In this document: piece by piece, positions 1 through 41,637 of the stretch
How positions within the stretch are numbered: position 1 is the stretch's first letter
Layout of the letters: every line of letters begins with the position of its first letter
Origin: Candidatus Moraniibacteriota bacterium
Lineage (GTDB): Bacteria; Patescibacteriota; Minisyncoccia; Moranbacterales; GWC2-37-73
Reading direction: 5' to 3'
Length of the DNA stretch: 41,637 nucleotides
Assembly (NCBI GenBank): GCA_013336225.1
Contig: JAAXUC010000003.1
Span: forward strand, 73,564 to 115,200
Notes under the pieces: generated by a model
Told to the model about the DNA's origin: nothing
What the model saw: the letters and a program-made list of their open reading frames with translations, nothing else
Database searches by the model: none
Translations under genes and position numbers: made by a program

Positions 1-1446
1 GTTATAATGTTCCTTGAATTCCGGCACTTCCTCCAAGGCTTTCTTGATGGAAGTGAACATGGGAATCATTTGTGAAGTTTTGTTGCAAAAATCATAGGGA
101 ATTCCAAGCGCTCGTCCAGTGTCGCGAATGGCTGCGCGCGCGGCCATTGTTCCAAAAGTGATAATCTGTGAAACGTGATCGTTGCCATATTTTTGCCTGA
201 CATAATTCAAAACATCATCTCGGCGATCGTCAGCAAAATCCATGTCGACGTCGGGCATGGACACACGTTCTGGATTTAGAAATCTTTCAAAAAGCAAGTT
301 GTATTCAATCGGATCAACATTGGTGATTCCTGTCAGATAGGCAATGATGCTGCCAGCTGCGCTTCCGCGTCCTGGTCCAACCACAATTCCATTGGCACGA
401 GCCCAATTTACGAAATCTTGCACAATCAAAAAGTATGAGGCATAGCCACATTTTTCAATCACGGAAAGTTCATATTCCATGCGAGTGCGATGAACTTCAG
501 TGGCCTTGTCTCCATATTTCTTTTTCATGCCAGCTTCGCAAAATTCAATCAGATATGACATGTATGTGTAGCCCGCTGGCACATCAAAATGAGGAAGCTG
601 CGTTTCTCCCATTTTCATTTTGAAATGACATTGCTCAACCACGAGCTGCGTGTTGGAAATAACCTCAGGATTATCTGGAAAGCACGCCGCGGCTTCCTCA
701 GGAGAACGCAAAGACAAATCGAAATCCATCAAATTCATGCGATCAGGCTCATACACTTTGCGGTTGGTTTGTACGCAAAGCAGAATGTCTTGTGCGCTGG
801 CATCTTCCTTATTGACGTAATGCACATCATTGGTGGCAACCACTGGCAAATCAAGTTCCTTGGCTAATTTGAAAAGTCCCTCATTGGCGATGGCTTGATT
901 GGAAAATTTGGTGTGACTTTGCACTTCTAGGAAAAATCCATTTTCATCGAAAATATCTTTATATTCCAAAGCAAGCTCCTTGGCTCTGTCATAATTTCCC
1001 ATCACAATTTGCGCTGGAATTTCTCCTTCCACGCAAGCTGAAAGGCCTATTAAGCCTTTAGCGTGTTTGCGCAGGATTTTGCGATCGATACGAGGTTTGT
1101 AATAGAAGCCATCCAAATGAGCCATGGAAACAAGCTTCATTAGATTGTGATAGCCCTCCTCATCTTTTACCAATAAGATTAAATGATACCTCTTGCGATT
1201 TTCAGCGGTGGCATCTTTGGAAGCGTAATCTCCAGCTGTGATGTACATTTCACAACCAATGATCACATTTATTCCTTTTTCTTTTCCCTTGATGAAAAGT
1301 TCCACTGCGCCATACATCACGCCATGATCAGTCAGGGCGATTGAATCCATTCCGAGCTCCTTGGCACGATCAAGCAGGTCATCGATTTTTCCGAGACCAT
1401 CTAATAGGCTGTAATGACTATGTACATGTAGATGGGTATATTTCAT
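1..1446 (-). CDS. dnaE: DNA polymerase III alpha subunit, N-terminal part (cut by window edge)
   Basis: This is the replicative DNA polymerase of the C-family. The frame runs open from an ATG at 1446 to the window edge, giving the first 482 residues of a protein usually near 1,100. The N-terminal PHP domain begins with HLHVHSHYSLLDG (residues 5-17). The palm domain is entered near residue 340, with GPGRGSAAGS followed by PDVDMDFADDRRDD; the two catalytic aspartates fall at D399 and D401, close to E. coli D401/D403. The third catalytic Asp, the thumb, fingers and beta-binding region lie outside the window. No SD is visible before the ATG. The gene is divergent from the gene at 1847. Identification is secure from motif order and spacing. 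Confidence 0.97.
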   Translation of the reverse strand, partial: MKYTHLHVHSHYSLLDGLGKIDDLLDRAKELGMDSIALTDHGVMYGAVELFIKGKEKGINVIIGCEMYITAGDYASKDATAENRKRYHLILLVKDEEGYHNLMKLVSMAHLDGFYYKPRIDRKILRKHAKGLIGLSACVEGEIPAQIVMGNYDRAKELALEYKDIFDENGFFLEVQSHTKFSNQAIANEGLFKLAKELDLPVVATNDVHYVNKEDASAQDILLCVQTNRKVYEPDRMNLMDFDLSLRSPEEAAACFPDNPEVISNTQLVVEQCHFKMKMGETQLPHFDVPAGYTYMSYLIEFCEAGMKKKYGDKATEVHRTRMEYELSVIEKCGYASYFLIVQDFVNWARANGIVVGPGRGSAAGSIIAYLTGITNVDPIEYNLLFERFLNPERVSMPDVDMDFADDRRDDVLNYVRQKYGNDHVSQIITFGTMAARAAIRDTGRALGIPYDFCNKTSQMIPMFTSIKKALEEVPEFKEHYN

Positions 1447-1558
1447 ACAAGAATTGGAAATTATTTATTAACGGATTAACGCATTAACGTATTTGTATTT
1501 CTAATTCGTTAATTCGCAATTCGTTAATTGGGTAATAATAAATTTTTTATAAATGAGC

Positions 1559-1619
1559 TTTTCGTCGCTCGCTCGGAAATTGAAAGATTACTTTCATTTC
1601 GCTCGACTTCACTAGAAAA
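1559..1619 (+). repeat. GCTCGCTCGG-family hairpin element, copy 1
   Basis: Outer arms TTTTC (1559-1563) and GAAAA (1615-1619) enclose the conserved flank TCGCTCGCTCGG. Next comes an inner stem, AAATTGAAAG (1577-1586) pairing with CTTTCATTT (1591-1599), and then the right flank CGCTCGACTTCACT. Other copies keep the flanks but use different stem sequences. Confidence 0.7.
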
Positions 1620-1761
1620 TAAAAACCACTATTAATAAAATAGGGTTAAAGCATAATAAAAAAAGTTGTCATTTTCATATATTTATAGATCTTCATCTCC
1701 CAGGGACTGAGCCATTGGGTTTTGCAAGATATTTTAATATTGAAATAATAGCATGTTTTAT

Positions 1762-1787
1762 AAAAAGATGCCAACCATCTTTTTATT
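1762..1787 (+). terminator. Terminator-like hairpin
   Basis: AAAAAGATG (1762-1770), a 5-nt loop and CATCTTTTT (1776-1784) form a weak AT-rich hairpin ending in T. It precedes the promoter of the next gene, so it may insulate that gene or end an unseen short transcript. Confidence 0.35.
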
Positions 1788-1815
1788 GGTTGCAGTTTGT
1801 TTTTTGTGGTATAAT
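1786..1815 (+). promoter_or_regulatory. Sigma-70-type promoter for the 1847 gene
   Basis: TTGGTT (1786-1791), an 18-nt spacer and TATAAT (1810-1815), preceded by TGG, which makes an extended -10. The ATG is about 30 nt downstream. Confidence 0.6.
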
Positions 1816-1846
1816 TAATTTAACATAAAAACTTAAAAATAAAAGT

Positions 1847-2383
1847 ATGTTTAATAAAAAAATCGCCAGTGAATTTGCAATTGGAATTATCATCTTGATA
1901 ACAATTGCCGTTATTGTAATTTTTTGGATGCAGAATGAGCAACAAAAGTCCTTTGTTGATCCAATAAATGTGTCTGCAAGTAAGCCTATCGATGTAGCTT
2001 CAACAACCAATAATCAAGATGTCGATATTAAAATTGAAGATGAGGTTTGTGTTGGTCATTTATATGAAGGAGAAGAAATGTTGACTGGCACATATGCGCT
2101 AGAAAAGATTCCAGGAACAGAGAAGAAAGACTGGATGTTTAAGGTTTCCAGTCAAGATGTTAATAAATTGCCAGCAGCAGCCGTAGCTGGTAATGGCAAG
2201 GTTGCCAGTGATTTGCTCTACATTGCGGATGCTGATCCTGTACTTATTGAAAAACTTAAAAAATCAACCCAAACTAAACCTGGCGTGATAACTGTGAAGG
2301 GTTTCTATCTTGATTGCGAAGGAGTGTCGATTGTCAGCATTGCTCCGGCTAAAGTTGCATTGATGAAATATATCAACAAATAG
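1847..2383 (+). CDS. Membrane-anchored hypothetical protein
   Basis: A 178-residue protein of unknown function. Residues 1-10 carry positive charges (KK), and residues about 11-30 form one hydrophobic helix (IGIIILITIAVIVIFW). The rest is soluble and should lie outside the membrane. Two cysteines (in EVCVGHLYEGE and LDCEGVS) could form a disulphide in the exported domain. The C-terminal half, with an ITVKGFYLDCEGVSIVSI stretch, looks like a small beta-rich domain; I do not recognise the family. The ATG follows an A-rich leader without an SD. The gene has its own extended -10 promoter and a strong terminator, so it is probably monocistronic. Confidence 0.8.
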   Translation: MFNKKIASEFAIGIIILITIAVIVIFWMQNEQQKSFVDPINVSASKPIDVASTTNNQDVDIKIEDEVCVGHLYEGEEMLTGTYALEKIPGTEKKDWMFKVSSQDVNKLPAAAVAGNGKVASDLLYIADADPVLIEKLKKSTQTKPGVITVKGFYLDCEGVSIVSIAPAKVALMKYINK

Positions 2384-2404
2384 GGCTCTAGAGGTTGCTC
2401 CCAT

Positions 2405-2435
2405 AAAATCACCGCTCTTGTTGGCGGTGATTTTT
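2405..2435 (+). terminator. Rho-independent terminator after the 1847 gene
   Basis: AAATCACCGC, a short loop (TCTTGTTG) and GCGGTGATTTTT form a near-perfect stem running into a T tract, 22 nt after the stop codon. Confidence 0.85.
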
Positions 2436-2530
2436 CATATGCTTTATATGTTTGGAAAAATACATTATACTATTCTTACGGAAACATTTACCCAAGCGAT
2501 AACTCTTTAAGTAGCCTTAAGAAAATAAAA

Positions 2531-3289
2531 ATGCAAGAAGAGATTATTAATAGTGAGAAAAAATCAAAAATCCGCAAAATTAGCGCAGGGTCAACTTTTA
2601 TCTTAGAAAAAGATTTCGCCTTGCAAGGCTTCACGCATATCATCGGAACTGACGAGGTTGGACGTGGGCCACTTTGCGGTCCGGTTTTGGCTTGTGCAGC
2701 CATGTATAAGGATCCTAATTTTGAAATTCCAAAGGGTTTGGAAAAGCAATTTGATCTAATTCGGGATTCTAAAAAAGTTTCAGAAAAGCAGCGTGAAGAA
2801 ATTTTCGATTTGATTCATGAATATTTTCATGTGGGCATTGGTCTTTGCGATCATGAGACAATCGACAGAATCAACATCTTGGAAGCCAGCTTTCTTTCAA
2901 TGAAAAAGGCCATTCAAGAGCTCAAGCGAAACATGGGGCAGGAAATTTGGGGTGAAATTGAGCCAAAATATATCGTCCTGGTTGATGGTAATAAGCAAAT
3001 TCCCAATCTTTCCATGGAGCAATATGCAGTGATTGGCGGGGATAAATTAGTGAAATCAATTTCTGCAGCCTCAATCGTGGCCAAGGTGACGCGTGATCGC
3101 ATGATGCAACTTATGCATGAAAAATATCCCCAATATGGCTTAGATAAGCATAAAGGATATGGCACGAAAATGCACATGGATGCACTTATCCAATATGGAC
3201 CATGTGAAATTCACCGAAAATCCTTTGCACCGGTGAGAAAAGCGATCAATGAGCTCCTTTCTGTGGGAATCGACCCTTCTTTAAGATAA
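2531..3289 (+). CDS. rnhB: Ribonuclease HII
   Basis: This enzyme removes RNA from RNA-DNA hybrids and single ribonucleotides from DNA. The 252-residue protein has the type 2 RNase H signature GTDEVGRGPLCGPV (residues 39-52), with catalytic D41 and E42. DSKKVSEKQREEIF follows, then a VDGNKQIP segment with the third acidic residue and SIVAKVTRDRMM carrying the last. The basic substrate-binding region HKGYGTKMH is present. It has about 38 extra N-terminal residues before the core, lysine-rich and probably flexible. Length is normal to slightly long. The ATG at 2531 has no SD; a TATACT box lies at 2466-2471 but its -35 is poor. No terminator is obvious before rpmF. Confidence 0.96.
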   Translation: MQEEIINSEKKSKIRKISAGSTFILEKDFALQGFTHIIGTDEVGRGPLCGPVLACAAMYKDPNFEIPKGLEKQFDLIRDSKKVSEKQREEIFDLIHEYFHVGIGLCDHETIDRINILEASFLSMKKAIQELKRNMGQEIWGEIEPKYIVLVDGNKQIPNLSMEQYAVIGGDKLVKSISAASIVAKVTRDRMMQLMHEKYPQYGLDKHKGYGTKMHMDALIQYGPCEIHRKSFAPVRKAINELLSVGIDPSLR

Positions 3290-3322
3290 AGGAAGAAAAA
3301 AGCCTTGAAAGGAGCACAACCC

Positions 3323-3351
3323 TTGTCAAAATAAATATTTCATGTTAAATT
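3323..3351 (+). promoter_or_regulatory. Promoter and leader of rpmF-nusB
   Basis: TTGTCA (3323-3328), 17 nt, TAAATT (3346-3351). An inverted repeat, TTAAATTA ... TAATTTAA, spans about 3345-3380 at the expected start of the RNA, and the words ATGAACTTT recur between 3430 and 3460. The leader of about 115 nt could hold translational control of L32, but that is inference. Confidence 0.4.
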
Positions 3352-3470
3352 AGTTAGCAGTTAAATAGCTGTTAATTTAAAAGAGTACTGGGGTTTATTG
3401 AGGCTGTAATAAAGATTTTTTTGGAACTTTATGAACTTTGTAAACCTTATGAACTTTAAGAACTAATTTT

Positions 3471-3668
3471 ATGTCAGTACCAAAACAACGTCACACTAAA
3501 CAACGCCGAGATGCAAAACGTGACCGTTTTGCAATTGAAGCAATTAAGACTCAGACTTGCACAAAATGTGGCAAAGAAAAGCTTTCTCACCGAGTTTGCC
3601 CTCATTGTGGATTCTATAAAGGAAACGAAGTTATAAACGTTATTGCAAAGGTAGCAAAAAAGAAATAA
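3471..3668 (+). CDS. rpmF: Large ribosomal subunit protein bL32
   Basis: A 65-residue structural protein of the 50S subunit. It begins MSVPKQRHTKQRRDAKR, the typical basic bL32 start. It carries a four-cysteine zinc ribbon, CTKCGKEKLSHRVCPHC, so this is the zinc-binding (C+) form. Length matches the family. The ATG has no SD; the start is fixed by the conserved N-terminus. nusB follows after a short gap that contains a hairpin element, suggesting co-transcription. Confidence 0.97.
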   Translation: MSVPKQRHTKQRRDAKRDRFAIEAIKTQTCTKCGKEKLSHRVCPHCGFYKGNEVINVIAKVAKKK

Positions 3669-3696
3669 ACAATTTCATTACTATGAAATCGTTTGA

Positions 3697-3755
3697 AATT
3701 TCGTCGCTCGCCTGAAATGAAAGAATACTTTCATTTAGCGGACTCACTAGAGATT
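3697..3755 (+). repeat. GCTCGCTCGG-family hairpin element, copy 2 (between rpmF and nusB)
   Basis: Outer AAATTTC/GAGATT arms, then a diverged flank GTCGCTCGCCTG, inner stem GAAATGAAAG pairing with CTTTCATTT around loop AATA, and right flank GCGGACTCACT. It is a degenerate copy. It keeps an open frame continuous with nusB, so it could mislead gene callers into an early start. Confidence 0.6.
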
Positions 3756-3773
3756 ATAAAAACAAATATATTT

Positions 3774-4280
3774 ATGGCTAACAGACATCTTCAACGCTCA
3801 GTGGCAATGCAGGCTCTTTTTGAGTGGGATTTTCAAGGTAAGCATGATGATCTTGTGGATGAAGTTGTGGCGCGCAATATCAAGGAATTTGCTCCAGGGA
3901 TTGAAGAATCTGACTTTGTTAGAGCGCTAGTGAAAGGGACGCTTGAGAAACGTTCAATTATTGATGCGCTGATTGAGAAATGTGCTCCAGAATGGCCATT
4001 GGAACAAGTGACTATTATTGATCGCAACATTCTGCGTCTTGGAATCTATGAGCTTATGCATGGAAACTATGGTGAAGTTCCGCCAAAAGTTGCCATCAAT
4101 GAATCCATTGAACTTGCCAAGACATTTGGAGGGGAGAGCAGTGCGCGTTTCGTTAATGGCGTGCTTGGAACAATCTATCGTGAAATGGGAGAGCCGATGA
4201 AAAGTGACACCACGAAAAAACATAAGAAGACTGGAGAGGAAATTGAGCAGGAGGAAAAGGATAAAAAATCTGAAAAATAA
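3774..4280 (+). CDS. nusB: Transcription antitermination factor NusB
   Basis: NusB binds boxA RNA with ribosomal protein S10 and keeps RNA polymerase elongating through rRNA operons. From the ATG at 3774 the protein is 168 residues: [19 protein letters not shown] opens the all-helical fold, and later segments show [23 protein letters not shown] and [27 protein letters not shown], both diagnostic of NusB. The last 26 residues are a charged Lys/Glu tail beyond the normal fold. I reject the in-frame start at 3693 because the added 27 residues are encoded by a repeat element. No SD. It lies between rpmF and rnc. Confidence 0.95.
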
Positions 4281-4289
4281 TTAGTTTTT

Positions 4290-4438
4290 TAAAATCCAAA
4301 TTTCAAAATATTAATGTTTTGCCTCGAGCTTATCCCTTGGGGACAAATAAATGACTAAATATTAAAATCCAAAAATTAGGATTTTGAACTTTTGATTTTA
4401 TTGGACATTTGTCATTTGGGTTTTGGATTTTCATACAA
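4290..4438 (+). repeat. AT-rich palindromic repeat upstream of rnc
   Basis: The left part has AAATCCAAATTTCAAA and ACAAATAAATGACT; the right part has TTGGACATTTGTCATTTGGG and ends GGATTTTCATAC just before the rnc ATG. The two halves are rough reverse complements. The same words recur before murD, the delta' gene and rmuC. A TTGGACATTTG word could act as a -35 region. Confidence 0.55.
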
Positions 4439-5122
4439 ATGATCGAGTCTTTAGCGAAAAAGATTGGTGTTAAGTTTCACAATATTGAACTCTTGAGACA
4501 AGCAGTGACTCATCGCAGCTATCTCAATGAAAATCGCGACTATGCGCTTGATCACAATGAGCGTTTGGAGTTTTTGGGCGATGCCGTTTTGGAACTAATC
4601 ATCACTGAACATTTATACAACAACTATAAAAATCCAGAAGGAGAGCTCACGAGTTGGCGCAGCGCCTTGGTTAATGGCGAAATGCTAGCAACTGTGTCTC
4701 AGGAATTGGGAGTTGAAAAATTTCTCTTGATGAGTCGCGGCGAAGCCAAAGACAAAGGACGCGCGCGGCAATATTTGCTAGCCAATGCTCTGGAGGCCAT
4801 TATTGGAGCAACCTATCTTGATCATGGCTATGACATGACCAAGCAATTCGTGCTCAAACATGTGGCTACGAAACTCACTGAAATTCTTGAGAAAAAATTG
4901 TATCTTGACCCAAAAAGTTTCTTCCAGGAAAAAGCACAAGAAAACAATAAGGTGACACCATCATATCGCGTGATAAAAGAGCATGGTCCTGATCATGACA
5001 AACATTTCGTTGTAGGTGTCTATTTGGCAGATGAATTGATTGCTGAAGGCGAGGGAAATTCCAAGCAGGAAGCGCAGCGCGAAGCGGCACGTCTGGGACT
5101 TGAAGCAAAAGGGTGGATCTGA
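4439..5122 (+). CDS. rnc: Ribonuclease III
   Basis: This double-strand-specific endoribonuclease processes rRNA precursors. From the ATG at 4439 the protein is 227 residues. The catalytic domain carries HNERLEFLGDAVLELII with the conserved Glu and Asp, and ANALEAIIGATYLDHG with the second acidic pair. The C-terminal double-stranded RNA-binding domain begins at DPKSFFQEKAQE (about residue 155) and ends with the usual GEGNSKQEAQREAARLGLEA. Domain order and length are standard. An in-frame start at 4409 would add ten residues coded by the upstream repeat and is rejected. No SD. A strong terminator follows 45 nt after the stop. Confidence 0.97.
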   Translation: MIESLAKKIGVKFHNIELLRQAVTHRSYLNENRDYALDHNERLEFLGDAVLELIITEHLYNNYKNPEGELTSWRSALVNGEMLATVSQELGVEKFLLMSRGEAKDKGRARQYLLANALEAIIGATYLDHGYDMTKQFVLKHVATKLTEILEKKLYLDPKSFFQEKAQENNKVTPSYRVIKEHGPDHDKHFVVGVYLADELIAEGEGNSKQEAQREAARLGLEAKGWI

Positions 5123-5166
5123 AAAATTTGTTGAATATCTTGCTATGAAATTACATCTTCTGCTAT

Positions 5167-5196
5167 AAAAAAGCTCGCGATTATCGCGAGCTTTTT
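5167..5196 (+). terminator. Rho-independent terminator after rnc
   Basis: GCTCGCGAT, a one-base loop and ATCGCGAGC, followed by TTTTT and preceded by AAAAAA, so it could also work on the other strand. It ends the rpmF-nusB-rnc unit. Confidence 0.9.
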
Positions 5197-5245
5197 GAAA
5201 TCCAAAATCCAAAATCCCAATAACAAATAAATGACTCAATATTGC
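5197..5245 (+). repeat. Half copy of the AT-rich repeat
   Basis: ATCCAAAATCCAAAATCCC and AACAAATAAATGACTCAATA match the left arm of the palindromes found before rnc and rmuC. No right arm is evident before the next gene. Confidence 0.45.
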
Positions 5246-5308
5246 TTGTTGATATTTGCTAAAAATGGTATACTTGAGGCGCAAAGTAAAACCATTAAAA
5301 TAAAACCC

Positions 5309-5324
5309 GTCACTCGCGAGTGAC
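5309..5324 (+). promoter_or_regulatory. Perfect 16-bp palindrome over the ribosome-binding region
   Basis: GTCACTCGCGAGTGAC is a perfect palindrome ending 13 nt before the ATG at 5338, with CAGG directly after it. In RNA it can form a hairpin that covers the likely ribosome landing site; as DNA it has operator symmetry. Its CGTCACTCGC half also occurs at 21511-21520 in a hairpin element, so it may be a shortened family member. Confidence 0.55.
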
Positions 5325-5337
5325 AGGTAAAAAACAT

Positions 5338-6930
5338 ATGTTGGATGTCTTGATAAAAAATGGAACAATTATTGATGGCAGCGGTCAGCCGATGTTTCGT
5401 GGAGACATTGGAATTCGCGAAGGCGTCATTGCTGAAATAGGTGATTTGCACAATGAGCATGCGGAAACTGAGATTGATGCAACGAACAAATATGTGGCTC
5501 CTGGTTTTATTGATGTCAACAACCATTCCGACACGTATTGGAGAATTTTCCTGGATCCAACTCTGGAAAGCTTGCTTTTTCAAGGCGTCACCACGATTAT
5601 TGGGGGAAATTGTGGATCATCGCTTGCGCCATTGGCCAATCATGAGGTGATCAAATCAATTCAGAAATATTCAGATATGAAAAATGTCAGTTTCAACTGG
5701 CTTTCCATGAAGGATTTTTTGAGTGAAGTTGAAAAGAAAAAGATGGCACTAAATTTCGCATCCTTGGTGGGACACGGAACACTTCGAAGAGGCTTGGTTG
5801 GAGACGAAGTTCGCGACATTAGTCCGAATGAAATGAAAACTATGAAAAAAATGTTGGCCCAGGCCATGAAAGAAGGCGCGCTGGGTTTTTCAACTGGCTT
5901 AGTGTATACACATGCCAAATTAGCATCTTCGCGAGAAATTGCGGAGTTGGCTGAAATTGTGAAAAAATATAATGGTGTCTATACGACGCATATTCGCGGT
6001 GAATCTAATGAGCTTATTAGAGCAGTGGAAGAAGCGATCAGGATCGCCCAAATCACTGGCGTGAAGCTGCAGATTTCGCATTTGAAGGCGATGGGGAAAC
6101 CAAATTGGCCGCTCATGGAAGAGGCTTTAAACCTGATTGAAACAGCGCGCAGTGGTGGAATTGACGTGCATTTTGATGTCTATCCCTACACTTCAACTGG
6201 TAGTGTACTCTATATTTTGCTCCCTGATTGGGTTACGGAAGGTGGTCGCGACATGATGCTTTCGCGCCTTAAGGATGTTGATGTCAGAAAACGCGTCATT
6301 AAAGACATGAAAGCCAGTGAGAATGATTATTCCAAAATAACCATCTCAATTTCAGCGATGGATAAATCTTTGAATCACAAGAAAATCACAGAAATAGCGC
6401 AAATTCAAGGAAAGAGCGTGGAAGATGCAATCATTGATGTGCTCATCGCCAGCAATGGACATGTGGTGACCATGATGGAAGTACTTAGTGAAAAAAATGT
6501 GGACAAGGCTGTAATCAATCCATTTTCAATGGTTTCTTCAAATGGCAGTGGCTATAATACAGAGCATCGGGAAACTGGCGAAATGGTGCATCCTCGAAAT
6601 TTCGGTTCATTTCCACGCGTGCTGGCCAATTATGTGCGCGGCAGAAGTGTGGTTGGCTGGGAAGAAGCCATTCGAAAAATGTCAGGGCTTCCAGCTGAAA
6701 AATTCAACATCGAAAAACGTGGAATTATTGCCAAAGGAAATTTTGCTGACATTGTCGTTTTTGATCCTATTAACATTGCTGATTTGGCGACCGTTGAAAA
6801 TCCTTATCAATATTCACAAGGGATTGAATGCGTGCTGGTCAATGGTCATCTTGCAATTAAAGATGGTCAAATCATGCAAGCACGAGGTGGGGAAGTCATT
6901 CGTCGAAAATCAGCTCTCTTTGAATTTTAA
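5338..6930 (+). CDS. N-acyl-D-amino-acid deacylase homologue with altered metal site
   Basis: A 530-residue amidohydrolase-superfamily protein related to D-aminoacylase, which removes acyl groups from N-acyl-D-amino acids. Family features are the start LIKNGTIIDGSGQP, PGFID, GGNCGSS (C92), THIRGE (H218), ISHLKA (H248), HPRNFGSFPRVL, and the C-terminal GNFADIVVFDP beta-sandwich. In the Alcaligenes enzyme the metal ligands are His67, His69, Cys96, His220 and His250, with Asp366 catalytic. Here C92, H218, H248 and H63 are kept, but the first His is N61 (sequence DVNNH) and the catalytic Asp in SDG is N402 (SSNGSG). Activity may be lost or changed. I prefer the ATG at 5338; a GTG at 5320 lies in the palindrome. 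It precedes murD, so a link to D-amino acids of the wall is plausible but unproven. Confidence 0.85.
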   Translation: MLDVLIKNGTIIDGSGQPMFRGDIGIREGVIAEIGDLHNEHAETEIDATNKYVAPGFIDVNNHSDTYWRIFLDPTLESLLFQGVTTIIGGNCGSSLAPLANHEVIKSIQKYSDMKNVSFNWLSMKDFLSEVEKKKMALNFASLVGHGTLRRGLVGDEVRDISPNEMKTMKKMLAQAMKEGALGFSTGLVYTHAKLASSREIAELAEIVKKYNGVYTTHIRGESNELIRAVEEAIRIAQITGVKLQISHLKAMGKPNWPLMEEALNLIETARSGGIDVHFDVYPYTSTGSVLYILLPDWVTEGGRDMMLSRLKDVDVRKRVIKDMKASENDYSKITISISAMDKSLNHKKITEIAQIQGKSVEDAIIDVLIASNGHVVTMMEVLSEKNVDKAVINPFSMVSSNGSGYNTEHRETGEMVHPRNFGSFPRVLANYVRGRSVVGWEEAIRKMSGLPAEKFNIEKRGIIAKGNFADIVVFDPINIADLATVENPYQYSQGIECVLVNGHLAIKDGQIMQARGGEVIRRKSALFEF

Positions 6931-7010
6931 AATACCAGGCTTGAAATATTTGGCGTTAGGTGTTATTTTTAGTTTTGCAAAAATAAACGATTTTAAATAC
7001 CAAGTCTGAA

Positions 7011-7146
7011 TGACAAATATCTATCTTCAAACTTATTTCTTGGAGACAGATAGAATTCAAAATATTGGATCCTTAAATGCCTAGCATTTTGGATTTGAGT
7101 CATTTATTTGACATTTGGATTTTGACATTGAGATTTCTGATATAGT
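7011..7146 (+). repeat. AT-rich palindromic repeat upstream of murD
   Basis: The left portion has TCTGAATGACAAATATC, and the right portion has GAGTCATTTATTTGACATTT then GGATTTTGACATTGAGATTT, ending at the murD ATG. The right arm is the reverse complement of the AAATCCAAAT...CAAATAAATGACT arm seen before rmuC. TTGACATTTGG is promoter-like. Confidence 0.55.
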
Positions 7147-8544
7147 ATGGATACTACTTTCTTCAAGAACAAGAAAATAACAGTGATGGGGATTGGTCTG
7201 CATGGCGGTGGAGTTGGCACGGTCAAGTTTTTGGCTGGACTGGGAGCCAAGGTGATCGCAACTGATCTGCGAACAAAAGAACAACTCAGTGTTTCATTGG
7301 AGAAGCTTAAAGGACTTAAAAATGTGGAATATGTGCTTGGCCATCATCGCATGGAAGATTTTTCTAAAGTTGACATGGTTGTCAAAAGTCCGGCTGCACC
7401 TTGGTCAGACAAGCACATCAAATTTGCCATTGAAAATAAAGTTCCAGTGGAAATGGATTCCAGTCTCTTTTTCAAGCTTTGCAAAAACAAAATCATTGGG
7501 GTTACAGGCACCAAAGGAAAAACCACCACAGCCACATTGATCTATGAGATTTTGAAGATGTCAGGCAAGAATCCAATCAAGATTGGCATCGGACAAGTTT
7601 CCGTGTTGGACAAATTGTTGCTGCTCAAAAAAGATTCCATTGTGGTGTTTGAACTTTCTTCTTGGCGCTTGTCTGCTTTGGGTCGCGCAAAGCTTAGTCC
7701 GCACATTGCGGTGTTTAAAAATATCATGCCAGATCACTTGAACTACTATGGTACCATGGAGAAATATTTTCAGGATAAGGAATATATTTATGCCAATCAA
7801 AAACCAAAAGATTGGTTGGTAGTCAATTATGACGATGAATTTTTGCGAAATGCTTCCAAGAAAGCACCTTCACAAATCATCAAGTTTTCATATGAGCCGC
7901 TTGAAAAAAGTCGCAGCATCTTCATCGATAATGAGATGATTTATTTGAATAATGGAATTGATGTGGTCAAGTTAGCTGCTGTGGGAGAAATTCCAATTCC
8001 AGGCAGGCATAATCTTTCCAATGTCATGGCTGCAGTGGGAGCTGTGTATGCCTTGGGACTTAGCGCGCTAGAAATTAAAAAAGCTTTGCCAAATTTAAGT
8101 GGTGTTGCTCATCGACTTGAATTTGTGCGGGAGGTTGGCAAGGTGAAATATTATAATGATACAGCAGCAACGATTCCAGATGCTGCCATTTCAGCGCTCA
8201 GTGCCTTTGAAAAACCCATTGTCTTAATTGCTGGTGGCACTGACAAGAATCTGGATTTTACGGATTTTGCCAAGGAGATTATGGAAAAAACCAAGGATGT
8301 CATTTTGCTGCAAGGAAACGCAACTGAAAAACTTTTGGATAAATTGAAGAAAGTTGCAAGTGCTGAATTTGTCGATAATATTGAAGTGGTGGATTCTATG
8401 GAAAAGGCAATCTTGAGCGCACAGAAAAAAGCGCAGCAGGGGGATGTGGTTTTGCTTTCTCCAGGAGCTGCAAGTTTTGGACTTTTTGCCAATGAATTTG
8501 ATCGCGGTGATAAATTCAGAGAAGCTGTGAAAAAACTCAAATAG
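7147..8544 (+). CDS. murD: UDP-N-acetylmuramoylalanine--D-glutamate ligase
   Basis: This cytoplasmic Mur ligase adds D-glutamate to UDP-MurNAc-L-Ala using ATP. The 465-residue length is normal. The N-terminal Rossmann-like domain starts KKITVMGIGLHGGG. The ATP P-loop is GTKGKTTT (residues 121-128). MPDHLNYYGTMEKYFQDKEYIY contains the lysine expected to be carbamylated. The C-terminal domain has HRLEFV, YNDTAATIPDA (D338) and SPGAASFGLFANEFDRG. E. coli MurD reads DSKATN where this protein reads DTAATI, so the Lys and Asn are replaced; this is a sequence variant near the phosphate/glutamate site. The call is still MurD rather than MurC, E or F on overall layout. The ATG has no SD and directly follows an AT-rich repeat. 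Confidence 0.93.
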   Translation: MDTTFFKNKKITVMGIGLHGGGVGTVKFLAGLGAKVIATDLRTKEQLSVSLEKLKGLKNVEYVLGHHRMEDFSKVDMVVKSPAAPWSDKHIKFAIENKVPVEMDSSLFFKLCKNKIIGVTGTKGKTTTATLIYEILKMSGKNPIKIGIGQVSVLDKLLLLKKDSIVVFELSSWRLSALGRAKLSPHIAVFKNIMPDHLNYYGTMEKYFQDKEYIYANQKPKDWLVVNYDDEFLRNASKKAPSQIIKFSYEPLEKSRSIFIDNEMIYLNNGIDVVKLAAVGEIPIPGRHNLSNVMAAVGAVYALGLSALEIKKALPNLSGVAHRLEFVREVGKVKYYNDTAATIPDAAISALSAFEKPIVLIAGGTDKNLDFTDFAKEIMEKTKDVILLQGNATEKLLDKLKKVASAEFVDNIEVVDSMEKAILSAQKKAQQGDVVLLSPGAASFGLFANEFDRGDKFREAVKKLK

Positions 8545-8552
8545 TGTCACGC

Positions 8553-8581
8553 TTGCTTTTTGCTGAAAAGTGTGCTATAAT
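8553..8581 (+). promoter_or_regulatory. Strong promoter upstream of the CAP-domain gene
   Basis: TTGCTT (8553-8558), a 17-nt spacer and TATAAT (8576-8581) with TGC before it (extended -10). It starts 9 nt after the murD stop. The predicted transcript begins near 8588, just before a terminator-like hairpin. Confidence 0.75.
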
Positions 8582-8600
8582 GGCAATAAGAGGTTAGAAG

Positions 8601-8637
8601 AAGGGTGTTTCCACTTGTGGAGCGCCCTTTTCTTTTT
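8601..8637 (+). terminator. Terminator-like hairpin in the leader of the CAP-domain gene
   Basis: AAGGGTG (8601-8607) pairs with CGCCCTT (8623-8629), around an inner TCCAC-TT-GTGGA stem. A T-rich run follows (8628-8637). It may end murD transcripts, but it also lies between the 8553 promoter and the ATG at 8645, so it may act as an attenuator. Confidence 0.75.
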
Positions 8638-8644
8638 AAAAACT

Positions 8645-9436
8645 ATGCATATCACAAAAATAAATAAAATCTCGCACTTAAAGGTCATTTCAGCTGAAAC
8701 AGCTGTTTGTTTGATGCTGATGGCTGTTTTTTCTGCCAGTTTCGCACAGGCTAGCGATATTACGTCTGAAACTGTGATTAATTTGGTCAACAAGGCTCGT
8801 GAGAGTGCAAATGTGGCAACTTTGAAAAGAAATGATCTTTTGGAACAAGCTGCCAAAAACAAAGCCAATGACATGATTGAAAATGATTATTTTGCACATA
8901 TTTCTCCAGAGGGAAAGTCGCCTTGGTTTTGGATTGATGGTGTTGGTTATGATTATCGCTTTGCAGGTGAGAATTTGGCCATCAACTTTACCAACGCTAA
9001 AGATGAGCAACAAGCTTGGATGGATAGTGAATTGCATCGTAAGAATATTTTAAATCCTGATTACACTGAAATAGGTGTGGCCGTTAAGGATGGAGTTATT
9101 GATGGGCACAAAACAACTGTGGCAGTGCAAATGTTTGGGACGCAATTTCCAGTAGAGAAAGCAGTTGTCTCTGTGGTTGCTCCAGAAAAGCCAGCACCTA
9201 AAACAGTGGTGGCTGGAGTAGTCACGACAACAGTGGTTCCCGTTAAAATTACACAGGATATTTCAGCAAAAATTGACTTAAAAACCTTATATGCTGACAA
9301 TCAACTTGCCTTTATGGGATGGTTTGGGGCTATTGGTTTGGCCTTAATCATCATTATTGTTGATGTGCTGGCGATATTTCACAAGAGACATGAGCAGTTG
9401 TTTATCTTGAAAGATGCTAGAAATAGGCACACTTAA
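8645..9436 (+). CDS. Secreted CAP (SCP-like) domain protein with C-terminal membrane anchor
   Basis: CAP-superfamily proteins of bacteria are extracytoplasmic and mostly of unknown activity. The product from the ATG at 8645 is 263 residues. Residues about 18-37 form a signal peptide ending SFAQAS. The CAP domain follows: VINLVNKARESANVATLKRN, AAKNKANDMIENDYFAHISP, YRFAGENLAINF, AWMDSELHRKNILNPDYTEIGV and VAVQMFG, with the His and Glu residues of the CAP cavity present. A Val/Pro/Thr-rich linker leads to a C-terminal helix (GWFGAIGLALIIIIVDVLAIF) and a short basic tail, so the domain is probably tethered at the outer face. A GTG start at 8570 is rejected because it lies in the promoter. No SD; its expression may pass an attenuator. 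Confidence 0.92.
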   Translation: MHITKINKISHLKVISAETAVCLMLMAVFSASFAQASDITSETVINLVNKARESANVATLKRNDLLEQAAKNKANDMIENDYFAHISPEGKSPWFWIDGVGYDYRFAGENLAINFTNAKDEQQAWMDSELHRKNILNPDYTEIGVAVKDGVIDGHKTTVAVQMFGTQFPVEKAVVSVVAPEKPAPKTVVAGVVTTTVVPVKITQDISAKIDLKTLYADNQLAFMGWFGAIGLALIIIIVDVLAIFHKRHEQLFILKDARNRHT

Positions 9437-9532
9437 AAAGGATTGGCAATTTTCCGTAAAAGTAAAAACAAAAAATTGAAATTTTAGATATGATATCGTT
9501 CTTTTGAAAATTTAATATAAAAACAAAAATAA

Positions 9533-9635
9533 AAAGACCAAAAGTCTTTAAAATATTTTGAAGACAAGGTTCCTTGTCTTGTTCCCCTTGAGGGAAAAAA
9601 CACATCAGAAATCGCTTCGTGCGATTTCTTTTTTT
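9533..9635 (+). ncRNA. Candidate structured RNA: four hairpins ending in a terminator
   Basis: In order: AAAGAC-CAAAA-GTCTTT (9533-9549); AAGACAAGG-TT-CCTTGTCTT (9561-9580, nine perfect pairs); TTCCC-CTTGA-GGGAA (9582-9596); GAAATCGC-TTCGT-GCGATTTC plus seven T (9608-9635). The last is a good terminator. A promoter for a separate RNA is not clear, so this could equally be the 3' end of the CAP-domain mRNA. Confidence 0.45.
9608..9635 (+). terminator. Rho-independent terminator after the CAP-domain gene
   Basis: An eight-pair stem GAAATCGC/GCGATTTC with a TTCGT loop is followed by TTTTTTT. Confidence 0.88.
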
Positions 9636-9689
9636 GTGTGCATAGTTTTTAATTTGGGTGTATGATATTAATAATAAAAGGAGGTGCTG

Positions 9690-9716
9690 ATGATTGACAA
9701 AATGTATCAATTATGA
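9690..9716 (+). CDS. Possible 8-codon leader peptide
   Basis: AAAGGAGGTG (9677-9686), one of the best SD sequences in the window, sits 5 nt before an ATG that reads MIDKMYQL and then TGA. The mini-frame overlaps the TTGACA box (9694-9699) and the palindrome at 9704-9719. Either it is a translated leader from an upstream promoter, or the SD is a relic and transcription starts downstream. No family can be assigned. Confidence 0.35.
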   Translation: MIDKMYQL

Positions 9717-9722
9717 TACACT
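9694..9722 (+). promoter_or_regulatory. Consensus promoter with operator-like palindrome
   Basis: TTGACA (9694-9699), 17 nt, TACACT (9717-9722). The spacer contains GTATCA-ATTA-TGATAC (9704-9719), an inverted repeat reaching into the -10 box, the usual place for a repressor site. It drives the two-gene cassette 9790-10422. Confidence 0.65.
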
Positions 9723-9789
9723 TACACGTTTAGTTCTTACCATATTAAATGCGGCATTGCTGCATTATTCCAAAGTTGGGGGTATTAAA

Positions 9790-9948
9790 ATGGTTCTTAA
9801 GACAGAGGAAGACAAAAGAATGGCTGCCAAATTGCAGCTGCAAGTGGATCTTTTTCTCAAGAAGAAGGCAGGCAAAGTCAGGCACATGCGTCCAGCATCA
9901 GATGGTTCAAGCTTGGTTGTTGTCAGAAAATGCTCATCACAAAATTGA
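9790..9948 (+). CDS. Small basic hypothetical protein
   Basis: A 52-residue product from the ATG at 9790, preceded by GGGGGT. It begins MVLKTEEDKRMAAKLQLQVD, likely one amphipathic helix, then a basic KKKAGKVRHMRP stretch and a short hydrophobic strand SSLVVVRK. An upstream in-frame TTG at 9694 would make an 84-residue product but overlaps the promoter, so I prefer 9790. The stop is 15 nt before the ATG of the 9964 gene, whose SD lies in the gap, so the two are co-transcribed. I do not recognise a family. Coding status is likely but not certain at this size. Confidence 0.55.
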   Translation: MVLKTEEDKRMAAKLQLQVDLFLKKKAGKVRHMRPASDGSSLVVVRKCSSQN

Positions 9949-9963
9949 ACAAGGAGACCGGTT

Positions 9964-10422
9964 ATGAATTATGGAACAAGAAGTGAGCTGGAAGTGGGAT
10001 TCGACTTGATCGTCAAAAAAGTGGATCCATTTGGTATTGGCATGACTGCTGAGGAGATGTTCCCAGAGTTTGCTGAAGAAGCAAAGAGAGTTGGTATTGA
10101 TAATAAGGAATATGAAGACAGGATTAATAGTATGGGTTTTCTGCCATGTGTGGATGCCTTGAATCCTGACGAACTTTTTTTTGTTGATGACTTGAAAGAT
10201 GAGGAAAATGCAATAATTTTTTGCATCGATCATCCAGAAGTTCTGATTCAACAGGTAGTATCAGATTTTCCTGTTAATGATGTAGAAGATAGTTATTATT
10301 ATGCTGGTTTAGAAGTTGTTGTGTTGGATGGTCCACAGAGTGCAAAAAAAATCAGCCACATAAGAAAGAGAACAGAATTTATTTTGGTATATATGCCAAA
10401 TGGCGCTGCTGTTTTTATGTGA
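9964..10422 (+). CDS. Hypothetical acidic cytoplasmic protein
   Basis: A 152-residue protein with no membrane segment and no motif I recognise. The start is well set by AAGGAG nine nt before the ATG. The sequence is rich in Asp and Glu (for example LNPDELFFVDDLKDEENA and NDVEDSYYYAGLEVVVLDG) with short beta-like runs, suggesting a small alpha/beta domain. It is the second gene of a cassette with its own TTGACA promoter and a strong terminator, sitting between two cell-wall loci. Function is unknown; a stress-response or defence role cannot be judged from sequence alone. Confidence 0.75.
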   Translation: MNYGTRSELEVGFDLIVKKVDPFGIGMTAEEMFPEFAEEAKRVGIDNKEYEDRINSMGFLPCVDALNPDELFFVDDLKDEENAIIFCIDHPEVLIQQVVSDFPVNDVEDSYYYAGLEVVVLDGPQSAKKISHIRKRTEFILVYMPNGAAVFM

Positions 10423-10447
10423 AAATGGCTTAGTGCGATGAAAGTTT

Positions 10448-10478
10448 AAAGGCAGGAGACAAATCTCCCGCCTTTTTT
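10448..10478 (+). terminator. Rho-independent terminator of the 9790-10422 cassette
   Basis: AAAGGCAGGAGA, loop CAAA, TCTCCCGCCTTTTTT. There is one A-C mismatch in an otherwise long stem, then a T tract. Confidence 0.88.
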
Positions 10479-10485
10479 ATTTCCC

Positions 10486-10513
10486 TTGAAAAAAAGCGCT
10501 ATACCTGTATAAT
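10486..10513 (+). promoter_or_regulatory. Promoter of murA
   Basis: TTGAAA (10486-10491), 16 nt, TATAAT (10508-10513), with the murA ATG 47 nt further on. Confidence 0.65.
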
Positions 10514-10560
10514 GAGTCTATTGAGGGATATTTTTGATCTAAGCTTAAAATAAGAAAAAT

Positions 10561-11823
10561 ATGGAATATTTTGAAATCATTGGGGGCAAAAAACTTGCTG
10601 GGACAATTGATGTGCGAGGGTCGAAAAATGCGACCACGCCAATTTTGGCTGCCACTGTTCTCACGAGCGGCGAATGTGTCATTTCAAACATCCCACTGAT
10701 TGAAGATGTCTATCGCATGTTGGAGATTTTGGAAAGCATGGGCGTGACTGTTACTTGGGAAGGTGAGCGCACGGTGCGGATTTGTGCCAAGGATCTTGAT
10801 CCGACAAAAATTGATTTGCAGATTGTGAAAAAGTTGCGTTCTTCAATTTTGCTGCTGGGGTCACTTTCTGCGCGCGCTGATAAATTTAAGATCGCACATC
10901 CAGGTGGTTGTACTATTGGCAAGCGTCCAGTGGGAACACATTTTGACGCGTTGGAAAAAATGGGAGTGACCACCACGCAAGACGAAGACTGCTATCATGT
11001 TAATGCTTCAAAAAGAAAAGCTGGTAAGGTGGTGCTGCAAGAATTTTCAGTGACAGCCACAGAAAATGCAATGATGCTGGCCGCAACTTTGCCTGGGACA
11101 ACAATCATCAAGATTGCAGCCTGCGAGCCGCACGTGGAAGATTTGGGAAAGTTTTTGGTTTCCATGGGCGCAAAAATTTCTGGACTTGGAACACATACTT
11201 TGGAGATTGTGGGATGCGAGAATCTTGGTGGAGCTGCGCATGAAATTATTGCTGATGCTAATGAGGCCGCCACGTTTTTGATTATGGGTGTGGCCACTAA
11301 AAGTCCAATCACGGTTAATGGCGCGCATGAGGATCATTTGGATATTGTACTGGAAAGACTTAGACAATTTGGCGCTGATTTTAAAATTGAAAAAGATTCA
11401 ATCACGGTGATTCCTGTTGACAGCTTAAAAGCAATTGATAAGATTGACACCAGGACATATCCTGGTGTGCCGTCTGACGTGCAGCAACCATTGGGCGTGT
11501 TGGCCACGCAAGCGGTGGGCAAAACCATGATTTTTGACACGATTTTCGAAGGACGTTTCAATTATTTGAGCGAGCTGGAAAAAATGGGAGCCAAAGCAAT
11601 TGTGCTGAATCCTCATCAAGCTTTGATTTCAGGGCCAGTTAAATTGCGTGGAAGTTCCATTAAGAGTTTTGATTTACGCGCGGGAGCATCTCTGATCATT
11701 GCAGCACTTTGCGCCAAGGGAACCACAACGATTGATGAGATTTATCAAGTTGATCGCGGATATGAAAGAATTGAAGAGCGTCTGGCAAAATTGGGCGCTG
11801 ACATTAAGAGGGTTAGCAAATAA
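10561..11823 (+). CDS. murA: UDP-N-acetylglucosamine 1-carboxyvinyltransferase
   Basis: The first committed enzyme of peptidoglycan synthesis; it transfers enolpyruvate from PEP to UDP-GlcNAc in the cytoplasm. The 420-residue length is standard. It has the N-terminal GSKNATTPILAATVL substrate loop (Lys22-Asn23 type). The active-site loop HPGGCTIGKRPVGTHF has the catalytic cysteine at C117, the residue attacked by fosfomycin; lineages with Asp there are resistant, this one has Cys. Later motifs include NEAATFLIMG, TYPGVPSDVQQP and DLRAGASLIIAALCAKG. No SD. The gene has its own promoter and is followed by a large hairpin element. Confidence 0.97.
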   Translation: MEYFEIIGGKKLAGTIDVRGSKNATTPILAATVLTSGECVISNIPLIEDVYRMLEILESMGVTVTWEGERTVRICAKDLDPTKIDLQIVKKLRSSILLLGSLSARADKFKIAHPGGCTIGKRPVGTHFDALEKMGVTTTQDEDCYHVNASKRKAGKVVLQEFSVTATENAMMLAATLPGTTIIKIAACEPHVEDLGKFLVSMGAKISGLGTHTLEIVGCENLGGAAHEIIADANEAATFLIMGVATKSPITVNGAHEDHLDIVLERLRQFGADFKIEKDSITVIPVDSLKAIDKIDTRTYPGVPSDVQQPLGVLATQAVGKTMIFDTIFEGRFNYLSELEKMGAKAIVLNPHQALISGPVKLRGSSIKSFDLRAGASLIIAALCAKGTTTIDEIYQVDRGYERIEERLAKLGADIKRVSK

Positions 11824-11841
11824 TTTTATTTTTGTTGTTGT

Positions 11842-11964
11842 GTGAATTTCATCTCAGTTATTTTCTTTTGAGAGCACGCTCACAATTGAAGAACTGTAAT
11901 TGCTCGCTCGGAGTTCGCTGTCGCTCACTACGGCTTCAAAAGAAAACAACTTCGTGAAATTGCG
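11842..11964 (+). repeat. Large GCTCGCTCGG-family element (between murA and the HD gene)
   Basis: Imperfect outer arms of about 32 nt (from GTGAATTTCATCTC to its counterpart ending GTGAAATTGCG) enclose TTTTGAGAGCAC. An inner ACAATTG ... TAATTG stem follows, then TGCTCGCTCGGAGTTCGCTG and TCGCTCACTACGGCTTC. The same inner blocks recur at 20880-20995 with different but again complementary outer arms. Confidence 0.7.
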
Positions 11965-11990
11965 TCTATATTCATTTTAAGATTGATTAT

Positions 11991-12692
11991 ATGAAAATCT
12001 GGAAAGATAAAAAACTGGCTGGAAAATATGGAAAAGTTCAAGCACTGGTTGAAAAAGAACTTGCTTGTAGCGCGCATGATATGGATCATGTTATGCGTGT
12101 GTATAATATGGCGCTTGCGATTGCGAAACATGAAAAGAAAGTTGATTTGGATATTTTGAAAATGGCGACATTGTTGCATGACATTGCTCGAGTTAAAGAA
12201 GATAGTGATAAGACCGGCAACACTTGTCATGCTGAAGAATCTGCAAAAATGTGTGTCCCTATTTTGAAAAAGATTGGATATACTGATAAAAAAATAGAAA
12301 AAATTGTGCACTGCATTTCAGCTCATCGCTATAAGACCAATAATAAGCCAGAAACAATTGAGGCGAAAATATTGTTTGATGCAGATAAGTTGGATTCATT
12401 GGGAGCAATCGTTATTTTGAGAGCTGGCATGTGGATGGGGAGAAATGGTTGCAGTCTTTTCCCAAAAATGGAACTGGAAAAATATGCAAAATTAAATTTG
12501 ATGGGAGGAAAACTTACTGGCAGAATAAAGGATAATAGTTTGCATAATGTTTTCTATGAGCATGAAATAAAAGGGAAGATGCTGGTTGGAAAAATGCATA
12601 CAAAAGAAGCTTTGAGAATTGCAAAAGAAAGATTTAAATATATGGATATGTTTTTAAATAGAATTGAGAAAGAGGCTGAAGGAATTTTATAA
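11991..12692 (+). CDS. HD-domain metal-dependent phosphohydrolase
   Basis: A 233-residue cytoplasmic protein of the HD superfamily, which hydrolyses phosphate esters, often of nucleotides. The metal-binding set is visible: AHDMDHVMRV (H29, H33), LLHDIARV (H63, D64), CHAEESA (H80), SAHRYK and FDADKLDSLGA. This order matches the small 'HD domain-containing hydrolase' group rather than RelA/SpoT (no synthetase or TGS domain). The substrate cannot be read from sequence. The start ATG lacks an SD. The MazG-like gene begins 11 nt downstream, so the two probably form an operon dealing with nucleotide turnover. Confidence 0.88.
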   Translation: MKIWKDKKLAGKYGKVQALVEKELACSAHDMDHVMRVYNMALAIAKHEKKVDLDILKMATLLHDIARVKEDSDKTGNTCHAEESAKMCVPILKKIGYTDKKIEKIVHCISAHRYKTNNKPETIEAKILFDADKLDSLGAIVILRAGMWMGRNGCSLFPKMELEKYAKLNLMGGKLTGRIKDNSLHNVFYEHEIKGKMLVGKMHTKEALRIAKERFKYMDMFLNRIEKEAEGIL

Positions 12693-12703
12693 ATAACAAT
12701 CTT

Positions 12704-13036
12704 ATGGAAAAATTTTATAATGCAATTGCGGAGTTTCATGAGAAGAATGAAATGAAGGGGACGAATAATGAGGAGATGACTTTTCGTTTGAATTTGATGA
12801 CTGAAGAGTTGGGGGAATTGGCTGAGGCTGTGACGAAGGGAAAATCAAGAGAAGAATTTTTGGAGGAAAATATTGATTTGGTGATTTTGATCCTTGGAAA
12901 CATGATCAGCACTGGAATTGGCGTGAAAGAATTTGAAGAAGCTTTCTGGAAAAAACATGAAAAAATCATGAGCAGAGAAAAGAGAAAATTGAACAATGGA
13001 AATTTTAGAGTGTCAGAATTCAGAGAAAAAGAATAA
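12704..13036 (+). CDS. MazG-like nucleotide pyrophosphohydrolase
   Basis: A 110-residue, all-helical protein. It shows the metal-binding pattern of the MazG/all-alpha NTP pyrophosphatase superfamily: EELGELAEAV in the second helix (ExxE type) and EENIDLVILILGN in the third (ExxD type). Members remove pyrophosphate from nucleoside triphosphates, often damaged ones. This is the short single-domain form. It is coupled to the HD phosphohydrolase upstream, and mreB follows 31 nt later. The final 20 residues are charged and probably disordered. The exact substrate is unknown. Confidence 0.82.
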   Translation: MEKFYNAIAEFHEKNEMKGTNNEEMTFRLNLMTEELGELAEAVTKGKSREEFLEENIDLVILILGNMISTGIGVKEFEEAFWKKHEKIMSREKRKLNNGNFRVSEFREKE

Positions 13037-13067
13037 TCCGTTAATTTGTTAATTATCTTATACTGAT

Positions 13068-14075
13068 ATGTTTATTAGACGGATAGGTATAGACTTAGGA
13101 ACTGCAAATACCTTGGTTTTCATTCCAGGGAAAGGTATTGTGGTGAATGAACCTTCGGTGGTGGCTGTCTCTCCGGTGGAGAACATTGTTTTGGCAGTGG
13201 GGAATCAAGCGCGCGAAATGCTTGGACGTACGCCGGACAACATTGTGGCATCGCGCCCAATGAAAGATGGTGTGATTGCTGATTATCGCGTGACGGAAGC
13301 GATGCTGAAATATTTCATCAATAAGGTGACTGGCAAAGTGCGAATTTTCAAACCGGAAATCATGATTTCCATTCCAGCTGGCGTGACTTCAACTGAGCGG
13401 CGCGCCGTGATTGATGCTGCTGTGAAAGCTGGAGCAAAATCAGCCTATGTCGTGAAGGAACCACTCCTGGCTGCAATCGGTGCTGGAATTCCGATTCACA
13501 ATGCTTCAGGAAACATGATCATTAATATTGGGGGTGGAACATCCGAGATCGCTGTAATTTCGTTGGGCGGGGTTGTGGCAGCGCACAGCGCACGTGTGGG
13601 TGGAAATAAATTCGATCAAGCAATTTCTGATTATATCAAAAGAAAATATGGCTTGGCAGTTGGCGATCGCACGGCTGAAGATATCAAAAAAGAAATTGGC
13701 TCAGCCATTGCTCAAGTCAAAGAAGATCACATGGATGTACGTGGACGCGATTTGATGGGCGGACTTCCTAAGACCATTAAGATTTCCTCCAATGAAGTGA
13801 CGGAAGCACTCCAAGATGAGCTGCGTGAAGTGATCAATGCGATTAAAAAAGTTTTTCAAGAAACGCCGCCAGAACTTGCTGCTGACATCATGGATAAGGG
13901 AATGATTCTTTCAGGCGGAGGAGCATTGCTGCGCAATCTTGATCAATTGATCACAAAAACAATTGGCGTCCCATGCTATGTGGCTGACGATCCCTTGTTT
14001 TGCGTGATTAAGGGGATTGGAATTGCCCTTGATAATCTTGACGTGTATAAGCGTACAATCACACTGGCAAAATAG
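13068..14075 (+). CDS. mreB: Rod shape-determining protein MreB
   Basis: A bacterial actin that forms membrane-bound filaments directing lateral wall synthesis. The 335-residue length is typical. ATP-binding motifs are seen: GIDLGTANTLVF (phosphate 1), MIINIGGGTSEIAVIS (phosphate 2) and GMILSGGGALLRNLD (adenosine). PMKDGVIADYRVTEAML and VKEPLLAAIGAGIPI are family hallmarks. The N-terminal MFIRRIG lacks a long amphipathic helix. A TATACT box ends only 3 nt before the ATG, too close for a normal start, so the promoter is probably further up. mreC and mreD do not follow, unlike in E. coli. Confidence 0.97.
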   Translation: MFIRRIGIDLGTANTLVFIPGKGIVVNEPSVVAVSPVENIVLAVGNQAREMLGRTPDNIVASRPMKDGVIADYRVTEAMLKYFINKVTGKVRIFKPEIMISIPAGVTSTERRAVIDAAVKAGAKSAYVVKEPLLAAIGAGIPIHNASGNMIINIGGGTSEIAVISLGGVVAAHSARVGGNKFDQAISDYIKRKYGLAVGDRTAEDIKKEIGSAIAQVKEDHMDVRGRDLMGGLPKTIKISSNEVTEALQDELREVINAIKKVFQETPPELAADIMDKGMILSGGGALLRNLDQLITKTIGVPCYVADDPLFCVIKGIGIALDNLDVYKRTITLAK

Positions 14076-14171
14076 GTTTGTTTGAGGCCAATCGTTCGGG
14101 TATATTTCCTTCTTTTTCTCTTTAACGATAACCACTCAGATACATTATTGTTTCCCGTTTTTTTCATTGAA

Positions 14172-14318
14172 GAATGTAAATTTTTCTGCGAAATTAAACT
14201 TGAGCTCTATATTTTTTAGCTAAAATTTTTCGTGGTCACGCGAGTCCCGCGCAAGAAACAAAAAATTTTAGAAAAAATATAGGCTCTCAGACAGTAATTT
14301 CTCGAAAAATTTGCATTC
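14172..14318. repeat. 147-bp imperfect palindrome between mreB and the first glycosyltransferase
   Basis: The left arm starts GAATGTAAATTTTTCTGCG and the right arm ends CTCGAAAAATTTGCATTC. They pair, with small gaps, for about 67-70 nt each, including TATATTTTTTAGCTAAAATT against AATTTTAGAAAAAATATA. The centre is CGCGAGTCCCGCGC. It is the longest inverted repeat in the window. No coding frame accompanies it. Confidence 0.75.
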
Positions 14319-14335
14319 CTCAATTATTAATATAT

Positions 14336-15472
14336 ATGATGAAAATTGGAATTGATGCTTCGCGAGCATTTTTGAAACAAAGAACTGGAATTGAAGAATA
14401 TTCATATCGAGTTATTGAAAACTTGCGTGACAAATTGAATGGTCATCAAGTTTTTTTGTATGTCAGAAAAAAACAAGAGATTGATTTTGAATTGCCAGAA
14501 AATTGGCGCGTAAAAGTTATAAAATTTCCTAGATTTTGGACGCAATTGGGATTGTCGCTTGAAATGCTTTTGCATCCAGTGGACACGCTTTTGATTCCAG
14601 CACATACGGTGCCACTGATCCATCCAAAAAATACGATCGTGATTGTGCATGGATTGGAATATGAATTTTGTCCCGGCGCATATTCTTGGTTTGAGCGTTT
14701 TTATATGCGCTTGACGATTAAGAAATCTTGTCAGTGGGCAAGTAAAATAATTTCAGTTTCGGAGAATACTAAGAAAGATTTGATAAATTTATATAAAGTT
14801 GTAGGGGAAAAAATTTCCGTGATTTATGAAGGATATAATCGCAATTTTGAATTTCCAATTTTGAATTTTGAATCAAATCAGAATAATGAATGTTTAAAAA
14901 TTAAAACATTGGAAATTCAATCAAAATTCAAAATTCAAAATTCAAAATTTTTATTATTTGTCGGGCGAATTGAGGAGCGGAAAAATATTGGCAATATTAT
15001 TAAAGCATTTGAAATATTAAAAGAAAAATATAAAATTCCTCATAAATTAATATTGGCGGGAAAGCCTGGACATGGATATGAAAATATCAAATATCAAATT
15101 ACAAATTCCAAATGTTGTGAAGAAATTAAGGAGCTTGGTTTTGTCGGTGAAGAGGAGAAATGGGAATTATTAAAAAAGGCTGATGTTTTTGTTTTTCCGA
15201 CACTATATGAAGGATTTGGAATTCCAATCTTGGAGGCGCAAAGCGTGGGTTGTCCTGTGGTGGCTTCAAACAATTCTTCAATTCCTGAGATTGCTCAAGA
15301 TTCAGCCATTTTGACTAACCCTGAAAAGCCTGAGGAAATTGCAGAAAGCATGGATAGACTTATCTCGAATAAAAGCCTGAAAGATGATATAATAGCCAAA
15401 GGCTTGGAAAATGTGCGGAGATTTAGCTGGGAGAAATGTGCCCAGGAGATTTCAGAAGTTCTCTTGAAATAA
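14336..15472 (+). CDS. GT4-family glycosyltransferase with in-frame repeat insertion
   Basis: A cytoplasmic GT-B fold enzyme transferring a sugar from a nucleotide donor, probably to a lipid-linked or surface glycan. The 378-residue protein begins MMKIGIDASRAFLKQRTGIEEYS (either ATG at 14336 or 14339). The N-domain ends near VSENTKKDL...VIYEGYN. The C-domain begins LLFVGRIEERKN and has LILAGKPGHGYE and the donor-site E-x7-E pattern in LYEGFGIPILEAQSVGCPVVAS. Between the domains, residues 170-205 are coded by a palindromic AT-rich element (14843-14950), and a shorter repeat-like stretch gives IKYQITNSK near 15085-15110. Donor and acceptor are unknown. No SD. Confidence 0.9.
   Translation: MMKIGIDASRAFLKQRTGIEEYSYRVIENLRDKLNGHQVFLYVRKKQEIDFELPENWRVKVIKFPRFWTQLGLSLEMLLHPVDTLLIPAHTVPLIHPKNTIVIVHGLEYEFCPGAYSWFERFYMRLTIKKSCQWASKIISVSENTKKDLINLYKVVGEKISVIYEGYNRNFEFPILNFESNQNNECLKIKTLEIQSKFKIQNSKFLLFVGRIEERKNIGNIIKAFEILKEKYKIPHKLILAGKPGHGYENIKYQITNSKCCEEIKELGFVGEEEKWELLKKADVFVFPTLYEGFGIPILEAQSVGCPVVASNNSSIPEIAQDSAILTNPEKPEEIAESMDRLISNKSLKDDIIAKGLENVRRFSWEKCAQEISEVLLK
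14843..14950 (+). repeat. 108-bp palindromic element inside a glycosyltransferase gene (copy 1)
   Basis: It starts AATTTTGAATTTCCAATTTT and ends with tandem TTCAAAA units; the two ends are reverse complements. It codes for 36 residues (NFEFPI ... QNSKF) and keeps the frame. The same element occurs at 16474-16581. Confidence 0.85.
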
Positions 15473-15500
15473 AAAAAGCAGAGTTTTGTAAAAACTCTGC
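15471..15500 (-). terminator. Terminator for the minus-strand gene 15531-15824
   Basis: GCAGAGTTTT-GTA-AAAACTCTGC (15478-15500) forms a perfect ten-pair stem. Seven A residues precede it on the plus strand, so on the minus strand it ends in seven T. The plus direction lacks a T run. Confidence 0.88.
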
Positions 15501-15530
15501 CTAAATGTGCGAATGACGCTGTTTTTGTTG

Positions 15531-15824
15531 CTAGATCTTTTTCAGTATTTCCCTTGCAGCTGAAACTGCTTCATCTATTCTGTCGATGAGAGAAGCTAAT
15601 CGTTGTTGTATTTTGACAAAGTTATCAATATCATCGTCAACGCAATTTATCGTTATTGCTAACGAATAGATGCCATCATCCTCTTTTGCATTGTTTGTTT
15701 CAATGGAAAAGCCTAGTTCTTCATCAACTTTTTCCCCTGAGATGTGAAGATAATCGTTGAGTGCCGCAAGTGAGAATGCTGTCATTGTTAGGTCAATCAC
15801 TAGTGGGCGTATGTGTACTTTCAT
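15531..15824 (-). CDS. Hypothetical small protein in a self-contained minus-strand cassette
   Basis: A 97-residue protein, start chosen at the ATG at 15824 because GGAGGG lies 4 nt upstream; a TTG at 15836 overlaps that SD. It begins MKVHIRPLVIDLTMTAF. The middle (GIYSLAITINCVDDDIDNF) looks like beta strands and the C-terminal 35 residues (QQRLASLIDRIDEAVSAAREIL) a helix, suggesting a small alpha/beta fold. No family recognised. It sits between two glycosyltransferases on the opposite strand, with its own promoter and terminator, like a phage moron or gene cassette. Confidence 0.72.
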   Translation of the reverse strand: MKVHIRPLVIDLTMTAFSLAALNDYLHISGEKVDEELGFSIETNNAKEDDGIYSLAITINCVDDDIDNFVKIQQRLASLIDRIDEAVSAAREILKKI

Positions 15825-15868
15825 TTTTCCCTCCAAAGAACTAAGATAGAAGTCGGAGACTTCAAATA

Positions 15869-15897
15869 AAGATACTAAAATTATGGAAAATAGTCAA
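15869..15897 (-). promoter_or_regulatory. Promoter of the minus-strand cassette
   Basis: Read on the minus strand: TTGACT (15897-15892), 17 nt, TATCTT (15874-15869). The inverted repeat GAAGTC-GGA-GACTTC (15849-15863) lies at the start of the RNA. The promoter overlaps the first codons of the glycosyltransferase at 15883, so the two units could interfere. Confidence 0.6.
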
Positions 15898-17076
15898 GTA
15901 AAAAGGAATATTAAAGTTGCCATTGTGCATGATTTTTTGGTGCAGTCTGGTGGAGCAGAGAGGGTGCTGAAAGAAATTTCTGACATGTATCCCGAGGCGC
16001 CAATCTTTACGTTGCTATATGATAAGGAAAAAATGCATGGAATGCTTGAAGGCAAGGATATTAGGCCGTCATATTTGCAAAAATTTCCAAAATTCCTCAG
16101 AAGAAATTATCGCTTTTTGCTGCCATTTTTTCCAGTGATTCCGGAAACATTTGATCTTCGAGAATATGATTTGGTGCTTTCATCATCAGGCGCGTGGAGC
16201 AAGGGGATTGTGACGAAATTGGACACGGTGCACATTGCCTATTTGCATTCTCCGATGCGCTGGGTTTGGGATTATAATGAGAAATATTTAAAAGAAAGCA
16301 AGAGGAGGAAATCTGGCTTTTTGTTGAGATTTGTTTTCAACTATTTGCGAATCTGGGATCGTTTGGCAGCTGAGCGTCCAGATTTTCTGATTTCAAATTC
16401 AATCTACACGCAAAAGCGTGTGGGCAAATATTACAGACGCGATAGTATGGTTATTTATCCACCAGTTAATATTAATTTTGAATTTCCAATTTCGAATTTC
16501 GAATCAAATCAGAATGAAAAAATTTCGAAAATTGAAACATTAAAAATTCATTCAAAATTCAAAATTCAAAATTCAAAATTTTTCCTCGTTATTTCTCGCT
16601 TGTCGGCCTATAAAAAAATTGATTTGGTGGTTGAGGCTTTTAATAAACTCGGACTTCCTTTAGTGGTGATTGGGGAAGGCGAGCAGACAAAATATCTCAA
16701 AAAAATTGCTAAAGAGAATATCCAAATTTTGGGATGGCAAGACGATGAGACCAAACAGAAATATTTTCAAAATGCTCAGGCTTTCATTTTTCCAACTGAG
16801 GATGATTTTGGCATTGCGCCAGTTGAAGCCATGCTCGCTGGCGTGCCAGTGATTGCGCTTAGGAAAGGTGGCGCACTGGAAACGATTCAGGAGGGAATTA
16901 CGGGCGAATTTTTTGATGCTCAGACTGCAGAGGTTTTGGCTGATGGTGTCAGGAGATTTTTAAATAACAAGGGTAAATATGATAAGACGGTGATTGTAAA
17001 GAGAGGGGAAGAATTTAGTCGGGAGAGATTTAGAGATGAATTTAGGAAGTTTGTGGATAAAAAGATGGCTGATTAA
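15883..17076 (+). CDS. GT4-family glycosyltransferase (mannosyltransferase-like) with in-frame repeat insertion
   Basis: A GT-B enzyme of 397 residues. The N-domain opens VKVAIVHDFLVQSGGAERVL, with the nucleotide-sugar-enzyme hallmark GGAERV; LHSPMRWVWDYNEKY and ISNSIYTQKRVGKYYRR follow. The C-domain starts FLVISRLSAYKKIDLVVEAF and has VVIGEGEQ, FPTEDDFGIAPVEAMLAG and GGALETI. This motif set is typical of WbaZ-like transferases of polysaccharide clusters; mannose is a guess. Residues 198-233 are coded by a 108-bp palindromic element at the interdomain linker, the same place as in the gene at 14336. No SD. The start is inside the promoter of the divergent small gene. Confidence 0.9.
   Translation: MENSQVKRNIKVAIVHDFLVQSGGAERVLKEISDMYPEAPIFTLLYDKEKMHGMLEGKDIRPSYLQKFPKFLRRNYRFLLPFFPVIPETFDLREYDLVLSSSGAWSKGIVTKLDTVHIAYLHSPMRWVWDYNEKYLKESKRRKSGFLLRFVFNYLRIWDRLAAERPDFLISNSIYTQKRVGKYYRRDSMVIYPPVNINFEFPISNFESNQNEKISKIETLKIHSKFKIQNSKFFLVISRLSAYKKIDLVVEAFNKLGLPLVVIGEGEQTKYLKKIAKENIQILGWQDDETKQKYFQNAQAFIFPTEDDFGIAPVEAMLAGVPVIALRKGGALETIQEGITGEFFDAQTAEVLADGVRRFLNNKGKYDKTVIVKRGEEFSRERFRDEFRKFVDKKMAD
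16474..16581 (+). repeat. 108-bp palindromic element inside a glycosyltransferase gene (copy 2)
   Basis: Same length as copy 1. The encoded 36 residues match copy 1 at 28 positions, while the flanking enzyme sequences are only distantly alike. It ends with TTCAAAATTCAAAATTCAAA. Reading frame is maintained. Confidence 0.85.
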
Positions 17077-17093
17077 TATAAATGTAATTAATT

Positions 17094-17205
17094 AAATCCA
17101 AAATCTGAATGACAAATGTCAAATAAATGACAAATGTCACAATGACAAAATTTAGATTTAGGATTTTATTTGGATTTTAGATTTTGGCATTGAGATTTTT
17201 CGTAT
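17094..17205 (+). repeat. AT-rich palindromic repeat upstream of the delta' gene
   Basis: AAATCCAAAATCTGAATGAC, CAAATAAATGACAAATG and, on the right, GGATTTTATTTGGATTTTAG and TTTTGGCATTGAGATTTTTC, ending 2 nt before the ATG. The arms are rough reverse complements, and the right end matches the region before murD (ACATTGAGATTTCT). Confidence 0.55.
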
Positions 17206-18105
17206 ATGGATTTTATCGGAAATAAAAAAGCAGTAGATGTTCTTCAGAAAAGCATTAAAAATGCTGCGCTTAATCACGCTTATCTTTTTTCGGGTCCAGA
17301 GCGGGTGGGGAAATTCACCCTGGCTAAAATGTTTGCGCTTAGTGCTATTGCTGGAGCTCAACTTAGCTTGGATGTTGAGCTGGAGAATAAAGATGCCTTG
17401 CTAGATTTGATAATTGTGGAGCCTGAAATTGTCACAAAAAACGGCATTTCAAAACAACGAGACATTTCCATTGAATCAGTGCGCGACGCCAAGCAGAGTT
17501 TGAGCCTATATCCATATCATGGAAAATATAAAATCCTCATTATTAATGATGCGCATAAATTGAATGTTTCGGCGCAAAATGCTTTGCTGAAAATTCTGGA
17601 AGAACCAAATCAGACAACAATTCTCATTTTGGTCACCAGTGAAATTGATCGCATTTTGCCAACCATGCTTTCGCGCTTGCAAGTCATTAATTTTGGCTTG
17701 GTGCGTGATGAGGACATGCAAATTGGTTTTGGAGGCAATTTTTCTTTTCAGAAAGATTGCATCGAGCTTTCCATTGGCAGGCCAGGATTGGCTCAATTTT
17801 TGAATGAAAATATTGAAGAAAAGAATTTCAGAATGGATGCCTTGCTGGAATTTGAAAAAATAAAGAAAGGTTCATTGAATGATAAATTTAAATTGGCGGA
17901 AGAACTTTCCAAGGATGCTGTCAGGACACTTGATAAATTGAACATTTGGATGTGGGAAATTCGCAAGCTGGGGATTTCAGGTGAAAATCAGCAAGGTATT
18001 GTTGCTTGCTGCCATATTGATAAAATTCAAAAAAGCATGGCAATTCTCAAGCGCACAAATGCAAACAGTCGATTGATTTTGGAAACCTTATTTATGGATC
18101 TGTAA
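17206..18105 (+). CDS. holB: DNA polymerase III clamp-loader subunit delta'-like
   Basis: An AAA+ protein of the clamp loader, 299 residues. It opens MDFIGNKKAVDVLQKSI, followed by NHAYLFSGPERVGKFTLAK with a P-loop (GPERVGKF, residues 30-37), IESVRDAKQSLSLYPYHGKYK, IINDAHKLNVSAQNALLKILEEP and TMLSRLQVINF (the SRC-type sensor region reads SRL, without Cys). The four zinc-binding cysteines of DnaX/HolB are absent. A C-terminal helical domain follows. HolB rather than DnaX fits the size and the single domain set. The ATG lacks an SD. The FtsQ-like gene starts 2 nt after its stop, so they are translationally close. Confidence 0.88.
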   Translation: MDFIGNKKAVDVLQKSIKNAALNHAYLFSGPERVGKFTLAKMFALSAIAGAQLSLDVELENKDALLDLIIVEPEIVTKNGISKQRDISIESVRDAKQSLSLYPYHGKYKILIINDAHKLNVSAQNALLKILEEPNQTTILILVTSEIDRILPTMLSRLQVINFGLVRDEDMQIGFGGNFSFQKDCIELSIGRPGLAQFLNENIEEKNFRMDALLEFEKIKKGSLNDKFKLAEELSKDAVRTLDKLNIWMWEIRKLGISGENQQGIVACCHIDKIQKSMAILKRTNANSRLILETLFMDL

Positions 18106-18107
18106 AA

Positions 18108-18998
18108 ATGGCAATACGATATATAAAAAATTGCACAGGAGATGATTGTGAGGGCGAAAGAAAGTCTTCACAGGTCATTTCTAAAATAATTTTCTACTTA
18201 CTTTTGGTGAGTTTTGTTGCTGTATTTACTTACATGCTGTTTTTTTCACAGTATCTTAAGGTTGGAAATATCGAGATAGTTGGCACTTTGGAATTAAGCA
18301 GTCAGGAAATGAAGCAGGGTATGGAGGATTCGATGCAGGGCAAATATTTTGGAATAATTCCAAAAAACAATTTCCTGTTTTTTTCGCAGAAAAATGTTGA
18401 GAAACTCTTGACGGATAATTACAAAAAAATTCGCACAGTGACAGTGACTAAAAAATTTCCCGATACGATCAATATTGTCATTGATGAGCGCAAGGCTCTT
18501 TTGGTCTGGTGTGCAAGGGAGGAATGCTACTTGCTTGATGAACAAGGCTTTGCCTATAGTGTTGCTGATTTCTCTTCTCCTGAATTGATGCAAAATCATC
18601 TCTTGCAAATCAATGATGCCAGTGGACGGGAAGTTTCAATTGGCAGCAAAATCATTGAACCAGCCTACGAACAATATGTTTTGAGTATTAAAGATGAATT
18701 GGCTAAAATTGGTTTTAATGTGACTGATCAATATTGGACACCCTCGCGCATGGCCGAAGAAATCAATGTAAAAACTGATCAAGATTTGGAATTTTATTTT
18801 TCCACACAATTTGAATTGAAATCAGCTCTTGATACTTTGAATATTATCCTTAAAAAAGAAATTCCCAAGGAGAAAGAAGCTGAAATTGCCTATATCGATC
18901 TTCGCAATGAAAACAAAGCTTTTTATAGGTTTAAAAATGTTGAGCCTGTTTCTGAAAATCTGGAGGTTGCAGGTGAGGAAGTAAAAAAGGAAGAATAA
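18108..18998 (+). CDS. ftsQ: FtsQ/DivIB-like cell division protein
   Basis: A bitopic division protein linking early and late divisome proteins. Of 296 residues, about 25-46 form one membrane helix (IIFYLLLVSFVAVFTYMLFF) after a charged cytoplasmic start. The extracellular part begins with a POTRA-like region (LKVGNIEIVGTLELSSQEM ... KIRTVTVTKKFPDTINIVIDERKALLVW). An FtsQ-type beta domain follows, with CAREECYLLDEQGFAY. A Glu/Lys-rich tail closes it. It is tightly coupled to the delta' gene, an unusual pairing of replication and division; murC or ftsA are not adjacent. The subfamily call rests on topology and POTRA pattern. Confidence 0.82.
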   Translation: MAIRYIKNCTGDDCEGERKSSQVISKIIFYLLLVSFVAVFTYMLFFSQYLKVGNIEIVGTLELSSQEMKQGMEDSMQGKYFGIIPKNNFLFFSQKNVEKLLTDNYKKIRTVTVTKKFPDTINIVIDERKALLVWCAREECYLLDEQGFAYSVADFSSPELMQNHLLQINDASGREVSIGSKIIEPAYEQYVLSIKDELAKIGFNVTDQYWTPSRMAEEINVKTDQDLEFYFSTQFELKSALDTLNIILKKEIPKEKEAEIAYIDLRNENKAFYRFKNVEPVSENLEVAGEEVKKEE

Positions 18999-19017
18999 TG
19001 GGAAATAATAAGAAATG

Positions 19018-19050
19018 AAAAAAGCTTTCGAAAGTTTCTCGAAAGCTTTT
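19018..19050. terminator. Bidirectional terminator between ftsQ and the minus-strand gene
   Basis: AAAAGCTTTCGA (19020-19031), a 7-nt loop and TCGAAAGCTTTT (19039-19050) form a perfect twelve-pair stem with A before and T after, suited to both strands. Confidence 0.88.
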
Positions 19051-19058
19051 CAGGAAGA

Positions 19059-19397
19059 TCATATTATGGGGGAGATGTGGGTGCATTGCTTGATGGAAGA
19101 AATTAATTCAGCATTAGCTGGATCCCCAATAAATTCCTTAAGCGCCTGTCTTGTTTCAGGTTCCGATCTTTGTGTTGCTACCTCCATGAGAAAGCAAAAA
19201 GTTATTTTCTTGTCATTTTCATGAGTAGTTGGCTCCAATAAGATCTTGCTGAGAAAATCTCTTGCCATGGAATTGCCACTGGAGGACATGAGTCCAATTT
19301 CACGAAGCCACATGCATCTGCCTCCCATGCCGGAGTGGCTATTTTTATACATCTCAATTAATTCTGGTAGACTTAACTTGGTTACTCTTTTTAACAT
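19059..19397 (-). CDS. Hypothetical small helical protein in a minus-strand cassette
   Basis: A 112-residue protein with mostly helical character. Blocks such as LSLPELIEMYKNS, SMARDFLSKILLEPTTHENDKK and EPETRQALKEFIGDPANAELISSI are spaced like short HEAT-type helical repeats, but I cannot assign a family. GGGGGTG lies 5 nt before the ATG. The gene lies opposite to its neighbours, with its own promoter (19440-19467) and a shared bidirectional terminator. It ends in TGA. Confidence 0.7.
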   Translation of the reverse strand: MLKRVTKLSLPELIEMYKNSHSGMGGRCMWLREIGLMSSSGNSMARDFLSKILLEPTTHENDKKITFCFLMEVATQRSEPETRQALKEFIGDPANAELISSIKQCTHISPII

Positions 19398-19439
19398 AGC
19401 ACACCCCCATTAGAATATGTAAAGAACAATATATCTTTA

Positions 19440-19467
19440 TATATACTCCAAAAGACGAATAAGTCAA
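19440..19467 (-). promoter_or_regulatory. Promoter of the 19059-19397 gene
   Basis: On the minus strand: TTGACT (19467-19462), then TATATA at a spacing of 16 nt (19445-19440) or 18 nt (19443-19438). Confidence 0.55.
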
Positions 19468-19519
19468 ACAAATATTCTCATAACTTGAATTCATCCTGAT
19501 ATTGCGCTAGCATTAGAAT

Positions 19520-20836
19520 ATGAAACAAAAAACAGCGCTCGATATCTTGAAACTTGGACATAATGTTTTTTTGACCGGTCCGGCTGGCTCTGGTAAGACA
19601 TTCTTGCTCAAACAATATATTGATTATCTCAAAAAAAACAATATTGGTGTGGCAATCACGGCTAGCACTGGAATTGCTGCCACACACATGAATGGTCAAA
19701 CCATTCATTCTTGGTCAGGCATGGGAATCAGCGACACTTTCAATGAAGAAGATTACACTAAGCTCAAAAAAAGACATTACCATAAGCAGAAATTTAAAAA
19801 TGCCAAGGTGCTTATTATTGATGAGGTTTCAATGTTGCATGCACATCAATTGGATATTGTTAATGCGATTTGTAAGAAATTTAAAGAGCCATTTTCTCCG
19901 TTTGGAGGATTGCAGGTGATTTTGTGTGGAGATTTTTTTCAGTTGCCACCGGTGGCCAAATATGGACAGATGGCGCGCTTCGTCATTGAGTCTGAGGCGT
20001 GGGAAGAGATGGATCCAAAAATTTGCTATCTGGAAGAACAGCATCGGCAGGAAGACAAACAAATGCTCAAGATTTTGAATGACATTCGCAGTCGCTCGTG
20101 TAATCAGAAAACATTGGATCTGATCATTTCTCGTCAAAGCAAAACCATTAAAAATGAGATCACTCCAACCAGACTGTTCACACACAATATTAACGTGGAT
20201 GCGATTAATGATTTGGAATTGCAAAAACTCAAAGAAAAGCCTAATATGTTTTTAATGACCTCTGCTGGCAATGAGCACTTGGTTGCCTCAGTTAAAAAAG
20301 GATGTCTAGCACCTGAAATGTTGGTGCTTAAAAAAGGCGCAGTGGTGATGTTTGTGAAAAACAATTTTGAGCGCGGATACGTTAATGGCACCTTGGGAAA
20401 AGTGAGTGACTTTGATGTCAATGGTATGCCAATCGTGAAAACATTTGCAGGACGAACAATCATTGCAACTCCTGAAAAATGGTCGATTGAAGATGGCGAC
20501 GCTGCGCTAGCCTCAGTCAATCAAGTGCCGCTGCGCTTGGCTTGGGCGATTACAGTGCACAAAAGTCAGGGTATGACACTGGATGCTGTTGAAATGGATT
20601 TGAGCAAATCATTTGAATATGGCATGGGCTATGTTGCTCTTTCGCGCGTCAGGACACTGGATGGAATTAAGTTGCTTGGAATCAATGACATGGCTCTGGA
20701 AGTGAATCCGAAAGTGTATGAGCTGGATAAGATTCTAGGGGAGTTGTCTCAGCAAAGTGTGGATGAAATTCTTAAGATGAAAATTTTGAAAAAGCGCGCC
20801 TTGCAAGCAGATTTTTTGGAGAGATGTGAGGATTAA
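19520..20836 (+). CDS. PIF1/RecD2-type superfamily 1 helicase
   Basis: A DNA helicase of 438 residues, 5'-3' by family. Walker A is GPAGSGKT (residues 20-27), followed by ITASTGIAATHMNGQTIHSW (motif Ia, characteristic of PIF1), VLIIDEVSML (Walker B), LQVILCGDFFQLPPV (motif III), EEQHRQ, and, near the end, LRLAWAITVHKSQGMTLDAVEMDL and GMGYVALSRVRTLDGIKLLG (motifs V and VI). It is the compact bacterial form without accessory N- or C-terminal domains. Likely roles are replication-fork restart or G-quadruplex unwinding. The ATG lacks an SD. It is a stand-alone gene. Confidence 0.94.
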   Translation: MKQKTALDILKLGHNVFLTGPAGSGKTFLLKQYIDYLKKNNIGVAITASTGIAATHMNGQTIHSWSGMGISDTFNEEDYTKLKKRHYHKQKFKNAKVLIIDEVSMLHAHQLDIVNAICKKFKEPFSPFGGLQVILCGDFFQLPPVAKYGQMARFVIESEAWEEMDPKICYLEEQHRQEDKQMLKILNDIRSRSCNQKTLDLIISRQSKTIKNEITPTRLFTHNINVDAINDLELQKLKEKPNMFLMTSAGNEHLVASVKKGCLAPEMLVLKKGAVVMFVKNNFERGYVNGTLGKVSDFDVNGMPIVKTFAGRTIIATPEKWSIEDGDAALASVNQVPLRLAWAITVHKSQGMTLDAVEMDLSKSFEYGMGYVALSRVRTLDGIKLLGINDMALEVNPKVYELDKILGELSQQSVDEILKMKILKKRALQADFLERCED

Positions 20837-20879
20837 TGGATCATACGCAACACATGATTATAGGTATAAAAGAAAACCA

Positions 20880-20995
20880 TTTTTGTTTCACCTGCTTTCT
20901 CTTGAGAGCACATTCGTAGCCGAAAATCTATGGCTACTCACTCGGACCTCGCTCTCGCTCGCTACGGCTTCAAGAAAAAGCAGGTGAAGCAAAAA
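20880..20995 (+). repeat. Large GCTCGCTCGG-family element after the PIF1-like gene
   Basis: Outer arms of 26 nt (20880-20905 and 20970-20995) pair with two mismatches. Inside come TTGAGAGCAC, then a GTAGCC ... GGCTAC stem, then CACTCGGACCTCGCTCTCGC and TCGCTACGGCTTC. The inner blocks match 11842-11964; the stem sequences differ. Confidence 0.75.
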
Positions 20996-21058
20996 CTTAC
21001 GTATTGGGCATGATCTGGAATAGTGGATTAAATTTATAATATATTTAATTTAAAAAAT

Positions 21059-21247
21059 ATGGAAAATAAAATAAACGTAGAGATTGGAAAATGTCCCCAA
21101 GATCATGAATGTCCCTTGGTTGGAATTTGTCCCGTGGGTGCAATCACGCAAGATGGTTTTGCGGCGCCAATAATTGATCAGGAAAAATGCATCACCTGTG
21201 GCGCGTGCGTGGCATCTTGTCCGTATCAAGCTTTGTCTTTTGAATAA
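21059..21247 (+). CDS. Small ferredoxin-like 4Fe-4S protein
   Basis: A 62-residue electron-transfer protein. The second half has a standard cluster motif, CITCGACVASCP (C44, C47, C50, C54), in the context APIIDQEKCITCGAC. The first half has only three cysteines, C12, C18 and C24, in KCPQDHECPLVGICPVGAI; spacing is not the usual CxxCxxC, though the CP after the last is kept. It may bind one canonical 4Fe-4S and either a 3Fe or an unusual cluster, or just one cluster. No SD. The HTH gene follows 25 nt later. The partner redox enzyme is not in the window. Confidence 0.88.
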   Translation: MENKINVEIGKCPQDHECPLVGICPVGAITQDGFAAPIIDQEKCITCGACVASCPYQALSFE

Positions 21248-21272
21248 ATAATTTTAAAAAGTATAAAAAATT

Positions 21273-21461
21273 ATGGGGTCATATAATTTCACCAAGGAAA
21301 GAAAAAAAGTGTACGAACTTCATGCGAAGGGTTTGTTTTTTCGCGATATTGCAAAGGAATGCAAAATTTCCGCAACAAGGGCTCATCAAATTGTCAGGAG
21401 AGTTGAGGAAAATATTCCGAAGGAGGAATTAGATAAAATCAGAGCGAAATATTCCAAATAA
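21273..21461 (+). CDS. Small helix-turn-helix DNA-binding protein
   Basis: A 62-residue protein. FFRDIAKECKISATRAHQIV resembles the recognition region of sigma-factor region 4 (compare EIGERLGVSRERVRQIE). Nothing else fits in the sequence, so it is a bare HTH, perhaps acting as a dimer. It lies directly after the ferredoxin and may be co-transcribed with it. The target is unknown. The start ATG has no SD. Confidence 0.75.
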   Translation: MGSYNFTKERKKVYELHAKGLFFRDIAKECKISATRAHQIVRRVEENIPKEELDKIRAKYSK

Positions 21462-21506
21462 ATAGGTATCAACCCTGGGGCAAGCCGCGAGGTATTAACC
21501 AATTTG

Positions 21507-21572
21507 TTATCGTCACTCGCTCGGAAATGATTTTGTCTGCTGACAAATCATTTCGCTCACTACGTTCGATAA
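21507..21572 (+). repeat. GCTCGCTCGG-family hairpin element, copy 3
   Basis: Outer TTATCG/CGATAA arms, flank TCACTCGCTCGG, inner AAATGATTTTGTC-TGCT-GACAAATCATTT stem, flank CGCTCACTACGT. It is preceded by CCCTGGGGCAAGCC and GAGGTATTAA (21473-21498), blocks that also flank copy 4. Confidence 0.75.
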
Positions 21573-21611
21573 TAAAAAGATGACAATATTATTATATTTA
21601 AAATAGAAAAT

Positions 21612-22025
21612 ATGATTTGCCCATTTTGTGAAATTGATAAAGAAAAAACTAGGACAATAAAAGAAGGTGAACATACGCTTGTAATTTTTAGCAATCCCAG
21701 ATTGATGCCTGGACACTTATTAGTTGTTCCAAGGAGACATGTTGAAAAATTGTCAGAACTTTTTGAGGAAGAGAGGAAGGAGATGCTTGATTTTGTGATT
21801 GAATTTCAGGATAAGATTTTGGAAAAAGTCGCAAGAGGTTGTGATATCCGTCAAAATTATAGACCATTTCAAAAACAAAATGATTTAAAGGTACATCACA
21901 TGCATATTCATCTTCAACCAAGAGAGCTCAGAGATGAATTATATGAAAAATGTCAGATTTATGAAACAGAATTATTCAAAAAACTTCCAGATGATGAAAT
22001 AAAAAATAATATTTTGTTTTTTTGA
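21612..22025 (+). CDS. HIT-family nucleotide hydrolase/transferase
   Basis: A 137-residue histidine-triad protein; the family acts on nucleoside phosphoramidates and dinucleoside polyphosphates. It opens with a Cys pair (MICPFCEI, possible zinc site with later residues). RLMPGHLLVVPRRHVEKLSEL and the active-site HHMHIHLQPRE follow, with the triad at H96, H98 and H100. The RQNYRPFQKQNDLKVHH stretch resembles the group with a longer loop before the triad. The C-terminal 30 residues are charged. The substrate is unknown. No SD. It ends in TGA and overlaps the likely -35 of the next gene. Confidence 0.9.
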   Translation: MICPFCEIDKEKTRTIKEGEHTLVIFSNPRLMPGHLLVVPRRHVEKLSELFEEERKEMLDFVIEFQDKILEKVARGCDIRQNYRPFQKQNDLKVHHMHIHLQPRELRDELYEKCQIYETELFKKLPDDEIKNNILFF

Positions 22026-22069
22026 AAAAGTTTGCTATAATTTGAATATGAAAATTTCAAATTAAAAAA

Positions 22070-22579
22070 ATGAAAACAAAAAAAGAAACTGCAAAAAAAA
22101 TAAAAGTAGCTTCGAAGATAAAAGTCGCTTCAAAAGTTAAAACTGTGAGCTCTGCAAAAAGAGTTATTAAAAAAACGAAAAAAGCTACCGTCTTAAAACC
22201 GGCAAATAAAAAGTCAAAGACGATTGCTGCGATGAATAATTTTCGCAAAGAAGTGTTGACTGGTTTTTCGTCAGCAGGGCAAAAACGCATCATCATGTAT
22301 AGACTGAAGAGATTGACCTATATGACTTTGGCGATATCTTTAGGGATTCTGTCTGCTGGTTTTTTGGTGGGACTTTTGGAAAAAATTTATCTCGTGAACA
22401 GTTTTAAAATGGGAATAAATCCAGCCATGCATCAATTTCTCGGGATGCAACTTTTTCTGTTGCCAGTTGTGTATGTGCTGATCTTCGGCACTGGAGTTTT
22501 CCTGGGAACCTGGCTCGGCTTCTGGGGTTGGCGCATGGTGTATATCGAGCACAATCATCGCATCTTTCGAAAAAAATGA
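22070..22579 (+). CDS. Hypothetical two-helix membrane protein with Lys-rich N-terminus
   Basis: A 169-residue protein. Residues 1-55 are extremely rich in Lys, Ala and Val, with a twofold repeat KIKVASKIKVASKVK, like a nucleic-acid- or ribosome-binding tail. Two membrane helices follow (about 84-106, MTLAISLGILSAGFLVGLL; and about 126-152, LFLLPVVYVLIFGTGVFLGTWLGF). It ends with a short basic tail. No family recognised; the tail could fold DNA near the membrane, but that is speculation. An extended -10 promoter (TGCTATAAT, 22033-22041) lies just upstream, and a strong terminator follows. Confidence 0.8.
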   Translation: MKTKKETAKKIKVASKIKVASKVKTVSSAKRVIKKTKKATVLKPANKKSKTIAAMNNFRKEVLTGFSSAGQKRIIMYRLKRLTYMTLAISLGILSAGFLVGLLEKIYLVNSFKMGINPAMHQFLGMQLFLLPVVYVLIFGTGVFLGTWLGFWGWRMVYIEHNHRIFRKK

Positions 22580-22588
22580 ATTTCATGG

Positions 22589-22615
22589 CAGCCCCTTTGA
22601 TGGGGCTGTTTTTTT
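22589..22615 (+). terminator. Rho-independent terminator after the 22070 gene
   Basis: CAGCCCC-TTTGAT-GGGGCTG followed by seven T. Confidence 0.92.
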
Positions 22616-22647
22616 GTCTCAGCATGCTTGAAAAATGTTCAGTATTA

Positions 22648-22676
22648 TTGACAAAAGATTAGATTTGAAGTAGTAT
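22648..22676 (+). promoter_or_regulatory. Consensus promoter of the 22926 gene
   Basis: TTGACA (22648-22653), 17 nt, TAGTAT (22671-22676). The start codon is 250 nt downstream, giving an unusually long leader. Confidence 0.65.
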
Positions 22677-22679
22677 TTA

Positions 22680-22743
22680 TTATCAAGTGAAGTGAGAGAA
22701 ATACTGTCAGCAGACAAGTATTTCCGAGCGAGCGCCGATACCA
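22680..22743 (-). repeat. GCTCGCTCGG-family hairpin element, copy 4 (inverted)
   Basis: Read on the minus strand: CGCTCGCTCGG, AAATACTTGTC-TGCT-GACAGTATTT, then CTCTCACTTCACTTG, with outer TATC/GATA. It sits right at the start of the long leader of the 22926 gene. Confidence 0.72.
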
Positions 22744-22925
22744 AAAGGTTTAATACCTCGAGGCTTGCCTCGAAAACCCAGAGGGTCCAGGGCTTGCCCT
22801 GGGGTATTAATACCCTTTTATTTTTGTGGTTAATCCAGAGAAAGGAGGAATGTGGTAGTAATTTAAAAATATAGGCAGAAGAAGCACCATTTAAAAGTTG
22901 GTAAAATTCAATGGAGGTGGAAAAG
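22744..22925 (+). promoter_or_regulatory. Structured leader of the 22926 gene
   Basis: Hairpins in series: CGAGG-CTTG-CCTCG (22759-22772), CCAGGG-CTTG-CCCTGG (about 22788-22803), and the palindrome GGGTATTAATACCC (22802-22815). AAAGGAGG at 22841-22848 sits before very short frames (ATG TGG TAG at 22850). It may be a regulatory leader or simply repeats next to the gene. Confidence 0.4.
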
Positions 22926-23942
22926 ATGGTAAATGTTGAAATAAGTCTAGGTAAACATACGATAAATGTTCCGTATGGTATGAGGAAGTTGTTCATGGAC
23001 ATGATAGCAAGTTTAAACATCACACAGGGAAATTTCAAAGTTCATCTGAGTGCAAGAATAAGAGGTATAAGGAAAAACGGCATAAAATTTGTAAAGTTGA
23101 TGTCAGAGTATAATGCCATGTCAATCACAGCTCAGTCATCAGGAAAAGATGGGAGACATATCTGCATCTTATATTTTCCTGATATGTATAAAGATCAACT
23201 TACTAAATTTGGAGATGATCTGAAAGAGAGAGTTGGGCAAGAAGATTTGGCAGCTGATGAAATCATTGAAGATGAGAAGCAGGATGCGACAGGGGAAATT
23301 GCCGCACCTGTGCAGATTGGCATTGAATCGGCAGAGGCTAAACAGCAGAGATATTTGGCGGAAAATCTTTTTTTAAACACTGATATGTTGACCTTGATAG
23401 CCGGTGATATTCTTGAAAAAAAAGGTACTGGCTGGGTAACAAAGGGTGAGCTTTTCAAATTATTGCGCAATCTTAATTTGGACTTCCCGAGTAATAAGTT
23501 GATTGGGAAATTGCTTAGCCTGGGTTATTTAGAGAAAGATCCTGAGCAACCAGATAAACGATCGAGATTGACTCCATCTGCTTGCTTGCTTGTAAATGGA
23601 CCAAGCGCAGACACTGCTTCATCCATCAATATCGTTGAAAATGAAGACGTGAAGATCCTTAGCATGTTTGATTCTTTGAAAACAGCTGCTGCTGACTATT
23701 CTGTTATATCAAAACAACAGGAAGCTGCAGTGTTTGAACTCAAGAATCTTATTGCCAATAGTATTTATCTTGAAGAGAAATTGGAAAAAATTACTAAGAT
23801 TATTCAACAAAGAATGGTGGAAAATCAGGATAAACTCTTGGCTAAGAAGCACGAGCTTAAGGCAATTGGTTATAAGATCACTCCGCGAATGACAGAAGCA
23901 AATCGCAGACTCGAACTCATGTTTAGTGATTTGCCAGAATAG
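22926..23942 (+). CDS. Hypothetical protein with possible winged-helix middle domain
   Basis: A 338-residue soluble protein. The ATG at 22926 has GGAGGT 6 nt upstream; the ATG at 22911 contains that SD and is rejected. Residues about 1-95 (NVEISLGKHTINVPYGMRKL...) are probably an alpha/beta domain. An acidic linker follows. Residues about 150-210 (TKGELFKLLRNLNLDFPSNKLIGKLLSLGYLEKD) look like a winged helix. The C-terminal third is a long coiled helix (LEEKLEKITKIIQQRMVENQ). No family recognised; a DNA-binding role is inference from the middle part only. It forms a stand-alone unit with its own promoter and terminator. Confidence 0.75.
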   Translation: MVNVEISLGKHTINVPYGMRKLFMDMIASLNITQGNFKVHLSARIRGIRKNGIKFVKLMSEYNAMSITAQSSGKDGRHICILYFPDMYKDQLTKFGDDLKERVGQEDLAADEIIEDEKQDATGEIAAPVQIGIESAEAKQQRYLAENLFLNTDMLTLIAGDILEKKGTGWVTKGELFKLLRNLNLDFPSNKLIGKLLSLGYLEKDPEQPDKRSRLTPSACLLVNGPSADTASSINIVENEDVKILSMFDSLKTAAADYSVISKQQEAAVFELKNLIANSIYLEEKLEKITKIIQQRMVENQDKLLAKKHELKAIGYKITPRMTEANRRLELMFSDLPE

Positions 23943-23963
23943 TGAAACAATGTTTCAAAAAAC

Positions 23964-23993
23964 AATAGGCGCAACAAAAATGTTGCGCCTATT
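23964..23993. terminator. Bidirectional terminator between convergent genes
   Basis: AATAGGCGCAACA-AAAA-TGTTGCGCCTATT is a perfect thirteen-pair stem. The plus side ends in TTTTC; the minus side reads into TTGTTTTTTG. Confidence 0.92.
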
Positions 23994-24012
23994 TTCATAT
24001 TCATTTTTGTGT

Positions 24013-25863
24013 TTAGTTTGCTTGATCTGTTGGCACGTAATAAATCAGGATGGAATTTCCGATCATGGTCACGGGCTTGAATTTATTTGTCCAGGCATAA
24101 TTGTTTTCAGGGGTTTTGTTGACTTTGTCGAAAATGCTGATTTGCAAGGAATTGGCTGAGATTGCATACCAACCTTTTTCAATCGGACGCTTGGAATCCC
24201 ATCCGGAAATGTATTTGTCTCCCAAATAATATTCAGGATTCCCCCCGCCAAAATAGTCCACGTTTATTTTGGTTATTTGTGGATTTTGATCAAGAAAATT
24301 TTTCAGCCGCTTCAAGTCTTGTCCCCAGTCAGTGTTTGAATCGGTCACATAATGATAGCCGCCTTTGCTGCCACCCACTGATTCATTGAAATATGAAACA
24401 TAACCTGGATAACTGAAAACTGGAATCAGAATTATCCAAATTATCAAAGTGCCCAGAATGACATGCAATTGATGCTTGGTGACAGAGTGTTTTCTCCTGA
24501 GAAAATCAAAAACTTTTTTGGTCACGAGTAAATAGGCAAGTGGCATGATTGGAAAAAGATGACGAAGACCAATGTTGAGATTGCCAGTGATGCTGAGATA
24601 GGCATATAGGATGATGAAACCAAATAGCGCGTATTGCATGAGTCCCGTTTGTAAGAACTTTTGGAAGCTCTTCTTGACGCTCTTTTCCTCCCATGCTTTT
24701 TGGCTTGCTTTTAGGATTTGCCCAAAAGTAAGAAAGAGTGAGAAGAAAATAAGAGCCAAAAAGGGAATGGTTTCTTTAATGAGGAAAACAACTGGGAAAT
24801 AGATGGTGGAAGCTTTGCTGGTGACATTGTCCAAGAAATAGGTGCCATTTCCTCCAGCCACACGCTTGAATACCATAGTCACGCCGAGCAAATATTCCGC
24901 AAAAGGTTTGAATGCTGGCACTGAGTTAATGGTGCTGAGTGCATGATTGGTGGTCATACTGAGTGGATTTGGATCATCAAGTGGAAAGGAGAAATTGATT
25001 TGCCTGTCAACAATTTCTTTGGGCATGTTATAGGTGTTGATGAAATATAAAACCCAGACAACTAGCATTGAAACTGCAAAGGCGACAATACCTTTTCCGA
25101 GATAGGAAAAAAACAATTTTGCGCGCAGGAATTTTTCTTCTTTGGCTCCTTCATTGTGCGAAACTTTTTTAACCAGCGGATAGATGAGCAGCACAAGGCC
25201 AAGGATTGGATAGGCCATTAACGATGAAAACTTAACCAAGTTCACCAGCCCCAAGAAGAAACCACCAATGATAACATTCTTCCAAGTTGGATTCTTGATG
25301 AATTTGAGGAAATAATAAAAAGTAAAAGTGAGAAAAGATGCAATGCCGATATCAGTGGTCACATAATGATTGTGTCCCAAGATGTTTGGATCAAAAGCGT
25401 ATAAAACCAAGACAAACAGTCCACCCAGCGTGCCAGCAATTTCTTTGCCCCACATGAAAAGAAAAAGTCCAAGAATCACCGAGAGGATGACGATTGGCAT
25501 GCGCGCCCAGAAAAGAATTTGATCTGGGTTGTTGCCAGCTTCATAGAGCAAATGTTTTCCAGCTGCCCATTGTCCATCATCCCAAATTCTGCCAAAGCCT
25601 TCGCCAGTCCAAAATTTCTGTGTGGTGTCGAATTTCAAATCAAGAAAAGCTAGTGGCAGACCAATCAAGTCTTTAAGTAAGGGCGGATGTTCTGGATTCA
25701 GGCGCATGTCCTGCTTTTCAATGTAGCTGTAACCAGCGGGAATGTGTGCAACCTCATCAAAAGTGGCACTGTCGTTTTTTGCGTTGAGCACTGAAACGGT
25801 AATGAAAAATGTCATGATCGCCAAGATGACAAGTTTGTAATGTTTTTTGAGTATTTTCTCCAT
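24013..25863 (-). CDS. GT39/PMT-type polytopic glycosyltransferase
   Basis: A 616-residue GT-C membrane enzyme that should use a polyprenyl-phosphate sugar donor and transfer to a protein or glycan on the outer face. After the first membrane helix comes the catalytic first loop with SATFDEVAHIPAGYSYI (D36, E37) and RLNPEHPPLLKDL, both typical of PMT/ArnT relatives. About ten more hydrophobic helices follow. The C-terminal soluble part has SNTDWGQDLKRLKNFL and YFGGGNPEYYLG, shared with bacterial PMT-like proteins. The gene follows the other GT39-type gene by 24 nt, so they form an operon. Acceptor unknown. The bidirectional terminator at 23964 closes it. Confidence 0.88.
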   Translation of the reverse strand: MEKILKKHYKLVILAIMTFFITVSVLNAKNDSATFDEVAHIPAGYSYIEKQDMRLNPEHPPLLKDLIGLPLAFLDLKFDTTQKFWTGEGFGRIWDDGQWAAGKHLLYEAGNNPDQILFWARMPIVILSVILGLFLFMWGKEIAGTLGGLFVLVLYAFDPNILGHNHYVTTDIGIASFLTFTFYYFLKFIKNPTWKNVIIGGFFLGLVNLVKFSSLMAYPILGLVLLIYPLVKKVSHNEGAKEEKFLRAKLFFSYLGKGIVAFAVSMLVVWVLYFINTYNMPKEIVDRQINFSFPLDDPNPLSMTTNHALSTINSVPAFKPFAEYLLGVTMVFKRVAGGNGTYFLDNVTSKASTIYFPVVFLIKETIPFLALIFFSLFLTFGQILKASQKAWEEKSVKKSFQKFLQTGLMQYALFGFIILYAYLSITGNLNIGLRHLFPIMPLAYLLVTKKVFDFLRRKHSVTKHQLHVILGTLIIWIILIPVFSYPGYVSYFNESVGGSKGGYHYVTDSNTDWGQDLKRLKNFLDQNPQITKINVDYFGGGNPEYYLGDKYISGWDSKRPIEKGWYAISANSLQISIFDKVNKTPENNYAWTNKFKPVTMIGNSILIYYVPTDQAN

Positions 25864-25887
25864 AGCTATTAAATGTTTATATTAATA

Positions 25888-27450
25888 TTAATTTGATAAT
25901 GTAAGAAAGACATCTCCAAATTTGTTGGTGTGATCTTCAAAAACAAGGCTTGGTGTGTTGGTGCGGAGTTTGTTGACTGAATCCCAATCCCAGGTGGTGA
26001 AAATGATTACCATCTTGTCATCAGTGTTGGTGTTGATCTTATCAATTTCTGTTGGATAAAAATAAGAAGTATTAGGCAAAGTCGGATTGAGATATTTGAC
26101 CGTGAGTCTTTCCATGGAGCCAGTCACGATATATTTTTTCTCAGCTTCAGGACGAGCTTGGATGAAGTCTGAGATATTGCGAAGGTTTGCATTGAAAACA
26201 TTATGTTGCTTGGGACTGCTAGCAAAAAATACGAAATATTTGATTGGGTCAGCCAGTCCGATGAAAACAAATGCTCCAACTAATACAGAGGTGGTGAAAA
26301 TTTTATAGGCATGTCCAAATTGCCCATATTTTTTAAATATCCATAAAAAGGGAATAGTGGAAATGATAATCACAACTGGAAGAGTTCCAATTGAGCGCAG
26401 AGCATGAGGATTTCCTTCATTGGCTAAAAATTCTGGCACCAGCAGCGCAACAAACCAAGCCAACAAGAAAACATAGACATCGAATTTTTCATCGCGCTCT
26501 CCTTTTTTGAGACGCAGCCATAATAGGTGGAAAAATTTATTGATGACATAAATAAGACCAATCAAAAAGGCCACACTTACGATTGGATTCAAGAGCGGAT
26601 AGGGGGGATAATTGTGCCTCATGTTGAGGTCGCCCATCACGAAATATTTCTGCAAAGCCAGTCCGAGTGTTTTGGCAACTGTGGCTGCAAGACGACCTTG
26701 ATTGGATTCAGGATTTAAAACTGAAATAGCACTCGTACGCGAAGCGTAATGCTCTGGATGAGAAATAAAGAAATCAAACAGCATGGGCGCAGCGGTGACA
26801 AACATCGCAAAAGTGAAAACCAAAACATGTTTCCAATAATTGGCCAGGAAATTTTTGCGCGTGATCATCAAGGAAATAATCAGAACAACCAACACTAAAG
26901 GGGAAACTCGAAAAGCAATATAGGTGTGCACGCCAAGTCCATAAATGAGTCCAGCAATGATGAAGTCATGCAATTTTCTGGTGCGCAGTCCCTTAAAGAG
27001 GAAATAGAAAGCAAAGGAAAGCAGGAAGGGAACCATGATGGCGCGGAAACCGATGCGGGAAAAGTTGATTGCCCAATATGAAAAAGCGGTCAAATATGCT
27101 CCAACCAGTCCGGCAGCATAACTGGCAAAAAGTTCATTGGTCAGCAGGAACACTCCCAGCACAGTCAAGGTGCCGAAAATTGTCGACCAAAGTTTGAGTG
27201 CAAATTCAGTCGGCCCAAAGGCTTTAATGGAAAGTGCTTGCAGATTGATGAAGAGTCCTTCGCGTCCCTGGTTGCCTTCATAAAAGAGCTTGTATTGCCC
27301 GGTGGCATTGGCCTCTTGCGCGTCGATGCCATTTTGCGCTTCGTCAGGATAGATGCCAGACGGAATGTTTTTAATGTTAGTGATGCGCAGCGCAAAGGCG
27401 GCAATCAAAATTGCCAATAAGAGTCCCCAAACGATTTTTTTGTTTTGCAT
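25888..27450 (-). CDS. GT39-type polytopic glycosyltransferase, first gene of pair
   Basis: A 520-residue GT-C protein. The start MQNKKIVWGLLLAILIAAFALR is a signal-anchor helix. SGIYPDEAQNGIDAQE (D36, E37) is the catalytic loop, with YEGNQGREGLFINLQAL after it. About ten membrane helices and a soluble C-terminal domain of roughly 110 residues follow. It resembles PMT_2-family mannosyl/arabinosyl transferases; donor and acceptor are unknown. Its start is divergent from the promoter at 27520. A TATAAT box on the minus strand (27494-27489) is a likely -10, though its -35 is weak. With the downstream gene it may glycosylate surface proteins or an envelope polymer. Confidence 0.87.
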   Translation of the reverse strand: MQNKKIVWGLLLAILIAAFALRITNIKNIPSGIYPDEAQNGIDAQEANATGQYKLFYEGNQGREGLFINLQALSIKAFGPTEFALKLWSTIFGTLTVLGVFLLTNELFASYAAGLVGAYLTAFSYWAINFSRIGFRAIMVPFLLSFAFYFLFKGLRTRKLHDFIIAGLIYGLGVHTYIAFRVSPLVLVVLIISLMITRKNFLANYWKHVLVFTFAMFVTAAPMLFDFFISHPEHYASRTSAISVLNPESNQGRLAATVAKTLGLALQKYFVMGDLNMRHNYPPYPLLNPIVSVAFLIGLIYVINKFFHLLWLRLKKGERDEKFDVYVFLLAWFVALLVPEFLANEGNPHALRSIGTLPVVIIISTIPFLWIFKKYGQFGHAYKIFTTSVLVGAFVFIGLADPIKYFVFFASSPKQHNVFNANLRNISDFIQARPEAEKKYIVTGSMERLTVKYLNPTLPNTSYFYPTEIDKINTNTDDKMVIIFTTWDWDSVNKLRTNTPSLVFEDHTNKFGDVFLTLSN

Positions 27451-27519
27451 TTTTTTTATTTTATATATGAGAGCTGATTTATAACAAAATTATAACACTT
27501 ATTTTGTCTTTGAGCGAGC

Positions 27520-27549
27520 TTGACAAATAGCAACAAAAGATTGTACAAT
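27520..27549 (+). promoter_or_regulatory. Consensus promoter of the 27678-28829 cassette
   Basis: TTGACA (27520-27525), 18 nt, TACAAT (27544-27549). The leader is about 120 nt and ends with a GCCT-TATCG-AGGC hairpin (27651-27663) just before AAAGGAGG. Confidence 0.65.
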
Positions 27550-27677
27550 GTAATGTTTCATGGTGTTGAATAGTACCTTAATAAAAGAATAAAAATAGCA
27601 AGCAATGCATTTCTTTGTAATTAATCCCCTTATTGCATAACAAATAACCCGCCTTATCGAGGCAAAGGAGGCTACAC

Positions 27678-28625
27678 ATGAATACGACTATCGAAAAGAA
27701 GTGGTGGAAGAGTAATTGGTTTATTGCTATCTGTGTTGCAGTATTGTGTCTAATTGGATTAATTAAGTTTGGATCAATTCTTGCATTTCTCTTTATTTTT
27801 CCATTTATAGTGGACCATCTAACTGATGCAACTGGCATTAATCGGTGGCTAGCATGGGCTATTTCCTTCCCTCTTACTATATTAATAATTACAGCAATTG
27901 GATTGATACTTTCCTGGAAAAGGGCCGTTAGAGCGCAAGGGCGAGTCATAATTTGTGTTGGGATGGTCATTTTTTCCTTGTTAATGTTTTTCATGGAAAA
28001 AGATTATGTCTATGATCAAAATGGTGCTTCAAGTCGTTGTTACGCCATAACACCAGAAGGAATTGAATATGTTCCATGTTCGTGGAAAGTACATCGCAAA
28101 TACGGAACTGAAGTGAAGCGCGTTTCAAGAGAGATTGCTATGAATTATTGGACTAAAAAGGAAGGGTTTCCAAAAACCAGTAGACTTCCTAATGATCCAA
28201 GTCAGACATTCTTTTCACCAGATGGGACACCATTGATGTGGTATTATCAAAATTCAGACGGCAAGATTGACCTGTTTTCATTACCCGGAATTCATCCACA
28301 ATTAGGCGTACAACTTTATCCGATCAGTAAAGAGATTGTTGAGGCGCTGAAGAGGCAAAGGGATGATCACTACCGCGAAATGAGTGAATTTGAAGCAAGA
28401 GAAAAGCGGGCGCGAGAAGATGTAAAAAAGAGATATGCGGAGTTGTTGCATAAAAAATACCAACCCATATTTATAGAATCGCGTAAGAGAATGGGTGTGA
28501 TTGATAACAATGGTCGCATATACGACTTAATAATAAGTGACGATGGTGAAAGCTACCAAAGAGAAGGTGATCCCACGTTAAATTATCACATGAGTGGTCT
28601 TCAAACAGAGAGCCCTATTCGTTAA
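27678..28625 (+). CDS. Hypothetical membrane protein
   Basis: A 315-residue protein with a very good SD (AAAGGAGG, 7 nt spacing). Three membrane helices lie at about 14-34, 36-50/60-80 and 92-110 (the second region may be one or two). After ALK-like charged loops, the soluble part of about 200 residues contains SSRCYAITPEGIEYVPCSW, with a Cys pair. It then has PSQTFFSPDGTPLMWYYQNSDGKIDLFSLPGIHPQLG, and a long Arg/Glu/Lys helix (REMSEFEAREKRAREDVKKR). The SPDGTPLMWY wording recalls a single beta-propeller-like strand pair, but this is weak. No family recognised. A 58-codon gene follows, SD-linked. Confidence 0.78.
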   Translation: MNTTIEKKWWKSNWFIAICVAVLCLIGLIKFGSILAFLFIFPFIVDHLTDATGINRWLAWAISFPLTILIITAIGLILSWKRAVRAQGRVIICVGMVIFSLLMFFMEKDYVYDQNGASSRCYAITPEGIEYVPCSWKVHRKYGTEVKRVSREIAMNYWTKKEGFPKTSRLPNDPSQTFFSPDGTPLMWYYQNSDGKIDLFSLPGIHPQLGVQLYPISKEIVEALKRQRDDHYREMSEFEAREKRAREDVKKRYAELLHKKYQPIFIESRKRMGVIDNNGRIYDLIISDDGESYQREGDPTLNYHMSGLQTESPIR

Positions 28626-28652
28626 AATAAATTTTCAAAAAGGAGTTATTAA

Positions 28653-28829
28653 ATGGATAATAAAAATAAACTCAAGATAAGTCCCGAAATCATCATTACC
28701 GTGGCTGGATTGTGCATTGGTTTGATTGCGTTTATCCTTATGCTCAACAGAAAAAAAGTTCGCGAAAAAGTCAATAAAATCAGGAATGCTTTCAAGGAAG
28801 ATGTTACTGAGCATGCAGGATCACAATAA
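28653..28829 (+). CDS. Small single-helix membrane protein
   Basis: A 58-residue frame starting at the ATG at 28653 and ending with TAA at 28829, with AAGGAG 8 nt upstream. It reads MDNKNKLKISPEIIITVAGL, a membrane helix to about residue 31 (CIGLIAFILML), then a basic and charged helix with NRKKVREKVNKIRN. It lies 27 nt after the 315-residue protein and before the shared terminator. Its SD and membrane-helix composition make it a real gene despite its size. Function unknown; a partner subunit of the larger protein is a reasonable guess. Confidence 0.75.
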   Translation: MDNKNKLKISPEIIITVAGLCIGLIAFILMLNRKKVREKVNKIRNAFKEDVTEHAGSQ

Positions 28830-28848
28830 GAATAAACTCGGTTATCTA

Positions 28849-28882
28849 AAGCCCTTCACTGGAAAAGTGAAGGGCTTATTTT
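28849..28882 (+). terminator. Rho-independent terminator of the 27678-28829 cassette
   Basis: AAGCCCTTCAC, loop TGGAAAA, GTGAAGGGCTT, then ATTTTTT: eleven perfect pairs. Confidence 0.92.
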
Positions 28883-28949
28883 TTAATGTATGTGCAATAT
28901 TTATATTTCATTGCTTATGTATTACGCTATGGGTAAAAATAGAATTTTG

Positions 28950-28958
28950 TGATATAAT
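28950..28958 (+). promoter_or_regulatory. Extended -10 promoter of the 29023-36629 cluster
   Basis: TGATATAAT is a full extended -10 (TGnTATAAT), 64 nt before the first ATG. No good -35 is seen. Confidence 0.5.
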
Positions 28959-29022
28959 TTTAATGTAGAAAATAAATTTAAATAATTATTGTTGCTATCG
29001 TTTATTTTGCAATAAAAAAGCT

Positions 29023-30972
29023 ATGTTTGGATTTGGATCACTTGAAATATTTAAGAAAAATGTTATCACAGAAAAACCAAATGGTGCTGCACCAGGAGGA
29101 TCTATTAAGCCAGATCAAGGTGTTTCAAGTAGTGTTCCATTTAAGGTGCCTGTGCATGTTTTGGATGAAGCTTATTTGGTGGAAAATGAATTGTTCGACA
29201 AGACAGTTATCGAAAAACAGGCAGAACCAGAGAGTAAATCTTTGGAAATCGTAACTGAACCCCCGCATAAGCTGGGAGATGTGAATAGTGGTGCAGAAAA
29301 TGGAACAGAAAAAAATAAGGAATTGATTGAAAAATCATTCGCAAATGTTTTCAGTAAAGATGCTAATAAAGGCGTGACGATATTTAGTCATAAAAAAGAT
29401 CGCGAAACTAAAATTGGAAATTATTTGAACAATGCCTTTTTTCCTGGAAACATCCTGTTTCTTTTGCAGGAAATGTTTTTGGAGCAGCATGGAGATGATG
29501 CTGATTTGAGTGCTGACAATATTACTGAACGTGTCAAAGAATTCTGTCTTGAAAATATGGAAAACGTTAAGTCTAATTCTGATGAGATGAAAAGTGCCAT
29601 CACAGCTGTTTGTAATAAAGGTAAGTTGCAAGAAAATGTCACGGCGGAAAAAGCCGAAGAAATTGATGAAAAGCTGAAATCAGACATTGATAGTGCTTGG
29701 GACGGTGTTTGTGATGCCTTTGAGGAACTTGGCAAGAAGAATAATGCAGACAGGGATAGTGGTCTTTACCTTAAAGAATCAATTGATTTTTTCAATGAGG
29801 AGGCTGCAAAGATTCAAGCATTATCTGCTGAGGTTAATGGTAGAATTAAACCCGATGGTTCAATTGCGAAATATGATGCCAATGTGCTGGATTTTTTCAA
29901 CAAGCATCTTGAAAAAATAAGCAAATTGCAAACAGAATATGAACAAAACAAGGCAAAGTTGAGAAAACCGGTACTGGAAAAAACTGGTCCAAATTTGGAA
30001 AATTGCAAAAAATTGGCTGCCAATATTTTTGACATTACTAAGCAAAACATTAAAAAAACTTATTTTGCAAGTAACTTGAAAACCAAGGAGGAATATTTGC
30101 AGGAATTTGATGAAATAAGGACTGATGGTTTGTCGCAAACAGATTTGGAAATTTTTCAAGCACTTAAGCTGGAAGCCGAAAAAGAACTTTCCAAGATTTT
30201 GGAAAAAAGAATAAAGGATCTCGATGAAGGACAAAAGGAGTTGAGTGCTGCAGAAATTGAGGCATTGGATCAGCAAAAGAAAAACGAGCTTGAGAAAGAA
30301 ATCAAAGATAAATTTGAAAAAGCTATTGAAAAAATAAGTCATATCAATCAGTCGGAGTTTGATTTCGAATATGATTCTTTCGCGGTGATAAAAAAACTTG
30401 ATTATGACTATACGGAAAAAATAAGAGAATATTTAGAGGCGAGTCACGAATTTTTGTTTGATCACATTGATGCGCATTCATCAGAGGAGCAGGATGCGTG
30501 GAACAAGCTAAATGTGGCTATGAACACCATCTTGAGCGATGTTAATACAAAAGAAATTATTGTTGTTGATGACAAAGTTACCTATGTTGTAGATAGAAGT
30601 ATTACGAAAGTTGAGAATTTGCAAAGAACACTGCATGTAAATAACAAGTCGGTAGATAACTTGACTGAACAGGAAAAAATCAAAAAAACAGAAGAAAAAA
30701 AACTGAAAGCGGGGCAAGCGAAAAATGAAAAGGAGAATATTGAAAAGCTGTATCAAGATGCAAATAAAGAGGCTCTCGGCATTCTTTCAATTGAATTGTT
30801 TCAGAGGTGGCAAGACGGGTATGTTGAGATTGCTTCGCAGAATAACCTAGGAAAAAAAGAAGTTAAGCAGCAGATGAAAGTTGACATAGAGAAAGCTTTT
30901 AGTTTGCATGGAAAAAAAGAAGGAAAAGAATTGGATAAAGTGGTACAATATGTAATAGATCAACTAAAATAA
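29023..30972 (+). CDS. Large helical hypothetical protein, first gene of the ATPase cluster
   Basis: A 649-residue soluble protein with no signal peptide and no membrane helix. Residues 1-110 are low-complexity with Pro/Gly/Ser/Glu (GAAPGGSIKPDQGVSSSVP), likely flexible. The rest is dominated by Glu/Lys-rich helices and coiled-coil stretches such as EKTEEKKLKAGQAKNEKENIE in spirit, with a run of KKNELEKEIKDKFEKAIEKI near residue 430. I recognise no catalytic motif. The next gene begins 9 nt after its stop, so they are co-translated. It could be a scaffold or a cargo protein of the system. The ATG has no SD. Confidence 0.75.
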   Translation: MFGFGSLEIFKKNVITEKPNGAAPGGSIKPDQGVSSSVPFKVPVHVLDEAYLVENELFDKTVIEKQAEPESKSLEIVTEPPHKLGDVNSGAENGTEKNKELIEKSFANVFSKDANKGVTIFSHKKDRETKIGNYLNNAFFPGNILFLLQEMFLEQHGDDADLSADNITERVKEFCLENMENVKSNSDEMKSAITAVCNKGKLQENVTAEKAEEIDEKLKSDIDSAWDGVCDAFEELGKKNNADRDSGLYLKESIDFFNEEAAKIQALSAEVNGRIKPDGSIAKYDANVLDFFNKHLEKISKLQTEYEQNKAKLRKPVLEKTGPNLENCKKLAANIFDITKQNIKKTYFASNLKTKEEYLQEFDEIRTDGLSQTDLEIFQALKLEAEKELSKILEKRIKDLDEGQKELSAAEIEALDQQKKNELEKEIKDKFEKAIEKISHINQSEFDFEYDSFAVIKKLDYDYTEKIREYLEASHEFLFDHIDAHSSEEQDAWNKLNVAMNTILSDVNTKEIIVVDDKVTYVVDRSITKVENLQRTLHVNNKSVDNLTEQEKIKKTEEKKLKAGQAKNEKENIEKLYQDANKEALGILSIELFQRWQDGYVEIASQNNLGKKEVKQQMKVDIEKAFSLHGKKEGKELDKVVQYVIDQLK

Positions 30973-30981
30973 AAAAATAAA

Positions 30982-33174
30982 ATGGCTGATCCAGTGATTT
31001 CAAATGTTAATATATTTCAAGCACAATCTGATGCAAATCATCAGCAGCTTCTTGCTGATGCCGCTATTGAGCGTGAACATGAAAGAACTGACAATAAGCG
31101 GGCTGAAATGATCAATGCCACTAAGGAGCGAGTGGAAAAAAACAAGAAAGAAAATGAAGATCTTAGGCGAAGTGATAGCATAATAAAGCGTGCTGGAGAA
31201 GAGCCAGAAAGACGTTTTCTTCAAGATGAAAAAACTGAGCAGCGACATGAGGATGAGAAAAAAGAAAGCCTGGACAGGAAAATAAAGACGATGGATGGGG
31301 ATTATCTAAAAGAATTAAAAAAAGATCTTGAACAACGCAGAAGTGTGTATGCCAGCATTAATCTGATGGATAGCGCCAAGCTGGCTGAAGTGCGCAAAAA
31401 TCTAAACAGTAAAAATGTTGAAGAATCAATTGCAATCAGAAATTCTCGCGATGAATATCAAAAAACATTGGACAGATATAAGGACGCAAAAATTGAGGAA
31501 CTCAAGAGCAAGGGGTTGTCTGGTGATGCTTTGAAAGTGGAAATGTCTGAATTGATACGACAGTTTGGATATATGGAAATTTTGGAAATGAATAATGCTC
31601 GCAATGATGCAAAAGCTGAATTGAACATGGGAGGCCATTTTGTGAAAAAATGCTGGGGTTATTTGGAAAAAACTGCCAATATATATAATAACCTGCCGAT
31701 GTGGCAAAAGCTTTTGTATGCTGGGGCTGGTGTTGCTGGTGGTATTTCTTTGACAACTGGCGCAGCTGCAACTGCTGGCGTGGCTGGTGCTGCTGGTCTT
31801 TTGGTGGGCGCAAAAAGAGTTTTTGGAAGTGTTATTGCTGGGGTTGGTACTGCCAAGGGCTTGGACACACTTCACCAGGCTAAGATGGAAAAATCTGTAA
31901 ATAAAGATGTGGAAAAAGTTATTGAAGGCATGGATAGGATGAAGCCTGATGATAGCACTGAAGACACCATCGAAAAAAGGTATGAGGCTATGCGTGCCGC
32001 CTTAGATATTAAGCTCGAAAATGTTGATGAGAATTTGAAAAGACACGAATTGATTTCTTTGTGTAATAAATTCATCGGAGTGAGTGTTGGAGTTTTTCTT
32101 GGTAGCGGGTATGCCGCAAAGGCTTTTGGTGGAGCTTTTAAAATGGTTTCTGAATACATCAGTCATGGCGGGAATGCTGCTGGCGACGCAACCAAGGGAA
32201 TTACTGGCAGCATCTTGAGAAGTACTCATATTAATGTGCCAACTATTGTTGAAGATTTGACAATCAAAGAAGGAAGTAATTTTTCAAAAACACTACTAAA
32301 AGAATTCAATAATCCTAATTCTGATGTGTATAAATATCATCCAGAATTGAAAGGAAGTAATCCGCAGGAACTCATAAAGAGGGTTTTGATGGACTTTAAA
32401 GATACTCATCCTGAGATGGAAGGAAATAATCCTGATTATGTTCTTGCTAATGCAAAAATTCATTTCAATCCAGCATCACTTCATGCTGAAATGGATGAAG
32501 GTAAATATGGTTGGTATGAAAATAATGTTAAAGATGCGCATAATGTGACTAATCATGCGCCGACTGCGCCAATTGAAACTTTATCAACTGGAAGTGTTGA
32601 CAATATTGAAGCTCCTGTTTCTGCTGCACCTGAAGTTGTAACTGGATTGAATGATAAGGTTGCTGATTTGCAAAATCAAGTGGATGCGCTGGAAAATCAT
32701 GATAATGTTGTTCGCGGAGAAGTCGTGGAGAGAATCATTGCGAATGAAGATAAAATTGTTGAGTTGGATAAGGCTTATGAGGGAGCAATGGATGATGTTT
32801 TTCATAACACCGAAGGTGATTCAGCTTGGACTAGATTGATTGAAAAATCTGGAGTGATTGACAGGGAGCGCACTGGGCTGAAGAAGGCACTTGAGAATAT
32901 TTTTGAATCAGATAAGAGCGCGGCTGATAATTTGCGTGAAATGCGCAAATTTATTGCTGGCTCAAATTCTGCAACTTGGAAAGGGATGGAAAATCTGAAA
33001 GTGAGTGAAGTTGTTGATGGTGATAATATTGATAAATTACCTAAACCAGGAAAGAATTTGGTAACAATTTTTCAGCAAGACAAAGCTACAGCTTTTCGTC
33101 CTAATGAAACAATGAAAGATTGGACTAGGCGAGTGATTGTGACAACACAACGCATGATGTCGCAGTCAAAATAA
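30982..33174 (+). CDS. Large membrane/coiled-coil hypothetical protein
   Basis: A 730-residue protein with three parts. Residues 1-210 are highly charged helices (EHERTDNKRAEMINATKERV..., DLEQRRSVYASIN), probably cytoplasmic coiled coil. Residues about 240-300 are Gly/Ala-rich and hydrophobic (AGAGVAGGISLTTGAAATAG), able to form one or two membrane helices; a second hydrophobic stretch is at about 367-390 (FIGVSVGVFLGSGYAAKAFG). The C-terminal 340 residues look soluble, with NPQELIKRVLMDFKDTHPEM and NPDYVLANAKIHFNP. These recall LysM-like wording, which I hold only as a hint. No known family. It is the likely membrane core of the cluster. Confidence 0.75.
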   Translation: MADPVISNVNIFQAQSDANHQQLLADAAIEREHERTDNKRAEMINATKERVEKNKKENEDLRRSDSIIKRAGEEPERRFLQDEKTEQRHEDEKKESLDRKIKTMDGDYLKELKKDLEQRRSVYASINLMDSAKLAEVRKNLNSKNVEESIAIRNSRDEYQKTLDRYKDAKIEELKSKGLSGDALKVEMSELIRQFGYMEILEMNNARNDAKAELNMGGHFVKKCWGYLEKTANIYNNLPMWQKLLYAGAGVAGGISLTTGAAATAGVAGAAGLLVGAKRVFGSVIAGVGTAKGLDTLHQAKMEKSVNKDVEKVIEGMDRMKPDDSTEDTIEKRYEAMRAALDIKLENVDENLKRHELISLCNKFIGVSVGVFLGSGYAAKAFGGAFKMVSEYISHGGNAAGDATKGITGSILRSTHINVPTIVEDLTIKEGSNFSKTLLKEFNNPNSDVYKYHPELKGSNPQELIKRVLMDFKDTHPEMEGNNPDYVLANAKIHFNPASLHAEMDEGKYGWYENNVKDAHNVTNHAPTAPIETLSTGSVDNIEAPVSAAPEVVTGLNDKVADLQNQVDALENHDNVVRGEVVERIIANEDKIVELDKAYEGAMDDVFHNTEGDSAWTRLIEKSGVIDRERTGLKKALENIFESDKSAADNLREMRKFIAGSNSATWKGMENLKVSEVVDGDNIDKLPKPGKNLVTIFQQDKATAFRPNETMKDWTRRVIVTTQRMMSQSK

Positions 33175-33203
33175 TTGAAATATAAAAAATAATATAAAAT
33201 AAT

Positions 33204-33521
33204 ATGACAGAGGAACATAATACTCAACAAGCAGATGCACTCAATCAGTTGATAAAAGACTTGGGAATCGACACGCTTTCTCAAGATAAGCAAAATGAAC
33301 TCATCATTAAGATGACGGAAGTTTTGCTTAAGCGGATTTTTCTGGAGACCATGGAAAAACTTGGAGAAAGTGGGCGCGAAGAATATGAGAAAATGTCAGA
33401 AGGAGAAGTTGAACCTCAGCAGGTGGAAGAATTTTTCAAGGAGAAAATCGCCAATTATGATGAAATGGTGCAGGGCATTATTGAAGAATTCAGAGGGGAA
33501 ATGGTGGCAGCGAATAAATAA
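33204..33521 (+). CDS. Small acidic helical protein
   Basis: A 105-residue protein, all-helical and acidic. It opens EEHNTQQADALNQLIKDLGI, then DKQNELIIKMTEVLLKRIFL and VEEFFKEKIANYDEMVQGII. The pattern (conserved LG-I-L, a DKQ/EKK helix, then an EEF/ANYDEM helix) is like small uncharacterised proteins common in CPR genomes, possibly DUF5663-type, though I am not sure. It lies 29 nt after the 730-residue gene and 18 nt before the next, in a clear operon. A chaperone- or adaptor-like role for the ATPase is conceivable. Confidence 0.75.
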   Translation: MTEEHNTQQADALNQLIKDLGIDTLSQDKQNELIIKMTEVLLKRIFLETMEKLGESGREEYEKMSEGEVEPQQVEEFFKEKIANYDEMVQGIIEEFRGEMVAANK

Positions 33522-33539
33522 TTTTCAATTTAAAATTTT

Positions 33540-33971
33540 ATGAAAAGTAATCTAGAGCCGATTGAAGAAAGCGATTTGGATTTGGAGGGAAAAATCAGGG
33601 GAACTGAAAGTGGAGTAAGTGTTGAGAGAGCAACGCCATTTGCGGACGTGGAAAAAGAAATTCCTCAAGAAATTTCTGCAGCCGAAAAAGACGATTCTTA
33701 TGGAAAAATTCTGAGTAAAGTTCAAACAGTTGCAGCTGATGTTGATCAGAATGTTGTCGCTGTGGATGCGCAACTTGGATCAGTCATGATGGATGCTGAG
33801 TCCCAGGTGCAGCACTTGGTTGACATTGCCAGCATGAAAGGGGTGGTGCACGCTGTGAAAGTTGCGCAGCATATGCAGGACAACTATATTTTAGACACTT
33901 TTCATGACCGCATGCTTTCGGAAGAATTGCATGATGCCTTGGTGGCAAAGGGGATGATTAAGGAGATCTAA
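33540..33971 (+). CDS. Acidic hypothetical protein of the ATPase cluster
   Basis: A 143-residue soluble protein. The first 60 residues are acidic and low-complexity (IEESDLDLEGKIRGTESGVS). The rest is probably helical, with SKVQTVAADVDQNVVAVDAQ, MMDAESQVQHLVDIASMKGV and VAQHMQDNYILDTFHDRMLS. The last part is like a helical-bundle binding module. No family recognised. It is the fourth gene of the cluster and is separated from the ATPase gene by a 177-nt palindromic region. Confidence 0.7.
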   Translation: MKSNLEPIEESDLDLEGKIRGTESGVSVERATPFADVEKEIPQEISAAEKDDSYGKILSKVQTVAADVDQNVVAVDAQLGSVMMDAESQVQHLVDIASMKGVVHAVKVAQHMQDNYILDTFHDRMLSEELHDALVAKGMIKEI

Positions 33972-33972
33972 A

Positions 33973-34103
33973 TAATTTGAAATTTACAATTTGAAATTTG
34001 AAATAAATTTGCCATTTGGTAAATAGGAGTGTGGTTTGTGATTTTATTATTTTGAAATTTAAAAATTGATTAAAAATTGTAAATTTCAAATTAAAAATTT
34101 AAA
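33973..34103 (+). repeat. AT-rich palindrome inside the ATPase cluster
   Basis: AATTTGAAATTTACAATTTG near 33975 is matched in reverse complement by AAATTGTAAATTTCAAATT near 34074-34092, around a loop with TTTGGTAAATAGGAGTGTGG. It would separate the ATPase gene from the upstream genes in RNA. Confidence 0.6.
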
Positions 34104-34148
34104 GTCAGCTTTTAATATAAATACAAAAAAATAAAAAGTATAATATAA

Positions 34149-36629
34149 ATGAATGAAATTGATCTAAACCTATTCCTCCTGCCTTTGATGTGGATTTTCG
34201 TCACGCTTACTTTGCTTAGTGGGATTTTTTTAGTGGTGCGCAGTTTTCTCAATTATCGTGCTCAGATCAATCGTTCAATGAACATGGATTTGGAAATTGT
34301 GCGAGTGACCAAGATTCTCAAGGAAAAAGGCGAACGCACTGGCGAAGGTGAGGCATGGAAGGAAGAGATTGGAGCTATGGAGCAGTTGCTCACGACACTT
34401 TCCAATATCAAAGAAAAAAAATCAATCATTGGACATTTTTTGTATAGCGAACCATATATTGCATTGGAAATTGCCAATCCGGCTGGCTGTGAAGAAATCT
34501 TTTTCTATTTGGCCGTGCCAAAAAAATTCCGAGACAGTATTGAGAAGCAAGTGCATTCATATTTTCCCAATGCATCTATTGAAAAAGTCACTGATTATAC
34601 AGTTTTTTCTCCAGGCAGCTTCACCGCTGCAGCTTCATTGGGACTTAAGCATAGCCACGCCTTGCCAGTTCTGACCTATGAAAATATTGATGTTGACCCA
34701 CTGAATGAAATTTCAAATGCACTTAGTAAATTGCAGACTGAAAAAGAAGGCGCAGCCATTCAAATCATTTTGCGTCCAGCTGGCAAAAATTGGCGAAAAC
34801 TGGGTCGCGACATTGCACATAAGATGCAACAAGGCAAACGGTTGAAGGATGCACATTCCAGTTCTTTTGCGATGGATCTTGGAAAAGGTGTGGTGCAAGT
34901 GATGCGAAACAAGCCCAGTGAACAGATCATGAGTAGGGAGGCTGTGCAACTCACGCCAGAAGAGCAGGAATTAGTGAAAAGAATTGAAGCAAAATCTGGC
35001 AAAGCTGGCTTTATGGCCAATGTGCGCTTGGTTGTTTCAGCAGAAACTCAACAACGCGCAGATGAAGTGTTGGCACATATGGAAAATTCTTTTGCCCAAT
35101 TTGAAAATCATGATGTGAATCATTTCATTGTGCAAAAAAGAATGAAATCCCAGAAAATTGCTTTTGACTATATTTTCAGAAATTTTGATGAAGAACATGC
35201 GGTCATTTTGTCTACTGAAGAAATTGCGAGCATTTTTCATTTTCCAATTTCCACCACTGAAACTCCGAAAATCAAATGGCAAAAAGCTGGGGCTGCGCCG
35301 CCGCCGCTCAATATTCCTAAGGAAGGACTCACTCTCGGATTCAATGATTATCGCGGTGCCAAAACTGAAATCAGAATGTCTGATGCTGACAGACGAAGAC
35401 ATCTCTATGCGATTGGACAAACTGGAACTGGAAAGACAGCCTTCTTGCAAGAACTTGCCAAGCAAGATGCTCGCGCTGGCAAAGGTTTTTGTTTCATCGA
35501 TCCACATGGCGATGCAATTGAAGACATTTTGACTGCCATTCCAAAAGAGCGTGCAGAAGATGTGATTGTGTTTGATCCATCTGACATGGAACGTCCATTT
35601 GGTCTTAATATGTTGGAATATGATCCAGCGCATCCTGAGCAAAAAACTTTCGTGATCAACGAAATGATTGGAATTTTTGATCAATTGTATGATTTGAAAG
35701 CCACTGGTGGTCCAATGTTTGAACAATATGTCCGAAATGCGATGCTCCTTATTATGGAAGATCCGGAATCCGGATCAACCTTGATGGAAATTTCCAAAGT
35801 TTTGGCTGACGAAGATTTCCGCAGAATGAAACTTTCCAAATGCAACAATCCTGTCGTGATGGATTTCTGGACCAAAGAAGCTGAGAAAGCTGGTGGGGAA
35901 GCAGCATTGGCAAACATGGTTCCATACATCACTTCCAAGCTCACGACTTTCATTTCCAACGACATGATGCGTCCGATCATTGCACAACAAAAAAGCACCA
36001 TCAATTTTCGCGAGATCATGGATGATGGCAAGATTTTGTTGGTGAAACTTTCCAAGGGAAAAATTGGTGAGATTAATGCGCATTTGTTGGGCATGGTGAT
36101 TGTGGGCAAGATTTTGATGAGCGCTTTGGGGCGCGGAGACACGCCCGAAGATGAGCGTCGCGATTTCTATCTCTATTTGGATGAATTTCAAAACGTGACG
36201 ACCAATTCAATTTCGCAAATTCTTTCTGAGGCGCGAAAATATCGCTTGTGTCTCAACATTGCACATCAATTCATTGGGCAACTCAGCGAAGACATCTCCA
36301 AAGCTGTGTTTGGAAATGTGGGTTCGATGGTGGTTTTGCGAGTTGGTCCTGAGGATGCAGAATTTTTGGAAAAACAACTGGCTCCAGTTTTCACTGCCAA
36401 TGATTTGGTGAACGTGGACAACTACAATGGATTTGCAAAAATTTTGATCAATGGAGAACTTTCCAAACCTTTCAGTCTCAAAACTAATGCTCCGACGAAA
36501 GGCAACCAGGAAGCTGCCAATTATCTCAAAGAACTCTCACGCCTCAAATATGGACGCGACAGCGCCATTGTGAACCGTGAAATCATGCAAAGAGCGCAAT
36601 TCGCACGAAGTGTGATGAAGGAAATGTAA
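34149..36629 (+). CDS. Membrane-anchored VirD4/TraG-like AAA+ ATPase
   Basis: An 826-residue ATPase of the VirD4/TraG/HerA group, which pumps DNA or protein across membranes. Residues about 10-33 form one membrane helix (LLPLMWIFVTLTLLSGIFL). A 380-residue middle region is unlike conjugation coupling proteins. Walker A is GQTGTGKT (residues 423-430), followed by GFCFIDPHGDAIEDIL and DVIVFDPSDMERPFGLNMLE. Walker B is LYLDEFQN (675-682), followed by ILSEARKYRLCLNIAHQFIGQL, the TraG/TraD 'TraM-recognition' region. It ends with NGELSKPFSLKTNAP. No relaxase, VirB4 or pilin gene is in the window, so its partners may be the four upstream genes. Confidence 0.92.
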   Translation: MNEIDLNLFLLPLMWIFVTLTLLSGIFLVVRSFLNYRAQINRSMNMDLEIVRVTKILKEKGERTGEGEAWKEEIGAMEQLLTTLSNIKEKKSIIGHFLYSEPYIALEIANPAGCEEIFFYLAVPKKFRDSIEKQVHSYFPNASIEKVTDYTVFSPGSFTAAASLGLKHSHALPVLTYENIDVDPLNEISNALSKLQTEKEGAAIQIILRPAGKNWRKLGRDIAHKMQQGKRLKDAHSSSFAMDLGKGVVQVMRNKPSEQIMSREAVQLTPEEQELVKRIEAKSGKAGFMANVRLVVSAETQQRADEVLAHMENSFAQFENHDVNHFIVQKRMKSQKIAFDYIFRNFDEEHAVILSTEEIASIFHFPISTTETPKIKWQKAGAAPPPLNIPKEGLTLGFNDYRGAKTEIRMSDADRRRHLYAIGQTGTGKTAFLQELAKQDARAGKGFCFIDPHGDAIEDILTAIPKERAEDVIVFDPSDMERPFGLNMLEYDPAHPEQKTFVINEMIGIFDQLYDLKATGGPMFEQYVRNAMLLIMEDPESGSTLMEISKVLADEDFRRMKLSKCNNPVVMDFWTKEAEKAGGEAALANMVPYITSKLTTFISNDMMRPIIAQQKSTINFREIMDDGKILLVKLSKGKIGEINAHLLGMVIVGKILMSALGRGDTPEDERRDFYLYLDEFQNVTTNSISQILSEARKYRLCLNIAHQFIGQLSEDISKAVFGNVGSMVVLRVGPEDAEFLEKQLAPVFTANDLVNVDNYNGFAKILINGELSKPFSLKTNAPTKGNQEAANYLKELSRLKYGRDSAIVNREIMQRAQFARSVMKEM

Positions 36630-36672
36630 ATCCCACAAATCTACAAATTAGCTACAAATCTACAAATAATTC

Positions 36673-36755
36673 GTCATTCTGAGCGAAGCGAAGAATCCTG
36701 TGATATTAAAATTTGTGATATTTATCTAGAGATCTTTCATTGCATTCAGGATGAC
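36673..36755. repeat. Imperfect palindrome with the GTCATTCTGAGCGAAG word
   Basis: GTCATTCTGAGCGAAGCGAAG on the left pairs with a diverged right arm ending CATTCAGGATGAC (36743-36755), which keeps ends but has lost the middle. This type of palindrome is known from many bacterial genomes as a dispersed repeat. Here only one copy is present. Confidence 0.65.
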
Positions 36756-36780
36756 TGTGTGCACAAAATGCATACATCTA

Positions 36781-36806
36781 AAAACGGCTAATAGTAGCCG
36801 TTTTTT
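36781..36806 (+). terminator. Rho-independent terminator after the ATPase cluster
   Basis: AAAACGGCTA-ATAG-TAGCCGTTTTTT, ten pairs with T tract. It lies about 150 nt after the ATPase stop. Confidence 0.88.
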
Positions 36807-36815
36807 GGTGCACTA

Positions 36816-36844
36816 TTGACATTTGGCTGATTTAGGTGTATACT
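36816..36844 (+). promoter_or_regulatory. Consensus promoter of the 36906 gene
   Basis: TTGACA (36816-36821), 17 nt, TATACT (36839-36844), directly after the terminator. Confidence 0.7.
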
Positions 36845-36905
36845 ATTAAATTGTAATGAATTAAATAAATTTAGCAACATATTCTTTAAAAAAAGGAGAA
36901 GGAAG

Positions 36906-37280
36906 ATGAGAAAAAACAATATGAAGATTATTGGAGGGTTAAGTTTGCTTGCTCTTGGTGCATTTAGTACGTTCATGCTTTTTGTAACATCGAATTATTT
37001 ATTTGTACTTGCAATTATTATTAGTTTCCTCTTATCGGGGTTGTATTTTGGATCAATTGTGGATTCAGACAAATGTATGGTTTTGGATGTAAGAGAATTG
37101 CCTGATAATACTTACACAGTTCTCGGTAATATTGGAGACACGCATATCTTGAGGTGCGTGAATGAGAAAGGATGTGTTGTGAAATATGCCACGGAAAATT
37201 TGCTCTATGGGATGTTGATGCCAGATGATTGCAGAGTTGGGACATCATTCCGTAAGATAGGCAAAATGCTTGTTCCTTAA
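36906..37280 (+). CDS. Small hypothetical membrane protein
   Basis: A 124-residue protein with two adjacent membrane helices (about 8-28 and 30-50; IIGGLSLLALGAFSTFMLFV, LFVLAIIISFLLSGLYFG). A soluble C-terminal domain of about 70 residues follows, rich in strands (MVLDVRELPDNTYTVLGN, THILRCVNEKGCVVKYAT). The domain size and pattern resemble a small beta-barrel such as an NfeD/OB-type module, a weak likeness. The start is set by AAAAAAAGGAGAAGG before the ATG. It is another stand-alone cassette with its own promoter and terminator. Confidence 0.75.
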   Translation: MRKNNMKIIGGLSLLALGAFSTFMLFVTSNYLFVLAIIISFLLSGLYFGSIVDSDKCMVLDVRELPDNTYTVLGNIGDTHILRCVNEKGCVVKYATENLLYGMLMPDDCRVGTSFRKIGKMLVP

Positions 37281-37301
37281 TTTTTCTATCTCTCAAAAAA
37301 C

Positions 37302-37338
37302 AAACCACCGCGTTCCAAATGGAATGTGGTGGTTTTTT
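37302..37338 (+). terminator. Rho-independent terminator of the 36906 gene
   Basis: AAACCACC (37302-37309) pairs with GGTGGTTT (37328-37335), with inner TTCCA/TGGAA and a T tract. Confidence 0.9.
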
Positions 37339-37392
37339 CTTTGGCAACATATGAATATTTTTTACCATTCTACTTCATGTGGTAAAAAAGAA

Positions 37393-37414
37393 AAAAACCA
37401 CGGAGAGGTGGTTT
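37393..37414 (-). terminator. Terminator of the minus-strand 37448-40150 gene
   Basis: AAAACCAC-GGAGAG-GTGGTTTT. On the minus strand it reads into TTTTTTTCTTTTTT. It resembles the adjacent 37302 hairpin, which has the same CCACC/GGTGG pair. Confidence 0.85.
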
Positions 37415-37447
37415 TCTTAAGGATTATTAAATGTTGGATTGTGCGAA

Positions 37448-40150
37448 TTATTGCAATGAAACTGAAAGTAAGCCTGTTGCAGTTGAAATGTAGGCGGTTT
37501 TGTTTTGCTCGTCCACTGAAAGTGAAGTTCCATCTTTGATTAGTTCACTGTAAAATTGTGAAATAATTTGGCCATCTTTGGCATATTGAATCACGCGTGA
37601 GTTTTTGTTATCAAGCGCATAGAAGTTCTGCAGATCTGGGGTGGTGTAGATTTTGTCGAACTGCACCGGGGTGCTGGAAGCTTCAAGTGAGAAATCAACT
37701 TTTTTGCCTTTGAAAAATTTCAAAACTTGATTATTGGTGACAGTATAGATGTTGTCATCGATGGTCATGTCGGAAGTTACGGCTAATGTTGCAGTGTCCT
37801 TGAGCCAGCTGGTTGCTTCGCCAAATCCACCATCCGCGCGTGGAAAGCGATTGATTTGGTTAGTTTTCTGATCAAGTACATAGAGATATGTCAGATATGT
37901 GCCAACAAAACTTTCTTTTGAAGCGCTGGCAAGGGTGATGTTGTTGTCTGCAAATTTGGTGGAAATTGGACTGAAGGAGATGACTTTGCCACTATCGGTG
38001 ATGATCAGCACCAAGGAAAGATCATGCATATAAGCAACTTTGATTGGTGTGCCTGAATTGGCAGGCAATGAGAATTCTGTCGGTTGATTGTTGCTGAGGA
38101 CAACCACGCTGGTTTTGGTGATGACAGTTGGATTCTCATTGGCAATCAAGGCAGTGACAATGTTTTGATTTGAGAAAGTTGATTGCACTTTAGCATTCAG
38201 GACGATGTTTTTCTCATTGGCCAAAAGCTGCGCTTGAGTTGGAGCCGCAACTGGTGCGATGGTTGCCACTGGCAATTCTTTTTGATTTAAGAAATGCACA
38301 ATGAAAAGCGGCACAATGAAAATGCAAGCCAAAGCTGCAAGCGTGTATAATTTTTGTTTGGTTGAAAAGCGCGAAAAAAGCACGCTTATTTTGGAAAAAT
38401 GCGGAATAATGTTCAGGTGTTTCAATTTGTCAACATTAATTGATTTGAAGAGGGCTAAGGTTTTGCTTGCGCCAAATTTGGCAAATGCGGCCAATTGTTT
38501 TTTTGATTTTTCAAGAAATGATTCTGTTTGTTGAAAAGCTTTATCTCTATTAAATGAAGCTGCTTCTGTTGCAATTTCTTCATCCTCAAACTCTTGCTCA
38601 AGTGAATTTGTTACCGAGTTGGTTTTTGAGCTCAAATTGATCACAGTATTCTGCTCTTGTTCCATTCTGGCAAGGCGAAGTTTTTCCAAGAATCTTGATT
38701 GCACATCTGGAACCGGAATTTCTTCACTTTTTCGTTGCACTGGAATTGCTATGCGCTGATCTTCTCTGGAAATTATGTCACTGGTGGAAGCTTTCTCTCG
38801 CGCCATTTGAGCTTTGAGAAGTTTCTCTTCCTGCTTTCTTTGAATTTTCTCTTTGGCTATTTGAAGTTGCAGGCGCTTGTCTTCTTCTTTTAGGCGGATT
38901 TTTTCAAGCTCTTCCTCTTGCTCACGCTGAATTCTGCTCAGCTCTGCTTCTTGCTCAAGCTGGATTCTGTCGAGCTCTGCTTGCTCGGCCATTTTTTGTT
39001 GCAGTTCGATTTCAGCCAGTGCCCTTTCTTTTTCCAGGCGCTCGTTTTCTTCCGCTTGAAGTTGCAGTTGTTTTTCTTGCTCAATTCTGCGCAGCTCTTT
39101 TTTCTTGGCTAGTTGTTTTTTATAGAGAGAAAAACGTCGGCGAATTTCATTTTTGGTTGAATATGATCCTTGGCTGATTTTTTCCTTGACAATGTCCCAA
39201 TATAGTCCCATTTGAGCATGCGAAGCTTCGGGATTTTCATTGGCCTGCCCTTGTACATAGATATGTCCAGTTTTTTTGTCAGTATATTCAGGATCTTCCA
39301 CCATTTCTGCTGCAAGCTCTGCTTCTTGCTCAGCATCAAGTGAGTCGGAGCCAATCGTGTTGGCAAAGGTTTGTTCACTGAAAGCATTGGCTGCGCGCGA
39401 AGTCTTTTTGCGCGAATTTGTTTTTGCCACTGGCAGAACTTCCATTTCAATCATTTCAACCACTACAGACACAATCATTTCCATTTGGTTTGAAAGGGCA
39501 GTTTTCAGAAATTGCACAAATTTATCTCCTTCAAATCTTTGGAAATTCTTTTTCAATTCAGCGATGGTGAGAATGTGAAAGATGTCAGCTGAGGTTATCA
39601 GCAGGCGGTCATCCTTTTCCAGCCTCCCACTGGAAACATTGACAAAAGTCTTGAGCGGATGAGGTTCAAGTGACTCCGAAGCAAGATCCTCACTTATTTC
39701 CGAGAGACCTTGATTTCGATATAGGAAAATTTTAGCATCGCCTGCGACACTGAAATGAGTGTTGTTTTTTTCCAGCACACAGATGGCAGCATTCAGTTTG
39801 CCGAGCCACTCCACATTGCCGTGCTTGGCTAATTCAGAAAGTGCCATGTTCACCTTATGCAGCGCACTGTCCAAGCTTTCAGTGACGGGTCTCTTGGGAT
39901 TGATGTAGTATTCTTTTTTCAGAACTGAAGTGAGGAAATTCACGATATAGGCAGACTCATCAGAGAATTCTTTGACTTCAAAAAAGCCAACAAGCGAACC
40001 AAGCGGTTGCTGGTAAATATTTTCGGGTGCATATTGAAATAATTCTACGTAAGGCTTTAATGCTGAATTATTTACAACCAAAATGGGGGAAATTGTTTTT
40101 TCCAGTTCTTTTATCACGTCTGTTTTTTTATCAGTATTTTTCGTTGACAT
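37448..40150 (-). CDS. Large modular membrane protein: degenerate PP2C-like domain, coiled coil, membrane helix, propeller-like tail
   Basis: A 900-residue protein from the ATG at 40150; a TTG at 40216 adds 22 residues and is less likely. Residues about 20-235 look like a PP2C phosphatase fold (GSLVGFFEVKEF; AAICVLEKNNTHFSVAGDAK; GRLEKDDRLLITSADIF). The metal-binding Asp residues (DGHGG, DG/GDSR) are not seen. About 335-450 is a long Glu/Gln/Lys/Arg coiled coil (RIQREQEEELEKIRLKEEDK). A membrane helix lies at about 605-625 (LYTLAALACIFIVPLFIVHF). The outer domain (about 640-900) has repeated short strands with SFSPIST, YLTYLYVLDQKTNQINRFPR and NFYALDNKNSRVIQYAKDG, typical of beta-propellers. 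It lies convergent to the ATPase cluster and probably senses or scaffolds. Function unknown. Confidence 0.82.
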   Translation of the reverse strand: MSTKNTDKKTDVIKELEKTISPILVVNNSALKPYVELFQYAPENIYQQPLGSLVGFFEVKEFSDESAYIVNFLTSVLKKEYYINPKRPVTESLDSALHKVNMALSELAKHGNVEWLGKLNAAICVLEKNNTHFSVAGDAKIFLYRNQGLSEISEDLASESLEPHPLKTFVNVSSGRLEKDDRLLITSADIFHILTIAELKKNFQRFEGDKFVQFLKTALSNQMEMIVSVVVEMIEMEVLPVAKTNSRKKTSRAANAFSEQTFANTIGSDSLDAEQEAELAAEMVEDPEYTDKKTGHIYVQGQANENPEASHAQMGLYWDIVKEKISQGSYSTKNEIRRRFSLYKKQLAKKKELRRIEQEKQLQLQAEENERLEKERALAEIELQQKMAEQAELDRIQLEQEAELSRIQREQEEELEKIRLKEEDKRLQLQIAKEKIQRKQEEKLLKAQMAREKASTSDIISREDQRIAIPVQRKSEEIPVPDVQSRFLEKLRLARMEQEQNTVINLSSKTNSVTNSLEQEFEDEEIATEAASFNRDKAFQQTESFLEKSKKQLAAFAKFGASKTLALFKSINVDKLKHLNIIPHFSKISVLFSRFSTKQKLYTLAALACIFIVPLFIVHFLNQKELPVATIAPVAAPTQAQLLANEKNIVLNAKVQSTFSNQNIVTALIANENPTVITKTSVVVLSNNQPTEFSLPANSGTPIKVAYMHDLSLVLIITDSGKVISFSPISTKFADNNITLASASKESFVGTYLTYLYVLDQKTNQINRFPRADGGFGEATSWLKDTATLAVTSDMTIDDNIYTVTNNQVLKFFKGKKVDFSLEASSTPVQFDKIYTTPDLQNFYALDNKNSRVIQYAKDGQIISQFYSELIKDGTSLSVDEQNKTAYISTATGLLSVSLQ

Positions 40151-40261
40151 GAGTTTTTTGTAATACCATGGTTTGGCAGAAAAAGCCCTCAAACGTCTCT
40201 CTACATAATATAGCAATTTTCATTCCAATGCAATTAGCGCCAAATCTCCCTGGAAACGAGG

Positions 40262-40290
40262 TTTACTTTTAATTTTAATGATTGTATAAT
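40262..40290 (+). promoter_or_regulatory. Promoter of the 40356 gene
   Basis: TTTACT (40262-40267), 17 nt, TATAAT (40285-40290). The leader is about 60 nt. Confidence 0.6.
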
Positions 40291-40355
40291 GGTAGTATTG
40301 CTACTTTTTGGTGCAAAAAGGAATATTTTAATTTCCATTAATCGTTGTTAAACGT

Positions 40356-40961
40356 ATGTCTGAAATTCTCGAATCACTTTTTGGCTCAAAGACGAAAACT
40401 AGAATCTTGAGATTCTTTTTGCTCAATTCAGAAAAGGAATATAGTATCGCTGATGTTGCAATGAAAAATATGTTGGCCACGGCTGCCGCGAGGAAGGAAA
40501 TCAATGAACTTAAAAAAATAAAATTCTTAATTGAAAGGACAAAAAAAGGTTCAAAATACTATGTGCTTGATCCAGAGTTTTGTTTTCATTCAGAACTTAA
40601 AAGTTTGTTTGCAAAGTCCACTGCTTCTCCAGAATCAAAGAGCTTGTCCAAGTTGAAAAATATTGGTGATGTGAAGCTTGCCTTGGTAAGTGGAATCTTC
40701 CTGAATTATCCCAAGAGTAAGGTTGACATGATTTTGGTTGCCAATAATGTTAGCCGTGGAAAATTGAAAAATGTGATGAGTAGTTTGGAAGCTGAGATTG
40801 GGAAGGAAGTCAGTTTTGTACTGATGAACAGTGATGAATTCAAATATCGTCTGGATATGCTCGATCGTTTCATCTTGGATTTTATGGAGGGAACTCACTT
40901 GGAGTTAATTGACAAGATTCCTGGGCTTAAGAGATTTATTCTGGGACGCAAAAAATACTAA
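40356..40961 (+). CDS. Winged-helix regulator with degenerate nucleotidyltransferase-like domain
   Basis: A 201-residue protein. The first 75 residues are a winged helix (LFGSKTKTRILRFFLLNSEK, YSIADVAMKNMLATAAARKEINELKKIKFLIER, SKYYVLDPEF). The second half resembles the MNT/minimal nucleotidyltransferase fold joined to such HTH domains, with SGIFLNYPKSKVDMILVAN in place of GSxARG...SDIDLLVV. The first metal Asp is Lys and only the second Asp remains, so catalysis is unlikely. It may be a toxin-antitoxin-like or transcription regulator that has lost activity. The ATG lacks an SD. It is a stand-alone gene before rmuC. Confidence 0.75.
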   Translation: MSEILESLFGSKTKTRILRFFLLNSEKEYSIADVAMKNMLATAAARKEINELKKIKFLIERTKKGSKYYVLDPEFCFHSELKSLFAKSTASPESKSLSKLKNIGDVKLALVSGIFLNYPKSKVDMILVANNVSRGKLKNVMSSLEAEIGKEVSFVLMNSDEFKYRLDMLDRFILDFMEGTHLELIDKIPGLKRFILGRKKY

Positions 40962-40976
40962 ATTAAAATAAAAATT

Positions 40977-41092
40977 AAAATGACAAAATCCAAATTCCAA
41001 ATAAATGACTTAAATCAAAATGCTCAAATTTAAGATTTTAGATTTGGGGTTTTATTTGACATTTGAAATTGAGATTTGAGATTTATTTTCTT
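40977..41092 (+). repeat. AT-rich palindromic repeat upstream of rmuC
   Basis: AAATCCAAATTCCAAATAAA and GACTTAAATCAAAATGC on the left; TTTGGGGTTTTATTTGACATT and GAAATTGAGATTTGAGATTT on the right. It matches the repeats before rnc, murD and the delta' gene and ends a few nt before the ATG. TTTGACATTTG may be a -35. Confidence 0.55.
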
Positions 41093-41637
41093 ATGATATC
41101 ATCCATTACTTTTTTGATAGTTATCGTGATTTTAGCAGCCCTTTTGTGGCTTGTTTTTGATTTAAAAAAGCAAGTTTTGATTGGGTCTGACAATAAGGAG
41201 GAACGCGAAAAAATGACAGCTATCTTGGAGCGTCTCAGGAATCTGAGCGAGCAGAATCATCAGATGCGCACTGAAATTGACACGAAACTGACAGAAGCCC
41301 GGCGTTCTTCCTCTGAGCACATGCGAGACACGATTGAAACAGTTAAGGGGATTACTGGCCAATCTGCCAAGCTGATTGGTGATGTTACGGAAAAATTGAC
41401 CAAACTTGATGAAACAAATAGGCAAGTGGTGAACTTCTCTGCACAGTTGCAGAGTTTGCAGGACATTTTGAAAAATCCAAAACAACGTGGAGTGTTGGGT
41501 GAATATTTCTTGGAAGAAACTTTGAAAAACGTTTTGCCTCCAAATTCCTATCAAATGCAATATGCACTTGGCAAAAGTGAAAAGACTGATAAAGATTTGA
41601 TTGTGGATGCAGTGGTTTTTGTGAAAGATAAAATAAT
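41093..41637 (+). CDS. rmuC: RmuC-like DNA recombination protein (5' part, cut by window edge)
   Basis: Start of an RmuC-family protein, which has a PD-(D/E)XK-like nuclease fold and limits inverted-repeat rearrangements in E. coli. The 181 visible residues have an N-terminal membrane helix (SSITFLIVIVILAALLWLVF) and a coiled coil (LERLRNLSEQNHQMRTEIDTK). The conserved KNPKQRGVLGEYFLEETLKNVLPPNSYQMQ, start of the catalytic domain, follows, with SEKTDKDLIVDAVVFV near the cut. The start ATG at 41093 follows an AT-rich repeat and lacks an SD. The identification is strong. It is notable next to so many palindromes. Confidence 0.93.
   Translation, partial: MISSITFLIVIVILAALLWLVFDLKKQVLIGSDNKEEREKMTAILERLRNLSEQNHQMRTEIDTKLTEARRSSSEHMRDTIETVKGITGQSAKLIGDVTEKLTKLDETNRQVVNFSAQLQSLQDILKNPKQRGVLGEYFLEETLKNVLPPNSYQMQYALGKSEKTDKDLIVDAVVFVKDKI

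Follow-up and report, generated by a model that had tools for sequence, protein, structure and literature searches.

In-frame copies of a dispersed hairpin-forming repeat at the hinge of two neighbouring glycosyltransferases in Candidatus Moranbacteria

The locus described here raises the question of why two adjacent glycosyltransferases carry closely similar 36-residue segments at the same position between their two domains, and whether these segments are native linkers or pieces of a repeat read as protein. The window, by which we mean the whole stretch of 41,637 nucleotides that was analysed, belongs to a Candidatus Moranbacteria MAG of 1.11 Mb in 31 contigs (G000). The features on which the analysis rests are the following.

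14336..15472, + strand: GT1, a GT4-type glycosyltransferase of 378 aa (ORF; Pfam PF13439 and PF00534), with copy 1 between the two domains
14843..14950, + strand: copy 1, the 108-nt hairpin element in GT1, peptide NFEFPILNFESNQNNECLKIKTLEIQSKFKIQNSKF, 92% identical to the RecG copy
14843..14876, + strand: left arm of copy 1, 7-nt units AATTTTG and AATTTCC (inverted repeat; heptamer counts)
14916..14950, + strand: right arm of copy 1, TTCAAAA units, without stops in any of the three frames (inverted repeat; heptamer translation)
15883..17076, + strand: GT2, a GT4-type glycosyltransferase of 397 aa (ORF; Pfam PF13439 and PF00534), with copy 2 between the two domains
16474..16581, + strand: copy 2, the 108-nt hairpin element in GT2, peptide NFEFPISNFESNQNEKISKIETLKIHSKFKIQNSKF, 94% identical to the copy in the GT1 slot of another species (G014)

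Between GT1 and GT2, the minus strand carries an ORF of 101 aa whose function is unknown (15531-15836).

Each copy is exactly 108 nt long and stands in the same reading frame of GT1 and GT2; the two peptides are identical at 28 of 36 residues and the DNA of the element itself at ~88%. The repeat scan reported the pair as a 134-nt direct repeat of 83% identity, GT flanks included. GT1 and GT2 are only about one-third identical over the part that can be aligned, and part of their alignment score is contributed by the common 108-nt segment. Both copies are imperfect palindromes, the complementarity between the arms being 83% over 42 nt for copy 1 and 75% over 52 nt for copy 2, and RNA folding gave -27.7 kcal/mol (z -4.6) for copy 1 with its flanks and -19.3 kcal/mol (z -2.5) for copy 2. 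Sites resembling the arm sequence AATTCAAAATTCAAAATT were observed 10 times in the window against 0.19 expected, all within copies 1 and 2, and the search of the window for such sites revealed no third copy of the element.

The sequence-only reading of this stretch had described two 108-nt in-frame copies at the positions listed above, agreeing at 28 of 36 residues and forming a palindrome, and these claims held, with the qualification that both palindromes are imperfect. Its remark that the element is related to intergenic repeats within the window does not strictly hold: those repeats are a different, similarly AT-rich family, since the arm-sequence sites all lie inside copies 1 and 2. That other dispersed family (AAATCCAAAATCC... 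with TGACAAATGTCAAATAAATGAC) is intergenic and occurs in both orientations, at 4289-4430, 5197-5239, 7088-7144, 17094-17206 and 40972-41020. The window also contains a 50-nt inverted repeat of higher G+C and 86% complementarity (21479-21528 and 22720-22769), the arms of which are 1.2 kb apart and enclose a HIT-like gene and its neighbour, and a 102-nt direct repeat of 71% identity (11847-11948 and 20881-20982), the second copy of which includes a 26-nt hairpin with 92% complementarity.

AlphaFold models were used to place the segments within the enzymes. The mean pLDDT was 90.5 for GT1 and 86.5 for GT2, falling below 50 in the core of the insert at residues 172-184 and 204-226, respectively, and the second half of the GT1 insert was modelled as a helix of modest confidence. 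Structure comparison showed that the GT2 fold resembles GT-B enzymes such as BshA. The models thus predict, in both glycosyltransferases, an insert with a disordered core at the hinge, and the GT-B hinge position that had been proposed for both inserts is supported. Misassembly can be set aside because, in each enzyme, the N-half and the C-half are equally close to the same orthologues (77% and 74% for the halves of GT1 against the G016 orthologue, 81% and 80% for those of GT2); this arrangement, with the element in place, is also seen in other MAGs. A second candidate insert in GT1 (15081-15113, KYQITNSK) was dropped because the family consensus contains a comparable residue pattern.

The element is not confined to this locus. 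At least ~40 separate places in G000 match it, ~32 of them over 74 nt or more, and this count is a lower bound because the first-look candidates were not all scored. The element is about 108-117 bp long, and full-length matches to copies elsewhere reach 88-93% DNA identity over 107-108 nt, with E-values down to 3e-40. Judged by the ORFs read in the stretches surrounding each match, most copies in G000 are intergenic or lie at an ambiguous gene start. Full in-frame copies are found in three enzyme genes, GT1, GT2 and RecG, the last with the same orientation and frame as in the glycosyltransferases (peptide NFEFPILNFESNQNDECLKIKTLKIQSKLEIKNSKL), and shorter pieces occur in a third GT4 glycosyltransferase, again at the hinge, and in TsaD. 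The closest named relatives of the genome are Candidatus Moranbacteria. Of the 19 genomes in this GTDB family, 18 carry the element; beyond the family its peptide is scarce, being found in 5 of 287 genomes from the phylum, and both counts include G000. In-frame element-like peptides were also seen in a different Patescibacteria family, in two ORFs (L321 and L322) that by inspection are hydrogenase-large-subunit-like and phosphoglycerate-mutase-like. A pooled search with the peptides of three other heptamer families returned mostly stop-bearing matches and no clear genic case.

The lengths of the slots can be compared with those in relatives. From PPV to YFL, most of the sequences examined from Paenibacillus, WOR-3 and many relatives and paralogues in Patescibacteria have 13 residues, some have 14-18 and a few have more, and paralogues in the same genomes keep mostly 13-18, whereas in GT2 of the window this stretch measures 37-38 residues depending on counting; the 36-codon element therefore replaces most of the old linker and is not a simple addition. 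The GT1 slot holds 38 residues here versus 27 in the two outgroup-like relatives measured, and the RecG slot 49 versus 4 in T. maritima RecG. Two GT2 paralogues, L092 of G011 and L093 of G014, have hinges of 28 and 30 residues as compared with the usual 13-18, and both end in a similar PRVDE..S.RVEAG peptide.

One rival reading is that the segment is an ordinary, fast-evolving, low-complexity and AT-rich linker, whose likeness to the repeat is merely compositional. It is true that all relatives vary at this loop and that the genome is rich in AT. For the element, however, this reading is refuted by the full-length identity to dispersed copies, one of them in an unrelated gene; every genic copy is moreover exactly 108 nt long, and the short linkers of the same-genome paralogues also speak against it. 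We regard it as practically ruled out.

In order to compare genic copies with the rest, we examined six genomes, with 10 full-length genic copies and 66 others. All 10 genic copies are exactly 108 nt long and stop-free in the frame used, whereas none of the 66 others is open in that frame and only one of them is 108 nt long, the commonest lengths being 110 and 117. In G000 alone the coding frame is open in 3/3 genic copies and in 0/26 others, and shuffling the bases of such a 108-mer leaves the frame open in 2.5% of cases. Some of the 10 genic copies are orthologues, so they do not count as independent cases, and outside G000 the contrast is partly circular because the label "non-genic" rests there mostly on the missing open frame.

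How such a repeat can be read through follows from the make-up of its arms, which are arrays of 7-nt units. Since 7 is not divisible by 3, any long array runs through all three frames and is either open in all of them or closed in all. Heptamer translation showed that the right-arm unit TTCAAAA is open in all three frames (FKIQNSK...) and that, among the left-arm units, TTTTGAA contains a stop and TTTCGAA and TTTCCAA do not; these stop-free units predominate in the left arm of 8 of the 10 genic copies. The readability of the heptamers is arithmetic on the sequence, and selection as its driver is an inference.

It could also be argued that the segment never appears in the enzyme, being removed or skipped as an intein, an intron or a translational bypass, and insertions in conserved enzymes with intact flanks would fit this. 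Against it, each full-length genic copy keeps the frame and is free of stops, neither of which would be required of a skipped element; at 36 residues the segment is far below the size of an intein (a hundred or more residues) and the Pfam scan found no intein domain; and a search of window positions 11000-22000 gave no Rfam match. This possibility can be all but dismissed.

We then consider what related genomes carry at the same positions. Over the 19 family genomes, the peptide content of the GT1 and GT2 slots differs between species: NF(E/Q)F(P/R)ISNF in several genomes, and AISHQ...DDRLLMTDD, QLVTSYQLLVTSY, NTEYQIPDTKY, TTYNLQP, HSGLDPESR...LKQVQDD and SLRGCNHPKQSR. A joint search of six genomes with five such linkers found additional partial copies, many of them for the HSGLDPESR-type linker and few, in its own genome, for the GT2 linker of G013. 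Several slot linkers fold as strong hairpins, with z down to -8.1, whereas the short linkers of G010-G012 show no strong hairpin. The RecG slot ranges from near-empty (G007) to full (G000 and G016), with HSEHSEESR in G011, and comparable segments occur in TsaD, Tgt and pyruvate kinase of relatives, all three identified by sequence inspection. A Tgt-like ORF of G011 (L263) carries two in-frame inserts from different repeat families, one of the HSGLDPESR type and one of the NFEFRISNFESN type.

These comparisons show that the inserts occupy permissive-loop positions at which sister species carry other repeat families. The hinge of the glycosyltransferases is in all likelihood a slot used repeatedly by several repeat families and not the site of a single event, and the repeat content of such slots is probably exchangeable inside working enzymes, the activity of the enzymes being inferred. 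The sequence-only reading had explained the shared position by a hinge that tolerates an insert, which is supported and is now refined to a slot refilled by several families. It had named a conserved 36-residue linker in most homologues, or absence of the element from the rest of the genome, as grounds for rejecting it, and neither applies: the linker is mostly 13 residues in outgroups and paralogues, with unrelated repeat-derived peptides in sister species, and the element is abundant elsewhere in G000. Kinship to intergenic repeats held for the genome outside the window, the search for the element in other genes succeeded, and the proposed resemblance to Rickettsia palindromic elements (RPEs) held in the sense that the element works like one, with the correction that most of the native GT2 linker was replaced instead of a peptide simply being added.

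Another explanation is that the element is retained for a job in the mRNA or the protein, for example as an interdomain hairpin that pauses the ribosome or as a hinge peptide that tunes the enzyme. In its favour, the GT hinge has kept hairpins in several families, always at the GT domain boundary. However, genic copies do not form stronger hairpins than the others (median -0.171 versus -0.211 kcal per nt, p 0.11), some relatives have a short linker or one without a hairpin, the RecG and TsaD slots are loops and not a boundary of this kind, and the core of the insert is disordered in the models. We consider such a role very unlikely.

The nearest neighbours of the genic copies bear on how the slots came to be filled. 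In G000 the GT1 copy is closest to the RecG copy of the same genome (92%) and the GT2 copy to the GT1 copy of G014 (94%), whereas the two are 88% identical to each other, below the closest match of each. Identities of this kind show that genic copies are often nearer to copies in other genes than to their orthologues. The two copies would not need to have arrived separately if one insertion had occurred and had then been passed to the adjacent gene by conversion, or been doubled when the gene pair was duplicated; GT1 and GT2 are adjacent and co-oriented, with the insert at the same homologous position, and the GT1 and GT2 copies of G005 are also similar (93%). The identities in G000 argue against this explanation, as does the finding that G013, G014 and G016 carry the element in GT1 only and not in GT2, and it appears highly improbable.

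In a tree of the element, the GT1 and RecG copies of G000 form a pair (support 95/81) that is joined by the RecG copy of G016 (98/90). Constraining all 10 genic copies to one clade gave a better likelihood than the free search (p-AU 0.72), although this arrangement was rarely seen in bootstrap trees; the tree rests on 117 columns only and is poorly resolved. The TsaD slot of G015 is informative in this respect: its left half is identical at 53/56 positions to the GT1 slots of G013 and G016, and its right arm at 29/29 to the GT1 slot of G015 itself. This slot is a mosaic of two GT1-slot contents, and it points to exchange between genes. Convergence under a common coding constraint remains possible as a cause of the tree pattern and is not excluded, but it is hard to square with the TsaD mosaic. 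A bolder reading is that the coding copies make up a separate sub-lineage which moves between the slots of unrelated enzymes, partly by arm-by-arm recombination within the heptamer arrays and largely apart from the intergenic pool; we hold this joint claim only tentatively, the balance lying slightly against it. If it is true, the loops of GT4 enzymes, RecG and TsaD are common docking sites at which protein linkers are exchanged across the genome.

Taken together, the dispersal of the element, its three full in-frame genic copies and the length and frame kept by genic copies, unlike the others, are shown by the data. The best explanation is that both segments are likely translated in-frame copies of a dispersed hairpin-forming repeat that acts in the manner of an RPE, translation being inferred from the open frames in the absence of peptide data. 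Insertions would be tolerated because the loop is of little weight for folding or catalysis and also since the heptamer arms can be read without stops. A coding-adapted 108-nt sub-lineage may then spread or swap between the slots of unrelated genes, with recombination via the arms as the putative route of swapping, and the segment would be a passive, largely disordered linker of the enzyme. The explanation is weakened by the lack of a target-site duplication and of a Y1 transposase in G000, and by the small number of further copies of the G013 linker in its own genome.

The effect of in-frame palindromes on protein evolution has so far been unsettled, and among these related genomes a single site can be seen in an empty, an old and a new state. 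This makes it possible to test directly how proteins gain sequence from mobile DNA, what lets certain loops take it up and how an enzyme copes with 36 residues of foreign origin. Variable linkers in proteins of Patescibacteria should also be read with caution, as they may consist of repeat DNA instead of reflecting adaptation.

Among known systems, RPEs are found as in-frame insertions in numerous genes of Rickettsia (Ogata et al. 2000, 2002, summarised in PMC10969869). The element shares with them that it is a dispersed palindromic repeat in the range of 100-150 bp and that it lies in frame in unrelated enzyme genes as a recurrent tolerated peptide, and the likeness extends to the element pieces in TsaD and other enzymes of relatives. 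It differs in its host, which belongs to another phylum, in its arms of 7-nt arrays and in that most copies are intergenic, the genic copies being a distinct 108-nt type and the slots being refilled by different families. We therefore say that it works like an RPE and not that it is one, because the host is in a different phylum and no sequence kinship has been established. In the open-access literature searched, we found no report of in-frame palindromes in Patescibacteria.

Compared with MITEs and REPs, the element is likewise a short non-autonomous inverted repeat dispersed in a bacterial genome, with terminal inverted repeats. Unlike MITEs it lacks a target-site duplication (22 copies, no surplus of matching flanks), and unlike REPs it has AT-only arms and is longer than 20-40 bp, and G000 has no match to the Y1 (REP-type) transposase PF01797, which is present in 11 of the 19 family genomes. 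The TAACTGA heptamer repeats of Beggiatoaceae, which sometimes lie in ORFs, mainly at protein ends (PMC4679880), are also 7-nt arrays with one orientation closed and the other readable; they are mostly intergenic direct repeats, whereas the element here forms hairpins inside enzymes. WPE-like palindromes lie in frame and stop-free in the Wolbachia recombination genes addA, addB and priA (PMC4224334), to which the RecG copy may be likened by analogy, and the slot turnover and mosaics seen here are not described in the relevant passage of that work. In-frame palindromes have long been known in Rickettsia and Wolbachia; what the present genomes add is that the same protein positions are refilled by different repeat families.
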